Both the position numbers and the translations under genes were made by a program. Shown piece after piece: positions 1 to 64,000 of a DNA stretch of 64,000 nt. Numbering within the stretch: the first letter of the stretch is position 1; each line of letters begins with the position of its first letter. Under the pieces are notes generated by a model. It was not told the DNA's origin and did no database searches. It saw nothing but the letters and a program-made list of their open reading frames with translations. The DNA comes from Gemmatimonadota bacterium (lineage in GTDB: Bacteria > Gemmatimonadota > Gemmatimonadetes > Gemmatimonadales > Gemmatimonadaceae), in assembly GCA_002737115.1 (NCBI GenBank), contig NSHR01000011.1:1-64000 (forward strand), given 5' to 3'.

Positions 1-393
1 TTCAAGCAGCGTCGCCATCAGCGTGCCCGCGATCGACTTCGCCGCATCACGCTTGAACGGCACACCATAGTGGTCCGCCAGCTCCGCCATGAGATGCAAC
101 TGCACGGCAGCGATGCCAGCCAGATCAATGCCCGGCAGAGGCAGCACGCCGGCGCCAGCCGCCCAGGGCATGTGGCGCCGAATCGACTGCATCGCCTTGG
201 CCGATCGGGGGTGGTCGGAGTCAGAAGACAACGCACTCGATGCCATACGCGATTCGGCAGCGATCCCCTCCGCAGCGGGCGGTTCCGTCGGAGCAGGTGG
301 CGACGGGTCCGCCTCGTTGATGAACGCTTCCGCATCCTTCGGCGCCGACGTCGCTGCCGGACGTGACCGCTTGACCGACCGGGTAATAGCCAT
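1..393 (-). CDS. DUF697/YcjF-like membrane-associated protein, partial (runs off left edge)
   Basis: Manual translation of minus strand from ATG at 393: MAITRSVKRSRPAATSAPKDAEAF...AKAMQSIRRHMPWAAGAGVLPLPGIDLAGIAAVQLHLMAELADHYGVPFKRDAAKSIAGTLMATLLE; the LPLPGIDLAGIAAVQLHLMAELADHYGVPF segment resembles DUF697. Absent from ORF track because it has no stop inside the window. Confidence 0.6.
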   Translation of the reverse strand, partial: MAITRSVKRSRPAATSAPKDAEAFINEADPSPPAPTEPPAAEGIAAESRMASSALSSDSDHPRSAKAMQSIRRHMPWAAGAGVLPLPGIDLAGIAAVQLHLMAELADHYGVPFKRDAAKSIAGTLMATLLE

Positions 394-401
394 GGCTGCT
401 C

Positions 402-1058
402 CTATAAGATGGGCGAGGAACTAGAAAACACCGCGTTCATGACGGCCCGAAACTCCGTGATCGCTTTCGCATTCGTCGGCCGGTACTCGATCACGCTCTG
501 GCCGCGACCAAAGGCACTTCCGAACGCGCTGCGTTGTCCGAGAGAGGGTCCCAGCATCGTCAGCCCAGGATATTCGGCGACAAGCGCCCTCGTCTCGTCA
601 TTGTCGCGACCGGTGGGTTTGGCGCGATTCAGCAACACGAGAACACGAAAGCTGTGCAGCGATTGCGCTTCGGTGATCACGTCGACCACGTCATCGAGTG
701 CCCAAAGCTCCACGGATTCCGGTGCTACCGGCAGAATCAATACGTCCGTCACCGTCAGCGCCGCGCGGAGCGCGTTGGAGTCCTTTCCACCGACGTCGAT
801 CAGAATGTCCTGATACTTGGCACGCAAGAGCGCGACCTGCTGGCGGAGCGCGCGTGCATCGTCGAGGACGATGCACGGGACGGACGGCACCAATCCCGAG
901 TCGCTGCGGACGGCGATAGCCTTACTCAGGCTCGTCTGGCGGTGATCGCCGTCAACGAGCAGCACGTCCGCACCCGAACGAATTCGCTCGATGGCGAAAT
1001 TCAGCGCGATTGTACTTTTCCCAACGCCACCTTTGGTGTGACCGAACGTGAGAATCAA
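402..1058 (-). CDS. ParA/MinD-like P-loop ATPase (orphan ParA family)
   Basis: N-terminal deviant Walker A FGHTKGGVGKSTIALNFA and VLLVDGDHRQ; TTG start. No parB partner adjacent. Confidence 0.8.
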   Translation of the reverse strand: MILTFGHTKGGVGKSTIALNFAIERIRSGADVLLVDGDHRQTSLSKAIAVRSDSGLVPSVPCIVLDDARALRQQVALLRAKYQDILIDVGGKDSNALRAALTVTDVLILPVAPESVELWALDDVVDVITEAQSLHSFRVLVLLNRAKPTGRDNDETRALVAEYPGLTMLGPSLGQRSAFGSAFGRGQSVIEYRPTNAKAITEFRAVMNAVFSSSSPIL

Positions 1059-1181
1059 CGCTGTGAGGCTAATGTGGGCGAACCGTGTTGGCGCTCAAGC
1101 CCAGATAAGGACGCAATATGTGAATGGATCGTAGCAAACACAACCATAGAGTGCGTGCCGTTCGTGCGGTCCCGCGGCGAC

Positions 1182-1823
1182 TCAACTTTCCCCGAGTCGA
1201 CTCCAGCGACGGACCGCCGGTGCCTGAAACCGCTGCAATTCGGTGAGCATCGACGACGCATCGTCGCTCACCACCAACCACTCGCGTGGGTTCCCGCGCA
1301 AGAATCCCTCGGCCTCGACATGCTCCAGCAATGCCAGCAAGGGGGCCCAATAGCCCGACACATCCAGCAGTCCGATCGGCTTCTGGTGCACGCCAAGCTG
1401 CGCCCAGGTCCACGTCTCGAAAAACTCCTCGAGCGTTCCCACCCCGCCCGGCAGCGTAATGAATGCATCCGCGAGTTGAGCGATCATCGCCTTCCGCTCA
1501 TGCATCGAGTCCACGACGCGCAGCGCCGTCAGTCCGTGATGCGCGACTTCCCGTTGCACGAGTCCATGGGGCATCACCCCGATGACTTCGCCGCCGGCAG
1601 CCAGCGCGGCGTCGGCGAGCGCCCCCATCAACCCCACCCGGCCACCACCGTAGACCACGGTGAGGCCGCGCTGGGCCAGCAGGGCGCCAAGGGCCCGCGC
1701 GCACTCCACGTATTCCGGACGCACGCCGGCGTTCGAGGCGCAGTACACGGCCACGCGCTGTATCGGCGGGACCACCGGAACGGGCAGAACGCTGGGGTCG
1801 GACTCGCGGGACGCAGTGCTCAT
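1182..1823 (-). CDS. LOG-family protein (TIGR00730-type Rossmann fold, putative nucleotide 5'-monophosphate phosphoribohydrolase)
   Basis: [10 protein letters not shown]...[22 protein letters not shown]...GEVIGVMP and [21 protein letters not shown] motifs (PGGxGTxxE). Confidence 0.9.
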
Positions 1824-1909
1824 GCCGAAAAGCTAACGCCGATTCGACGGGCACGAGGACGGCGGCGGATACTACCGGGACGCCGCCGAGAACGGCTAGC
1901 TTCGAGTCC

Positions 1910-2560
1910 ATGCCCACCTCGCCGCGCACGTTCCCCACGCTCAGCATCGTGGACCATCCATTGGTCCGTCACAAGATCACGCTCCTGCGCGACCGCGCGA
2001 CGCCCACCAAGCAGTTCAAGGAGTTGGTGGACGAAATCGCCATGCTGATGGCCTACGAGGCGACGCGCGATCTGGCGCTCGAGCCAGTGCCGGTCGATAC
2101 CCCGCTCGAGACGACATCGGGATGGTCGGTGCGCGGCAAGAAGCTCACGCTCGTCCCGATTCTCCGGGCCGGACTTGGCATGGTTGAAGGCATTCTGCGC
2201 CTCATGCCGTCGGCGCGTGTCGGGCACATCGGGCTCTATCGCGACCACGAGACGCTCGAGCCGGTGGACTACTACTTCAAGGTGCCCGGCGATGTAGGCG
2301 CGCGTGATTTTCTGCTGCTCGATCCGATGCTCGCCACCGGCGGCAGTGCCGCCGCCGCGGTCTCGTCACTGAAGCGCGCCGGAGCGACACGTATTCGCTT
2401 TCTCTGTCTCGTGGCCGCCCCGGAGGGCGTCGAGCGGCTTGCGCGCGAACATCCCGACGTGCCTATTCTGACGGCAGCACTCGACCGCGAGCTCAACGCG
2501 CACGGATACATTCTTCCCGGACTCGGCGACGCCGGCGACCGCTTATTTGGAACACGTTAA
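1910..2560 (+). CDS. upp: Uracil phosphoribosyltransferase
   Basis: [77 protein letters not shown] motif. Confidence 0.95.
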
Positions 2561-2715
2561 GCAGGAAGTAGGGCGTCGTCCCGCCGCGTGTCTTCGCCGA
2601 AATTCCGCGCGGCGAGCTTGTCCCGTTCCGACATCGCGGCTATCTTCTCGCCACTTGTTCGGCGATTTGCGCTTGTCGCTCACGATCGCGTCGGTCTCCT
2701 GTTCTGGGGTCGTTG

Positions 2716-3672
2716 ATGTTGATCAATCTGGTACCGGATTTTCTCGCCGTTCTTGAAGCCGACGATCGCGTCGCAGCGTATCTGGCCTATTTCGAGCGCC
2801 ACAAGGCGCTACTGACGGCCTACTGGGACAACTATGTCCTCGAGCCATCAGGTCCGCACTTCGACGAGGTCGTGCTCTCCACGATCACCGCAAATCGCGA
2901 CGACCTGTTCATGCTCCTGGCGCGCACCGATGTCGTGGCGCTAGCGCGTCGGGCGGAGGAGAAGGTCCGCACCCTGCTCGACATCGACGTCTCCTACGAT
3001 GTGGTGCTCATGGTCGGCGTGGGCGCGGCAAACGCCGGTGAACTGGTCGTCAACGGCCGTGGCGTGGCGTTCGTGTGCCTCGAGCACTTCACGGGTGTCA
3101 CCAACCCGGACACGCAGAGCCTCGGGCTCGATCCCGAACTGATTCCGCTCTGGCTCGCGCACGAAATCACGCACGTCGTGCGCTATACGTCACCGTCCAG
3201 CCGCAGCGACATGCGCGGGTTCGTGGAAGACGCCGACGGGTACTACTCGTACTGGGAAACGGGCCGCCAGGCCTCGCTACGCGAGCTGCTGGTGAACGAG
3301 GGCCTGGCCGTGCACGTCTCGCGCGCCGTCAGCCCCGGACATGCCGCGTGGGAATATTTCGGGTTCGCCCGCAAGCAGTACGCCCGGATACGCGAACTCG
3401 AGCCCGTACTGCACAACGCCCTCAACACCGACGGCGACCGCGCGGGCTTGGGCCTGCGCCTGCGCTACCTCTCCGGCGGGATGAGCGACGAAGCCCGCAC
3501 GGTCGAGCGCACGGTGCTCCCCGAGCGCTCCGGCTACTTCCTGGGCGCGCGCATGGTCGACAACGCCATCGCCGCCCGCGGCTACGCCTGGGCCACCCGC
3601 GCCAGCGTCCACGAACTCGCCGCCGTGAACGAGCCGATCATGGAACGGCCAAGGCTTACGATCGTCGGCTGA
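2716..3672 (+). CDS. Putative zinc metalloprotease-like protein with HEITH (HExxH) motif
   Basis: ORF translation contains PLWLAHEITHVVRYT and downstream LLVNEGLAVHVSRAV; gluzincin-like pattern HExxH...NEGLA. Confidence 0.65.
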   Translation: MLINLVPDFLAVLEADDRVAAYLAYFERHKALLTAYWDNYVLEPSGPHFDEVVLSTITANRDDLFMLLARTDVVALARRAEEKVRTLLDIDVSYDVVLMVGVGAANAGELVVNGRGVAFVCLEHFTGVTNPDTQSLGLDPELIPLWLAHEITHVVRYTSPSSRSDMRGFVEDADGYYSYWETGRQASLRELLVNEGLAVHVSRAVSPGHAAWEYFGFARKQYARIRELEPVLHNALNTDGDRAGLGLRLRYLSGGMSDEARTVERTVLPERSGYFLGARMVDNAIAARGYAWATRASVHELAAVNEPIMERPRLTIVG

Positions 3673-3690
3673 TGCTGGTGGTGTCCTGAC

Positions 3691-3736
3691 GGAAAAATCC
3701 ACAGAGTTCTGGCTGTTGCTGTTGTTTAGTGTTGCG
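3691..3736. repeat. Half-element C related to elements A/B
   Basis: TCCACAGAGTTCTGGCTGTTGCTGTTGTTTAGTGTTGCG; reverse complement CACTAAACAACAGCAACAGCCAGAACTCTGTGGA matches the head of elements A and B. Confidence 0.75.
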
Positions 3737-3758
3737 TGTCGCCGCGGCACCCCGCGTC

Positions 3759-5138
3759 CTACTTCCCGATGCAGAACTCGCGGAACACCCGATCCAGCAC
3801 ATCCTCGGTATCCACAACACCGATAAGATCCGACAGCGACTCACGCGCCGCGTAGAGATGCACAGCCGCCACCGGCGCCGGTAGCGCCCCGCTCTCCCAC
3901 GCGAGCAGGAATTCGGCCAGTTCATCGTGCGCCGTAGCCAGTCCGGCGCGATGCCGTTCACGCGTTACCAGCACGGCATCACCAGTGGGTAGCCCCACCG
4001 CACTCGCCGCCGCCGCTCGGTCAATCACCTCGAGCAACCTCCGAATCCCCTGCCCCGTCTCGGCGCTCACACCGATCGCAGTCCCGGTAGTGTCCACCAC
4101 GCCCAGATCCACCTTCGTGTGCACAGGAATCACGATACCGTCGGTGCGCGAAGCAATCACCGACGTCGTCGCTTCGATGTCCGTCGCACACGCCCCGCAC
4201 GCCAGCACCACCTGGGCCTGACCCAAATAGCGCGTGCTGACTTCGATACCAAGTCGCTCGATTTCGTCGGCGGTGTCGCGGAGGCCGGCGGTATCCACGA
4301 AGCGCAGCGGCAATGGCGCGCGATCGAGCACCGATTCGATGGCATCGCGGGTCGTGCCGGCGATCGGCGTCACCAGCGCACGTGACTCACCCAACAGCGC
4401 GTTGAATAACGACGACTTGCCGGCATTGGGCGGGCCGGCAATCACCACCAGCACGCCATCGCGAAGCACAGCGGCCTGCGGGGCGGTGTGCATCAGCGCG
4501 CGCAGCGCGTCGCGCAGCGACGCGGCCGCATTTTTTATCCGGGCCGGAGCGATCGGCCCATCGTCTTCCTCGGGGAAGTCGATGTCGTAAGCAATCAGCG
4601 CTTCGAGGTGAATGACGTCGTCGCGCAACGCGAGCAGACGCCGAGAGAGCCCGCCATCCAGCTGCGACAGGGCTTGACGATGCATGGCCGTGGTGCGCGC
4701 GTCGATCAGATCGGCCACCGCTTCGGCCTGCACCAGATCCATGCGGCCATTCAGCACCGCGCGCCGCGTGAATTCACCCGGCGTGGCCGGTCGCGCGCCC
4801 GCGGCCACGCAGGCGGCCAACACAAGCGCCGGCACCACGTGACCGCCATGCGTGGCAATCTCCACCACCTCGTCGCCCGTATACGAACGCGGCGCGGCGA
4901 ACCAGGTGATCAGCGCGTCGTCGAGCGGCTCACCGTTGGGATGTCGGAGCGCCACGCGGGTCGCGCGGCGCGGCTGCAGCCCGGACGCGCCAAGGGCGCG
5001 CGCGATATCGATCGCGCGCGCCCCCGATAGCCGGATCACAGCAATCGCCCCGCGTCCAGCGGCCGTGGCAAGGGCAACGATCGTGTCGTCGCCACCAGGC
5101 AGCTGGCGGGCCGTCACCACGTCGTTATCCCCGCACAA
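3759..5138 (-). CDS. mnmE: tRNA uridine-5-carboxymethylaminomethyl(34) synthesis GTPase MnmE
   Basis: TIVALATAAGRGAIAVIRLSG; GPPNAGKSSLFNALLG; C-terminal CIGK. Confidence 0.95.
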   Translation of the reverse strand: MCGDNDVVTARQLPGGDDTIVALATAAGRGAIAVIRLSGARAIDIARALGASGLQPRRATRVALRHPNGEPLDDALITWFAAPRSYTGDEVVEIATHGGHVVPALVLAACVAAGARPATPGEFTRRAVLNGRMDLVQAEAVADLIDARTTAMHRQALSQLDGGLSRRLLALRDDVIHLEALIAYDIDFPEEDDGPIAPARIKNAAASLRDALRALMHTAPQAAVLRDGVLVVIAGPPNAGKSSLFNALLGESRALVTPIAGTTRDAIESVLDRAPLPLRFVDTAGLRDTADEIERLGIEVSTRYLGQAQVVLACGACATDIEATTSVIASRTDGIVIPVHTKVDLGVVDTTGTAIGVSAETGQGIRRLLEVIDRAAAASAVGLPTGDAVLVTRERHRAGLATAHDELAEFLLAWESGALPAPVAAVHLYAARESLSDLIGVVDTEDVLDRVFREFCIGK

Positions 5139-6816
5139 CCGGTGGTTGCACCTTCGTGCGCTCCCTCGAGATCAGCCACTGCTGCGGCAACGACGCGAGA
5201 TTCTGCACGAAGTAATAGAGGTTGAGACCCGAAGCCATGTTGAAGAAAATCACCATCATCATGGCGGGCATCAAGTACATCATCATCTTCTGCTGCTCGT
5301 TCGCCTTCATGCCGCGCATACCGATGTACGACAAGCCCATCGCCGTGATCGCCACGAGCACCGGCAGCACGTAGAGCGGATCCTTGAGCGAGATATCGGG
5401 GAACCACAGGAACGACACGCCGCGGAACTCGATCGTGTTCTGAAACACAAAGAAGAGCGCAAAGAATACCGGCAACGGAATCAGCATCGGCACACAGCCC
5501 GACAAAGAGCTGAATGGCGACATGCCGTGCTCCTTGTACACGCGCATCATTTCGGCCTGCAGCTTGGTCGGATCGCCCTTGTACTTGGTTTGGATTTCGG
5601 CCAGGTACGGCTGAATGCGCTGCATCTGCATTGAGCTGCGCATGGCCTTCTGATTCAACGGCCACAGAATGAGACGTACCGCCACGCCGAATACCACCAG
5701 AATCCAGCCATACGAAAGCCCGAGCGTCGACTTCATCCAGAGCAGTAGACGAATCACCATCGTGGCGAACGGCTGCACCACACCCTGCAACCAGCCGCCA
5801 TACGGGTTCGATGTCTCGAACGAACGCCCGATTGCCTCGAGCCGCTCGTACTCCTGCGGACCGGCGTACACTTCGAACGCCACGGCACCGCTCTTGAGCG
5901 AGGCGACGATCGTGGCTTCACTGCGTGTGGCCGCCTTCGCCACCCGCACACCGCCCGTAAAGTTCACCTCGGCAAAACCGGGCACGCCCTGCGGAGCGAG
6001 CACGCCCATCAGGAAGTACTTGTTCTTGGCCACGGCCCAGTTGATCGGGCCCACTTCGATGCGTCGCTCGCCGGGATCGAGCGACGCGAAGGTGACCCCT
6101 TTGGCATTCTGCTGATCGGGCTTGAAGGCGTACGCGAGGTGCGACTGATCTTCGGTGGTGTCCGATTCCGACGAGCGGAAGCCGGGCGGCATGTCGATCA
6201 GCAAGAAGCTGTTCTCGGGCGCGCCCTGCACCGTCGCCGACACATTCACGCGGTAGCTATCGGGCAGGAACGAGTACGCGATCGTGATGGCGCGGGCACC
6301 GACGGTGGCGTCATAGCGCACCATGGCGCGGCCGTTCTCTTCGGTGCGCGTGCTGGTGAAGGTCTGCGCATTCAGCGCGACCGTATCGCCGGGAGACACG
6401 AGACGGAAGCTGAGCAACCGGTCGCCCGTCTTGGCGAGCTCCACCGGGCCGCCTTTGGTGCGCCCCTTGTTGGAGAGCGCGAGGTACTGCGGCATCTCCA
6501 CGCCGATCAGCGCGGCGCCCCGGTTCGTGGTGCGGAAGATGGCCTGCGTGGTGGTGACCACAGCGGTATCGACTGGCATCACGACGGGCTGAGACGCCGC
6601 GATGACGGAGTCGGGCAGGGCGCTCACGCCGGACGCCGTGGTCGCGGCGGCGGCCGTGGCAGCCGCGGACGCCGTGTCGACGGGAGTGCTGCTAGTGGAG
6701 TCTGTTACCGCGGTCTTGCTTCCGGGCGCCGGCACAGGCGACGGGAAGAGAATCGGCGTCAGAATCAGGACCGCCGCCATCAGGACGACGGCGAGGGCGA
6801 TGCGACGTGGTTCCAT
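5125..6816 (-). CDS. yidC: Membrane protein insertase YidC
   Basis: Likely start ATG at 6816 (MEPRRIALAVVLMAAVLILTPILFPS); C-terminal LPVFFALFFVFQNTIEFRGVSFLWFPDISLKDPLYVLPVL typical of YidC. Track ORF 5125..7017 is an over-extension. Confidence 0.95.
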   Translation of the reverse strand: MEPRRIALAVVLMAAVLILTPILFPSPVPAPGSKTAVTDSTSSTPVDTASAAATAAAATTASGVSALPDSVIAASQPVVMPVDTAVVTTTQAIFRTTNRGAALIGVEMPQYLALSNKGRTKGGPVELAKTGDRLLSFRLVSPGDTVALNAQTFTSTRTEENGRAMVRYDATVGARAITIAYSFLPDSYRVNVSATVQGAPENSFLLIDMPPGFRSSESDTTEDQSHLAYAFKPDQQNAKGVTFASLDPGERRIEVGPINWAVAKNKYFLMGVLAPQGVPGFAEVNFTGGVRVAKAATRSEATIVASLKSGAVAFEVYAGPQEYERLEAIGRSFETSNPYGGWLQGVVQPFATMVIRLLLWMKSTLGLSYGWILVVFGVAVRLILWPLNQKAMRSSMQMQRIQPYLAEIQTKYKGDPTKLQAEMMRVYKEHGMSPFSSLSGCVPMLIPLPVFFALFFVFQNTIEFRGVSFLWFPDISLKDPLYVLPVLVAITAMGLSYIGMRGMKANEQQKMMMYLMPAMMMVIFFNMASGLNLYYFVQNLASLPQQWLISRERTKVQPPVVRG

Positions 6817-6835
6817 GGTCTGTATAGGGGAGCGC

Positions 6836-7030
6836 TCAGGGCACCGGATCAAATCCGCCGGGCCGGAACGGATGACAGCGCCCGATTCGACGCAAAGCCA
6901 TCCATCCTCCGCGTAGCGCACCGTGACGCTCCAGCGCCTCGAGCGCGTACGCAGAACACGACGGATAATAGCGGCAGGCGCCCCCGAAGATGGGCGATAG
7001 CGTGAGTTGGTACCCACGCACTACCAGCAT
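6836..7030 (-). CDS. yidD: Membrane protein insertion efficiency factor YidD
   Basis: [67 protein letters not shown] at 7030 inside track ORF 6836..7204. Confidence 0.92.
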
Positions 7031-7064
7031 GAACAGCTTCGCGATCACAGCGAACGAGTTGGAG

Positions 7065-7418
7065 TTACCGGGCGATGCGACGCACAGCCTGCAACACTTC
7101 GGCGCGCAGTGTCTCGAAGTTTCTGGCGTACGCCACCGGAAGCACCTTGAACACGAGGTCCACCGGCGCCAACCCAGGGAGTACCTCAAGACGGATGAGC
7201 TCACGGAGCCGGCGTTTCAGGCGGTTCCGCGCGACACCCGACTGCTTGTACTTGGGTACCACAAAGCCCACGCGGGGAACGTCAAGAAGGGAAGACAGAG
7301 TGCGCACATCCAATGAGGCGGTGCGCACTCGCTTCCCTTCGTGTCGAACTCGCTCGAGATCAGACCCGCGCGTTAAACGTTGCGCGCGCGGGAACGACCG
7401 GGAATCAGGCGCCGGTAT
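7065..7418 (-). CDS. rnpA: Ribonuclease P protein component; start codon uncertain (track start GTG 7328 truncates conserved N-terminus; possible non-canonical ATA at 7418)
   Basis: [24 protein letters not shown] is the RnpA RNR motif region. Reading the frame upstream of GTG 7328 gives [27 protein letters not shown], the conserved RnpA N-terminus, with no ATG/GTG/TTG before an in-frame TGA. Confidence 0.85.
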
Positions 7419-7569
7419 ACTTCGTCGGGATCTGGACCGTCAACACCTTGCGGCCCTTGCGGCGGCGACGGGCGAGTACCTCGCGGCCCCACTTCGTCTC
7501 CATGCGGGCACGGAAACCGTGCTTGCGGACTCGCTTGGTATTACGCGGATTGTATGTGGGCTTGCCCAT
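7405..7569 (-). CDS. rpmH: 50S ribosomal protein L34
   Basis: [45 protein letters not shown]; start ATG at 7569 within longer track ORF. Confidence 0.96.
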
Positions 7570-7827
7570 AGTAGTGCTCGAGGTAACGCGGGATAAATCG
7601 CGGCGGGTCGACTTGAATTTCTCAGCACTCGCACCACCCACGCGACCTGACAGCCGCGGCGTGGTAGAGCCCTGACCTAGCCTTTCAAGTTACTCGCGCG
7701 AGTGGTGTGAGGTCAACCCCGCCAAGTACACCCGTGACAACGATTTGCCCTCGTCCAAACAACCCGAATATCGACTTGCTTGCGCTCACGAATGTGAGGC
7801 TGGTGTCACGTCGCTGACGCGATTGAC

Positions 7828-7836
7828 TTATCCACA
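7828..7836 (+). promoter_or_regulatory. Perfect DnaA box TTATCCACA in rpmH-dnaA intergenic region
   Basis: Exact match gacTTATCCACAaac between divergent rpmH and dnaA. Confidence 0.85.
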
Positions 7837-7909
7837 AACACGCGTAATCTTCGCCCCCCCGCCTGATTCTCGCCCGTGGCCGGGGCCGCCAGAACCCCCT
7901 CCCCCCGTC

Positions 7910-9328
7910 ATGTCCCTTACGCCTGCCGAAACCTGGGATCGCCTGCGCCAACGCGCGCGCCAGGTCCTCCCAGAGCAGACGTATCGCACCTGGCTCGAGC
8001 CCACCGATGCCCTCGGTGTGGAAGGCGACACCCTGTTCATTGGTGCACCAGACCAGTTTTCCGTAGACTGGAACGAATCCAAGCACGCAGATCTGCTGAC
8101 CGGCTTCGCCGCTGTCGCCCTCGGGCACCCCATGAAGGTGCGCTTCAAGGTGGCCGAAGAACGCATGGGTCGCGTGCAGATGGACATGTTCGTGCAGCCG
8201 CCGCCAACCCCTGTGGTGGCGCCACGAACAGCACACCAACAACGCCTGTCAGCCCCACTGAACCCTCGGTATACGTTCGACCAGTTCGTCATCGGGAAAT
8301 CGAACGACGTCGCCGCCGCCGCCGCCCAGGCCGCGGCCCAAGCGCCAGGCAAAGTCTACAATCCGCTCTTTATCTACGGCGAAACCGGCCTCGGCAAGAC
8401 GCACCTCATGCAGGGCATCGCCCACGAGCTGCTCACGCGCACCCCCACGCTGCGCCTCGCCTTCGTCGGGACCGAGCAGTTCACCAATGAGTTCATCAAC
8501 GCCATTCAGACCGGACAGATGGGCGATTTCCGGCGCCGCTTCCGGGAAATCGACCTGCTGCTGGTCGACGACGTCCAGTTTCTGAAGGGGAAGGAATCCA
8601 CCCAAGAGGAATTCTTCCACACCTTCAATGCCATCTATGAGGCCGGTCGGCAGATCGTCCTCACCTCCGATCGGCCACCCAAGGACATCCCCGGACTCGA
8701 GGCCCGCCTCGTCTCCCGCTTCGAATGGGGCATGGTCGCCAATGTCGACTCCCCCGATCTGGAGCACCGGATCGCGATCCTCCGCAAGAAGGCGAGCCTC
8801 GACCACCTCGAGCTCACCATCCCCGACGAGGTCATCGAGTTCATCGCCCAGCACGTGAAGTCGTCGGTGCGTGAGCTGGAAGGCTCCATCATCAAGCTCC
8901 TGGCGTACGCATCCCTCAAGCACCGAGAGATCTCCATCGAGCTGGCCCGCGAAGCGCTTCGTGACAAGCTTAAAAGTGCGACGCTCTCGGATTTCCCCGA
9001 TATCCCACCCACCACGATTACCGTGGCCACGATTCAGCAGGTGGTCTCGCGGGAATGGGGCGTTACTCCAGACGGACTCCGCTCGAAAACCCGGACCAAG
9101 CAGCTCACGACTCCACGCCAGATCGCGATGTACCTGTGTCGGGAGTTGTTAGCACTTCAGCTGGTCGAAATTGGCAACGCCTTCGGCGGACGCGATCACT
9201 CCACCGTGATCCATTCGCTCGATCGGGTGGCCGAGGACATGGGCAAAGAGCCCGGTTTTGCCGACCGGGTGCTGAAGGTTCGAGGCATGTTGGAAACGCT
9301 CAGATCCACCGGACAACTCGGCACCTAA
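7910..9328 (+). CDS. dnaA: Chromosomal replication initiator protein DnaA
   Basis: Start MSLTPAETWDRLRQRARQVLPEQTYRTWLEP; NPRYTFDQFVIGKSN; GETGLGKTHLMQGIAHE; C-terminal GRDHSTVIHSLDRV DnaA signature. Confidence 0.97.
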   Translation: MSLTPAETWDRLRQRARQVLPEQTYRTWLEPTDALGVEGDTLFIGAPDQFSVDWNESKHADLLTGFAAVALGHPMKVRFKVAEERMGRVQMDMFVQPPPTPVVAPRTAHQQRLSAPLNPRYTFDQFVIGKSNDVAAAAAQAAAQAPGKVYNPLFIYGETGLGKTHLMQGIAHELLTRTPTLRLAFVGTEQFTNEFINAIQTGQMGDFRRRFREIDLLLVDDVQFLKGKESTQEEFFHTFNAIYEAGRQIVLTSDRPPKDIPGLEARLVSRFEWGMVANVDSPDLEHRIAILRKKASLDHLELTIPDEVIEFIAQHVKSSVRELEGSIIKLLAYASLKHREISIELAREALRDKLKSATLSDFPDIPPTTITVATIQQVVSREWGVTPDGLRSKTRTKQLTTPRQIAMYLCRELLALQLVEIGNAFGGRDHSTVIHSLDRVAEDMGKEPGFADRVLKVRGMLETLRSTGQLGT

Positions 9329-9474
9329 GTCCCCAGTCGTCCACATCGCCGCGCATCTTTCCCACCATTCTCGGACCCGGATGTGCAGGAATGCGGAGAA
9401 AAAGCACTCCTCGACATGGAATGCACATGACTCGGCATGGCGGAAGTGCTTTCGCACATGTAGCTTGCGACGTT

Positions 9475-9536
9475 TGTAGACAAGCCCACACGTCCTGCTA
9501 CTACTACCAGTTTTATCGCTAAACCTCTTTTTAACA
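9475..9536 (+). promoter_or_regulatory. Candidate origin unwinding element: degenerate DnaA box, DnaA-trio-like CTACTACTAC (9498-9507) and AT-rich tract
   Basis: Sequence TGTAGACAA-GCCCACACGTCCTG-CTACTACTAC-CAGTTTTATCGCTAAACCTCTTTTTAAC between dnaA stop and dnaN start. Confidence 0.5.
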
Positions 9537-9558
9537 GCAGTCCTTCCACACAACGGGC

Positions 9559-10671
9559 ATGCGCTTCACGATCTCGCGCGAAAAACTCCAAGAAGGACTC
9601 GCGGCGGTAACCGCCGCCGTACCGGCCAAGACCACGTTGCCGGTCCTGTCGAACCTGCTCGTCGAAACCACCGAGCGCGGGATTCGTTTGTCCGCGACCG
9701 ATCTCGACATTGCCGTCAGCACGGAAGTCAGTGCCGATGTTGAAACGCCAGGATCGATCACGATTCCCGCCAAGAAACTCAGCGAGATTGCGCGCGAACT
9801 GCCGCCGTCTCCCGTCAAGGTTTCGGCCAGTGGTGAACAGCGCGTCACCATCGAATGCGGACGCTCCCGGTTCAAGCTGCTTGGGCTGCCGCGTGATGAG
9901 TTTCCATCGTTCCCCACCGTGCGCTTCAATGAGTCGTGGCGCGTGAAATCGGGTGAACTCCAAAAGCTCATATCGCATGTCGCCTTCGCGGTGAGCACCG
10001 AAGAGTCACGGCCCATTCTCAATGGCGTGCTCTGGGAGCTCCGCGAGGATCGCATGCGCATGGTGGCCACTAATGGCCACCGCCTGTCGAAGATGGAATT
10101 ACCGGTGGAATCGAGTAGCGCCCCGCCAGGTGATCTGATCGTGCCGCCCAAGGCGCTCGAGCAGATCAAGCGACTCTTCCCGGCCGAAGAAGAACTCGAA
10201 ATCGCGCGCGGTGAAAACCACCTCGGTTTCCGGTCGCCATTCACGTCGGTATTCACGCGTTTGGTCGAAGGCCCGTATCCGAACTACGAACAGGTTATTC
10301 CGAAGGATAACGATCGCTTCTGCCTGTGCGATAAGGCCGCGCTCACCAGTGCGCTAAAACGCATGAGTGTGATCGCGTCGGATCAGACCCATCGTATCAA
10401 GATGTCGTTTAACACCGGCATGCTAAAGTTCAGCGTCACTACGCCAGACTTGGGCGAAGCCTCCGACGAACTGCCGGTGAATTACAATGGCGATCAGCTC
10501 GATATCGGCTTCAACGCCACGTATCTGCTGGAGATCCTGCGCTATATGCCCACGGAGCAGGTACGCCTCACGTTTAAGGCGCCAGAACGCGCGGCCACGA
10601 TCGAGCCCGAAGGGTGGGACGATCCGGCCAAGTATCTGTGCCTGGTGATGCCGTTGCGCTTGATGGACTGA
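9559..10671 (+). CDS. dnaN: DNA polymerase III subunit beta (sliding clamp)
   Basis: MRFTISREKLQEGLAAVTAAVPAKTTLPVLSNLL...; C-terminal YLCLVMPLRL. Confidence 0.97.
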   Translation: MRFTISREKLQEGLAAVTAAVPAKTTLPVLSNLLVETTERGIRLSATDLDIAVSTEVSADVETPGSITIPAKKLSEIARELPPSPVKVSASGEQRVTIECGRSRFKLLGLPRDEFPSFPTVRFNESWRVKSGELQKLISHVAFAVSTEESRPILNGVLWELREDRMRMVATNGHRLSKMELPVESSSAPPGDLIVPPKALEQIKRLFPAEEELEIARGENHLGFRSPFTSVFTRLVEGPYPNYEQVIPKDNDRFCLCDKAALTSALKRMSVIASDQTHRIKMSFNTGMLKFSVTTPDLGEASDELPVNYNGDQLDIGFNATYLLEILRYMPTEQVRLTFKAPERAATIEPEGWDDPAKYLCLVMPLRLMD

Positions 10672-10695
10672 TACGCAGCGTCGCGCTTTCGCCTG

Positions 10696-11610
10696 TCAGC
10701 GCTGTCGTTCCGCCCGGAGCTCTACCCGTTGCAGCACCTGCTGCGATCGTGGGGTTCCGGGCGGAATGCGTTCCGTAAGCTGCATGGTGAGCGTACTGCT
10801 GCCTTGCAGCGTTTCCAGGATACCCGTGCGCGCGGCAATCTCGAGGCGTTGCGACCCTGACCCGGTGCCGACCAGGTCAAAGGCCCGAAACGCGGAGCCG
10901 CCTTTGCCTTCCAGTCTCGTGGTCATCTCACGACGCACGACCAATGTTTCTCGCGACACCGTGGCCAACGTGGAGTGCGTGATCGTATAGACCGTGAGTG
11001 GCACACCGCTCCGACACACCAACGTCACGGTGCTGTCGCGCCACTGAGCGCCTTCCCCAACGCCGTCAGGGACACGCACGAGCAGCTCACGCGCCAGCTG
11101 CATCGCACTCACCTCGGAACGATCGCACTCATTCGCCAACGGCGGACGAGCGACCACGCGCAAACTCGAGGTGTCGATGAAGGCGTCGATCAGCAACAGC
11201 GATACTCGAGAGGGTGCCGCGGCCGTGAGAGGCGCCGGCGTGGGACTGTCGGCGATGCTGCTGCGCACTGTGAACGAATCCACCTGTCCCGATCCGCGCA
11301 GCGCGCCAGTCGCCGTTCGCTCGAATGACATCGACACGAGCGCTCGCGTGTCAACGCGTTGTTCATCGGAGACACCAGCCGGCATCGCGGCCCCGCTGAC
11401 GTTCAGGCGGGTCACCGCTGATATCGTCCACGTGGTAAGCGGTTGTGTGCGCGGCAGCAGCACGCGAGTGCTCACGATCGGCGATGGCAGCGCAGGCGCC
11501 GCTACGGCCGGGCTCGGCGTTGGTACTGGTGCGGGCGACCCAGCGGTGCAGGCCAGCATCAGCGTGGGGCCAGCCACACACCACGCGACCAAACGAGCGA
11601 TGGATGTCAT
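10696..11610 (-). CDS. Hypothetical secreted lipoprotein
   Basis: Signal peptide with lipobox: MTSIARLVAWCVAGPTLMLACTAGSPAP; no recognised domain. Confidence 0.6.
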   Translation of the reverse strand: MTSIARLVAWCVAGPTLMLACTAGSPAPVPTPSPAVAAPALPSPIVSTRVLLPRTQPLTTWTISAVTRLNVSGAAMPAGVSDEQRVDTRALVSMSFERTATGALRGSGQVDSFTVRSSIADSPTPAPLTAAAPSRVSLLLIDAFIDTSSLRVVARPPLANECDRSEVSAMQLARELLVRVPDGVGEGAQWRDSTVTLVCRSGVPLTVYTITHSTLATVSRETLVVRREMTTRLEGKGGSAFRAFDLVGTGSGSQRLEIAARTGILETLQGSSTLTMQLTERIPPGTPRSQQVLQRVELRAERQR

Positions 11611-11670
11611 TGGTTCGATACCACGTGCCACTCCACTGGAAACTCCGCGAGGGGTTCCGAGATCTCATGG

Positions 11671-12100
11671 AAAGTCGCCGGCCTATAAGCCGGGTTCTGT
11701 CAGTGCTGATATACGCGAGCGTATCCCAACACCGGACGGTCATTCCTCTCGGCGTGCAGTCGCCCACACGCTCCAGCAGCCTACCCGCGACTCGACGTCT
11801 TGCGACGTCCTTGCGAGACGGGTCATCTCTCGCCGCTTATTTGGCCTTGCTCCGACTGGGGTTTACCGAGCCACCTTCGTTACCGAAGGCGCGGTGGGCT
11901 CTTACCCCACCCTTTCACCCTTACCGCAGCATCGGTTGCCCAATGACACGGCGGTTTGCTTTCTGTTGCACTGTCCGTCACACGAAGCTCACGCCGCATG
12001 TGCCCAGGCGTTACCTGGCAGTCTACCCTGTGGAGCCCGGACTTTCCTCGGTGTCTGAGCTTTCGCCCAAACATCGCGACCATCCGGCCGGCGACCAATC
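11671..12100 (-). ncRNA. rnpB: RNase P RNA (bacterial class A)
   Basis: Minus strand contains GAGGAAAGTCCGGGCTCC near 5' end and CCCGGCTTATAGGCCGGCGACTTT at 3' end; terminal P1 helix GGTCGCCGGCC / GGCCGGCGAC pairs. Confidence 0.93.
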
Positions 12101-12283
12101 CATGAGTGGAGGAAATATAACCAGCCAGCAAACCCCTCGGTGCGCGGTGCGGTTCTACTGCGAACGAATACATCATATCGCCACACAGTGACGGCATAAT
12201 GACGACAGTGCGGTAGCCTATCATCGTAATCGGCCCGCTGTGCCTGCAGCGCCGGCCCGTACACGAAGACTCCGCTGGGCGAG

Positions 12284-13303
12284 GTGTATATGACAGCTCC
12301 ATTGCGAGCGTTGGCAACATCGCAGGCTCCCACCGCCATCTATCCGAGAACACCGGTGAAGTCTGTGGCGGCGACACCGGCGGACGCCGTTTCTGCGCGA
12401 TCCATCGTGACCTTTCTCACGCCCGCTGAGCGTCAACGGGTGGATGCGCTGGGGCAAGGGAGCTATACCACCGTACACCGCGAAAGCTTCGATGACATCC
12501 TGCGCGATCTGCGGAGCCAACCCGTATCGGCGATCCTGGTGTCGGTGTCCCGCTATCAACAAGATCACGGCACCCAAGTGGCACGCATGGTGCGAGAGTT
12601 TCCGCGCGTTCCCGCGGTGGCGTTGCTCACGGGCAACGAAGCGCGCACCACCCAATCGTTACTCGCGTTAGGGCAGCGAGGGGTGCAGACGCTGGTGGAC
12701 GCGCGTGACCCCGCCGGATGGCGCGACCTCAGACAGTTCGTGAATCGCGAAGTTTCCACGACGATTGAATCCGTGGCAATCCGCCGCATTCGCGCCGATC
12801 TCGCTGGTGCCAACGACGACTGCTTGCGCTTCTTTGACGAGCTCTTTCTCGCGCCGATGTCGCTTACCACGGTGCGTCAGTTGGCGCGGCGGTTGGGCGT
12901 GGTGCCCACCACCTTTATGAGCCGGTTCTTTCGCGCCGGCATTCCCGCACCCAAGAAGTATCTCGCCACCGCGCGGTTGGTGCGCGCGGCGCGACTGCTC
13001 GAGAACCCGGGCTACAGCCTCACGCAGGTCGCGTTTTTGCTCGAGTACTCGTCACCGCAGAGCTTCTCGCGGCATGTCATGCATTCACTGCAATGCGGCG
13101 CGGCGGAGTTTCGCAAAACGTACAACGGCGAAGCCATGCTCGAGTACCTGCGGCAGCGACTCATTTTGCCGTATCAACAACAGCTCATCGCGTTCGCGCC
13201 TGTCGAGGTCACGCCGCCATGGATTTCCCGCCCTGCGCTGGTGCCGGCGCGGAGGCCGGATACGGGGCGTGCGTCGCCGAGCGCGGTATCAGCGCTGGCT
13301 TAG
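12284..13303 (+). CDS. AraC-type helix-turn-helix regulator with N-terminal receiver-like region
   Basis: C-terminal ENPGYSLTQVAFLLEYSSPQSFSRHVMHSLQCGAAEFRK is an AraC HTH; N-terminal half has response-regulator-like spacing (YTTVHRESFDDILRDLRSQPVSAILVSVSRYQ...VPAVALLTGN). Confidence 0.72.
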   Translation: MYMTAPLRALATSQAPTAIYPRTPVKSVAATPADAVSARSIVTFLTPAERQRVDALGQGSYTTVHRESFDDILRDLRSQPVSAILVSVSRYQQDHGTQVARMVREFPRVPAVALLTGNEARTTQSLLALGQRGVQTLVDARDPAGWRDLRQFVNREVSTTIESVAIRRIRADLAGANDDCLRFFDELFLAPMSLTTVRQLARRLGVVPTTFMSRFFRAGIPAPKKYLATARLVRAARLLENPGYSLTQVAFLLEYSSPQSFSRHVMHSLQCGAAEFRKTYNGEAMLEYLRQRLILPYQQQLIAFAPVEVTPPWISRPALVPARRPDTGRASPSAVSALA

Positions 13304-13857
13304 GCCGGCGGGATCAGCGGCAGTAGATCGGCGGCCGTGACCAGGCTGATCACCGTGAGCCCGGCGGCTTCAAGGGCTTCGGAGCCGCCTTCTTGGCGAT
13401 CGACGAGGGCGAGCACACCGAGAATCTCACCGCCGGCAGCGCGAATGGCCTCAACGGCCTTGAGGGCCGATCCACCGGTGGTAATGACGTCTTCGACGAC
13501 CACGACTTTGTCGCCGGGCTGAAACGGGCCTTCGATCAGCTTTCCGGTGCCGTGCTGCTTGGCTTCCTTGCGAACGGTAAAGGACCGAACCATTTCCCCG
13601 GTGCCCGCTTCGGCCTCGAGGGCGGAGGCGTGAGCGATGGCGTAGGAGATGGGGTCGGCGCCCAAGGTGAGGCCGCCCACTGAGTCGACCGGCCACCCGC
13701 TGTCGCGGAGGGCGGCGAGCGCCTCACGCCCGATGAGCATCTGCCCTTCGGGGCTCATCGTGGTGAGGCGGCAGTCAACGTACAGGGTGGAACGGCGGCC
13801 AGAGGCCAGCACGAAATCGCCCCGCTTGGCCGATCGCTCGGCGAGCAGGGTGGTCAG
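13300..13857 (-). CDS. pyrE: Orotate phosphoribosyltransferase; probable CTG start overlapping kinase stop (CTGA)
   Basis: VVVVEDVITTGGSALKAVEAIRAAGGEILGVLALVDRQEGG. The track GTG start at 13812 omits LTTLLAERSAKRGDFV; CTG at 13857 restores it. Confidence 0.9.
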   Translation of the reverse strand: MTTLLAERSAKRGDFVLASGRRSTLYVDCRLTTMSPEGQMLIGREALAALRDSGWPVDSVGGLTLGADPISYAIAHASALEAEAGTGEMVRSFTVRKEAKQHGTGKLIEGPFQPGDKVVVVEDVITTGGSALKAVEAIRAAGGEILGVLALVDRQEGGSEALEAAGLTVISLVTAADLLPLIPPA

Positions 13858-14840
13858 TTGCGCCGAAATAAGCCCTTCATTTTTCCGAAGAGTCCACCCG
13901 TGTCTTCACCGGCCGTGGCGGCCGGCCCGGCACCACCCGACGGGCTGGCCGAGCGGCTGACGCTCGGCGCGCTGCTGGGGCTGGCCATCGCGGTGGTTTC
14001 GGCGGCGGCCGCAAAGGCGTCCGAGAAGTTTTTGACCGTGGGGTACCGATCGCCGGGGAGCTTGGAGAGCGCCTTCATGACGACATTCTCGACGGCCACC
14101 GGGAAGGCCAGATTGGGCTTGGCCTTGTTGAGCGCGACCGGCGGCTGCGTGAGGAGCTGGGAAAACAGCTCGCGTGGCGACTTGCCGGTGTACGGGAGGG
14201 TGCCCGTGAGCAAGAAGTAGGCGATGGTGGCCAGCGAGTACTGATCGGCGGCGGGCCCGACCAGTTCGCCTGACAACGATTCCGGCGCCACATACATGAG
14301 CGTGCCCACGAAGAAGCCGGCGCGCGTGAGACGCTGATCGGGAGCGGCGTCCGTGTCGGCCGCGATGCCGAAATCGAGCACTTTCACGTGGTGCGTGGCG
14401 GAATCGTACATCACGTTTTCCGGCTTCAGATCGCGGTGCACGATGCCGACATCGTGTGCGGCTTGTACGGCGCTGCAGATCTGCGACAGGATGCCGTAAA
14501 CGTCCTTCGACGGGAGCGGTCCGGACTTCTCGGCAAACTTGTCGAGGATGTCACCCCCAGCCCATTCGATCGCGAGGTAATAGCGCTCGCTGTCGGATTG
14601 ACCGTAATCTAGGGTGCGCACGATGTTCGGGTGTTCTACTCGTGCGCCGAATTGCGCCTCGCGCAGGAATCGCGCGACCGCGGTTTTGTCATGCTGCAGC
14701 TTCTCGCGCAGCACCTTGAGGGCGACTGTACCATGCGTGGCATGTTCGGCCCGAAACACGGTAGACGTACCGCCCTCGCCGACTTTTCCGCGCACCGTAT
14801 AGCCCGCCAACGTCGTTCCGACTAGCGTCTCTATGGCCAC
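13854..14840 (-). CDS. Serine/threonine protein kinase (Hanks-type)
   Basis: GKVGEGGTSTVFRAEHATHGTVALKVL; IVHRDLKPENVMYD; VLDFGIA; APESLSGE. Confidence 0.93.
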   Translation of the reverse strand: MAIETLVGTTLAGYTVRGKVGEGGTSTVFRAEHATHGTVALKVLREKLQHDKTAVARFLREAQFGARVEHPNIVRTLDYGQSDSERYYLAIEWAGGDILDKFAEKSGPLPSKDVYGILSQICSAVQAAHDVGIVHRDLKPENVMYDSATHHVKVLDFGIAADTDAAPDQRLTRAGFFVGTLMYVAPESLSGELVGPAADQYSLATIAYFLLTGTLPYTGKSPRELFSQLLTQPPVALNKAKPNLAFPVAVENVVMKALSKLPGDRYPTVKNFSDAFAAAAETTAMASPSSAPSVSRSASPSGGAGPAATAGEDTGGLFGKMKGLFRRN

Positions 14841-14984
14841 GGGGCGAACGTAACGCCGAGCGGCGGTACCAGCAAGAAGGGTCCAGATATAAAGTGCATT
14901 CCGTGACCAGTTTGGTTGATCGGCACGGTTCTAGCGGGTCATCAGCAACCACGGCGGGCACTTTATGCCTGCACGGACGGGAAT

Positions 14985-16424
14985 ATGCGTTTCGTGAATC
15001 CACGCGCCTTGCCACTTCGCGTTCGCTCCGTCGTCGCGACGACGTTGGCGGTACTCGCCGCCTGCTCCGGCTGCTCCGGCAAGCGACCGGCGGTTGGGCC
15101 GGGGCCGGCCGCCGTCGCACCGAGACCCGGTGGTGCCGCCGGTGCGGCGGGTATCGGCGTCGTTCCTGGCTCGCCGGCCGACATGCAGCGGCTGTATCGC
15201 AGCATGGGACTCATCGCCGGCACCGGTGCCATCCCGTTCGTGTCGTCGGTGTCGTTTTTGCGCTCGCCGACGCCCGACAGCACACTCACGCTGATCGCCC
15301 TCAGCCTGCCGTCGCGCGCGCTGGGTTTCACGCGCCAGGGCGAGCGCTACGGCGCGAGCTACGTGGCGCGCCTCGAAGTCCGGCAGGGCGCCACGGTGGT
15401 GAAGGTGATCGAAGCCACCGAAAAGGTACTGGTGCCGACCTTCCGCGAAACCGCGCGCACCGACGAGAGCATCATCTGGCAGCAGTTCCTGAGGTTGGCG
15501 CCGGGCCGCTACAGCGTCGCCCTCAGCATCAAGGATGAATCGAGTATCCGCAACGCCTCCGAAGAGGTGCAGCTCGAAGTGCCGCGCCTCGCCCCCGACA
15601 TGCTCGGCTCGCCGCTGCCGGTGTACGAAGCGATCCCGCGGGCGACGGCCGACTCGCTCCCTCGCATCCTGGCCCGTCCTCGGGCCACCGTGGTGTTTGG
15701 ACAGGATTCGGTGCTTCCGCTCTATCTCGACGCGGTCGGCTCGGCGGCGCCAACCCGCGTCCATATCCGCATCATGGGAGAAGGCGACACGCGCCTGTTC
15801 GATGCCGATATCGAATTACCCGCGCGCGGCGACGGACACAGCACCACGTATGGTGTGCCCGTTGCCAAGATGGGGATCGGCATCAACACGCTGCTGGTGA
15901 GTGTGCCGGGGCGCGCCGACACGGCGCGGGCACGCGTGCTCGTGAGCCTTGGCGATGATCTGCCGATTGCGTCGTTCGATGAGATGTTCTCGTATCTGCG
16001 CTACTTCACGACCGCCGACCGACTGAAGACGCTGCGCGACGCCACTCCCGCCTTTCGCCCCGAGGCGTGGGCCGCTTTTCTCAAGGCCACTGATCCGATT
16101 CCCGGGACGCCGGAGAACGAAGGACTGCGCGATTACTTCGCGCGCATTCGCGCGGCCAACATTCGCTTCCGCGACGACGGCCCGACGGGCTGGCAGAGCG
16201 ATCGCGGCACCGCCTTCGTCGCACTTGGGGATCCCGACAATATGTTCGATTCCGGCATGACGGATCCCAATGCACGCGTGCGTCAGCAAATCTGGGAGTA
16301 TCGCGAGCTGCGGGTACAGATCGTGTTTGTCGATCAGACCGGATTCGGACGCTGGCGCCTGTCCACGCAGGGTCGGGCGGAACTTGACAACGCGATCCGT
16401 CGTCGCATGGCGTCTCGGCAGTGA
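14985..16424 (+). CDS. GWxTD domain-containing lipoprotein-like protein
   Basis: Signal region MRFVNPRALPLRVRSVVATTLAVLAACSGCSG; GPTGWQSDRGTAFVALGDPDNMFDSG...QIWEYRELRVQIVFVDQTGFGRWRL resembles the GWxTD family. Confidence 0.7.
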   Translation: MRFVNPRALPLRVRSVVATTLAVLAACSGCSGKRPAVGPGPAAVAPRPGGAAGAAGIGVVPGSPADMQRLYRSMGLIAGTGAIPFVSSVSFLRSPTPDSTLTLIALSLPSRALGFTRQGERYGASYVARLEVRQGATVVKVIEATEKVLVPTFRETARTDESIIWQQFLRLAPGRYSVALSIKDESSIRNASEEVQLEVPRLAPDMLGSPLPVYEAIPRATADSLPRILARPRATVVFGQDSVLPLYLDAVGSAAPTRVHIRIMGEGDTRLFDADIELPARGDGHSTTYGVPVAKMGIGINTLLVSVPGRADTARARVLVSLGDDLPIASFDEMFSYLRYFTTADRLKTLRDATPAFRPEAWAAFLKATDPIPGTPENEGLRDYFARIRAANIRFRDDGPTGWQSDRGTAFVALGDPDNMFDSGMTDPNARVRQQIWEYRELRVQIVFVDQTGFGRWRLSTQGRAELDNAIRRRMASRQ

Positions 16425-19396
16425 GCGAGGTGCAACGTCCCACCGCACCGCGTCTGTTCCTGATCGACGGCTATGCCCTGATCTACCGCGCGTTTTTCGC
16501 GCTGATGACGCGACCGCTCACCACGCGTCACGGCGAAAACACGTCGGCCGCCTGGGGGATTGCGACGTTTCTCAAGCGATTGTTGGTGACGCACCAGCCG
16601 GAGTTGCTGGGCTGGGTGCATGACTCGGGCGCCACGTTTCGCGACGACCTGTATCCCGAATACAAGGCGACGCGAGAGAAGCTCACCGATGAGTTGCAGG
16701 CCGACTTCGATCGGGGGCTTGAGCGCATCAATCAGCTGCTCGCGGCCTACGCCATTCCGGTGCTCGCGGTGCCTGGCTTTGAAGCCGACGATGTGATCGG
16801 CACGCTCGCGCGAAAAGGGGTGGACGCCGGGTACAACGTGGTGATCGTATCGGGCGACAAGGATTTCCAGCAGCTCGTGCGCCCTGGCGTGTGGTTGCTC
16901 AATCCCGGCCGCGGTGGTCCAGCCAGCGTGGAAGAGCAGTGGGTGGGCGTCGAGAACGCGAACGATCGGCTCGGCGTGCCGCCCGAGCGGGTCATCGACT
17001 ATCTCGCGCTGGTGGGTGATTCGTCGGACAACGTGCCCGGGGTGAAAGGAATCGGCGAGAAGGGGGCGCAGGAGCTCATCGCGCAGTTCGGTGCGCTCGA
17101 AGACATTCTCGCGCACGTGCAGGAGATCACAAAGAAGCGGCCGCGTGAAGCGTTGCTGGCACAGGAAGCGGAAGCGCGCCTGTCGAAGCTGCTGGTCACG
17201 ATTCATCAAGACGTGCCGATCGCACTGGATCCGTCCACGTTGCAGATGAGCGCACCCGATACGCAGGCGTTGCGTCATCTGTACCTAGAGCTCGAGTTCA
17301 CGTCGCTGTTAAAGGAGCTGGGCGGCAGCGCGCTGAGCGCACCCGCGCCCGGTGATCTGTCGGCGCTCGTGCCGCGCCCAGCCGAGCTGTCGTTCGATAC
17401 CGACGCGGCCGACAGCGTGCCGTCGCAGGCGAACCGTCCGGCTGCGCTGGCGATGACGATGAGCGCGAGCGGTGTGCCCGTGCTATCCGACGCGCGCTAT
17501 GTCACGGTGGACTCGATGTCGGCACTCGAGGCACTGCTGGCCCGTGTGCGTGAGGTGCCGTGCATCGCGTTCGATACCGAAACGGTGCTTGAACCCGGTG
17601 CGCCGGCCACCATCGATGCGATGCGGGCCGTGCTGGTGGGCTTGTCAATTGCGGTCGCTCCCGGCGAGGCGTACTACCTGCCCTTTGCACACCGTCACGA
17701 TGATGGCAGCGGCAATCTTGCGTTGTTGTCGGGTGATGCGGGGATCGCTGGCCGACGGTTAAACGCGGGCGTGGAGCCGCCGGTGAATCTGCCGGCGTTC
17801 GGCAGTGAGGCCATGGCGCCGTTGCGCGCCATGCTGGAAGACGCGACGGTGAAAAAACTGGCGCAGAATGCCAAGTACGATGTGCTCGTGCTGCGCGGTG
17901 CTGGCGTGCGACTGGCCGGTCTCGAATTCGATACGATGTTGGCCAGTTATGTGCTCGATCCCGGGCGCCGTTCGCATGGACTCGATCTCCTGGCGCTCGA
18001 GTTCCTCGGGCATACGATGACGGCGTACGAGCAGCTGTGCGGCAAGGGGCGCAATCAGTTGCCGTTCGATGTCGTACCGGTGGACGCGGCGCGCGACTAC
18101 TCGTGCGAAGACGTCGACATTACGGTGCGGTTGCGTGCCGTGCTCGAGCCGATGCTGGGCAGTCACGGCATGTCGGACTTGTTCCGTCACGTCGAGGTGC
18201 CGCTGGTCGAGGTGCTGGCCGACATGGAGTGGGACGGCATTGCGATCGACCTCACCTGGTTCGCATCGCTGAAGACGCGATTCAAGAGTGAACGCGAGCG
18301 GGTTGAGCAGCTGATTTATGGAGAGGCCGGGCAGGAGTTCAACATCAACTCCAATCCGCAGTTGCGCGTGATTTTGTTCGACAAGCTCGGGCTTCCGGTG
18401 AAGAAGAAGACGGCGACCGGGCCGAGCACCGATGCGAGCGTGTTGCAGGAGCTGGCGGAGGAAGGGCACACCCTGCCGACGCTGCTGATGGAGTATCGCG
18501 AGATCTTCAAGCTGGAAGGCACGTACATCGACGCGTTGCCGAAGCTGGTGCATCCGCGCGATCACCGATTGCACACGTCGTTCAATCAGACCGTGGCGGC
18601 CACGGGTCGATTGTCGAGCACCGATCCGAACCTGCAGAACATTCCGAACCGTCGTGAACTGGGGCGCGAGATCCGTCGCGGGTTCGTGCCGCGGCCGGGA
18701 TGGCGGTTGCTCAGCGCCGACTACTCACAAATCGAACTGCGCCTGCTGGCGCATTTGTCTGGTGATCCGGCGTTCGTGACGGCGTTCAAGGCAGGCGGCG
18801 ACATTCACCGGCAAACAGCCGCGATCATTTTCGGCGTGGATTTGGCCGATGTGAACGGCGAGATGCGGGCGCGTGCGAAGACGATCAACTTCGCCACGAT
18901 CTACGGTCAGGGGGCGCACGCCTTGTCGCGGCAGCTCAAGTTGCCGCATGCCGAGGCGAAGGCGTTCATCGACACGTATTTCGAGCGCTTCGCGGGGGTG
19001 AAGGCGTTTCTCGATCGGTGTGTCGTGGAGGCCAAAGCGAAGGGGTACGTGGAGACGCTGTTCCACCGTCGTCGCTATATCCCCGAGCTCAAGGAGCGGA
19101 ACCACAACATGCGCGCCTTCGGCGAGCGGGTGGCAGCCAATGCCCCGATCCAAGGCTCGGCGGCTGACCTGATCAAGATTGCGATGATCCAGGTACATCG
19201 GGCACTGGCCAGCGAGGGGCTGGCGTCGCGTATGCTGCTTCAGGTGCACGACGAACTGATTTTCGAGCTGCCGGCCAGCGAGCAGACGGTGCTATCGGCG
19301 CTCGTGAAGCGGGAGATGGAGTCGGCGGCCACGCTCGACGTCCCGTTGTTGGTGGAGATGGGCGTTGGCGACGACTGGGTGGCCGCCAAGTCGTGA
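16421..19396 (+). CDS. polA: DNA polymerase I (5'-3' exo, 3'-5' exo and polymerase domains)
   Basis: FLIDGYALIYRAFFAL; VVIVSGDKDFQQLV; FDTETV; RLLSADYSQIELRLLAHLSGD; LLQVHDELIFE. GTG start overlaps preceding stop (GTGA). Confidence 0.97.
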   Translation: MSEVQRPTAPRLFLIDGYALIYRAFFALMTRPLTTRHGENTSAAWGIATFLKRLLVTHQPELLGWVHDSGATFRDDLYPEYKATREKLTDELQADFDRGLERINQLLAAYAIPVLAVPGFEADDVIGTLARKGVDAGYNVVIVSGDKDFQQLVRPGVWLLNPGRGGPASVEEQWVGVENANDRLGVPPERVIDYLALVGDSSDNVPGVKGIGEKGAQELIAQFGALEDILAHVQEITKKRPREALLAQEAEARLSKLLVTIHQDVPIALDPSTLQMSAPDTQALRHLYLELEFTSLLKELGGSALSAPAPGDLSALVPRPAELSFDTDAADSVPSQANRPAALAMTMSASGVPVLSDARYVTVDSMSALEALLARVREVPCIAFDTETVLEPGAPATIDAMRAVLVGLSIAVAPGEAYYLPFAHRHDDGSGNLALLSGDAGIAGRRLNAGVEPPVNLPAFGSEAMAPLRAMLEDATVKKLAQNAKYDVLVLRGAGVRLAGLEFDTMLASYVLDPGRRSHGLDLLALEFLGHTMTAYEQLCGKGRNQLPFDVVPVDAARDYSCEDVDITVRLRAVLEPMLGSHGMSDLFRHVEVPLVEVLADMEWDGIAIDLTWFASLKTRFKSERERVEQLIYGEAGQEFNINSNPQLRVILFDKLGLPVKKKTATGPSTDASVLQELAEEGHTLPTLLMEYREIFKLEGTYIDALPKLVHPRDHRLHTSFNQTVAATGRLSSTDPNLQNIPNRRELGREIRRGFVPRPGWRLLSADYSQIELRLLAHLSGDPAFVTAFKAGGDIHRQTAAIIFGVDLADVNGEMRARAKTINFATIYGQGAHALSRQLKLPHAEAKAFIDTYFERFAGVKAFLDRCVVEAKAKGYVETLFHRRRYIPELKERNHNMRAFGERVAANAPIQGSAADLIKIAMIQVHRALASEGLASRMLLQVHDELIFELPASEQTVLSALVKREMESAATLDVPLLVEMGVGDDWVAAKS

Positions 19397-19462
19397 CGGA
19401 AGGCATCATACGCTGCCATATAGCGCCTTTATAGCGCCATGACAAAAGCACTTTAAGAGCAG

Positions 19463-19840
19463 TTGGGTATTTTGAACGCTTTTGAATTCTCCATCGCGAC
19501 CGACCCCGACCCGCAGCGGCGAGCCGCCCGCATGCGGGACGTCACCTTTGCGTCCGGTGCGCGGGAGTTCCGGAAACGTCGAGAGGGGATGATCCACGCG
19601 ATGGACGGCGGCCTGTGGTTGCACCGGCACGTCTGGCTGGGCCGCCCCATGGTGCACTTCGTGAGCACCGACCGCGCGCGGCTGCTGGCGTACGGCGCCG
19701 CGGTGGGAATTCCTGCGAGCCGCCTGCAGGACAAGCCGCTGCGCGATCCGCGCACCGCCGTCCGACGTGAGGCGTGGCACTGGGATCTTGGTGGTCCCGT
19801 GTATCCGCCGTTGGACGAGCGGTTGCTGAGCGGTCGCTAA
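19463..19840 (+). CDS. Conserved hypothetical protein (DUF4031-like?)
   Basis: 125-aa ORF, TTG start; VSTDRARLLAYGAAVGIPASRLQDKPLRDPRTAVRREAWHWDLGG. Confidence 0.4.
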   Translation: MGILNAFEFSIATDPDPQRRAARMRDVTFASGAREFRKRREGMIHAMDGGLWLHRHVWLGRPMVHFVSTDRARLLAYGAAVGIPASRLQDKPLRDPRTAVRREAWHWDLGGPVYPPLDERLLSGR

Positions 19841-19872
19841 GCGGCGGCGAAGCGGCGGCGAAGCGGCGGCGA
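19840..19872. repeat. Three tandem copies of 11-bp unit AGCGGCGGCGA directly after an ORF stop
   Basis: taAGCGGCGGCGAAGCGGCGGCGAAGCGGCGGCGAAGCACG read directly. Confidence 0.9.
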
Positions 19873-19899
19873 AGCACGTCGTGATACGCCGCGCGCACG

Positions 19900-21267
19900 T
19901 TACACCGCACGAAGATTCATGTCGGCGTCGCGCGCGGCGCGCTCGCCTTCCTTTACGTTGACCTTGGATAGAATGGCGCCGCCGATTACGAAGAACGCAA
20001 TGACCCAAAGAATCGCGCCGCGGCTGCTACCGGTTTGCCCGATCGCGATGGCGAACACCAGCGGTCCCAAAATCCCGCCGAACTTCTCAAACACAGAGTA
20101 GAAGCCGAAGAACTCGCCGCTCTTGTGCTTCGGCACCATGCTCGCGAAAAGTGAGCGACTGAGGGCCTGCGTGCCGCCCTGCACGAGCCCGACGAGCACG
20201 GCGAGGATGTAGAACTCGCGCTCGGTGTGAATGCCGTAGGCGAAGATGCAGATGCCCGTATAGACCACGAGTCCGAGGAAGATGGAGCGTTTCGCCCCAA
20301 GCTTTCCGGCCAGTGTGCCGAAGGCGAACGCGAACGGAATGCCGACGACTTGCACGAGGAGTATTGCCTTGATCAAGGCGGGTCGCGCGATGCCGATCTC
20401 GGTGCCAAAGGCCGTCGCCATCTTGATGATGGTCTGAATGCCGTCGTTATAGATCGTGAACGCGATCATCGCCAGAAACGCCTGCTTGTAGTGGCGCATC
20501 TCGCGCAACGTTTCACCAAGGCGCAAGAACGCGACCGTGAGCGGCTTGGCCGTCGAGCTTTCATCGGATTCGACCGTTCGCGGTGGTTCCGGGACGGTGC
20601 GTAGCATGGGGATCGAGAAGAGCAGCCACCAGACACCGACCGACACGAACGCGAGTCGTACGGGCAACGTGGCTTGATCGGCCGTGATGCCGTCGCCGCT
20701 TGGCAATCCCAGCAGCCCAGGGTTGCTGATCCACGCCAGATTGATGGCCAGCAGCAGTCCGCCGCCGAGATACCCGATGGCATAGGCGGCGGTGGAGACT
20801 CGATCGATCTCCTCGTCGGTGGCGATGTGCGGCAGGAGCGCTTCATAAAACGTCATACTGCCGGTCGCGCCCGCGATCGAGAGGATGAACAGGGCCGAGG
20901 CGAACAGCAGTTCTCCGTGGTCGATGAAGAACATGCCGGCGGTGGCCACCACGCCGATGAGCATGAAGGCGAACAGAAAGCGTTTCTTGGCCGCTTTGAA
21001 GTCGGCGACCGCCCCCAGTATCGGTGCCAGCAGCGCGATCACGATGGCCGCGACGGTGTTGGCGTAGCCCAGCGACTGAGTGGCGGCTTCAGGGGTCCGA
21101 TCGGCCCCCGCGACTTGAATGAAGTAGATCGGGAACACCGCGGTGGTGATCACGGTCTGCATGGAGGACACGGCCCAGTCGTACATTGCCCAGGCACGTA
21201 ACTCCGATCGATGCAGGCCCAGTGCGTTCAACAATCCCTTTCGCGATCCCGTGCGGGCATCAGCCAT
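19900..21267 (-). CDS. MFS transporter, UMF1/Atg22-like
   Basis: ELRAWAMYDWAVSSMQTVITTAVFPIYFIQVAG; multiple TM helices; GLVQGGTQALSRSLFASMVPKHKSGEFFGFYSVFEKFGGILGPL. Confidence 0.88.
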   Translation of the reverse strand: MADARTGSRKGLLNALGLHRSELRAWAMYDWAVSSMQTVITTAVFPIYFIQVAGADRTPEAATQSLGYANTVAAIVIALLAPILGAVADFKAAKKRFLFAFMLIGVVATAGMFFIDHGELLFASALFILSIAGATGSMTFYEALLPHIATDEEIDRVSTAAYAIGYLGGGLLLAINLAWISNPGLLGLPSGDGITADQATLPVRLAFVSVGVWWLLFSIPMLRTVPEPPRTVESDESSTAKPLTVAFLRLGETLREMRHYKQAFLAMIAFTIYNDGIQTIIKMATAFGTEIGIARPALIKAILLVQVVGIPFAFAFGTLAGKLGAKRSIFLGLVVYTGICIFAYGIHTEREFYILAVLVGLVQGGTQALSRSLFASMVPKHKSGEFFGFYSVFEKFGGILGPLVFAIAIGQTGSSRGAILWVIAFFVIGGAILSKVNVKEGERAARDADMNLRAV

Positions 21268-21355
21268 GAGCGGTCTTGGTCAGGAGTCTCGAAATGTGCC
21301 TCTCTCTGCAGCAGATTATAGTCCGTGCCTATCTCCGCGCTGTCTAGTACGCCGC

Positions 21356-22339
21356 ATGACGGATCTCCGACTTTCCATGCGTAGGACGCTCCGCGATACC
21401 TTCCGTCGTGCTCGCGTCGTCGCCGCGGCGGCGGGGCTGCTCGTCGCCGCCTGCGACCGCCGCCCGTCGTCATCGCATGCTGATTCGGTGGCCGCCGCGA
21501 GTGGTCAAGGCCCGGCGGACAGCGTGGCCGCGACCGTCTCCAGCAGCGGGTGGGACTCCGGTGCGGGGCCGTTCGTCGTGCTTCCCACGGTGGACGGCGG
21601 CCTGATGGCGGGCTCGCTGCTGCGTCCCGACGCCAGCGAGCTCACCGTCGGTGACACGGCCGGTGTCGGTGCGGCGTCGGCCGATGGGCGACTCGAACTC
21701 TTCGCCCGAAGCGGCAAAGTCGGCGTGGCGCGGCTGACCGTTGAGGGGGCGCCGAGTGTAGAGGACGGATGCACGGCCTGGCCGGTGGCGCGTCTCGCGG
21801 TGGACGCCGGTGTCACCGTGACGCCGTGGACGGTGGCCTTTGCCATGGGACGTGTCACGGTCATCCCCCTCGATTCGATCGAAGGGCTCGTGTCGCGTGA
21901 TTCCATTCGGCTGGCGACCGATCTCACGCGCCTCGCGTCGGGATTGGCCGACGATACCAGCAGCACCTTCCGTGGACTGCCATTCGTCGTGTTGCGGGCG
22001 TGGCGCACACGCGGGCTCGATAGCGCGTTCATCGTGGCCACGCTGGCCCGTCGCGTGAATCAGGAAGCCGATCCGAAGGAAGAGCGCCTGGTCCTCGTCG
22101 TCGATGCGATCGGTGAGAACGCGAAGGCGTGGACCGTCGCGTGGCACGAGCGCGCCGCCGGCCACGAGGAGGAGCTGGTGGTCGCCGAGCCCCTGCTCGC
22201 CTTCCGGAATGTCGGCACACCCGATGTCCGCCTGTTGTTCGGGCGTGATGATGGTGTAGCCCTGGGCGCCGCCGTGTTGTCGCGCGGGAAGATCGGGTGG
22301 CGGGTGCTCTGGGAGAGCGCGGTCGCGGGCTGCAACTGA
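21356..22339 (+). CDS. Hypothetical lipoprotein
   Basis: MTDLRLSMRRTLRDTFRRARVVAAAAGLLVAACDRRPSSS lipobox; no known domain seen. Confidence 0.55.
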   Translation: MTDLRLSMRRTLRDTFRRARVVAAAAGLLVAACDRRPSSSHADSVAAASGQGPADSVAATVSSSGWDSGAGPFVVLPTVDGGLMAGSLLRPDASELTVGDTAGVGAASADGRLELFARSGKVGVARLTVEGAPSVEDGCTAWPVARLAVDAGVTVTPWTVAFAMGRVTVIPLDSIEGLVSRDSIRLATDLTRLASGLADDTSSTFRGLPFVVLRAWRTRGLDSAFIVATLARRVNQEADPKEERLVLVVDAIGENAKAWTVAWHERAAGHEEELVVAEPLLAFRNVGTPDVRLLFGRDDGVALGAAVLSRGKIGWRVLWESAVAGCN

Positions 22340-22443
22340 CGGAGAGGGCAGCCTCGCTCGTGCGCGCCGCGGATCGCTGCGCACGACGTGCGGAAAACGC
22401 AAGGCGTGGAATTCGGTTCGCCTGACGCGTAGAATCCGCGCAC

Positions 22444-24792
22444 ATGACTGATATGATTGCTCCCGCCATCGTCGCGCGCGTTGCGACGGAACTCTCGCTG
22501 AATCCACAACAGGTTCAGCGCACGCTCGCCCTCTTCGCCGAAGGCGCCACCCTGCCGTTCGTTGCGCGCTATCGCAAGGAGATGACCGGCGGTCTCGACG
22601 AGGTGCAGCTGCGGGATGTGCGTGAGCGCGCCGAATATCTGAACGAACTCGAAGATCGTCGCGCCGCGGTGCTGAAGAGCATCGACGAACAGGGCAAACT
22701 GAACGACGCCCTCAAGGCGTCGATTCTCGCGGTGGATACCAAGCAGGCCCTTGAAGATCTCTACCTGCCATTCAAGCCCAAGCGTCGCACGCGCGCCATG
22801 ATTGCGCGCGAACGCGGACTTGAACCGTTGGCGGAAGGACTGTGGAGCGGCGCGCTTGATGATGGCGCGGCACTGGCGGCGGCGGCGACGTATCTGCTGC
22901 CAGAAGTCGACGGCAAGCCGTCGGAAGTGCCCACCGTGGAGGCGGCCTTGCAGGGCGCGCGCGACATTCTGTCGGAACAGGTGGCGGAAGATGCGCTTGT
23001 TCGTGGGTGGGTGCGTGAGATCACCCGCGCCAAGGGCGTCGTCACGAGCAGTGTGATGACCGGCAAGGCGAGCGACGAATCGAAGTTCAAGGATTACTTC
23101 GAGTATTCGGAGTCGCTGGGTACCATCCCCAGCCACCGCATGCTGGCCATTCGTCGCGGCGAAACCGAAGGCGATTTGATGTGGCGCGTGGAAGCGCCAC
23201 TCGAGGAGATCAACGCACGCATGGCGCGCGAAGTCGTCGGTGGTCGCACGGCGTCGCAGCAGCTCACACTGGTGGCCGCCGATGCGTACAAGCGGTTGCT
23301 GTCGCCGGCGATCGAAGTCGAGTTGCGGGTGGAGCTCAAGACGCGCGCCGACGATGAAGCCATCACGATCTTCGGACGCAATCTCGAACAGTTGCTGTTG
23401 TCGTCACCGGCCGGCGAGAAGCGCGTGATCGGTCTCGACCCGGGCTTCCGCAGTGGGGTGAAGGTGGCCGTGGTTAGCGCCACCGGCGCGTTGGTGCATA
23501 CCGATACGCTGTATCTGCATCAGGAAGACCGGTTCGCCGGGGCGATTCGACTGTTGCTGCAGCGGTTTACGCCGGAGCTCATCGCGATCGGCAACGGGAC
23601 GGCCAGTCGTGAGACGGAGAATCTCACCAAGGCCGCCATGCGCGAGCTCGATCCGCCAGCTGGCGGCGAGCGTCCGCAGGTCGTGGTGGTGAATGAGGCC
23701 GGCGCATCTGTGTACTCCGCGTCGGATCTGGCCCGTGCTGAGTTCCCCGAACTCGACGTGTCGCTGCGCGGCGCGGTGTCGATTGCCCGTCGGTTGCAGG
23801 ATCCGCTGGCCGAACTCGTGAAGATCGACCCCAAGAGCATCGGGGTCGGCCAGTACCAGCACGACGTTAATCAGTCGCGGCTCAAGCAGCGCTTGGACGA
23901 TATCGTGGAAAGCTGCGTAAACCGTGTCGGCGTCGAGGTGAACACCGCCTCCGCGGCTTTGCTGGGCTACGTGGCCGGCATCGGCCCCGGACTCGCGCAA
24001 GCGATTGTGTCGCTACGCGATCAGCGGGGCCGTCTTACCTCGCGCGCCGATCTCAAGGATGTCCCGCGCCTCGGCGCCAAGGCGTTTGAACAGGCGGCTG
24101 GCTTTTTGCGGGTGCGTGGTGGCGTGCATCCGCTGGATTCGAGTGCGGTGCACCCCGAGCGCTATTCGCTCGTGGAGCGGATGGCCAAGGATCTCAAGGC
24201 CGAGGTGAGCGCGCTGGTGGGCAACGAGTCGCTCGTGGATTCGATCGAGCTCGTCAAGTACGTCAGTGACGACGTCGGGATGCCCACACTCCGCGACATC
24301 GTGGCCGAGCTCAAGAAGCCGGGGCGCGATCCGCGTGCGGCGTTCGAGCCGCCCGCCTTTCGCGAGGACATTCAGAAGCCGTCGGATTTGCTGCCCGGCA
24401 TGGTACTCGAGGGCGTGGTCACCAACATCGTGGCCTTCGGCGCCTTCGTGGATATTGGTGTCCACCAGGATGGCTTGGTGCATGTGAGCCAGCTTGCCGA
24501 TCGCTACATCAAGGACCCAAACGATGCGGTGAAGGTCGGGCAGAAGGTGAAAGTCACGGTGCAGGCGATTGATCTGGCCCGTGGCCGCATTGCCCTGAGC
24601 ATGCGCAGCGATGGCGGCAGCGGCGTCGGCAAGCCCCAAGGCGGTGGAGAGCGGGGCGAAGGGGGAACGCGGCGTGACGTGACGGCCAACAACCGTGGCC
24701 CGGCTCGGCCGGCGCCCAGCAACACGCCGGCCGCCAAGCTCTTCGTGCCCACCAAGGGCGCGGTGGCCCCCAACGGGATTCGCTTTAAGTAG
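22444..24792 (+). CDS. tex: Tex-family RNA-binding transcriptional accessory protein
   Basis: VARVATELSLNPQQVQRTLALFAEGATLPFVARYRKEMTGGLDEVQLRD; VIGLDPGFRSGVKVAVV; C-terminal S1 domain GMVLEGVVTNIVAFGAFVDIGVHQDGLVHVSQLA. Confidence 0.96.
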   Translation: MTDMIAPAIVARVATELSLNPQQVQRTLALFAEGATLPFVARYRKEMTGGLDEVQLRDVRERAEYLNELEDRRAAVLKSIDEQGKLNDALKASILAVDTKQALEDLYLPFKPKRRTRAMIARERGLEPLAEGLWSGALDDGAALAAAATYLLPEVDGKPSEVPTVEAALQGARDILSEQVAEDALVRGWVREITRAKGVVTSSVMTGKASDESKFKDYFEYSESLGTIPSHRMLAIRRGETEGDLMWRVEAPLEEINARMAREVVGGRTASQQLTLVAADAYKRLLSPAIEVELRVELKTRADDEAITIFGRNLEQLLLSSPAGEKRVIGLDPGFRSGVKVAVVSATGALVHTDTLYLHQEDRFAGAIRLLLQRFTPELIAIGNGTASRETENLTKAAMRELDPPAGGERPQVVVVNEAGASVYSASDLARAEFPELDVSLRGAVSIARRLQDPLAELVKIDPKSIGVGQYQHDVNQSRLKQRLDDIVESCVNRVGVEVNTASAALLGYVAGIGPGLAQAIVSLRDQRGRLTSRADLKDVPRLGAKAFEQAAGFLRVRGGVHPLDSSAVHPERYSLVERMAKDLKAEVSALVGNESLVDSIELVKYVSDDVGMPTLRDIVAELKKPGRDPRAAFEPPAFREDIQKPSDLLPGMVLEGVVTNIVAFGAFVDIGVHQDGLVHVSQLADRYIKDPNDAVKVGQKVKVTVQAIDLARGRIALSMRSDGGSGVGKPQGGGERGEGGTRRDVTANNRGPARPAPSNTPAAKLFVPTKGAVAPNGIRFK

Positions 24793-24829
24793 CAGCCGTT
24801 CGTGCGGTCATGATTAGACTTCGCTGGTC

Positions 24830-27800
24830 ATGATTCCTGTCTTGCTTGAGCAGTGCTTTCCGCCGGATGTTCGCGAACGCGGGGAAGCGTACACCGATCC
24901 CTTCGTGCTCACCCTCGAGCACGTGGATGCCGTGGCGGCCACCGCTGCGGTGCAGGGCACTCGCACGTATGGTGTGTTCCTGCGCCCGCGTCCGGGGCGC
25001 CTGCACCTGGGCTGCACCTGCCCGCGTGGGCAGGAGCATGGCGCGTGCAAGCATCTGTGGGCGCTGCTGCGGGTGCTCGACGCACAGGGCACATTGGTGC
25101 CGCTGCTCGAAACGGCCGCGTCGTCCAATGCGGAGCCGCAGGTCACGTTCGAGCGCCATGCGCTGGCGGTGATGAAGCCGCAGGCGCGTACCATTGAGAC
25201 GAAGTCCACTCCCGCGCCGGAGTGGCAGACGGCACTGCGCGATACGAGTGGTCGCCAGCGGTCGGTGTTTACCGAAACGCGCGTCACCAACCGCGCCACG
25301 TCGCTCCCGGCCGATCGGCGCATCGTGTATCTCCTGCATCTCACCGAGAGCGCCCAGCATCGTGGCGTGCGCGTGGAGATCACGACGCAGCGCCGAGATC
25401 GCGACAGTGTGTGGGAAGAACCGAAGCACTTTCAGTACTCCATCGACGCGTGGTGTAACGCCCTGGATCCGGTCGATCGTCACATCGCCGAGATGCTGCT
25501 AGGCAGTTCGGACGCGCAGGGCATTGTCGCGATGCCCACCGGCGGATTTATCGTGCGCCCGCGGGCGTACCACACCACGTTGCGCATGATCTGCGAGACG
25601 GGCCGCGCGCGTTTGCGCAGCAACCGTCCGTCGCTGGACTCGCGTATGATCGGGTGGGATGACGGCATACCGTGGCAGGTCGCCATGCGTCTCGACCGAC
25701 CCACGCCCGAGCAGTACCAGCTGGTGGGTGAGTTGCTGCGCGAGGACCTCGTGCGTCCGCTCGGTGATGCGAGTTGGATACACGAGTCGGGACTCGTGCT
25801 GTTTGGTAACACGCTCGCGCGCCTCGACAGTGATCAGGTCTGGCCGTTGGTACAGAAGCTGTGGACTGCCGGCGAGTTCGAACTTGGTGACGATCCGGCG
25901 GCGTTTCTCGCCGAGTACCATGCGCTGCCTAACATGCCGCGCTTGTCGTTGCCGGCCGGTGAGATGCACATCGAGAGCGATGCGGCGCCACTCCCGGTGG
26001 TGCGCATCACGAGCGGCGCCGGCTCGTGGCGTGCGTCACCCTCGTGGCTCACGTTGCGCTTCCGTTACGGCTCGGAGTTCGTGGATGCCGCGTCGACCGC
26101 GTCTACCTGCTTCGACAAGAAGACGCGCACGTTGTATCGTCGTCGCGCGGCGGCCGAACGCAACGCGATGACGCGCCTGCGTGCCCTCGGCGCGCAGGAG
26201 ATGTACTCGTACGCCGAGAGCCGTATGTCGCTCGTGGTTCAGCCGCATACGTTGCCGCGGCTGATTTCTAGCTTGGTACGCGACGGCTGGCTGATCGAAT
26301 CCGACGGGGCCACGTTCGTCGCGCCGAGTCCGTTACAGGTGCGCGTGAGCTCAGGGATCGACTGGTTCGATCTGACCGGTACGCTGCGGTATGGCGATTA
26401 CGAGCTCACGCTGCCGCAGTTGCTGACGGCCATGGATGAAGGGTCCGGGCTGATCGAGTTCGGCAACGGCGTGATCGGCTTTCTGCCGGAGGAATCACTC
26501 GACGAACTGCGGGCGCTGCTGGCCATCGGTGTGCGTCGTGGTGATGGTATCCGGTTCCGGTCGTCGCAGCTCGCGTTGCTCGATGTGCTGCTGGCCGCAT
26601 TGCCCGATGTCGATGTGGACGAAACGCTCGCCTCGGGTCGTGCGGAGCTGAAGAAATTCCAGGGGATCAATGTGGTCCCCGTGCCGCGCGGCTTCGTAGG
26701 CACCCTGCGCGGCTATCAGGAAGAAGGACTGTCGTGGTTTGGATTCTTGCGTCGCTTTGCGCTCGGGGGTTGTCTGGCCGACGACATGGGGCTGGGCAAG
26801 ACCATTCAAGTGCTCGCGCTGCTTGAAGCGAGACGCGAGGAAGGCGCCGCCATGTCGTTGTTGGTGGTGCCGCGTTCGCTCGTGTTCAACTGGGTGCGCG
26901 AAGCCGCCCGCTTCACGCCGGCGCTGAAGGTGCACGATCTCAGTCACGCCGAACGGTCGGTCGAAGATCTCGACACGGTCGATGCCCATTTGGCGATCAC
27001 GACCTACGGCACGTTGCGTCGCGATATCGCGCGCCTTGGCTCGCGTCGGTTCGACTATGTGATTCTCGACGAAGCGCAGGCGATCAAGAATGCCGGCACC
27101 GCGACGGCGAAAGCGTGCCGCTTGCTGCAGGCTGATCATCGCCTCGCGTTGAGCGGTACGCCGATCGAAAATCGTATCGAGGAACTGTGGAGTCTGTTCG
27201 AGTTCCTTAATCCGGGCATGTTGGGTGCGGCCACGACGTTCAGCTCAGCCACGCGTGCGTTGGCGGCGTTGCGTCCCGGCATGCCGGCGGGCACGGGTGT
27301 GTCGGCGCAGGAGCTCCTGTCGCGCGCGCTACGTCCGGTGGTGTTGCGGCGCACGAAGGCGATGGTGGCGAAGGAGCTGCCGGCCCGCATCGAGCAGACG
27401 ATCGAGGTCGAACTCGAGCCCAAGCAGCGCGCGTTCTACGAGCAGTTGCGGAGTCAGTACGCCACGAGCCTGCTCGATCGCGTGGAGCGCGACGGCCTTG
27501 GCAAGTCGCGCATGCACATTCTCGAGGCGCTGCTGCGATTGCGCCAAGCGGCCTGTCATCCGGCCCTGGTCGATCCCACGAAGGCGTCGTTGCCATCGGC
27601 GAAACTCGACGCGGTCGTACCGGCGTTGCAGGAGATCGCGGCCGAGGGCAACAAGGTGCTGGTGTTCTCGCAGTTCACGAGCTTCCTGTCGTTGCTGCGG
27701 GCGCGTCTCGACGCGCTCGGCGTGCCGTATGAGTATCTGGACGGGCGCACACGCGATCGACAGGCGCGCGTGGATCGGTTCCAGTCGGCCGATGGTCCGC

Positions 27801-28102
27801 CGCTGTTTCTTATCAGCCTCAAGGCGGGCGGACACGGGCTTAACCTCACGGCGGCCGAGTATGTGTACCTGCTCGATCCGTGGTGGAATCCGGCGGTGGA
27901 AGCACAGGCGATTGACCGGGCGCACCGGATTGGCCAAACGAGTCAGGTGATCGCCACGCGCGTCGTGGCGCGGGACACGATCGAGTCCAAGATCCTCGAG
28001 TTGCAGGCCAGCAAGCGGGCGCTGGCGGACGCTATCCTCAGCGAGGATAAGGGCGGACTGGCGGGCGTTGGACGCGAGGAGCTGCAGCTGCTCCTCGGGT
28101 AA
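24830..28102 (+). CDS. SNF2-family helicase with N-terminal SWIM zinc finger
   Basis: LGCTCPRGQEHGACKHLWALL (SWIM CxCx(n)CxH); LADDMGLGKTIQVLALL; VILDEAQAIKN; LDPWWNPAVEAQAIDRAHRIGQT. Confidence 0.95.
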   Translation: MIPVLLEQCFPPDVRERGEAYTDPFVLTLEHVDAVAATAAVQGTRTYGVFLRPRPGRLHLGCTCPRGQEHGACKHLWALLRVLDAQGTLVPLLETAASSNAEPQVTFERHALAVMKPQARTIETKSTPAPEWQTALRDTSGRQRSVFTETRVTNRATSLPADRRIVYLLHLTESAQHRGVRVEITTQRRDRDSVWEEPKHFQYSIDAWCNALDPVDRHIAEMLLGSSDAQGIVAMPTGGFIVRPRAYHTTLRMICETGRARLRSNRPSLDSRMIGWDDGIPWQVAMRLDRPTPEQYQLVGELLREDLVRPLGDASWIHESGLVLFGNTLARLDSDQVWPLVQKLWTAGEFELGDDPAAFLAEYHALPNMPRLSLPAGEMHIESDAAPLPVVRITSGAGSWRASPSWLTLRFRYGSEFVDAASTASTCFDKKTRTLYRRRAAAERNAMTRLRALGAQEMYSYAESRMSLVVQPHTLPRLISSLVRDGWLIESDGATFVAPSPLQVRVSSGIDWFDLTGTLRYGDYELTLPQLLTAMDEGSGLIEFGNGVIGFLPEESLDELRALLAIGVRRGDGIRFRSSQLALLDVLLAALPDVDVDETLASGRAELKKFQGINVVPVPRGFVGTLRGYQEEGLSWFGFLRRFALGGCLADDMGLGKTIQVLALLEARREEGAAMSLLVVPRSLVFNWVREAARFTPALKVHDLSHAERSVEDLDTVDAHLAITTYGTLRRDIARLGSRRFDYVILDEAQAIKNAGTATAKACRLLQADHRLALSGTPIENRIEELWSLFEFLNPGMLGAATTFSSATRALAALRPGMPAGTGVSAQELLSRALRPVVLRRTKAMVAKELPARIEQTIEVELEPKQRAFYEQLRSQYATSLLDRVERDGLGKSRMHILEALLRLRQAACHPALVDPTKASLPSAKLDAVVPALQEIAAEGNKVLVFSQFTSFLSLLRARLDALGVPYEYLDGRTRDRQARVDRFQSADGPPLFLISLKAGGHGLNLTAAEYVYLLDPWWNPAVEAQAIDRAHRIGQTSQVIATRVVARDTIESKILELQASKRALADAILSEDKGGLAGVGREELQLLLG

Positions 28103-29408
28103 CGGCCGTTGCGGCCTTTTCGACGCGCTCCATCACCCGCAGCAAATTGCCGCCCCAGATCTTCGCGATCTCGCTGTTCGAATATCCGCGGCGCACGAGT
28201 TCGGCCGTGACGTTCAATGACTCCGACGCGTTGCGCCAGCCGTCCACGCCGCCACCGCCGTCGAAATCGGAGCTGATGCCAACGTGGTCGATACCGATCA
28301 GCTTCACCACGTAGTCGATATGATCGGCGAAGTCTTTCACGGTCGCTGGCGGATCTGACGGATACCGGCGCGCCGTGATGTCTTCCTGCTTCGCGAGATA
28401 CGCGTTGCGCTTCTCATCCGTCAGCGCCTGGATCTGCGCTTGCTGTTCGCGGCGGTCGGTGGCCGAGATGCCGAACTCTGCGCGGAGGTCGGTCATGGCC
28501 GCGGCGCGCGCCTGTTCGCGCGGCACGTCGCGCGTGGGATCGCACTTCACATAGCTGTTGAAGGCCACGAGCTGGATGACGCCGCCATTCTTCTTGAGCG
28601 CCGTAAGCTGTTCGTCGTCCATATTGCGGCTGTGATTGCAGATCGCGCGCACGCCCGAATGCGACGCCATGATCGGCGCTTTGGAGATGGCGAGCGTCTG
28701 CAGCATCGATTGCTTTGACGGGTGCGACACGTCGATCATCATACCGAGGCGGTTCATCTCGACGATGACCTGCCGGCCGAGTGGGCTGAGGCCGTTGTGC
28801 AGCCACACGCCGTCGCGCTCGCCGGTGTTCGAATCGGACAGCTGACTGTGTCCGTTGTGGGCGAGTGACATGTACCGGCCACCGCGCGCGAAGAACTTCT
28901 GGACGTTCGTGAGGTCAGCGCCGATGGGGAAGCCGTTCTCGACACCGATAAAGATCACGCGCTTGCCGGCCGCGTGAATGCGACGCGCGTCCGCGGCCGT
29001 GTACGCGATTTCGGATCGCGTCGGAGCGAGCTGTTCGGTGAGACGGTGAATGGCGTCGAACTTCTCGAGCGCTTGGGCGTTGGCGCTGGCGAACGCGGCG
29101 GCATCGAGCGTTGGAGATTGGCCCACATACACCACCAGAAACGCTCCTCCCAGTCCGCCTTCTTCCATCTTGGCGAGATCGACTTGAGTACGCGGCAGCT
29201 TCTGGGTGTAGTTCGGTCCGGTGGCCGTGAAGTTGGCTGGCGCGATGTCCACGTGCGTATCGATGGACAGGACGGCGGCGTGGATGGCCTTTGCGTTGGC
29301 CATCACCTCGGCTTCGTTGGTGACCGGCGTACGGCCTTGTGCGCTCAGCAGGGCCGGCGCGGCGATGCATCCAATGGCGGCATACCGCAGAGTGTTTGAG
29401 ATCGGCAT
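28038..29408 (-). CDS. Peptidase M19 / renal dipeptidase-like membrane dipeptidase
   Basis: VLSIDTHVDIAP; MIDVSHPSKQSMLQ; IMASHSGVRAICNHSRNMDDEQLTALKKNGGVIQLV; IGIDHVGISSDFDGGGG. Start ATG at 29408 with signal peptide. Confidence 0.92.
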   Translation of the reverse strand: MPISNTLRYAAIGCIAAPALLSAQGRTPVTNEAEVMANAKAIHAAVLSIDTHVDIAPANFTATGPNYTQKLPRTQVDLAKMEEGGLGGAFLVVYVGQSPTLDAAAFASANAQALEKFDAIHRLTEQLAPTRSEIAYTAADARRIHAAGKRVIFIGVENGFPIGADLTNVQKFFARGGRYMSLAHNGHSQLSDSNTGERDGVWLHNGLSPLGRQVIVEMNRLGMMIDVSHPSKQSMLQTLAISKAPIMASHSGVRAICNHSRNMDDEQLTALKKNGGVIQLVAFNSYVKCDPTRDVPREQARAAAMTDLRAEFGISATDRREQQAQIQALTDEKRNAYLAKQEDITARRYPSDPPATVKDFADHIDYVVKLIGIDHVGISSDFDGGGGVDGWRNASESLNVTAELVRRGYSNSEIAKIWGGNLLRVMERVEKAATAVTRGAAAAPRVQRPPVRPYPR

Positions 29409-29547
29409 ATGGCGGAGTATCGGAGGGGACGTCGGGGTATCACGAGGACCGTTGCTACTAGAGTCTACGCCGAACCGGGCAGACCCGCTGGTGTGGGTGC
29501 TCGACATGCTCAATGATCTCGCGGCGATCTATCGGTTTTAGGACTCA

Positions 29548-29705
29548 GCTAACAGCGAATAGGAACGGCAACAGCCAGAACACGGAGATCACGGATAGAC
29601 GGAAAAAACACGGATAAGAGAAAAGCGCCGTTCATCTTATCCGTGTCTTTTCGGTGGAATCCTTTGTAATCCGTGTTCTGGCAGTTGCAGTTGCAGTTGT
29701 TTAGC
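29548..29705. repeat. Imperfect palindromic intergenic element A (ACACGGATAAG family)
   Basis: GCTAACAGC...CCAGAACACGGA...ACACGGATAAGA / TCTTATCCGTGTC...TCCGTGTTCTGG...GTTTAGC. Confidence 0.85.
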
Positions 29706-29782
29706 GCGACCACCACGCCGCCGTTCTTCTGGTTGTCATGCGCACCCCCTCGTCGAATGTGCACCGGTGGGAATGGCACACT

Positions 29783-30706
29783 TCATACCATGCGCCGCGC
29801 GTCCCGCTTTCCGGTGACCGCCAACACCACCAGGGTGAGCACGTAGGGGACGGCCAGGAACAGTTGATAGGGTATGCCGCTCCAGCCCATCGACTGGAAG
29901 AGCGTCTGCATCGAGGTCGCGGCACCGAACAGCAAGGCGGCCGCCGCGACGCCGAGCGGGCGCCACCGTCCCAGCACTACGATCGCGATCGCGATAAAGC
30001 CGCGCCCGGCGGACATCCCCTCCACAAACGTGCCCGCTTGCGCCAGCACCAGGGTGGCTCCGGCGAGGCCCGCCATCGCGCCAGCAAAGAGCACCGCGTA
30101 CAACTGCGTTCGCTTTGGCGAGATCCCCGCGGCAATGGCGGCCGGCGGGGATTCGCCCACGGCCCGTAGCGCCAGCCCGGCATGGGTTCGTTGCATCCAC
30201 CACGCCAACAGCGGCGCGATCAGGTACAGCGCATAGGTCACCACCGGTTGCGCGAAGAAGGCGCGGCCGACCAACGGCAACGCCGACAGGAAGGGGATGG
30301 CGTGTGTGGCAGCTGTGGGGGTGGTTAGCGCCACGCCGCCCGATCCGTACACGGTGCGATACGCGGTGCCCGTGAGCCCCAGCGCGAAGAGCGTGATCGC
30401 CGTGCCGGTGATGATCTGGTCGGCGCGCAGCCCTACCGCGAACAGGGCGAATAGCGCCGCGACCAGCAATCCGGCCACGGCTCCGGCAGCAAAGCCTCCA
30501 CCCACACCGAGTGCACCCGCCGCGATCGTCGCGCCGAGCGCCCCGGCGATGATTGAGCCCTCGAGACCGATGTTGATCACGCCGGCCCGTTCGCTCACGC
30601 TCTCGCCCAACGCCGCATACGCCAGCGGCGTCGCGGTGCGCACCGTGGCCTCCAGCAGGCCAGCGGCGACGGCGAGCGCGCTCACACTCACGGTCACGTC
30701 TTGCAT
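29783..30706 (-). CDS. ABC transporter permease (BMP/nucleoside type, second permease)
   Basis: MQDVTVSVSALAVAAGLLEATVRTATPLAYAALGESVSERAGVINIGLEGSIIAGALG; ATG 30706 inside over-extended track ORF. Confidence 0.9.
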   Translation of the reverse strand: MQDVTVSVSALAVAAGLLEATVRTATPLAYAALGESVSERAGVINIGLEGSIIAGALGATIAAGALGVGGGFAAGAVAGLLVAALFALFAVGLRADQIITGTAITLFALGLTGTAYRTVYGSGGVALTTPTAATHAIPFLSALPLVGRAFFAQPVVTYALYLIAPLLAWWMQRTHAGLALRAVGESPPAAIAAGISPKRTQLYAVLFAGAMAGLAGATLVLAQAGTFVEGMSAGRGFIAIAIVVLGRWRPLGVAAAALLFGAATSMQTLFQSMGWSGIPYQLFLAVPYVLTLVVLAVTGKRDARRMV

Positions 30707-31752
30707 CAGGTGCCCGTCTCGGCGGCGCGCGATGGCCGCCAGCGGTCGGCCGCCAATACCAGCAGAATCAGCAACGCCTCCACGACCGACACCACGACAT
30801 TCGGCACACCGGCGTCGCGCTGCATCGCGTTCGCCCCCGCTTCGAGCGCACCGAACAGCAGGGCGGTGGCCACGACGCCCAATGGATGCAATCGCGCCAG
30901 CAAAGCCACCGCGATCGCCGTGTAACCGTAGCCGGGCGAGAAGTTTTCGTACAACGCGTAGGTGATGCCGGTGTACTCCACCGAGCCCGCCAAGCCCGCC
31001 AGCAATCCGCTCACGAGGAATGCGCCGAACATCGTGCGCGGCACATCGATGCCACCGGCACTGGCCGCCGCGGTTGGGGTGGCCCCCACCGCGCGTAACC
31101 GGAATCCGCTGGCCGTACGGCTCAGCCACCACCACACGGCGAGCGCCACTATCACCACGAGCAGGACACCGGCGTGCAGGCGCGTGCCCTCGAGTAGCAC
31201 CGGCATTTGCAATTCGGGAGCGAGTGTCACCGACTGTGGATTCACCCGCGTGGGCTCTTGCAAGGGACCACGCACCAGCCACCCGGTGAGATACTGCGCC
31301 ACGAAATTGAGCATGATCGTGCTAATCACTTCCAGCACGCCGAATCGGAGACGCAAGGCGCCCGCGATCGCGGCCCACGCACCACCCGCGATCGCCCCTG
31401 CGCCCAACATCACCGGAATGCCGATGAACCACGGCACCCCACCAAGTGTGCCGCTGATTGCCGTGGCCGCCGCGGCACCCACCAGCAACTGTCCCTCGGC
31501 TCCGATGTTCAAAATGCCGGCACGGAACGCCACCGATACCGCGAGGCCAGCCAGGGCCAACGGCACCATGCGTACGATCGTGGCCGACGTGATCGCGTAG
31601 TACGACCCGAATGCGCCGCGCACCATCGCCGACAAGGCGGGGATGACCTCGTGTCCGGTCGCGATCAATAGCACGGCCAGCATCGCGATGGCGATCGCCA
31701 GCAGCACCAGCACGCGTGCCGTCGTTGCCGCGAACGAGCGCACTGTCGTCAT
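30706..31752 (-). CDS. ABC transporter permease (BMP/nucleoside type, first permease)
   Basis: VAFRAGILNIGAEGQLLVGA; multiple TM segments; adjacent to partner permease and ATPase. Confidence 0.9.
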   Translation of the reverse strand: MTTVRSFAATTARVLVLLAIAIAMLAVLLIATGHEVIPALSAMVRGAFGSYYAITSATIVRMVPLALAGLAVSVAFRAGILNIGAEGQLLVGAAAATAISGTLGGVPWFIGIPVMLGAGAIAGGAWAAIAGALRLRFGVLEVISTIMLNFVAQYLTGWLVRGPLQEPTRVNPQSVTLAPELQMPVLLEGTRLHAGVLLVVIVALAVWWWLSRTASGFRLRAVGATPTAAASAGGIDVPRTMFGAFLVSGLLAGLAGSVEYTGITYALYENFSPGYGYTAIAVALLARLHPLGVVATALLFGALEAGANAMQRDAGVPNVVVSVVEALLILLVLAADRWRPSRAAETGT

Positions 31753-33296
31753 GCGTCTATCCCGGCCGGCACGTCGGTACTGACGACGGCGGCGCCACTC
31801 AACATCGCGCGACCGAGTGCGTCGCGATCCTTCGCGCTCTCAAGCAATGTGCCGTTGTGCATCGCGAATACGCGATCGGCCAACAGCACGACTTCATCGA
31901 GATCACTGCTGTACACCACCACCGCCATGCCCGCGTTGCGCGCCTCCCGCAGCGCCCGATGCACGGCGTCGGTGGCCACGAAGTCCAAGCCGCGTGACGG
32001 ATTCTCGACCACGAGCGCCTCGCCGGCCGCCTCGAGTTCACGTCCGAGCACGAGCTTCTGCTGGTTGCCGCCGGAGAGTGTTCTCGCCACCGCGTCGGGG
32101 CCCGAGGCGCGCACATCGAATCGGTGCAGCATGGCCGCTGTGCGCGCGCGAAACGCGTTCCAGCCGATCACCCCACGTCGTGCGCCGGCGCCCTGCAGGG
32201 CCGTGTTCTCGAACAGCGGCGCATCGAGCAGCAGCGCATCGCGATGACGATCTTCCGGCACAAATCCCACGCGCTCGGGAATGACACGGCGGCCGGCGTT
32301 TGGCGAGCGGCGCCCGGCCAGCACGCGCAACAGTTCGTGTTGCCCCGCACCTTCCACGGCGCCGATCCCGACGATCTCGCCGGCGCGTACCTGCAGCGTG
32401 GCTGAGCGCACACGGTCCACGCCGGTGGCATCGCGCACCGATACCGCATCGAGCGCGAGCACGATCGGCCGTGCGGTGGCAACGGTGTCTGGCGGCCCCA
32501 CGTTGAGCGCCGCATGCGCTGTGTCTCGCGTGTCGCTGTCGGTGCGCACCTCGGCCGTGCGCACCTCGGCACCGCCCAGCATCGCAGTGGCCACCCGCCC
32601 CTGATCGGTGTCGCGTGCCGGCGTGGTGAGCACGGTCCGTCCGCGGTGCAGCACCGTGATGTCGTCGGCTACCGCGAGCGCATCGCGCAACTTGTGCGTG
32701 ATGAGTACCACCGCGTTGCCGGCATCTGCATACCCGCGCATCCAGCGCAGCAACTCGGTGGCCTCGGTCGGCGCCAGCACCGCCGTGGGCTCGTCGAGAA
32801 TGAGCAACGTCACGTCACGGGCGAGCGCCTTCACGATTTCGCAGCGCTGCTGCGCACCGACGGGTAAGTCCTGCACGCAGGCGGTCGGGTCGAGAACGAG
32901 TCCCGCCCGGGCGGCGACGTTGCGCACGCGATCCGCCGTCTGCTGCGGATCAAACCCGCCATGTCCGCCGAGTGCGATGTTCTCGGCCACGGTCATACTG
33001 GGTACCAGCGTGAAATGCTGGTGCACCATGCCGATGCCGTGCGCCAACGCATCCGATGGTGACCGCATCGTGATCGGCGCGCCGCGCCAGTGCATCTCGC
33101 CCTGCTGTGCGCGCAACAGTCCGAAGACCACGCGCATGAGCGTGGTCTTGCCGGCGCCGTTCTCTCCCAGGAGCGCATGCACGCTGCCGGCGCGGACCTG
33201 AAGCGATGCGCCGTCGAGCGCGCGCATGCGGCCGAACGTGTGCGTGATGCCGTCGAGCGAGAGGAGTACGGCGCCCGTGGGCGCAGTCGTCACCAT
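31749..33296 (-). CDS. ABC transporter ATP-binding protein, tandem nucleotide-binding domains (nucleoside/sugar type)
   Basis: LLGENGAGKTTLMRVVFGL; LILDEPTAVLAPTEATELL; RTLSGGNQQKLVLGREL; second-domain VENPSRGLD. Confidence 0.93.
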   Translation of the reverse strand: MVTTAPTGAVLLSLDGITHTFGRMRALDGASLQVRAGSVHALLGENGAGKTTLMRVVFGLLRAQQGEMHWRGAPITMRSPSDALAHGIGMVHQHFTLVPSMTVAENIALGGHGGFDPQQTADRVRNVAARAGLVLDPTACVQDLPVGAQQRCEIVKALARDVTLLILDEPTAVLAPTEATELLRWMRGYADAGNAVVLITHKLRDALAVADDITVLHRGRTVLTTPARDTDQGRVATAMLGGAEVRTAEVRTDSDTRDTAHAALNVGPPDTVATARPIVLALDAVSVRDATGVDRVRSATLQVRAGEIVGIGAVEGAGQHELLRVLAGRRSPNAGRRVIPERVGFVPEDRHRDALLLDAPLFENTALQGAGARRGVIGWNAFRARTAAMLHRFDVRASGPDAVARTLSGGNQQKLVLGRELEAAGEALVVENPSRGLDFVATDAVHRALREARNAGMAVVVYSSDLDEVVLLADRVFAMHNGTLLESAKDRDALGRAMLSGAAVVSTDVPAGIDA

Positions 33297-33323
33297 CGCG
33301 TGGGGATCACGATCGCGTGGGGA

Positions 33324-34160
33324 TCACGATCCTGTGGGGAGGTGCAGAAACGTCCAAGGGAGTCCGAAGCGCGTTTCGAGGAACGCCCCGAGTGCTTGGA
33401 CGCCAAGCGTCTCCGTGGCATAGTGCCCGGCATACACGACGCAGAGGTCGTGCTCGATGGCATCGACCGTGGTGTGGTGCGGCCCCTCACCCACGATGAG
33501 CGTATCGACGCCGCGATCGCGGGCTTCACGCAGTGTCTCGGTTGATGCGCCGCCTCCGGTGCAGATCGCCCACCGATGCGTGCGACGGCCCTGTGCCGGA
33601 ATTGACGTGCGTACGCTGCCGCCGTAGCGGGCCGAGAAAGCTTGGACGCGATGCACCACGTCGTCGGTGGGTTCGTTGGCCGTGCCCGTGACGCCGATGT
33701 CTACGGTTTTGAAGCGAGCAAAGCCACCATCGGGCGTCAGTCCCAAGGCCTGGGCCAATCGCACGTTGTTGCCATGCTCGGCGTGCAGATCCAGCGGCAG
33801 ATGCGACGCATACACGGCCAGCCCGCTGCCGAGAATCGAGCGGAACTTTTCGTACGGTATCCCAACCAGCGGTTGCACGCCGCTCCAGAACAGCCCGTGG
33901 TGCACGATAAGGAGGTCGGCCCCCGAGACCACCGCTTCGGCAATCGCGGCGCGCGAGGCATCGACCGCCACCGCGACGCGATGTACGGTGCCGGGGTTCG
34001 CGACTTGAAGGCCGTTCACTGCGCCCGGATAGTCGGGGATGTCACGGGTGCGCAGCTCGGCGTCGAGCGCCGACACGATGTCGCGCAGCGGCACGGATGG
34101 CAGGACGCTGCCGTTCTCGTTGGCCGCGGTGAGAATGCGATCGGTCGCTGGCGTGGACAT
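33324..34160 (-). CDS. Nif3-like dinuclear metal center hexameric protein
   Basis: DYPGAVNGLQVANPGTVHRVAVAVDASRAAIAEAVVSGADLLIVHHGLFWSG; YASHLPLDLHAEHGNNVRLAQALGL; GEGPHHTTVDA. Confidence 0.92.
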   Translation of the reverse strand: MSTPATDRILTAANENGSVLPSVPLRDIVSALDAELRTRDIPDYPGAVNGLQVANPGTVHRVAVAVDASRAAIAEAVVSGADLLIVHHGLFWSGVQPLVGIPYEKFRSILGSGLAVYASHLPLDLHAEHGNNVRLAQALGLTPDGGFARFKTVDIGVTGTANEPTDDVVHRVQAFSARYGGSVRTSIPAQGRRTHRWAICTGGGASTETLREARDRGVDTLIVGEGPHHTTVDAIEHDLCVVYAGHYATETLGVQALGAFLETRFGLPWTFLHLPTGS

Positions 34161-34163
34161 GGG

Positions 34164-35207
34164 TTACTTCGCGGGGGGCAGAGGCTTCGCGCTGTCCGTG
34201 CCGTACAGCAGGTCGGCGAGTCCGGTGAAGGTGCCGGCCTTGAGCAGCACGCCAACAGAATCACTGGCGGCGATCGCGGCGGCGGGTACGCGATCGCGTA
34301 GGGTGGGGTTTATGACGAGCCGCACCACGTCATCCTTCACACCGAGGTTGATTACGCGTCCCGTGAAGGTGCCGGCCTGCACTTCGCGCGCAAGCATGAG
34401 AAACGCTTTCGGCAAATCGATCACGACGCTGGCGATGATGACGTCGGGGGCCACGCTGTTCTGGTCGGCGTTCGTACCGAAGGCGAGGATCTTTTTTTCG
34501 CGCGCCGCCTGAAACACTCCCAGACCGGCGGCGTCGGCGTTCTGGAAAATGATGTCGGCTCCCTGCGCGATCTGGGCCAAGGCCTGTTCCTTACCGGCGC
34601 TCACGTCTTCCCAGTTGCCGATGTACGACGTGATGACGCTGACCTTCGCGTTGATGGATTTTGCGCCGCGCTCGAAGGCGAGAAAGCTGGTTTTCACCGG
34701 CGGCAATTCGGTGCCGGCGATGAGACCGATCGTGTTTGTCTTGGTCATCGCGCCGGCGATGATGCCGGCCTGATACGACGCTTCTTCGAACGCGAAGGCG
34801 AGGCCGGCGACGTTGGGCGCGGTTACCCGGCCCGAGGTGATGGCGTAGTTCGTCTTCGGGTAGCTGGGCGCCACGCGGGTGGCGGCCTCTTGGTACTCGA
34901 AGCCATTGCCGATCACGAGGTCATATCCCTGCGCCCCATACTGCCGGAAGTTCTCGTCGAATTCGGCCGGCGTTTTGGTCTGGATGTGCGACGTTTCGGC
35001 GCCCAGCGAATCACGGATCGCGAGGAGCCCTTCGTGCGCGATGCCGTTCCATGACTTGTCCGAGATCGGTCCGGGGGTGAGCAGCGCCACCCGCATCTTC
35101 TTGACGCCGGTGGAATCGGCGGTCGTACCGGCCTTCTCCCCTCCGCAGGCGACGATCAGACTGAGCAGGGCGACCGCCGTGAAGCGGGCGAATCGAATCG
35201 TGTACAT
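34164..35207 (-). CDS. BMP family ABC transporter substrate-binding lipoprotein
   Basis: MYTIRFARFTAVALLSLIVACGGEKAG lipobox; MRVALLTPGPISDKSWNGIAHEGL; start ATG 35207 preceded by AAGGAG Shine-Dalgarno. Confidence 0.93.
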   Translation of the reverse strand: MYTIRFARFTAVALLSLIVACGGEKAGTTADSTGVKKMRVALLTPGPISDKSWNGIAHEGLLAIRDSLGAETSHIQTKTPAEFDENFRQYGAQGYDLVIGNGFEYQEAATRVAPSYPKTNYAITSGRVTAPNVAGLAFAFEEASYQAGIIAGAMTKTNTIGLIAGTELPPVKTSFLAFERGAKSINAKVSVITSYIGNWEDVSAGKEQALAQIAQGADIIFQNADAAGLGVFQAAREKKILAFGTNADQNSVAPDVIIASVVIDLPKAFLMLAREVQAGTFTGRVINLGVKDDVVRLVINPTLRDRVPAAAIAASDSVGVLLKAGTFTGLADLLYGTDSAKPLPPAK

Positions 35208-35287
35208 AAAAGTCTCCTTGCCGGTGTTTAGCCGCATTGATGCGTCAATAGTGGCGCTTTCATGGCGCATAAACACGCGAACTTTTG

Positions 35288-36268
35288 CTAGTCGAGTGAG
35301 ACGCCAAGAAGGTCGAGCAGGCGCTCAAGGTCATCATTGGAGAAGAACGCGATGCGGACTTCGCCTTTGTCCTTGGCTGATAGCTGAATGGACACACCCG
35401 TCTGGAGTTTCCGACGCAGGCGCTCTTCGATCTCGCGTACGGTGGCGGCTGAGGCGCCGGCGGGAATTACGCTTTGGGCCTCTGGCTGCTTCTTCCCGGC
35501 GGCCGGGGGTTTGGGGCGGCCGGCCTGCACGCGACGCTCGACTTCACGGACGGAGAGCCCACCATCGATGATACTGCGGGCCATGTCCACGATCGCGCGT
35601 TCGGTGGCGAGTGGGAGCAGGGCTCTGGCGTGTCCGGCGGTGAGCTGTTTCTCCTGCAACATCCGTCGCACCGAGGCCGGGAGCTGGCGGAGGCGGAGGG
35701 CATTGGCGACGGTCGAGCGATCTTTTCCGACGACGTCGGCGACTTCCTGGTTGTTGAGCTGGAATTCGTCGACGAGTCGCTGGTAGCCGTCGGCCTCTTC
35801 GATCGGGTCGAGATCGGCCCGCTGGAGGTTCTCGATCATCGCCAACACGAGCAGCGTCTTGTCGTCGACGGTTTTCACGAGCGCGGGGATCTCGGTCCAG
35901 CCCAAGCGAGACGCGGCGCGGAAGCGGCGTTCGCCGGCGATCAGCTCGTAGCCGGCGCCATTCGGGGCAGGGCGGACGGTGATCGGCTGGAGCAGACCGT
36001 TGATCCGCAGACTCGCTTCGAGGTCGGCCAATTCTTCGGGCCGGAATTCTTGACGCGGCTGATAGGGATTGGCGCGAATGTGCGACAGTTTGAGCGTGCG
36101 AAGCGGGGACTCTTCGCGCTGGTCGTCAGGCACTGCGGCGGTACTACTGCGTGCGCCCGTCGCGCTGGTGTCAGCGGCGGCGGGTTTCGGCGCGTCTTTC
36201 GGGCTGTCGCGTCGGGCAAGCAGGGCATCGAGGCCGCGTCCGAGGCGGCGAGGGGGTTCAGGCGTCAT
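35288..36268 (-). CDS. parB: Chromosome partitioning protein ParB
   Basis: RLGRGLDALLARR; LSHIRANPYQPRQEF; VTVRPAPNGAGYELIAGERRFRAA; helix-turn-helix VADVVGKDRSTVANALRLRQLP. Confidence 0.95.
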   Translation of the reverse strand: MTPEPPRRLGRGLDALLARRDSPKDAPKPAAADTSATGARSSTAAVPDDQREESPLRTLKLSHIRANPYQPRQEFRPEELADLEASLRINGLLQPITVRPAPNGAGYELIAGERRFRAASRLGWTEIPALVKTVDDKTLLVLAMIENLQRADLDPIEEADGYQRLVDEFQLNNQEVADVVGKDRSTVANALRLRQLPASVRRMLQEKQLTAGHARALLPLATERAIVDMARSIIDGGLSVREVERRVQAGRPKPPAAGKKQPEAQSVIPAGASAATVREIEERLRRKLQTGVSIQLSAKDKGEVRIAFFSNDDLERLLDLLGVSLD

Positions 36269-36300
36269 AAATGCTACGTAAGTGCTTGGTACAATGAATG

Positions 36301-37095
36301 TTATGCGCTTTCGCCCGATGTTGATGCGGCAGCCGTGCGATCGATGAGTTCGCGGGCGACGGCCATGTAGGCCTGAGCGCCGACGGACGACACGTCATAT
36401 ACCACGATCGGCTTGCCGAAGCTCGGGGCTTCTGCGAGTCGGATGTTTCTCGGGATGACGGTCGTGAAGACCGTGTCGCCGAAATGGGCTCTGGCGTCGG
36501 CGGCGACTTGTCTTGAGAGATTCAAGCGGGCGTCGTACATGGTGAGCAGGACGCTGTCGACTTCGAGCGCGGGGTTGAGCGATTCCTGGACGCGCTGCAC
36601 CGTGCCGAGCAGCTGCGAGAGTCCCTCGAGGGCGTAGTACTCGCACTGGAGGGGGATCAGGATCGCGTCGGCCGCGGTGAGCATGTTCAGCGTGATCAGG
36701 CCGAGTGAGGGCGGGCAATCGATCAGGATGAAGTCGTAGCGATCGCGGATCGGGGCGAGGGCGTCTCGCATACGCGTGCCGCGGTTTTCGGCATCGACGA
36801 GTTCGACCTCGGCGCCTGAGAGCTCAGGCGTGGTGGGGAGGACGTCGAGATGGCGGAACTGGACGTTGCGGATGAGGGCCTGATCGACGGATGCACCGCC
36901 GATGAGGACGTCGTAGCAGTCCATGGTGAAGTCATCGCGGGAGATCCCGCAGCCGCTGGTGGCGTTGCCTTGGGGGTCGGCATCGATGAGCAGCGTGCGC
37001 TGCTCTGCGACGGCGAGCGAGGCAGCGAGGTTCACAGCGGTGGTGGTCTTACCGACTCCACCTTTCTGGTTGGCGATAGCGAGGATGCGTGCCAA
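36301..37095 (-). CDS. parA: Chromosome partitioning ATPase ParA (Soj)
   Basis: ARILAIANQKGGVGKTTTAVNLAASLA; LLIDADPQGNATSGCG; probable TTG start at 37095. Confidence 0.95.
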   Translation of the reverse strand: MARILAIANQKGGVGKTTTAVNLAASLAVAEQRTLLIDADPQGNATSGCGISRDDFTMDCYDVLIGGASVDQALIRNVQFRHLDVLPTTPELSGAEVELVDAENRGTRMRDALAPIRDRYDFILIDCPPSLGLITLNMLTAADAILIPLQCEYYALEGLSQLLGTVQRVQESLNPALEVDSVLLTMYDARLNLSRQVAADARAHFGDTVFTTVIPRNIRLAEAPSFGKPIVVYDVSSVGAQAYMAVARELIDRTAAASTSGESA

Positions 37096-37242
37096 GATTC
37101 GTCTGCGAGGAGGGTGCGCGGGGAAGGGAAGTATAGGCCCGTTTTCGGCCACGGACTATCGTGTGAGCAGACCAATCCAGTGGTTTGTGGCAGGAATTCG
37201 GCGGTTTTGACGCATTGCGTCCGATTCGACCTGCTGGCGCGC

Positions 37243-37258
37243 TGTTTCACGTGAAACC
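37243..37258. promoter_or_regulatory. parS: parS site TGTTTCACGTGAAACC
   Basis: 15/16 match to TGTTTCACGTGAAACA; upstream of parAB. Confidence 0.93.
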
Positions 37259-37296
37259 CCTCGCCGTACCGGGGGCCCATCGGGGCGATATCTCGT

Positions 37297-37312
37297 CGTT
37301 TCACGTGGAACG
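37297..37312. promoter_or_regulatory. parS: Degenerate parS site CGTTTCACGTGGAACG
   Basis: GTTTCACGTGgAAC core, one core mismatch, 54 bp from first parS. Confidence 0.8.
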
Positions 37313-37324
37313 AGTACCAAGAAA

Positions 37325-37353
37325 AGGGGGAGGCCTGACAATCAGGCCTCCCC
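37325..37353 (-). terminator. Rho-independent terminator downstream of SIMPL-domain gene
   Basis: Inverted repeat GGGGGAGGCCTGA-CAA-TCAGGCCTCCCCT; minus-strand T-run CCCCCTTTTCTTGG. Confidence 0.8.
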
Positions 37354-37378
37354 TCTCGCGTTCAACCGACCGTCTGGG

Positions 37379-38152
37379 CTACTTCATGAACCGCCAGCGT
37401 GTCGTCACGCTCACCGCAACGGTTGCCATTCCTTCGTTCACCGGCGTCGGCGCCGCCGCATCGGCCATCTCCATCTTCGCCATGGCCATCATGGCCCGCG
37501 GCTGTGGCCGTTCGTAGTCGTTGATGTTGAGCTCGAGCAGTTCGGCGATCTGCCCGCCGGCCGCCCTCGCCGCGACTTCCGCCTGACGGCGGGCGCTCTC
37601 CACCGCCTTGGTGAGGGCGGTTTCCTGTGCTTTCGCCCGGTCCTTCACCAGGAAGTCGAGCCCGGCCACCCGATTGCCGCCGTTGGTGAGTGCGGCGTCG
37701 ATGATCGGTCCGGCCTGCTCGATCTTGTCGGTCACCACCTGCACGATGTTGCTGACCTGATATCCGTCGATCACGACGCGCTGCGTCTTCTCGTCGTATC
37801 GCTGGATCGGCATGACGCTGTAGTTCAGCGTCTGAATCTGCGAGGCGGGAATGCCCAGGGCGCGGATGGCGGCCAGGATCGCCGCCTGCTTCCGGTTGTT
37901 TTCCTGCGAGGCGAGTACGGCGGTCTTCGCCTGCGTCTCCATGCCGACCTGCACCTGCGCGCGATCGGGCGCCACCTGCACTTCTCCGCGCCCACTCACC
38001 ACGATCTGTGGCGGAGGTTGTGGCATCGACAGCTGGGCCGCGGCCTGGGTGGCGAGCACGGGGGTGACGAGTGCGCTGACTACGAAGGCGGCGGTTGTTA
38101 GTGAGCGAACGGCCCGGTTTGGTGAGCGCATGATCATGGTGAATCTCCTCAT
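37379..38152 (-). CDS. SIMPL (DUF541) domain-containing secreted protein
   Basis: PQIVVSGRGEVQVAPDRAQVQVGMETQAKTAVLASQENNRKQAAILAAIRALGIPASQIQTLNYSVMPI. Confidence 0.9.
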   Translation of the reverse strand: MRRFTMIMRSPNRAVRSLTTAAFVVSALVTPVLATQAAAQLSMPQPPPQIVVSGRGEVQVAPDRAQVQVGMETQAKTAVLASQENNRKQAAILAAIRALGIPASQIQTLNYSVMPIQRYDEKTQRVVIDGYQVSNIVQVVTDKIEQAGPIIDAALTNGGNRVAGLDFLVKDRAKAQETALTKAVESARRQAEVAARAAGGQIAELLELNINDYERPQPRAMMAMAKMEMADAAAPTPVNEGMATVAVSVTTRWRFMK

Positions 38153-38205
38153 CTATAAAGAAGGCGTGCAGTGGCGATTGGCGTATACCCCGTACCGCCA
38201 TTTTC

Positions 38206-38312
38206 GGTCAAATGCCGCAAAGTTTGTTGGCGAACCGTACGAAAAATACTGTAAAACGTGATAAATTACTATATCACTATAAAATCATCATCACGCCATC
38301 ATAAAGCCAAAC
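38206..38312. other. AT-rich island between SIMPL gene and mnmG
   Basis: tcaaatgccgcaaagtttgttggcgaaccgtacgaaaaatactgtaaaacgtgataaattactatatcactataaaatcatcatcacgccatcataaagcc in otherwise GC-rich DNA. Confidence 0.7.
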
Positions 38313-38419
38313 ACTGATATCGTGCGGGATTCCCGGTTTTGTGCTGAAATGCCGAGTTGGGGCAGACTGACGCCTCTTTTCGGAGACGAACAGATCCGGC
38401 AAAGCTGCACACGTGCTGA

Positions 38420-38470
38420 GCTGTTCTTCGCGCCCTTCGCGGCCCTTCGCGCCCTTCGCGCGAACCGCGG
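38420..38470. repeat. TTCTTCGCG/CCCTTCGCG direct-repeat intergenic element F (half of element-E type)
   Basis: GCTGTTCTTCGCGCCCTTCGCGGCCCTTCGCGCCCTTCGCGCGAACCGCGG. Confidence 0.75.
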
Positions 38471-38518
38471 TACTCGCCGACCACTCGATGCCGTCCGTCG
38501 GCACCCCGCACGCACGCC

Positions 38519-40483
38519 CTACTCGCCGATCGGTGTGCGCCGAAGCTCCATCAGCAGATTCTGCAGATCCGCCGGGCTGATGCCTGGGATCTGACCCGCC
38601 TGGGCCAGTGTCGCCGGGCGGATGCGCGTGAGCTTCTGGCGCGCCTCGATCGAAAGGGTCAGCATCGCCTCGTAGTTCAGCGAGGCGTCGAGCGACACCG
38701 TTCCCTGCGCCTTGAGCCGGTTGGCGCGATTCCGTTCCTTGTCGAAGTAGCGCTCGTACTTGATCTCGAGCTCCGCGCCGACCACCGCGTCCATCGGCAG
38801 ATCGTCACCGACCCCCGCCGCCGCGAACAGCACCGGCAGCGAGACATGCTGCCGACGCGTGAGCTCGATCGCGCGCACCGCGTGCAGCAACGGCGCCGAA
38901 CCGACTGCTAGCAACAACGGGTCGGCCACCGCGGGCGTCATGCTCGTGCGCTCCGCCAGTGCATACGCCTCACGCACCGCGCCTAATCGTACGCCCATTT
39001 GGGCCTGTTCATCTGGCGCCAGCAGCCCCAACCCATCGGCGATCTCGCCGAGTCGCGCAAGCGCGTTGTCTTGCCGCACCGTGAGTCGGAATTCGCTGCG
39101 GGACGTGAACAGCCGATACGGCTCGTCGACACCGCGCGTGACCAAGTCGTCGATGAGTACACCGATGTAGCTCGTTTCGCGACCGAGGATTATCGGCTCG
39201 CGTTCCTGCACCCATCGGGCGGCATTCAGGCCGGCGATCACGCCCTGACCAGCCGCTTCCTCGTAGCCCGTTGTGCCGTTCACCTGACCAGCGAAATACA
39301 GACCGTGCACCGCGCGTGACGCGAGCGTCGACGAGAGCTGCGTGGGTGGATAGTAGTCGTACTCGATCGCGTAGCCGGCGCGCGTCATGCGCACGTCTTC
39401 GAGTCCGCGCACACTGCGCAGGATCGCCAGTTGCACCGGTGCCGGCAACGATGTTGACAGACCATTCACATACATCTCGCTCGTGTCGTGCCCTTCCGGC
39501 TCGAGAAAGAGTTGATGCTGCGCCTTGTCAGGAAACTTCACGACCTTGTCTTCGACACTCGGGCAATAACGCGGACCGCGCGACGCAATCGCGCCACCAT
39601 ACATCGCCGACTCGGCGAGGTGCTTGGCGATGATCGACGTGCCCGCTTCGCTGAGCATCGTGAGCCAGCAGGGCATCTGCGCCGGATGCCGCGTGCGTCG
39701 CGCCCCGTCGATCAACGCCGCGCGTGGCGTCGTCCAGAAATGCGACCACGAATAGTCGAACTGCTCGATCTCGCTGTGCTGCAGTTCGAGATCGTGGGTC
39801 CGCACACTGCGTCCATCAATGCGCGGCGGGGTCCCGGTCTTGAAGCGTTCCGTGGTGAGGCCGAGTGCATCGAGTTGCTCGCCGAGCAGCACCGACGACG
39901 CTTCGCCGGCGCGACCGCCGCTGATTTGGGTGCCGGTGCCGATGTGCATTGTGCCGCGTCCGAAGGTGCCGGTGGTGAGCACAACCGATCGCGCGCCGAA
40001 GCGACGGCCTTCGATCGTTTCCACGCCCAACACACGCTCGCCACTCGCATCGAACAGCAGTCGCGCCACCATCCCTTGAATGGTGACGAGGGTGGGCTGT
40101 GCTTCGAGCAGCTGTCGCACCGCGCGTCGATAGAGACCGCGATCGCACTGCGCGCGCGGCGCCCACACCGCCGGGCCTTTGCCGCGGTTGAGCATGCGGA
40201 ACTGCACGGAGGCCAGGTCGGTGGCGCGCGCCATGATGCCGCCCAGGGCGTCGACTTCACGCACGACCGTGCCTTTGGCGATGCCGCCGATGGCCGGGTT
40301 GCACGACAGCTGTCCGATCTGTTCGAGCGCACCGGTGATCAGCGCCACTGACGCGCCCGACCGCGCGGCCGCCACCGCGGCTTCGGTTCCCGCGTGTCCG
40401 GCGCCGATCACGATGACGTCGAACGACGCCTCAAGCGCCGCGCTGGTCGCGGAGTCAAGACGGGCGGTGGAGGGCGTGGTCAT
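38519..40483 (-). CDS. mnmG: tRNA uridine-5-carboxymethylaminomethyl(34) synthesis enzyme MnmG (GidA)
   Basis: FDVIVIGAGHAGTEAAVAAARSGASVALIT; GQLSCNPAIGGIAKGTVVREVDALGG; C-terminal IPGISPADLQNLLMELRR. Confidence 0.97.
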   Translation of the reverse strand: MTTPSTARLDSATSAALEASFDVIVIGAGHAGTEAAVAAARSGASVALITGALEQIGQLSCNPAIGGIAKGTVVREVDALGGIMARATDLASVQFRMLNRGKGPAVWAPRAQCDRGLYRRAVRQLLEAQPTLVTIQGMVARLLFDASGERVLGVETIEGRRFGARSVVLTTGTFGRGTMHIGTGTQISGGRAGEASSVLLGEQLDALGLTTERFKTGTPPRIDGRSVRTHDLELQHSEIEQFDYSWSHFWTTPRAALIDGARRTRHPAQMPCWLTMLSEAGTSIIAKHLAESAMYGGAIASRGPRYCPSVEDKVVKFPDKAQHQLFLEPEGHDTSEMYVNGLSTSLPAPVQLAILRSVRGLEDVRMTRAGYAIEYDYYPPTQLSSTLASRAVHGLYFAGQVNGTTGYEEAAGQGVIAGLNAARWVQEREPIILGRETSYIGVLIDDLVTRGVDEPYRLFTSRSEFRLTVRQDNALARLGEIADGLGLLAPDEQAQMGVRLGAVREAYALAERTSMTPAVADPLLLAVGSAPLLHAVRAIELTRRQHVSLPVLFAAAGVGDDLPMDAVVGAELEIKYERYFDKERNRANRLKAQGTVSLDASLNYEAMLTLSIEARQKLTRIRPATLAQAGQIPGISPADLQNLLMELRRTPIGE

Positions 40484-40537
40484 GACGGTCTAAGCTAGAC
40501 GGTGCGGCAAGTCGGTTCCATCGCGGCGGGTCGTGCT

Positions 40538-40566
40538 GCTATATCCCGCTATATCCCGCTATATCC
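40538..40566. repeat. Tandem GCTATATCCC x3 upstream of small ORF
   Basis: GCTATATCCCGCTATATCCCGCTATATCC read directly. Confidence 0.9.
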
Positions 40567-40608
40567 TTGAGACGTCGCACCACCCTCACCTGCCGACCAC
40601 GACCGCCC

Positions 40609-40899
40609 ATGCCGCTGATCCTCCCGAATACCGCGCCGACCCTGCTGATCCGGAAGTCGGCATTCGAGCGCGTCGAAATGACCCGGGCCCAGGTTGATGA
40701 AGCGCTGGGGCTTACGCCTGATGAATTCCGCATCGAAGGGGCGCTGATCGCCATCGGACCGCTGGTCGGCGAGGACACCCTCAGCGATTTGATCGAGCGC
40801 CTCGAGAATGCCGGACTCGTGTACTACGACGACTTCTTCGAGTTGAGCGGAAACTGGCCTGAGTGGCTCCGGCTCTTCGCCATGGACGCTTCCGTCTGA
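40609..40899 (+). CDS. Conserved hypothetical protein, ~96 aa
   Basis: MPLILPNTAPTLLIRKSAFERVEMTRAQVDEALGLTPDEFRIEGALIAIGPLVGEDTLSDLIERLENAGLVYYDDFFELSGNWPEWLRLFAMDASV. Confidence 0.6.
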   Translation: MPLILPNTAPTLLIRKSAFERVEMTRAQVDEALGLTPDEFRIEGALIAIGPLVGEDTLSDLIERLENAGLVYYDDFFELSGNWPEWLRLFAMDASV

Positions 40900-41186
40900 T
40901 TCACGAATCTCCGGTGTCGTTCGGCCGATAGCCACACGTCGCTGCGACGGAGCACGCCTTCCCAGCCGCAGCCGATGCACCAGCTGCGGCGGAAGCGCTC
41001 ACCCAGCACCCGCCACCAGCCGACGCGCTCGACGGCCAGCGTTTCGCTGTCGCACATCAGGCAGGTGTCCCCGTCGGGGATCATCATCACGAACGCCTTG
41101 GTGGCGAGCCAAATGAACGCGAAGCGGATCGTCACAAAAAAGACGATGAAGATTGCCGCGTCGGTCCAGCTCCAGCGTCCTGGCAT
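40824..41186 (-). CDS. Hypothetical membrane protein with two CxxC knuckles
   Basis: N-terminal TM AIFIVFFVTIRFAFIWLATKAFV followed by CLMCDSETL...CIGCGWEG; 3' end overlaps convergent ORF. Confidence 0.5.
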   Translation of the reverse strand: MPGRWSWTDAAIFIVFFVTIRFAFIWLATKAFVMMIPDGDTCLMCDSETLAVERVGWWRVLGERFRRSWCIGCGWEGVLRRSDVWLSAERHRRFVNQTEASMAKSRSHSGQFPLNSKKSS

Positions 41187-41195
41187 CTGATAAAC

Positions 41196-42206
41196 CTAGC
41201 GGGGCGTGCGAACGACCCGCTGCATCCGCGCGGCGAGAAACTCCGCGGCCCGCCACTCGCCATAGTACCAGGGATTCCACGGGCGCCGGCCGGCGGTGAA
41301 GCCCACGTGCCCCCCGCGCGCGGGGAATTCCACTTCCACCTGATCATTCTCGCGCACGGCGCGTCGCACCTCGTCCAGCACGTCCGCCGGCAGGAACGGG
41401 TCGTCGACGGCGTTCAGCAGGAGCGTCGGGAGCTGGATTCGCGCCAAATAGGGGAGGGAGCTGGCGCGGGCATAGTAGTCGACCGCGTCCCGAAAGCCGT
41501 GCAGCGGCGCGGTAAAGGCGTCGTCGAATTCCCAGAGGGTGCGGGCGTTCTGGACGCGGCGCAGCGGAGCCAGCTCCGGATGCCGGTCGATCTTGGCGAG
41601 TGCCTTCGGGATCAGCGACTTGAGAAAGAACTTCTCATAGATCAGGCCGAAGCCTCGGCCAATATGCCGGGAGGCCCGGGCCAGATCGAAGGGGACCGAC
41701 ATGGCCACCGCACCCACGACCTGCGCGGGAAGCACGTTGCCGTACTCGCCCAGCAGCTTGCACAGGGCGTTGCCGCCCAGCGAGACGCCCATGAGGCCGA
41801 GGGGCGCGTCGGGGAATTGGCGGGATATCTGCTCGACGACCCAGAGCGGGTCGGTGGTCTCCCCGGAGTGGTAGCTGCGAGGGAGCCGGTTCGTTTCTGT
41901 GCCGCAGGTCCGGAACAGGAGCAGATCGGCCGCCCACCCGCGCTGGCCGGCCTCGCGGAACATCGCGCGGGCATAATGGGAGTGCATGCCCCCCTCCAGC
42001 CCATGAAACAGCAGCAGGCGGGGAGCCGCCGGTCCCTCTGGGCTGTCCAAACGGGCGATCTCGAGAAAGTCGCCATCGGGGGTGTCCCAGCGTTCCAGGC
42101 GCATCGCCAGCGCGGGTTCGCGGCGGCCGAGCCGACCCCACAGCGTGGCGCTGTGCGGATCTGGAAGCCACCAAGCTGGCCGATAGGGGCGCGATGCAGC
42201 GTGCAT
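41196..42206 (-). CDS. Alpha/beta hydrolase, YheT family
   Basis: PRLLLFHGLEGGMHSHYARAMFREAGQRGWAADLLLFRTCGTETN; GLMGVSLGGNALCKLLGE; ARGGHVGFTAG. Confidence 0.9.
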   Translation of the reverse strand: MHAASRPYRPAWWLPDPHSATLWGRLGRREPALAMRLERWDTPDGDFLEIARLDSPEGPAAPRLLLFHGLEGGMHSHYARAMFREAGQRGWAADLLLFRTCGTETNRLPRSYHSGETTDPLWVVEQISRQFPDAPLGLMGVSLGGNALCKLLGEYGNVLPAQVVGAVAMSVPFDLARASRHIGRGFGLIYEKFFLKSLIPKALAKIDRHPELAPLRRVQNARTLWEFDDAFTAPLHGFRDAVDYYARASSLPYLARIQLPTLLLNAVDDPFLPADVLDEVRRAVRENDQVEVEFPARGGHVGFTAGRRPWNPWYYGEWRAAEFLAARMQRVVRTPR

Positions 42207-42259
42207 GGAGACAATATGTAGAGTGTTCGGCACGGTTTGTTTCCCCGTCACCCCCCCAC

Positions 42260-43507
42260 GTGATCTCGCGCCTCCTCAGGAACCTGACTTTTCAGGTGCT
42301 CGTCGCGGTCTCGCTCGGCATTCTGCTGGGCGTCGTAGCCCCTGACACCGCCAAGTCGCTCAAGCCTCTCGGCGACACGTTTATCAATCTCGTGAAGATG
42401 GTGATCACGCCGATCATCTTCCTCACCATCGTGCACGGCATCGCGAGTATGGCGGATCTGCGCAAGCTCGGACGTGTAGGCGGCAAGGCGCTGTTGTATT
42501 TCGAGTTGGTGTCCACGCTCGCGTTGGCCATCGGCCTCGTCATTGTGAACGTGACGAAGCCAGGTGCGGGTCTCGATATCTCGAAGATGGCGATGGGCGA
42601 CGTGAGCAAGTACACGGCGGCGGGGGCACAACAGAGTACGCTCGAGTTCATGCTTCATATTGTGCCCAGCAACGTCGTCGCGGCGTTTGCGAGCGGTGAG
42701 CTGCTGCCCGTGGTGTTCTTTTCCGTGCTCTTCGGTATCGCCCTCACGGCGGTCGGCGATGCGGGGCGTGATATCGCCGATCTGCTCGTGCGCTTTCAGG
42801 CCGTGTTCTTCAAGATCGTCGGCATGGTGATGGTGCTCGCACCGATCGGTGCCTTCGGCGCGATGGCGTACACCGTGGGCGCGTTCGGCCTCAAGACGCT
42901 CGTTCCCCTCGCGCGTCTCATGCTTGATGTGTACCTCACCATGGCGATTTTCGTGTTCGTGGTGCTCGGCCTGATCTGCCGCGCCTACGGCTTTCGCATC
43001 TGGAAATTCATACGCTTTATCAAGGACGAAATTCTGCTGGTGCTCGGGACGTCGAGCTCCGAAGCGGCGCTGCCGCGCATGCTGCAGAAGCTCGAACAGT
43101 ACGGCTGCGCGAAGCCGGTCGTGGGCCTAGTGATTCCCACTGGCTATTCGTTCAACCTCGACGGCACAAGCATCTATCTGTCGATGGCCACGATCTTCAT
43201 TGCGCAGGTGTACAAAGTCGATCTGAGCATTTCACAACAGCTTGGGCTGCTCGGCATTCTCATGCTCACGAGCAAGGGCGCCGCCGGCGTGACAGGCTCG
43301 GGCTTCATCGTCTTGGCCAGCACCCTCGCCGCCACCCGCACGGTGCCGGTAGAAGGCGTGGCGCTATTGCTTGGCGTGGACCGCTTCATGTCCGAAGCAC
43401 GCGCGATCACGAACCTGATCGGTAACGGCGTGGCCACGTTGGTGGTGTCGCGGAGTGAAGGGGCGTTCGACGACGCGAAAATGGCGGCCGCGGATGCAAC
43501 CGTGTGA
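42260..43507 (+). CDS. Dicarboxylate/amino acid:cation symporter (DAACS)
   Basis: FQVLVAVSLGILLGVVAPDTAKSLKPLGDTFINLVKMVITPIIFLTIVHGIASM; GTSSSEAALPRML; PTGYSFNLDGTSIYL. Confidence 0.93.
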   Translation: MISRLLRNLTFQVLVAVSLGILLGVVAPDTAKSLKPLGDTFINLVKMVITPIIFLTIVHGIASMADLRKLGRVGGKALLYFELVSTLALAIGLVIVNVTKPGAGLDISKMAMGDVSKYTAAGAQQSTLEFMLHIVPSNVVAAFASGELLPVVFFSVLFGIALTAVGDAGRDIADLLVRFQAVFFKIVGMVMVLAPIGAFGAMAYTVGAFGLKTLVPLARLMLDVYLTMAIFVFVVLGLICRAYGFRIWKFIRFIKDEILLVLGTSSSEAALPRMLQKLEQYGCAKPVVGLVIPTGYSFNLDGTSIYLSMATIFIAQVYKVDLSISQQLGLLGILMLTSKGAAGVTGSGFIVLASTLAATRTVPVEGVALLLGVDRFMSEARAITNLIGNGVATLVVSRSEGAFDDAKMAAADATV

Positions 43508-43643
43508 TTTCACACCGGAAGTAGTTCGGGGGCCAACGTGTGTGCGTCGGGCGGAAGTACCGCTGCGATCGGTCCGTACGCACCGCTTCCGCTAGACTCA
43601 CAAACATTCACCCCCCAATCAGCTTCCCCCCGGAAATCACACC

Positions 43644-43994
43644 ATGGACACCGTGGTCCAGGTTTTTGGCACCAAGAAAAGTGCCGATACCCGCAAGGCG
43701 CAGCGCTTCTTCCAGGAGCGTCGCATCAAGGTGCACTTCTGCGATCTGGCGGAGCGGCCAGCGTCGGTTGGTGAGCTGAAGCGGTTCACGCAGAAGTTCG
43801 GCGTGGACGCGATCATCGACCGCACGTCCAAGCGCTTTCTCGATCTCGGGCTGCGTCAGGCGCTGTACGGCGAGGAGCGGTGGCTCAGCATCCTCGCCGA
43901 TGAACCGATGATTCTGAAGCAGCCGCTGATTCGCTTTCAGCACAAAGTGTGCGTGGGCGTGGACGAGAAGCTGTGGAAGGAGTGGCTCGCGTAG
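43644..43994 (+). CDS. ArsC/Spx-like thioredoxin-fold protein lacking the catalytic cysteine
   Basis: VQVFGTKKSADTRKAQRFFQERRIKVHFCDLAERPASVGELKRF; C-terminal LIRFQHKVCVGVDEKLWKEWL. Confidence 0.82.
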   Translation: MDTVVQVFGTKKSADTRKAQRFFQERRIKVHFCDLAERPASVGELKRFTQKFGVDAIIDRTSKRFLDLGLRQALYGEERWLSILADEPMILKQPLIRFQHKVCVGVDEKLWKEWLA

Positions 43995-44039
43995 GGTCCC
44001 GACCTATGCGACGCGATGCCGGCTGGCGGGTCGTTACGA

Positions 44040-44945
44040 CTACTTCCACGCCTTGACGATCGCTTCACCAATCCGGCCGATCACCGCATTGCCTTCGGCG
44101 TCCACCCAATAGCGCGTGTCGGTGTTCTCTTTTGTCAGCACGCAGGCCACCACGCGCGCTGGCAACGTGAACACCCCGCAGTCGGTGCGTGACGCGTCCA
44201 CGTCGCCGCTCTTGTGTGCGAGACGAGTGCCGTACGTGTACCGGGCGAGCTTGGAGTCGTCCTGATTGTTGGCCAGAATGTCCAGCATGGTCGAGTCAGC
44301 CAACGGGCTCACGGCTTTGCCCTGCGCCAGCAGCGTGAACAACTGCGCCATCTCATTCGGTGTGGTCACGCCCAGTCCGTATTTGGCCGAGCTGTCGGGC
44401 GCGACGCTGGCAATGCGCGTCATGGAACCACTGTGCACCTTCGTGTGCGCGAGGCCCAGCGCTTCCATCTTCTGCCACACCCGCCGGATCTTGATGCGGT
44501 CGAGTACGAGATTCGTGGCGGTGTTGTCGCTGAGCGTGCTCATGAGATAGGCCACGTCCCACAGCCGTAGCGTGAGCGGCGTGCGCAGGTATTGCAGCTG
44601 ACCGGCACCGCCCACCTTGTCGATCTCCGTGAGCACGATGGGATCGTCGAGCGTGAGCAGCTTCTGCGCGGCCAGATCGAACAACGTGACCAGAATCGGC
44701 ACCTTGATCAGCGACGCCGTGGAGAAGGTCTCGTTGCCGCGTTGTTCGAGATGCTCACCGGTGTCGAGGTTCGTGATGCTGTAGCCGACCACGCCATGGT
44801 GTGCGGCCGAGAGACTGTCGAGTGTGCGGCGTAGCCCGCTCGATTTCGCACTCTGGGCGCCGGCGTCGTGTGATAACACGGCGAGCGATATCGCGCTCGA
44901 CAGCGCGAGCGCGACGCGGGCAAGGCGGCAGGGACGAGCGGGCAT
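44040..44945 (-). CDS. Class A beta-lactamase-like serine hydrolase
   Basis: STASLIKVPI (SxxK), LSDNTATN (SDN), RLAHKSGDV (KSG triad); signal peptide MPARPCRLARVALALSSAISLAVLSHDAGAQ. Confidence 0.85.
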   Translation of the reverse strand: MPARPCRLARVALALSSAISLAVLSHDAGAQSAKSSGLRRTLDSLSAAHHGVVGYSITNLDTGEHLEQRGNETFSTASLIKVPILVTLFDLAAQKLLTLDDPIVLTEIDKVGGAGQLQYLRTPLTLRLWDVAYLMSTLSDNTATNLVLDRIKIRRVWQKMEALGLAHTKVHSGSMTRIASVAPDSSAKYGLGVTTPNEMAQLFTLLAQGKAVSPLADSTMLDILANNQDDSKLARYTYGTRLAHKSGDVDASRTDCGVFTLPARVVACVLTKENTDTRYWVDAEGNAVIGRIGEAIVKAWK

Positions 44946-45074
44946 CGGGGCAGACTCCGGCAGGAGGGTGGGCGGGCGGACCCACAGAAATATGCGCGCC
45001 CTGCGGGAGCGGCGGCCCGGCGGCGGTACCGCAATGACGGCCGATCCCACTAAGTTCGCATAGCGGAGGCGCTG

Positions 45075-45437
45075 ATGGAGATCTACAAGCAATTCACCTT
45101 TGAAGCCGCGCACCGGTTGCCGAATGTGCCGCCGGGGCACAAGTGCGCGCGGCTGCATGGGCACTCGTTCGAAGTGACCGTCCACGTGCGGGGGCCGTTA
45201 GCGGCCCGCGAAGGCTGGGTCATGGACTTCGCCGACCTGAAGACGGCGGTCAAGCCCATCATCGCGGAACTCGATCACTTCTACCTGAATGACATCGCGG
45301 GGCTCGAGAATCCGACCAGCGAAGTCATCGCGCGGTGGATCTGGCGTCGGCTCGTGCCCACGCTGTCCGGTCTCAGTCAGATCGTGGTGCGCGAAACCTG
45401 TACGTCGGGGTGCGTGTACCGCGGCGAAGACGAGTAG
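45075..45437 (+). CDS. queD: 6-carboxytetrahydropterin synthase-like protein (QueD family)
   Basis: [74 protein letters not shown]. Confidence 0.92.
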
Positions 45438-45526
45438 CGCGCTACGGCGAACCGCAAGACGAACCCTGATCCTGTCAGTAGAATTCCCGACAGCGCAGAT
45501 CACCCCTCTCCCTCACATCTGGATTA

Positions 45527-46444
45527 ATGGCTGCTTCCAGTCTGCTCGCCCTGGTCGATGACATCTCGACGCTGCTCGACGACGTCGCGGTGCTCACCAA
45601 GGTGGCGGCGACGAAGACGGCGGGAGTGATGGGCGATGACCTCGCGCTGAATGCCGAGCAGGTGTCGGGGGTGCATGTCGATCGGGAGCTGCCGGTCGTG
45701 TGGGCCGTGGCGAAGGGATCGTTTATCAACAAGCTCATCCTGGTGCCGGCGGCGCTGCTGATCAGCGCGCTTCTGCCCGTGGCGATTATGCCGCTGATGA
45801 TGATCGGCGGCGTGTTCCTCTGCTTCGAAGGCGTCGAGAAGCTCGCACACAAGTACCTGCATGGGGACGACGCACTGCAGCCGGGCGAACTGCTGAAGGC
45901 CGTGGCCGATCCGACGGTGGATCTGGTGGCCTTCGAGCAGGACAAGGTCAACGGCGCCGTACGGACCGACTTTGTGCTGTCGGCGGAGATCGTGGTGATC
46001 ACGCTCGGCACCATGGCCACCGCGCCGCTCATGCAGCAGGTGGTCGCGCTCAGTGCCGTCGCCATCGGCGCCACGGTGCTCGTGTACGGGCTGGTGGCGG
46101 GCATCGTGAAGCTCGATGACCTTGGGCTCGCGCTGCACCGACAGAAAGACGCGACGGCCCGTGCGCTGGGCGCGTTCATCCTGCGCGCGGCGCCGTTGCT
46201 CATGAAGAGCCTCTCCGTGCTGGGCACGGCGGCCATGTTCACCGTCGGCGGCAGCATCATTGCCCACGGCGTGCCGGCGATTGAGCACTTCGTGGAAAGC
46301 GTCGGTCACTCGCTCACCGAACGCAGTGCCGTACTCGCGTTTGTCGCCACCACCGTCATCGACGCCCTGGTGGGCATCGTGTGCGGTGTCATTGCCGTGC
46401 TGCTGTTCACACTCGGCAAGACGCTGATCGGCAAGGGCAAGTAG
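45527..46444 (+). CDS. DUF808 family membrane protein
   Basis: SSLLALVDDISTLLDDVAVLTKVAATKTAGVMGDDLALNAEQVSGVHVDRELPVVWAVAKGSFINKLILVPAALL. Confidence 0.93.
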   Translation: MAASSLLALVDDISTLLDDVAVLTKVAATKTAGVMGDDLALNAEQVSGVHVDRELPVVWAVAKGSFINKLILVPAALLISALLPVAIMPLMMIGGVFLCFEGVEKLAHKYLHGDDALQPGELLKAVADPTVDLVAFEQDKVNGAVRTDFVLSAEIVVITLGTMATAPLMQQVVALSAVAIGATVLVYGLVAGIVKLDDLGLALHRQKDATARALGAFILRAAPLLMKSLSVLGTAAMFTVGGSIIAHGVPAIEHFVESVGHSLTERSAVLAFVATTVIDALVGIVCGVIAVLLFTLGKTLIGKGK

Positions 46445-46454
46445 GGCCGACGGG

Positions 46455-46619
46455 TTACCGCGCGGGCTTCGGGGTCGTGGTGGGGAGGGGCTCGTCGCGA
46501 TCCACCGCCCCCCAGTCGCGTTTCGGCGCGCCGCGCTTCGGTCCTTCACGCGGCGCCTCCTTGGTGACCGGCTTGGCTGGAATCCGCTTGCGTCCCTTCC
46601 CACCCTTACCGCCTTTCAT
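46455..46619 (-). CDS. Small Gly/Lys-rich basic protein, 54 aa
   Basis: Manual translation from ATG 46619: MKGGKGGKGRKRIPAKPVTKEAPREGPKRGAPKRDWGAVDRDEPLPTTTPKPAR*; below track length cutoff. Confidence 0.4.
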   Translation of the reverse strand: MKGGKGGKGRKRIPAKPVTKEAPREGPKRGAPKRDWGAVDRDEPLPTTTPKPAR

Positions 46620-46808
46620 AGGATACGGCTTCGCGATGATGCGGTCGTTGATCGTGGCAGCAGACGCGTCGCCATGGTGAGCGCGAAACGGAACGTGCGG
46701 AGCGGGCGCATGAGCGAATCCGGCCGGAGAGTGAGTGGGCGTACTTGAGGAATTCTAGCGGCCGGCGGTTCATTGTCCCGGCCGCTTTCGTGCGCTTTCT
46801 TTGCGAGC

Positions 46809-48236
46809 ATGGTGCCCGCGCCGCTCCCGTCGTTTGACCCAGACCACTTCAGCGTGCTCCGCGCCTTCCTGCGATGGTCGGCGCGCCGGGCGTTGCGATG
46901 GTTTTATCGGGAGACGGTGGTGGTGCCGGTGGGGGTGGTCCCGGATACGGGGCCGGTGCTGTTCGTCGGCAACCACCCGAACGACCTGCCCGACGTGTTG
47001 CTGGGGCTTCAGGCGTGCCCGCGGCATGTGCGTTATCTGGCCACGATCGCCGCCGGCGCCGGTGGCGCGGCCAGCCGCGGCTACGAGGCCATGGGGGTCA
47101 TCCCGGTCACCCGTGTGCGTGATGCCCGCAAAATGCGGGCGATGGGCGTCGACATGGCTGCCGTGAACGCCGAAGCGGGACGCCGGATGGCGCAGGCGTT
47201 CGCCCAAGGGCACGTGGTGGGGGTCTTTCCGCAGGGCGGTGTGCACGACCATCCGCAAATCGGGAGATTACGGACAGGTGTAGCGATGATGGCGCTTGAA
47301 GCACTTGATAATGGCTCGATATTCGACCTGACAATCGTGCCGTTCGGGATCCAGTACGAGGCCCCGCGCACCGGTGGATCCGACGCCATGGCCGTCGTCG
47401 GGCTCGGCTGGTCGCTGCGTGAGTGGCGTGCGGAACGGCTGGCTCAGGGGCTCGAGGCTGGGGTGTCGGCCCTCACCGATCAGTTGCGCACCACGCTGCT
47501 GGGCGTGACACGCAACGCGCCCGACTGGGAATCGCGCACCGAGTGCGACGAACTCGTGGCGGCGGTGGCCGCCGTGCAGCCGCCCGCCACCACCGCGTCG
47601 CCGTCGCCGCTGCTGGAGCGGGCCGTCCGCTTGGTGCCGTTGGCCGAAGCGCTGGTGGCGAACCGCCGTTCCGCCGCCGCCACGCCGCACGCCAGTCGCC
47701 TGCATTCGTTCGTCTCCGAACTATCGCACCTGGTGCACGACGCCGGTGGCATCCGCACCTCGGCCCGCGACCACGCCCGGGTGCTGCAGGGCGCCGGCCT
47801 CGCCGCCGAAGCCCGTCTCACACCGCTTTGGGCGTTGCTGCTCATGACGCCGCCGGCGCTGGTCGGGTGGCTCACCCACGGGCCGATCTTTTGGGTGGTG
47901 TGGCGCGTGGCGCACCGGTTCGCGACGGCCCGTACCGACGTGGTCGCCCGGGCGTTCGTGCCGGGGCTGCACGTGGTGGCCGCGTGGTACGTGCTGCTGG
48001 CTGTGGCCGCCGTCGCCGGGCTGGTGCTAACTGGCCACGCCAACGGGCTCACTGTCGTCGTGCTGCTGCTGTTCGTGACGCAGCTCCCCGCGGCGGCCGA
48101 TGTGGCCGTGGCCTGGCGCGACGGCTGGCGCGGACGCGCGCTCGTGTGGCGGGTGCACCGCTGGCCGGCGGCGCGCCGGACCGAGATCGTACGCGTGGCG
48201 GAGGCCCTGCGCCGTGAGTGGCAAGCGGGCCCGTGA
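46809..48236 (+). CDS. 1-acyl-glycerol-3-phosphate acyltransferase-like (PlsC domain) membrane protein
   Basis: GPVLFVGNHPNDLPDVLLGL; GVFPQGGVHDHPQIGRLRTGVAMMALEA; C-terminal TM helices. Confidence 0.82.
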   Translation: MVPAPLPSFDPDHFSVLRAFLRWSARRALRWFYRETVVVPVGVVPDTGPVLFVGNHPNDLPDVLLGLQACPRHVRYLATIAAGAGGAASRGYEAMGVIPVTRVRDARKMRAMGVDMAAVNAEAGRRMAQAFAQGHVVGVFPQGGVHDHPQIGRLRTGVAMMALEALDNGSIFDLTIVPFGIQYEAPRTGGSDAMAVVGLGWSLREWRAERLAQGLEAGVSALTDQLRTTLLGVTRNAPDWESRTECDELVAAVAAVQPPATTASPSPLLERAVRLVPLAEALVANRRSAAATPHASRLHSFVSELSHLVHDAGGIRTSARDHARVLQGAGLAAEARLTPLWALLLMTPPALVGWLTHGPIFWVVWRVAHRFATARTDVVARAFVPGLHVVAAWYVLLAVAAVAGLVLTGHANGLTVVVLLLFVTQLPAAADVAVAWRDGWRGRALVWRVHRWPAARRTEIVRVAEALRREWQAGP

Positions 48237-48339
48237 GCGCGATGTGAGTGCGATGTGAGCGGGGTGACAGGAGCGTTATCGACCGGCTCCCATTACTCTC
48301 ACAAATGACCGTTTTTGCACATCTCCTGCAGGCGCAGGC

Positions 48340-50394
48340 ATGACCCTTATCTCGATCGGGAACGCGCGGGTGGATTTCGGCGCGTCCGAGATCTTTCGCG
48401 ACATTTCCCTGACCGTCGCGGCCGGCGACCGCTGGGCCGTGGTCGGCCGGAACGGCACGGGCAAAACCACGCTGGTCCGCCTGATTACCGGCGACCTGAC
48501 CCCCACGAGTGGGGCCGTCGCGCGCATGCCGGGGCTCCGCGTGGCGCTCATGGACCAGCACCGCCGCTTTCCCGACGGCATGACGCTCTGGGAGATCGTG
48601 GCCGACGCCTTCGGCGATCTGCGCGCGCTCGAGGCATCGTTGGCCACGCAGGCGGCCAATCTCGAGCATGATCACGGCGAAGAGGCGATGGAAAAGTACG
48701 GCCGCGACCTCGAGCGCTTTGAACGCGACGGCGGCTATCAGATGGCCGCCAAGGTCGATGCCGTGCTGATGGGCGTCGGCTTTGATCCGGAAGCCGCCAA
48801 GGCCACCAGTATCGGTACGCTGAGTGGTGGTGAACGCGGGCGCGTGGCGTTGGCGCGTCAGCTCGCCACGCCGGCCGAAATCCTGCTGCTCGACGAACCG
48901 ACCAATCACCTCGATCTCGAAACGACGGCGTGGCTCGAGCAGTATCTGCGCGACACCGACCGCACTGTCATCTGCATCAGCCACGACCGCGCCTTTCTCG
49001 CGGTGATGGCCAATCACGTGTTGCACTTCGAGGGCGGTACGGCGTTCTCCTACGAAGGCAGCTACGAGTCGTTCCTCATTCAGCGCGAAGAGAAACGGCT
49101 CACGCTCCAGCGCCAGTTCGACAAGCAGCAGTCCAAGATCCAGTCGGAAACCGATTACATCGCGCGCAATCTCGCTGGTCAGAACACCAGGCAAGCCAAG
49201 GGACGTCGCAAGTTGCTGGCGCGCATGCCGCGTTTATCAGCGCCCATCGGCGGTGACGGCGTGATGGCGCTGCGCTTGTCGGCCGGCGATCGCAGCGGCG
49301 ATCGTGTGATCGAAGCCGAACATGTAACCGTGGCGGTCGAAACGCCGACCGGCACGCGCGAACTCTTGCGCGATGTGAACGTGGTGCTCGAGCGTAATGA
49401 AGTGGTCGCGCTGGTGGGTCCGAACGGCGCCGGCAAGAGCACGCTCATCAAAGCCCTCGTCGAAGAGCATCCGGTGCATGCGGGTCGCGTGAAAATGGGG
49501 CCCAGCACTACGGTGGCGTACTACCGTCAGGACGTTGGGCACTTGCCGCTCGACAGCACGATTTACGAAGCCATCGCCACGCAACGTCCGCTCTGGGAGC
49601 GTCGCCAGGTGCAGGGTCACTTGGGTCGCTTCGGTTTCAGTGGCGACGAAGTGCAGCGCACGGTGGGCACGTTGTCGGGTGGTGAGCGTGCGCGCGTGGC
49701 GCTGGCACTGCTCACGCTCTCCACCAACAACTTGCTCATTCTCGACGAGCCTACCAATCACCTCGACGTCGAAAGCATCGAAGCGCTCGAGGATGCCATC
49801 GAGGCGTACGAGGGCAGCTGTCTCATTGTGAGCCACGATCGCGCCGTGCTGCGCGGTTTGGCCACGCAGGTGTGGGAAGTAAAGGATCAGCAGCTGATCA
49901 TCTTCCCCGGCAGCTTCGTGGAGTGGGAGGCGCTGCGGGCCGAGAACAAGCTCAAGGCGGAGAAGGGCGCGCGGGAAATTTCGCAGCGCGAGTCGGAGAA
50001 GAACGCGAAGGTGCGCGATCGCGAACGCGAACTCCAGCGGGAACGTGAGCGCGCCGACAAGGGCAAGGGACCGGCGTCTGACACGTCACGGGGGAAGGGT
50101 GGCCACGCCGGTGGTCACGGCAAGGCGGCGGCCCCGACGTCGAACGATGTGCGCAAGGCGCAGCGGGCGGCCGACAAGGCGCTGAGCGACGCCGAGCTGC
50201 GGGTGTCGATGCTGGAATCGAAGATCACGGGCATTACCGAGGATCTGGATGATGCCACCTTGTACGACACGCCGGCCGGTGTGCAGAAGGCGGCCGCACT
50301 GGGCAAGGCGCTCGATGACACGCGCGATGCGCTCGACGACGCGGTGCACAACTGGACTGCGGCGGCCGAACGGGTGCAGCAGCTGAAATCGTAA
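48340..50394 (+). CDS. ABC-F family ATPase (Uup-like)
   Basis: Two NBDs: GRNGTGKTTLVRLI / LSGGERGRVALARQLATPAEILLLDEPTNHLDLET and GPNGAGKSTLIKALVEE / LSGGERARVALALLTLSTNNLLILDEPTNHLDVES; charged coiled-coil C-terminus. Confidence 0.95.
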   Translation: MTLISIGNARVDFGASEIFRDISLTVAAGDRWAVVGRNGTGKTTLVRLITGDLTPTSGAVARMPGLRVALMDQHRRFPDGMTLWEIVADAFGDLRALEASLATQAANLEHDHGEEAMEKYGRDLERFERDGGYQMAAKVDAVLMGVGFDPEAAKATSIGTLSGGERGRVALARQLATPAEILLLDEPTNHLDLETTAWLEQYLRDTDRTVICISHDRAFLAVMANHVLHFEGGTAFSYEGSYESFLIQREEKRLTLQRQFDKQQSKIQSETDYIARNLAGQNTRQAKGRRKLLARMPRLSAPIGGDGVMALRLSAGDRSGDRVIEAEHVTVAVETPTGTRELLRDVNVVLERNEVVALVGPNGAGKSTLIKALVEEHPVHAGRVKMGPSTTVAYYRQDVGHLPLDSTIYEAIATQRPLWERRQVQGHLGRFGFSGDEVQRTVGTLSGGERARVALALLTLSTNNLLILDEPTNHLDVESIEALEDAIEAYEGSCLIVSHDRAVLRGLATQVWEVKDQQLIIFPGSFVEWEALRAENKLKAEKGAREISQRESEKNAKVRDRERELQRERERADKGKGPASDTSRGKGGHAGGHGKAAAPTSNDVRKAQRAADKALSDAELRVSMLESKITGITEDLDDATLYDTPAGVQKAAALGKALDDTRDALDDAVHNWTAAAERVQQLKS

Positions 50395-50471
50395 CAGCAA
50401 CGGCTGGAACAGGTGGTACGCTCATCATGCAGGGGTGCAACTTCCGATGCATTCCTGCGTACCAAATAGAC

Positions 50472-52694
50472 ATGCGAATTCCCTCGTTCCTCGGTGCCGC
50501 TCGCGCGCTCACGTTGTCACTCGTGCTGCTCGGCGCGCCCACCATCGTCGCCGCGCAAACGGATAGCGCGAAAGCCACCGCGCCCCGTGCGCTCCGTGAG
50601 CTGCTGGCCGATGCCAGCAAACGGAACGTGCTGCCGCCGTCGCTGATCAGCTTCCGGTCGAACGTGGAGACCGAGATCTCGGTGTTGTTGCGACGTGAAG
50701 AGGGCAATGAAGCAGTGGCGGCGGTGGAGCAGGTGGCGAGTACGCTCAAGTGGAATCGCACCGGTTTCTACGACCAACGCATCGTCGGCTATCGCGCGCA
50801 GCAGACCGGCGCCAACGTCTCGATGCTCTCGGTGTTCCAGACTGGCTGGCTTAATCCGGTGTTGTACGGCAACCGGTTGCGTGTGCGCTCCAACTCGTCA
50901 CGCCGCACGTCGCCCCAACGTGGCGGTTCGGACGGCCCCGACACGCTTCCAGCCATTCATCCGCTGGCGGTCGATCGCGAGCAGTACTACCGCTACTCGG
51001 GTGGCGACACGATCGTGACCGTCCGCGCCGGTGATCGCGTGATTCCCATCGCGCAGGTACGCGTACAACCGCGCACCGATATCGCAGGGTCGGTGGTGCT
51101 GTTCGACGGCGAGATGGATCTCGACGCATCACGCGGCACACTGGTGCGCCTGCGCGGCTACTTCGTGCGCGTGAACGCCCCGCGCCGCGGAGTGCTCGCG
51201 TCGCTAAGCGATGCCGTCGCTTTCGTGGAATACGAGAACGGCGAACGTAACGGCGAGTACTGGCTCCCGGCCAAGCAGCGCATTGAGCTGCAGACGACGT
51301 TCCCGGGATTGGGCGACGGTCGCGCCGTGGTGCGCATCGTATCGCGCTTCTCGCAGATGCAGGTGAATGACACGGTGCTCGATGCGCGCGCACTCGCTGC
51401 CGCCGACTCACTGCGCGCCCGGTCGCGCCGCCGTCTCTCGTTTACGAACCCTGATTCGCTCGGTCGCTACGGCGCGTGGCAAGCCGACGTCGGCGCCCTC
51501 TCGCTCGGCATGCACTCCGACGACTTCAATGACATCGGCCCCGACCGCTGGCGTTCCACCGGCGCGCCGCGTCTCGACTACACCGTGCCGCGGGCCAGCG
51601 ACGCCTTCCATTTCAATCGCGTGGAAGGTGTGTACACGGGCACAGGCCTCAAATGGTCGCTGCGCGATCTCGCCCCGGGCATGGTGGTGCGCGCCAATGC
51701 GGGCTGGGCGTGGAATGAAGGCACGGCGCGCGGCCGCCTCTCGGTGGAACGCACGCGCGGCAACACCGTGCTTGAAGTGCGCGCTGGGCGCTCGCTTGAC
51801 AACACCAACGACTTTCGCGTGCCACTCGATTCGGGCAACACGGCCGGTGCCCTGTTCGCCTCGCAGGATCCGTACGATTATGTGGACCGGCGCAGCGCCA
51901 CGATGGCCGCTGTGCGCACCACGGGCGCGCGCCGAGTGCTGACGCGCGTGGAGTTCGGCGTGGCCGACGATCGCTATCGCCCCGCGTTGTATGTGCGCAG
52001 TCCGTTCGGCGGCGAGGCCTATCGCGAGAACCGTCGCGTAGACCAAGGCCGCTATTTGCGCACGGCGGCACTCATCGAGTGGCATCCGGATTTCAGCGCC
52101 GAATTCGCCAAGCCCGGCGTGGGCGCACGCCTCGCGTACGAGCGCGGCGACGGCACGCTGCGGTGGCAGCGGGCCGAGATCCGCGCCACGGCTCGCCAGC
52201 CGTTCGGCCCGTTTGTGGCGCTGGCCCGCGCTGACGTGGGCATGGTGTTCGGCGCGCACATTCCGCCGCAACAGCTGTTCGAGCTGGGCAAGTTCCAGAA
52301 TCTCCCCGGCTACGAAGACAAGGAGTTCGCCGGCTCACGCGCCGCCGTGCTGCGTGCCTCGCTGCAGTACACGAGTCCGTATTTCCGTCAGCCGATTCGC
52401 GCGGGACGATTCTTCTTGCCGGCGTTGGCTCCGGGCTTGAGCGTGGGGGTACAAAGTGGCTGGGCCGATGCCGTGAGCACCGCGGCGCGCACCAGTATCG
52501 AACGACTCGGCGCGCCGATCGATAGCACGCTGCTGGCCAGTTGGGCCCCGGTCGCACGCCCCACCGATGGCATTCGCGCGTCGCTCACGGCGGGCGTGCG
52601 CCTGTTCTCGGGCGGCGTATTCGTTGGTGCCACGCGCAAGGTGGATCAGGCGGCCCCGTGGAAGGCTCTCGTCACGTTTGGACAGCAGTGGTAA
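50472..52694 (+). CDS. Outer-membrane beta-barrel protein, DUF5686-like
   Basis: Signal peptide MRIPSFLGAARALTLSLVLLGAPTIVAAQ; barrel-like C-terminus ending LVTFGQQW; FELGKFQNLPGYEDKEFAGSRAAVLRASLQYTSPY. Confidence 0.65.
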   Translation: MRIPSFLGAARALTLSLVLLGAPTIVAAQTDSAKATAPRALRELLADASKRNVLPPSLISFRSNVETEISVLLRREEGNEAVAAVEQVASTLKWNRTGFYDQRIVGYRAQQTGANVSMLSVFQTGWLNPVLYGNRLRVRSNSSRRTSPQRGGSDGPDTLPAIHPLAVDREQYYRYSGGDTIVTVRAGDRVIPIAQVRVQPRTDIAGSVVLFDGEMDLDASRGTLVRLRGYFVRVNAPRRGVLASLSDAVAFVEYENGERNGEYWLPAKQRIELQTTFPGLGDGRAVVRIVSRFSQMQVNDTVLDARALAAADSLRARSRRRLSFTNPDSLGRYGAWQADVGALSLGMHSDDFNDIGPDRWRSTGAPRLDYTVPRASDAFHFNRVEGVYTGTGLKWSLRDLAPGMVVRANAGWAWNEGTARGRLSVERTRGNTVLEVRAGRSLDNTNDFRVPLDSGNTAGALFASQDPYDYVDRRSATMAAVRTTGARRVLTRVEFGVADDRYRPALYVRSPFGGEAYRENRRVDQGRYLRTAALIEWHPDFSAEFAKPGVGARLAYERGDGTLRWQRAEIRATARQPFGPFVALARADVGMVFGAHIPPQQLFELGKFQNLPGYEDKEFAGSRAAVLRASLQYTSPYFRQPIRAGRFFLPALAPGLSVGVQSGWADAVSTAARTSIERLGAPIDSTLLASWAPVARPTDGIRASLTAGVRLFSGGVFVGATRKVDQAAPWKALVTFGQQW

Positions 52695-52762
52695 TGGAAA
52701 GGTCCACCACCTGATTGGTGGATGCGCGGGCGATCGGTGAGACTCGCATTAGTTTGCATGCC

Positions 52763-53977
52763 ATGCGCACTCATCTCCTCGACTCGCGCCAGGGCTTTGC
52801 CGGCGACGATCTGATCTTCACGCTCAACTCGGCCGCCCAGCAACGGGCGGCCACGGGAGCGCCAGTTATCAACGCCACCGTGGGCGCGTTGCTTGACGAC
52901 CACGGCAAGCTGGTGGTGCACGACAGCGTGATGGCGCTCTGGCGCGAACTCACCCCCATGGAGATCGCACCCTACGCGCCGATCGCCGGTGACCCGGCCT
53001 TTCTGCTGGCGCTGACCCAGCGGCACTGGCCGCAGCTCACGAGCCCCGGTGTGGCCGTGGCCACGCCCGGTGGATCGGGGGCGCTGGCGCTGACACTCAA
53101 GAACTTTGTGGAGCGCGGGCAGGCCATCCTTACCGCGGCGCCCTTCTGGGGGCCGTACGCCACGATCACCGCCGAAGCCGCCGTGCGCCTGGAAACGGTA
53201 CCGTACCCAGCAGTCGGCGAGGCGCTCGACGTAGGCGCGTGGGAAGCGAAGGCGCGCGACCTGCTCGAGGAACAGGGGCGGTTGCTGGTGTGGCTGAATG
53301 ACCCGTGTCATAACCCGACGGGCCGCAGCTTGTCGCGCGACGATCGCCGCACGCTGCTGTCGATGCTGCGCGACATCGCGTCGCAGGGCCCCGTCACGCT
53401 GTTGCTGGATTTCGCGTATCTCGACTATGCGCGTAATCCCGACGACGTGCGCGAAGCGCTCGAGGATTACGCGGCGTTCGGCGCCGAACAGGCGGTGCTG
53501 GTGTGCGCGAGTCTGAGTCTCAGCAAGGCGTTCACGCTGTACGGATCACGTGCTGGCGCCCTGGTGTTTCCGTGGAGCAGCGACCCGGCGCTGAAAGGGG
53601 CGCTGGTGTCGAGCTGCCGTGGCACGTGGAGTAATTGCGCGCGTGCCCCCATGAGTGTGCTGCTGCGCATGACCAAGAGCGAAACCGCGCAGGCTGCCTT
53701 GGCCGCCGAACATGCGCATTGGCGCCGTGTGCTCACGGAGCGCGTGGGGGCGCTTGACGCGGCGCTCAAAGCCGAAGGACTTCCCGGCGCGCCGTGGGAC
53801 GGTGGATTCTTCGTGACCTTGCCGGCGCCGCCGGATCCATTTGCCGTGTGCGAAACGCTCAAGGCCGCCGACGTGTTCGTGGTGCCCATGCCGGAGGGAC
53901 TGCGGGTGGGCGTGTGCGGGATGAAGGCGGCGGATACGGGGCGGTTTGCAGCAGCGTATGCGGCGAGTATTGCCTAG
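52763..53977 (+). CDS. Class I/II PLP-dependent aminotransferase
   Basis: WLNDPCHNPTGRSLSRDD; LLLDFAYLDYARNP; ASLSLSKAFTLYGSRAGAL (PLP-Lys region). Confidence 0.9.
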   Translation: MRTHLLDSRQGFAGDDLIFTLNSAAQQRAATGAPVINATVGALLDDHGKLVVHDSVMALWRELTPMEIAPYAPIAGDPAFLLALTQRHWPQLTSPGVAVATPGGSGALALTLKNFVERGQAILTAAPFWGPYATITAEAAVRLETVPYPAVGEALDVGAWEAKARDLLEEQGRLLVWLNDPCHNPTGRSLSRDDRRTLLSMLRDIASQGPVTLLLDFAYLDYARNPDDVREALEDYAAFGAEQAVLVCASLSLSKAFTLYGSRAGALVFPWSSDPALKGALVSSCRGTWSNCARAPMSVLLRMTKSETAQAALAAEHAHWRRVLTERVGALDAALKAEGLPGAPWDGGFFVTLPAPPDPFAVCETLKAADVFVVPMPEGLRVGVCGMKAADTGRFAAAYAASIA

Positions 53978-53989
53978 GCGAGGTAGATC

Positions 53990-54130
53990 GCTAACTGCCA
54001 GAACACGGATGACACCGATTGAAATGAAACAACACGGATAAGCCAAAAGCGCTTTTGGCTTATCCGTGTTGTTTTCGTGCAATCCGTGGTCTCCGTGTTC
54101 TGGCTGTTGCCGTTGCTGTTGCTGTTACGG
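53990..54130. repeat. Palindromic intergenic element B with a perfect 24+24 bp core
   Basis: AAACAACACGGATAAGCCAAAAGC (54027-54050) immediately followed by its exact reverse complement (54051-54074); flanking CCAGAACACGGA/TCCGTGTTCTGG arms. Confidence 0.92.
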
Positions 54131-54142
54131 TCTCACCAAAGC

Positions 54143-56773
54143 TCAGTAGCTGCCACCAAGCAGCACCGCATTCGCAAAAATCGGCAGCGTTCCCCGCAGC
54201 TGATCCCGGTACACCGGGTCATGCGCGAACATGATCACGCGGCCGCGTCCGGCGCGCTCGGTCCACAAGTACGGCGAGCCGCCAAGCTTGGCCGCCGCCT
54301 CGGGCCAGTAGTAGCCCGCAATCCGCACCCGCGCCGCCGGGGCAAAGCGCATCACGGCGTCGCCGGCCGCGAGGTCCTTGGGGATCGTGAACACACGGTC
54401 GCTGTTCACGAACACCGGCATTTCACGGTTCAACACGCCGGCCATGAGCGGCGACAGCGAGTCGACCGTGGCCCGCGCCAGCACACCCGGCAGGCTGCCC
54501 GGCAACGGCGCGCCACCAGTGCTGTCGGCCCGCGTGGAGTCGCGCTTCACCCGCGTGCGCACCAGCCCTACGCGCTCCTGCGCCACCCACGCACTCGCCG
54601 CGTCCATGGTGATCAGTACACCGCCGTTGCGCACCCACTCGGCCAGGCGCGCGCGCCCGGCGTCGCCCAGCACACGATCGAGGGCGCCGGCCTGCACTGA
54701 TGGCACGATGAGCGTGTTGAAGGCGCTCATGTCGCCGCTCGCCACAAAGTTTGCGTCCACCAACGTGCTGGCGTAGCCGATGCGCTGATCCATCGCGTAC
54801 CACGCGAAGCCGAACGACGACCCGTTCACTGGCGCGCCACCCAGCAACGCCACCTTGGGGCGCTGCACGGGGATCACCGAGTTGCTGCCCAGGTCGGTGC
54901 CTTCGTCCACACCGGCCGACGGAATGGAGGCCAGCTGTGCGCCCGCTTCAGCGGCGCGACGCATCACCACGTCGTGTACGTCGGCGCGATTGAGCGCGGT
55001 GCGAATCACGAAGGCGCCGTGGGGAAACTTGTTGGTTTTCGACGTGAACGAGTACGGCGCGTACCACACGCGCACCGAGTCGGTGAGCAACGACGCCAGC
55101 AAGCGGATGCTCGACTCGCTCCCCGGCGCGAAGGCGTAGCCGTACACCGAGCGCGCCGGCGCTGCGAACGTGCGCGGCATGTCGGTCACTATGGCCAGTG
55201 CGCTGGGCACCGCGGCCAACGCGTACGCATCCACCCGCCACGCCAACGGCAACGACCACGCGGTCATGTCGTAGAAACGATTGCGCTGGCCGGTGCGACG
55301 GAGTTCGAGTTCGAACTTGATGAACGCCGAATCCAGCGCGGCGTCGGGTTCCAGCAACGCCTTGGCCAGATAGCCCTGCGGCTGCGCGAGGTCGACCACA
55401 TAGTTGCCGGCCTTGGCCGTCATCATGGGCACCGTACCGCCGGCGTACATGGTGGCGTTGGCCACTGCAACATCAGCGGTGAGCCGCTGCACCTCGATGC
55501 CGTTGTCGCGGAGCTTCTGCACCAGCGAATCGGCCCGACCCTGCGCATCACGCACCAGCATCACCGCTCGCAACGGTCCCTTGGCGTGCAACGTGATAGC
55601 ATTCGCGCGCGCCGCCGCGTAGTCACGCACCAAATCCGTACGACGGCGGGCCGACGTCTTCACCGTGGCCCACTCGGCCGTGAAGTGCTCGAACGCTGCT
55701 TGTTTTAGCGTGCGCAGTGTGCCGTCGTTGCGCATCACGGCACCGCCTGAACTCGACGCACTCTCGAACAACATACCGATCGCGCCCGTGAGCATGGGCC
55801 ACCCTTCGCCGTAGCCCGGATAGAACGAGTCGTAGCCTTCGCGCCGGAAGTACGACCAGCCGTGCACGTCGAACGCCGCCCCGTGGGCCGCCGCGAAAAT
55901 GTCGAACCACTTGGGCAGGTGCGCGGGATTGTTCTTGTTGTCCGGCTCACGCGGCGGTGCGAAGTAAAAGCTCGAGCTGCTCCCCTGCTCGTGCAGGTCG
56001 ACGGCCACATGCGGCCACCACTTCATGTAGGTGCTCACACGCCCCTTCGATTCGGGGTGCGACTGCGCATACCAATCGCGGTTGAGATCGAAGTAGTAGT
56101 GCGACGTGCGCGGCCCCGGCCACGACCCGGCGTTGTTCAGCGCGCCGGGCTCACTGGCCACACCCTGTGAGCTCCCGTAGCGCTCGATGTCGTGGGTGTG
56201 CCGCTCGCGTCCGTCCGGATTCTCGTTGGGGTCGATCAGCACCACGGTGCTGTCGAGCGCCAGCTTGGTGTCGGCATCGGTGCCGGCCGCCAGTTGATAC
56301 AGCAGCGCCAGTCCCGCTTCGGCCCCCGACGCCTCGCCACCATGCACGGAGTGCTCAAGCCACACGATGCTGGGAATGCGCTTCACGGCCGCATCGATAT
56401 CCCCTGCACTGGCCCCCCGCGGATCAGCGATACGCTTGGCATCCCGCTGGATCTCGGCCAACCGCGCCATGTTGGCTTCGCTCGAGATGGTAATGATGAG
56501 CATCTCGCGCCCCTCGAACGTGCGGGCGACGGTGTCCACCTTCACCCGCTTCGACGCGGCGGCAATGCGCTCGATGTAGCGCATCATGGCGCGCTGCGGC
56601 GTAAAGCGGGCGCCGATATCGTAGCCCAGGATCTGCGCGGGAGTGGGCACGCGCGGATCGAACGTCGCGCCGGGGTCGGCGAAGGCATGCTGTGCCTGCG
56701 CCGGGCTGGCCGCGAGAGCGCCGGCGAGTGCCGCAGCGCCTAGCGTGGTGCGGAAGAATGATGAGGTAGACAT
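54143..56773 (-). CDS. M14 family zinc carboxypeptidase, secreted
   Basis: SIVWLEHSVHGGEASGAEAGLALLYQLAAG (HxxE); LIDPNENPDGRERHTHDIERYG; DLNRDWYAQSHPESKGRVSTYMKWWPHVAVDLHEQGSSSSFYFAPP. Confidence 0.92.
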   Translation of the reverse strand: MSTSSFFRTTLGAAALAGALAASPAQAQHAFADPGATFDPRVPTPAQILGYDIGARFTPQRAMMRYIERIAAASKRVKVDTVARTFEGREMLIITISSEANMARLAEIQRDAKRIADPRGASAGDIDAAVKRIPSIVWLEHSVHGGEASGAEAGLALLYQLAAGTDADTKLALDSTVVLIDPNENPDGRERHTHDIERYGSSQGVASEPGALNNAGSWPGPRTSHYYFDLNRDWYAQSHPESKGRVSTYMKWWPHVAVDLHEQGSSSSFYFAPPREPDNKNNPAHLPKWFDIFAAAHGAAFDVHGWSYFRREGYDSFYPGYGEGWPMLTGAIGMLFESASSSGGAVMRNDGTLRTLKQAAFEHFTAEWATVKTSARRRTDLVRDYAAARANAITLHAKGPLRAVMLVRDAQGRADSLVQKLRDNGIEVQRLTADVAVANATMYAGGTVPMMTAKAGNYVVDLAQPQGYLAKALLEPDAALDSAFIKFELELRRTGQRNRFYDMTAWSLPLAWRVDAYALAAVPSALAIVTDMPRTFAAPARSVYGYAFAPGSESSIRLLASLLTDSVRVWYAPYSFTSKTNKFPHGAFVIRTALNRADVHDVVMRRAAEAGAQLASIPSAGVDEGTDLGSNSVIPVQRPKVALLGGAPVNGSSFGFAWYAMDQRIGYASTLVDANFVASGDMSAFNTLIVPSVQAGALDRVLGDAGRARLAEWVRNGGVLITMDAASAWVAQERVGLVRTRVKRDSTRADSTGGAPLPGSLPGVLARATVDSLSPLMAGVLNREMPVFVNSDRVFTIPKDLAAGDAVMRFAPAARVRIAGYYWPEAAAKLGGSPYLWTERAGRGRVIMFAHDPVYRDQLRGTLPIFANAVLLGGSY

Positions 56774-56801
56774 ACCGACAACTTCGCGCCGTTCGGGAGG
56801 A

Positions 56802-57003
56802 ATAAACAGCGTTACCACGGATTTTCACGAATGACCGCGGATGCGATCTGTGCGCGCCGGGAGGGTCTGCGCACGATGGCAGATTGCTTTCGTGGTTAAA
56901 CATCAAAAAGCGTTCTACCGGGACCGCGCGGCCTCAGTCGCACTCACCGCATCGATCCGCGGATATTCGTGAAAATTCGCGGTAGAGCTGTTTGCTGTTA
57001 CCG
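56802..57003. repeat. Inverted-repeat intergenic element D (GCGGATTTTCACGAAT type)
   Basis: Left ATAAACAGCGTTACCACGGATTTTCACGAATGACCGCGGATGCG vs reverse complement of right GGTAACAGCAAACAGCTCTACCGCGAATTTTCACGAATATCCGCGGATCG. Confidence 0.85.
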
Positions 57004-58944
57004 CCCCACCTTCACCTCAACCGGCTCCACCCCGGCGCCCGTATACATGGCCACGGTAAGCCGCCCCGCGTCGAACGCCACGCGATCGGCATAGGTCAGC
57101 GGAAACGACCCACTTCCCGCACTCTGACCCGGCCCCAGCAGTCGCGCGCTCACGCGGCTGGCGCCCGCCGGAATGGCGATGCTGGCCGAGGTCGTGCCGC
57201 TCGCCACGGCACCCGAGATCGGCCCCGAGATGCGGCCCGCATCGCCCGTACGACGCAGCACCAGCGCCGACAGCGGCGCGCCTCCACTGTTCTGCACCGT
57301 CGCCGACCAGCGCAGCACACTGTGCACACGATCGAGCGTGAGGCGCGTGGTGGCCACGAGTCCGCGGGCGCGCGTGGTGACCACGATCGGCGCCGCTACC
57401 GGCGCCCTACCCGCCACCAGTGCTGGTGTGGTGCTCGGCGCAAGTCGTCGCGACCCCGATTGTTCAAAGGCATACGCCATCGCCACCAGGCGCGTGTCGG
57501 TGAAGCCCTTGCCCAATAGTTCGATACCGATCGGCAGTCCATCACCGGCAAAGCCCGCCGGCACGCTGATGCTTGGCAGTCCACTCTGCGCGCCCAGATT
57601 GCACGTACCGCCGTTCTGCACGTCACCCACCAGTGTCGGCTTCTGCCGCACGGTGGGATAGGCGATGGCGTCCAGTTGCAAGCTGTCGAGAATGCGCTCC
57701 ATGCGCGCCCGCAATGCCACCTGACGCGCCAGCGCCGTGCGATGCTGCTCGCTGTCGGCGTTGAGTACGGTGTCGATCACGCGGAAGCGCACTTCCAGCT
57801 GACGGTCGTACAGGCCGCGATCGAGAATGTCACGCAGCGATTTCACCGGCGCGTTCGGAATCGTGCGCAGGTAGTCGATGAGATCGAACTTCGTTTCCAG
57901 ATTGATCACGCTGGTGTTGGCCATCAGCGTGTCGAACTCTGCCATCGGCACATCGACGACCGTGGCGCCCTGCGCCCGCATAGCCGCGATGGCGGCGCGC
58001 ACGGTATCGGCAATCTCGGCGTCGGTATCGCGGAAGTACGGCAGGAACAGGCCAATGCGGGCCCCACGCAACGCGTTCTTGTCCAGCGACGCCTGGAACT
58101 TCGGCACTGGCTTATCGCGAAGGACCGAAGTGACCGCGTCTTCGCTGTCGTAGCCCACGCTCACATCGAGCGCGATGGCGAGATCGGTCACGGTGCGCGC
58201 CAGCGGGCCACCGATGTCCTGCGTGTGCGACAACGGCACGATACCGCGACGGCTCACCAGCCCCTGTGTGGGACGCAGGCCAACGAGGGCGTTGAAGGCA
58301 CTCGGAATGCGAATAGAGCCGCACGTATCCGAACCCCAGCCCACTGTGGCAAAACTCGCGGCGATGGCCGCACCCGTACCGCCGCTCGAGCCACCGGGGC
58401 ATCGCGTGGGGTCGTACGGATTGCGTGTTTGTCCGCCGAGTGAGCTAATGCTGGTGATGCCGGCGGCGAGTTCGTGCAAGTTGGACTTGCCCAGAATGAT
58501 CGCCCCCGCGTCGCGCAGCTTTTTCACCACGAACCCATCGCGTGCCGGCTGACTGGTGGCCATCGCCAGTGACCCCGCACTGGTCGGCATGTCGCCGGTG
58601 TCGTAGTTGTCCTTGATGATCACGGGGATCCCGTGCATCGGCCCGCGCACCTTGCCCGCCTTGCGTTCGGCGTCGAGCACTGCCGCTTCTGCGCTCGCCT
58701 TGGGGTTGATGCGTATGAGCGAGTTCAGCTCGGGCCCCGCGTGATCGTACGCCGCAATCCGTGCGAGGTACTGCTTCACGAGCTGCACACTCGAGAGACG
58801 CCCCGCCGTAAGCGCCGCCTGCACGTCGGTGATCGACGCCTCGGTGATCTCCATCGGCGCACTCACCCTTGCCGCCTGCGCACCAAGTGTCGGTGCCGCG
58901 CTCAGCATCCCCACCATCATCATCGCACGAATCTTCACGATCAC
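56998..58944 (-). CDS. Amidase signature family protein (GatA-like), secreted
   Basis: IRINPKASAEAAVLDAERKAGKVRGPMHGIPVIIKDNYDTGDMPTSAGSLAM; PGGSSGGTGAAIAASFATVGWGSDTCGSIRIPSAFNALVGLRPTQGLVSRRGIVPLSHTQD. Confidence 0.95.
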   Translation of the reverse strand: MIVKIRAMMMVGMLSAAPTLGAQAARVSAPMEITEASITDVQAALTAGRLSSVQLVKQYLARIAAYDHAGPELNSLIRINPKASAEAAVLDAERKAGKVRGPMHGIPVIIKDNYDTGDMPTSAGSLAMATSQPARDGFVVKKLRDAGAIILGKSNLHELAAGITSISSLGGQTRNPYDPTRCPGGSSGGTGAAIAASFATVGWGSDTCGSIRIPSAFNALVGLRPTQGLVSRRGIVPLSHTQDIGGPLARTVTDLAIALDVSVGYDSEDAVTSVLRDKPVPKFQASLDKNALRGARIGLFLPYFRDTDAEIADTVRAAIAAMRAQGATVVDVPMAEFDTLMANTSVINLETKFDLIDYLRTIPNAPVKSLRDILDRGLYDRQLEVRFRVIDTVLNADSEQHRTALARQVALRARMERILDSLQLDAIAYPTVRQKPTLVGDVQNGGTCNLGAQSGLPSISVPAGFAGDGLPIGIELLGKGFTDTRLVAMAYAFEQSGSRRLAPSTTPALVAGRAPVAAPIVVTTRARGLVATTRLTLDRVHSVLRWSATVQNSGGAPLSALVLRRTGDAGRISGPISGAVASGTTSASIAIPAGASRVSARLLGPGQSAGSGSFPLTYADRVAFDAGRLTVAMYTGAGVEPVEVKVGR

Positions 58945-58961
58945 ACCCTCAAAAAATGCCG

Positions 58962-59106
58962 TTGCAGTTCTTCGCGCATCTTCGCGAACCTTCGCGAGCT
59001 TCGCGTGAACCTACAGACTCGCTGCGACTGAGATCTGTCCGAATGCACTAAACAGCTCGTTCACGCGAAGTCCGCGAAGAACGCGGAGGCACGCGAAGAA
59101 CTGCAA
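58962..59106. repeat. Inverted-repeat intergenic element E (TTCTTCGCG type)
   Basis: TTGCAGTTCTTCGCGCATCTTCGCGAACCTTCGCGAGCTTCGCGTGAAC (58962-59010) vs reverse complement of 59059-59106 TTGCAGTTCTTCGCGTGCCTCCGCGTTCTTCGCGGACTTCGCGTGAAC. Confidence 0.9.
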
Positions 59107-59110
59107 AAGC

Positions 59111-59407
59111 TTAAATGGGAAAAAACAGCGACTCGTATCTCACGTTCGTACGCGGCGACGCCATCATTGGCTCCACCGTGTCACGCCACCGCGCGTAGTG
59201 TGCCGTGGCCTTGTGTTCGGCCGGCGCACTCTCGGTGAGATACGCCTCGAGCAGCGTAAAGCGCGTGGAATCGTCGGCGTGCTGCAGCACATCGAAGCGC
59301 GCGATGCCCGGTTCGAGCACGCTGTTCGTGGCGTTATCGAGCGTGGCGGCCTTGAACGCGGCCACCTGCTCGGGGAGGACGTGCACAAACACCTGAACGA
59401 CGAGCAT
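59111..59407 (-). CDS. Antibiotic biosynthesis monooxygenase (ABM) domain protein
   Basis: [82 protein letters not shown]. Confidence 0.92.
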
Positions 59408-59488
59408 GGCGGGGAGCTGGGATGGAGAAGAGCAATGCTGACGCGACGGATATAGTCTTCAGCAGACCAGAACACTATATCGGAGCCC

Positions 59489-61201
59489 ATGCCGAACTCG
59501 CCGATGCCCCTGCCCCTTCAAATGTTCGCCGTCGCGGCCGTACTTGCCGCCCTCGCACCGTCGCTGCTGGCCCAGCCCGCGCCTCCGGTTGCCGACGCGA
59601 TCTACACCAACGCCCGCATCTGGACCGGCGATGCCACCCAGCCGTCGGCCCAAGCCATCGCCATCCGCGAGGGCAAGCTCATCGCCGTGGGGAGCGCTGC
59701 CCAAGCGCTCACCCACCGCGGGCCCGCCACGCGGGTAATCGACCTGCAGGGGCGCCGAGTGGTGCCGGGATTCAGTGACGCGCACTGGCATTTGAGCACC
59801 ACCGATCAAGCCGACCTCACCGACGCCAAGTCGCCCGCCGAGATCGTGCGACGTCTCAAAGCGTGGGCGGCCAAGCGTCCGGCTGGGTCGTGGGTGGTGG
59901 GCCGAGGGTGGACCCCGTCCGACTTTCCCGGCAACGCGCCGCATCGTCGCTTTCTGGATGTGGCGTTCCCCGGTCAGCCGGTGGTCCTCACTGACCGCGA
60001 CGGCCATCAGTCGATTGCCAACGGTCGGGCGCTGGCGCTGGCCAAAGTCACCGCCGCCACCCCCGATCCCGTGCGCGGGGTGATCGAGCGCGAGGCGCAG
60101 GGCGTGCCCACCGGCCTGCTGAAGGAGTCGGCGCGCCAGCTCGTGGTGCGTCTCGTGCCCGAGCCCACCGTGGACGATATCGCTCGGCGCATCGATGAAG
60201 AGACCCGTAAGGCCGCATCGTTCGGCATCGTACTGATTCAAGACGCCAGCGGTCGCGCCCCCGAGCATGCTGTCTTGACTATCCTCCGCGCCGCCGCCAC
60301 CGCCGACACCCTCCGCGTGCGCTACCGGGCCGCCTTCCCGTTCACCCCCGACGCGTCGGTGGCGACCGTTCGGCGCTATACCATGCTGCGCGACAGCGTG
60401 AACGGCCCCTGGCTGCGCTTCGGTATCGCCAAAGGCATGCTGGACGGAACGGTCGATGCCAAGACCGCCGCCATGCTTGAACCCTATGTTGGGTCAGATG
60501 ATACGGGACTCCCCTTCTGGCCCGCCGCCACCCTGAACAAGGGCGTGGCTCGCTACGACTCCGCCGGCATCCAGGTCGAGCTCCACGCCATCGGCGACCG
60601 CGCCGTTAGAACCGCACTCGACGCCTACGCCCACGCCGCCAAGGTGAATCGCACCCAGGGCCGCCGTCACCGCATCGAGCACATCGAAGTCCCTGCCCTG
60701 AGCGATCTGCCCCGTTTCAAGCAGTTAGGCGTCATCGCCAGCACCCAGGCCATCTTCGCCACCCCCGACCAAACCACCATCCTGAACTACGCCCCGCTGC
60801 TGGGCCCCGAGCGTAGTTCGCGGGCGAACGCCTTCAAGAAATTCGACGACGCCGGCGCCATTCAGGCCTTCGGCAGCGACCATCCTGTTTTCCCGATGGA
60901 TGTATTGCTGGGCATCTACACCGCCGTCACCCGCCAAACCCCCGACGGCACCCCCAAGGGCGGCTGGTATCCCGAGAACCGGATCACGGTTGAGGCCGCC
61001 TTGCGGCATTACACTAAGGACGCCGCGTATGCCGCGTTCATGGACAAGGAGACGGGCTCGCTGGTGGTGGGGAAGTACGCCGACTTTGTCGTCCTGTCCG
61101 CGGACATCCTGACCATCCCCCCGTCAGCCCTCCTGAAAACGAAGGTCCTCCTCACGATCATCGGCGGTCGCGAAGCCTACCGGTCCACCACGTTTCCGTG
61201 A
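59489..61201 (+). CDS. Secreted amidohydrolase family protein (AepA-like)
   Basis: ADAIYTNARIWTGDATQPSAQAIAIREGKLIAVGSAAQ; VVPGFSDAHWHLS; ELHAIGDRAVRTALDAY; FGSDHPVFPMDVLLGIYTAVTRQTPDG. Confidence 0.93.
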   Translation: MPNSPMPLPLQMFAVAAVLAALAPSLLAQPAPPVADAIYTNARIWTGDATQPSAQAIAIREGKLIAVGSAAQALTHRGPATRVIDLQGRRVVPGFSDAHWHLSTTDQADLTDAKSPAEIVRRLKAWAAKRPAGSWVVGRGWTPSDFPGNAPHRRFLDVAFPGQPVVLTDRDGHQSIANGRALALAKVTAATPDPVRGVIEREAQGVPTGLLKESARQLVVRLVPEPTVDDIARRIDEETRKAASFGIVLIQDASGRAPEHAVLTILRAAATADTLRVRYRAAFPFTPDASVATVRRYTMLRDSVNGPWLRFGIAKGMLDGTVDAKTAAMLEPYVGSDDTGLPFWPAATLNKGVARYDSAGIQVELHAIGDRAVRTALDAYAHAAKVNRTQGRRHRIEHIEVPALSDLPRFKQLGVIASTQAIFATPDQTTILNYAPLLGPERSSRANAFKKFDDAGAIQAFGSDHPVFPMDVLLGIYTAVTRQTPDGTPKGGWYPENRITVEAALRHYTKDAAYAAFMDKETGSLVVGKYADFVVLSADILTIPPSALLKTKVLLTIIGGREAYRSTTFP

Positions 61202-61302
61202 GTTCGGAGTTCTGAGTTCAAGTTCAGGGTTCTGAGTTAGAACCCACCACCCAATACCCAGTACCCACCGCCCCAAACCAACAGCCCAAAGCCCGCAGCG
61301 CT
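61201..61302. repeat. Degenerate 6-8 nt periodic repeat (AGTTCNG units then heptad ACCCANT units)
   Basis: gAGTTCGGAGTTCTGAGTTCAAGTTCAGGGTTCTGAGTTAGA ACCCACC ACCCAAT ACCCAGT ACCCACC GCCCCAAACCAACAGCCCAAAGCCCGCAGC. Confidence 0.8.
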
Positions 61303-61368
61303 CGCACGCCGCGCAACGTTTCTTTATCGAAGCTGTCCTACCCCCGCCCCACCCCCAAGACCAATCGT

Positions 61369-64000
61369 GCATCCCACTTCCCGTCTCCTCCTCGTCGCCG
61401 GCTGCCTCGCATCCGCCAGCGCCGTCTCCGCCCAGCGCGGCCCCGGTGGTCCTCCGCAAGCCCGCGGCGCCGATACCACCTTCGGTGTTTCCTGGCGCAA
61501 CATCGGCCCCAACCAGTCCGGCCGTATGGTCGCCGTGGCCGGCTCCACCCAGCGTCCCGACGAGTACTACATGGGCACCACCGGCGGTGGCGTCTGGAAG
61601 ACCATCGACGGCGGCAAGACCGCATTGCCGGTGACCGACAAGTATTTCGGTGGCACCATCGGCGCGATTGCCGTGCAGACCACCAATCCCGACGTGGTGT
61701 GGGTGGGCGGTGGTGAAACGCCAATCCGCGGCAACGTGTCGCATGGCGACGGCGTGTGGAAGAGCCTCGATGCCGGCAAGACGTGGACGTACATGGGTCT
61801 CAAGGAGACGCAGTACATCTCGCGCGTGCGCATCGATCCCACCAACCCCGACATCGTGTTCGTGGGCGCGCTGGGCCACGTGTTCGGTCCGAACAAGGAA
61901 CGCGGCGTGTATCGCACGACCGACGGCGGCAAAACGTGGAAGAACATCCTGTTCCGCAACGACAGCACCGGTGTCGCGGACATGATCATGGATCCGTCAA
62001 ACTCGAAGATCATGTACGTCACCTTTTGGCAGGCCGGCCGCAAGCCGTGGTTGCTGGTGAGCGGTGGCGCGGGCAGCGGCATCTTCAAGACCACCGACGG
62101 TGGTGATACGTGGCAGGAGATCACACGCGCGAAGGGCTTGCCGCAAGCCGGCATGCTGGGCGCGATCGGCATCACGGTGTCGCCGGCCAAGCCGAGTCGC
62201 TTGTGGGCGATTCTCGAGCATGAGGCGAATGGCGGCGTGTATCGCAGCGACGATGCCGGTGCGTCGTGGACCTTCATGAGCGGCGATCGCAATCTGCGTC
62301 AGCGCTCGTGGTACTACTCCAAGCTGTACGCCGATCCGAAGGACACCAACGTCGTGTACGCGCCGCAGGTGAGTCCGATGGTGTCGAAGGATGGCGGCAA
62401 AACGTTCGCGAGCGGATTCGGTGGTGGTGATAATCACGACATCTACATCGATCCCACCGACCCCAAGCGTATTGCGGTCGCGCACGACAACGGCCTGATC
62501 ATCACGAAGGACGGCGGCACCACGCGCCAGGCCGTGGCCGTGGCCACCGGTCAGTACTATCACGTGCACCTCACGAGCCACTATCCATTCCATGTGTGCG
62601 GCGCGAAGCAGGACGCCGGTTCATCGTGCGGACCGGTGCGTGAAACGCCGGCGTTTGGTCGTGGTGGTGGTGGTGGATTCGGTGGCGGCGGCCCGGTGGC
62701 GCCGCCGTCGCCCTTCTCCACGTTCTACAGTGTGGCCGGCGGTGAGTCGGGCTACATCAGCAGCAAGCCGGACGATCCCGATATGATGTTCGGCGCGAAC
62801 TACGGTGGCAGCATGGACGTGCTGAACCGTCGCACCGGCAAGTCGCTGTCGCTCGATCCGTGGCCGCTCGACCCCATGGGTCATGATGCCAAGGACTCGA
62901 AGTATCGTTTCCAGTGGACGTACCCGATCGTACACTCGCCGCATGATCCGAACACGATCTATGTCGGTTCAAACGTCGTGTTCCGTTCCACCAATGGTGG
63001 TACCACGTGGACGCCGATCTCGCGCGATCTCACGCGCAACGATCCCGCCACGTTGGGCAGCTCGGGTGGCCCGATCACGAAGGACCAGACGAGCGTGGAG
63101 TACTACGGCACCGTGTTCACGATCGCCGAGTCGAAACTCACGAAGGGCTTGATCTGGACCGGCAGTGATGATGGGTTGTTGCACGTGTCGCGCGACAACG
63201 GCGTGACGTGGAAGAACGTGACGCCGAAGGGGCTGCCGGAGTGGATGCGGTGGAGCATCATCGAAGCGTCGCCGCATGCGGCGGGTACAGCGTGGGTGGC
63301 GGGCAACCGCTATCAGATGGACGACTTCGCACCGTATCTCTATCGCACCACCGATTACGGCGTCACGTGGACCAAGATCACGAACGGCATCGCGTCGGAG
63401 CATTTCACGCGCGCGATTCGTGAAGACCTGCATCGCGCGGGCATGGTATACGCGGCCACCGAGCGTGGCGTGTACGTGTCGCACGATGCCGGTGCCAACT
63501 GGAAGAGCCTGCAGAAGAATCTGCCGCCGGTGCCCGTTAGCGACATGATGCTGCGCGACGACGATCTCGCGATCAGCACGCATGGTCGTGCCTTCTGGGT
63601 GATGGAGAACCTCACGCCGTTGCGGTGGGAGCCGGAAACCGAGAAGGCCGCGAGCGCGCCGTATCTGTACAAGCCGGTGCCGGTGTTGCGCTTGAACGGA
63701 CAGGCGGCGCCCACGTTCGTGTATCGCCTGCCGAGCGATTCGATGCCCGTCACGTTCCAGTTCTACGATAAGGCCGGCAAGCTGCTGGCCACCGTGGCGA
63801 GCACGGATACGAATCCTACGCCCGCTGCGGGCGGCCCTGGTGGTGGACGTGGCTTCGGTGCCGCGGCGCCGGCTCGCCCAAGCAACCGCAAGGGTGTGAA
63901 CCGCTACACGTGGACCATGCGTCACGCCGATGCGACCACGTTCCGCGGCATGATTTTGTGGGGCGGACGTGGCACCGGCCCGTCGATGGCGCCGGGCACG
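61369..64000 (+). CDS. Secreted BNR/sortilin (VPS10)-like repeat glycosidase-type protein, partial (runs off right edge)
   Basis: Manual translation from GTG 61369: MHPTSRLLLVAGCLASASAVSAQRGPGG...NIGPNQSGRMVAVAG...GVWKTIDGGKT...GVYRTTDGGKTWKNI...GIFKTTDGGDTWQEI; repeated S/T-x-D-G-G-x-T-W boxes. Missing from ORF track because no stop in window. Confidence 0.92.

Follow-up and report, generated by a model that had tools for sequence, protein, structure and literature searches.

The intergenic palindromes of the window (the whole 64-kb stretch of DNA analysed here) are probably gene-less derivatives of tiny mobile elements whose sole gene encodes a PD-(D/E)XK nuclease of the GxxExxY family. The best reading of the data is a gene–repeat system with a logic like that of REP elements and RAYT, served by an unrelated enzyme.

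Palindromes of the window

A gapped-palindrome scan of the window (score ≥18) recovered exactly four elements (A, B, D and E; Table 1), all intergenic and each at gene 3′ ends, against none in a mirror-sequence control. The first-pass annotation had listed six elements beside stop codons: these four are strong palindromes, whereas C and F are a remnant and a single arm, respectively. A fifth, weaker palindrome absent from that list was assigned to its family through a match of G029_338186 to the L405 flanks, together with inspection. Element B fills most of a convergent intergenic region of 165 bp, and the 48-bp perfect zero-loop palindrome that had been claimed within it proved exact; it is the longest in the element (AAACAACACGGATAAGCCAAAAGC/GCTTTTGGCTTATCCGTGTTGTTT). 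B and the copy adjoining a GxxExxY gene of its own genome are 82.9% identical along 117 nt. An Rfam search of the window, thresholded at the gathering score, found no RNA family at the elements, its sole match being the RNase P RNA gene (bacterial class A, 11670–12095, − strand).

Table 1. Coordinates of the palindromic elements in the window and of the features around element B
Feature	Position	Strand	Description
Element C	3691–3736		Right-end remnant of an A/B-type element (GTTCTGGCTGTTGCTGTTG); 19-nt match
Element A	29548–29705		Same family as B; AAC(A/T)GC hexamers flank both sides
Element F	38420–38470		E-type single arm: four CGCGAAG iterons plus GCTGTT; no full palindrome
Fifth, weaker palindrome	43502–43641		Family forms the long terminal inverted repeats enclosing GxxExxY gene G000:C33:19835-20167
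Gene upstream of B	52718–53977	+	Stop codon at 53975–53977
Element B	53994–54128		Nested imperfect palindrome of the A/B ('F1') family; outer GCTGTT hexamers
Core of B	54027–54074		48-bp perfect zero-loop palindrome; terminator-like on the − strand
GCTGTTGCCGTTGCTGTTGCTGTTA hexamer module of B	54103–54127	+	The 'head' of the first-pass annotation, there read on the opposite strand; varies across species
Gene convergent on B	54143–56818	−	3′ end abuts B
Element D	56802–57003		Arms CACGGAT-TTT-CACGAAT-GAC-CGCGGAT; related copy adjoins GxxExxY gene G000:C2:6915-7247
Element E	58962–59106		CGCGAAG iteron arms; related copy adjoins GxxExxY gene G000:C11:19521-19871

The palindromes, mostly about 110–220 bp long, have three arm types of one design, in which 7-mers of approximately CRCRRAK are repeated every 9–10 bp. 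The shared head TAAACARCAGC proposed earlier occurs as an exact motif once in the window; the feature that the elements truly share is a variable array of hexamers outside the arms (AACNGC on the left, GCNGTT on the right), the copy number of which differs between species. The accompanying proposal of a single class with a common head and diverging stems holds for the common outer module and the interchangeable arms, but the elements fall into several families, and every family has a gene-linked copy of its own. An integron attC origin, prompted by the AAC...GTT ends, was set aside, as the outermost bases seem not to conform to the GTTRRRY of attC sites.

Dispersal and genomic position

Copies of the A/B family extend beyond the window, as had been anticipated: searches with B as the query, on which the own-genome counts rest, placed them at about 15 places in the source assembly (2.05 Mb, 57% complete). 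The family was found in 12 of 43 good-quality relatives, with a patchy distribution across congeners; most of the genomes are fragmented MAGs, and assemblies break at palindromic DNA. In 400 kb of the complete congener G029, a sequence-independent scan detected 34 palindromes (mirror control, 0). Set against the available intergenic regions, these amounted to 17/23 for convergent, 13/92 for tandem and 4/43 for divergent regions (convergent versus divergent, Fisher P = 1.4 × 10⁻⁷); the tallies count palindromes rather than occupied regions, a few of which hold two, and the gene calls behind the statistics come from a simple custom caller. The 12 palindromes of G021 comprised eight convergent, four tandem and no divergent cases. 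The REP/BIME-like placement at gene 3′ ends suggested by the first-pass annotation is thereby borne out, with strong enrichment of convergent regions in G029.

Linkage to GxxExxY genes

The own-genome copy on contig 66 begins within the stop codon of a GxxExxY gene (TAA overlaps AACTGC) that belongs to TIGR04256/PF13366; GxxExxY genes scored 118–127 bits (cut-off 35) and 119–132 bits (cut-off 22) against the family profiles. PF13366 is present in 29 of the 30 genomes of the genus, the source genome included (only G012 is without it), and is rare in the remainder of the order. Each of the four GxxExxY genes of the source genome is associated with a palindrome family: the contig 66 gene with A/B, that of C2 with D and that of C11 with E/F, and the fourth (C33) lies between long inverted repeats that belong to the fifth palindrome's family. 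Among dispersed palindromes, 42 of 48 matched GxxExxY flanks and none of the 48 matched equal control flanks. A palindrome lies at −40 to +60 of the stop codon in 33 of 85 GxxExxY genes, compared with 68 of 682 ordinary genes (P = 1 × 10⁻¹⁰) and 7 of 133 neighbouring genes (P = 6 × 10⁻¹⁰).

Genes and repeats are paired by family. Five of the six GxxExxY genes of G029 match families dispersed nearby, and on the GxxExxY tree the genes cluster according to palindrome family (14 changes, whereas each of 200 shuffles required 28 or more), with iteron labels assigned post hoc, after the data had been seen, and with part of the signal reflecting vertical inheritance of orthologous gene–palindrome loci. 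F1-type genes are confined to F1-rich genomes (6/9 versus 0/20, P = 2 × 10⁻⁴; groups set by hand). At one locus of G021 (L323), a GxxExxY gene is flanked by two cognate palindromes, the upstream one seemingly cut by the end of an apparent integrase-core transposase gene.

Terminal inverted repeats and recurrence across phyla

Terminal inverted repeats (TIRs) flank 31 of 109 GxxExxY genes and 5 of 1,381 controls (combined P = 2 × 10⁻³²). At a TIR score of ≥18, the counts were 20/88 for the genus, 8/12 for cross-phylum loci (among the matches listed) and 3/9 for plasmids, versus 3/679 for ordinary genes and 2/702 for random windows; the cross-phylum loci were selected for CACGGAT iterons and their TIR rates are therefore not population rates, and the plasmid and viral genes, chosen by protein alone, are few. 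About a third of the congeneric GxxExxY genes had neither TIR nor palindrome at threshold.

Scanning a genome collection for three CACGGAT iterons returned at least 119 stretches, with about one expected from a simple base-count estimate of chance; according to record titles, they derive from Verrucomicrobia, Planctomycetota, Acidobacteria, Chloroflexi, Bacteroidetes, Proteobacteria, Gemmatimonadetes, archaea and others. Among the matches listed, 59 of 156 fall in strong palindromes and, of the 13 GxxExxY genes present at the 119 cross-phylum loci, 11 are no more than 200 bp from iterons (random, 13%). Several of these genes sit strictly within inverted arms; in several phyla the gene is located inside the palindrome, as at L211, L251, L264, L266 and L314, at C33 of the source genome, and on Bernardetia and Bacteroides plasmids (in Bacteroides finegoldii as CACAGAGGACGCAGAGGACACGGAG–gene–inverse, with a similar arrangement in Bernardetia). 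Four GxxExxY genes on viral contigs comprised two with TIRs, one with direct repeats and one with a single iteron arm. Only GxxExxY lies between the TIRs of the gene-bearing copies examined. At L313, L211, L251 and L306, GxxExxY start codons lie inside the left iteron array, so that the N-terminal residues (MNTD, MDTD, MNHGDTEAQRQ) are iteron-encoded.

The GxxExxY protein

Three residues, E43 (of the GxxExxY motif), D82 and K94, are invariant across 12 cross-phylum proteins and correspond to an intact predicted PD-(D/E)XK active site. A sequence search against solved structures gave no convincing match; the structural model is confident (pLDDT 91), and the nearest solved folds are the Cas4-like SSO0001 (E = 3.8 × 10⁻⁵), MGME1 and LHK-Exo, with lambda exonuclease lower. 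An annotation as anti-phage defence was not borne out, as PADLOC gave no match. A literature search by family name and accession yielded passing mentions of GxxExxY/PF13366 and no account of a function or repeat association.

Turnover at orthologous sites

At an orthologous intergenic site, congeners often hold a different family. The site of element B is occupied by the A/B family in the source genome, G015, G017 and G024, by another family in G011 and G014, and by further families in G004, G009, G018 and G021; GGGGTCAGAGTC-type repeats were seen there at L096 and L100 (G018, G006). The site of element D carries type D in the source genome and the A/B family in two close relatives (G015 and G017), and that of element E carries CGCGAAG iterons in the source genome and CGCAGAG-type iterons in G014, G015, G017 and G020. 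When 11 A/B-family sites were compared with four relatives, the family was mostly kept and some remnants were collapsed. At the C8 site (G000:C8:17810-17975, L024), the inner loop of the element has one orientation in the source genome and G025 and the opposite one in G015, G017 and G024, which suggests that the arms have recombined. The C33 element is missing at the matching site in five congeners, where another family sits.

Two further sites differ in form. A mini palindrome of about 40 bp (GCCAGAACACGGATCCGTGTTCTGGC) at G000:C7:5412-5470 (L035), where G015, G017, G025 and G029 have full elements, is either a collapsed core or an assembly artefact, and L414 (G011:C22:1-600) is a tandem array of another palindrome family at a place where the source genome has a GxxExxY gene and an A/B element. 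Comparison of the orthologues revealed neither a target-site duplication nor a clean empty site, nor any recent insertion. Most A/B-family sites are common to close relatives, which indicates that activity is low or old.

Proposed origin of the palindromes

We propose that a full element of about 0.5–0.6 kb would consist of [AACNGC module]–(7-mer iterons, period 9–10)–GxxExxY–(inverted iterons)–[GCNGTT module], with a GxxExxY protein (about 125 residues) as its sole gene product, and that loss of the gene would leave a near-perfect palindrome. Each nuclease lineage is paired with an iteron sequence of its own. Cognate arms, extruded as hairpins or cruciforms, may be recognised and cut by the nuclease, and repair after cutting could copy or exchange elements between sites; this would fit the palindromy, the loop inversion and the replacement of cassettes. 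Build-up at convergent and tandem 3′ ends may represent tolerated insertion, and some copies, such as B, might double as bidirectional terminators. Whether such elements constitute an undescribed class of minimal mobile element, with a PD-(D/E)XK gene within an iteron palindrome and transposase-free spread through cognate hairpin or cruciform cutting, we regard as an evenly balanced question.

The strong enrichment at convergent 3′ ends would also suit bidirectional terminators or mRNA 3′ stabilisers maintained by the host, with GxxExxY as a domesticated protein acting on DNA or RNA hairpins and turnover as functional replacement. The different families held by related species at one site, the terminator-like core of B and the modest covariation of the arms (33 of 48 complementary versus 21.9 expected) point in the same direction. 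A terminator scan of B, D and E, however, matched B alone, with fewer matches in total than in shuffles; arm identity can also be produced by arm-to-arm copying, loop inversion was observed, and the TIRs of the nuclease genes and the recurrence across phyla are left unexplained. We consider this account unlikely. A slightly less likely scenario still, in our judgement, is that the palindromes are older, with another origin or mobiliser, and were colonised as safe sites by a homing-type nuclease, in the manner of intron endonucleases. Within the genus, the gene often adjoins a complete palindrome instead of being enclosed by it, gene-less copies far outnumber gene-bearing ones, and the PD-(D/E)XK fold also occurs in some homing endonucleases (the catalytic domain 3r3p gave a weak fold match, E = 0.07). 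Against this stand the family-specific pairing and the restriction of F1-type genes to F1-rich genomes, which together suggest that the gene drives the family; nor was an alternative mobiliser identified, Y1 being the one searched.

Mobilisation by a RAYT (Y1/HUH) transposase, the partner sought on the basis of the first-pass annotation, is hardly credible. Palindromy and position are REP-like and some congeners have Y1 genes, but Y1_Tnp (PF01797) had no match in the source genome (57% complete) or in the complete genomes G021, G028 and G029, of which G029 is element-rich, and the gene that proved to be linked is GxxExxY (PF13366). Across the 61 genomes searched, Y1 was unconnected with element-rich genomes. 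The elements (about 110–220 bp) also exceed the REP, defined as a palindrome of 20–40 bp with a GTAG or CGTC tag (PMC3733652).

Relation to known systems and significance

In REP/BIME–RAYT ('REPtron') and TIR/TIRYT ('TIRtron') systems, palindromes are dispersed downstream of genes, between tandem or convergent genes, and a genome has several families, for each of which a specific gene copy lies between REPs or TIRs (PMC3733652). The palindromes described here share the 3′-end placement, the multiplicity of families and the family-specific gene. Unlike in the REPtron, the gene linked to the palindromes encodes a PD-(D/E)XK nuclease and not an HUH/Y1 transposase; unlike REPs, the palindromes are longer, with iterons of period 9–10 and, by inspection, AACNGC/GCNGTT ends. 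As in MITEs, TIR-only derivatives share TIRs with a gene-bearing element, but the gene-bearing copies examined show no DDE transposase, no target duplication was seen, and the arms nearly meet to form a palindrome. The linked gene is a member of the GxxExxY family (TIGR04256; Pfam PDDEXK_3, PF13366), names that imply no function or link to repeats. Its nuclease fold is held in common with PD-(D/E)XK homing endonucleases and Cas4/lambda-exonuclease-like nucleases, in contrast to which GxxExxY is a minimal domain standing alone between iteron repeats of its own.

If the proposed origin is correct, cognate binding, hairpin cutting and joint gain or loss of gene and repeat are predicted, and an annotated but unexplained family would gain a testable role. 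Widespread intergenic palindromes would gain an origin, and CACGGAT-, CACAGAG- and CGCGAAG-type intergenic repeats across many phyla would gain a source. A REP-like system, with loci in many phyla, would then be run by a nuclease fold not tied to REP elements.
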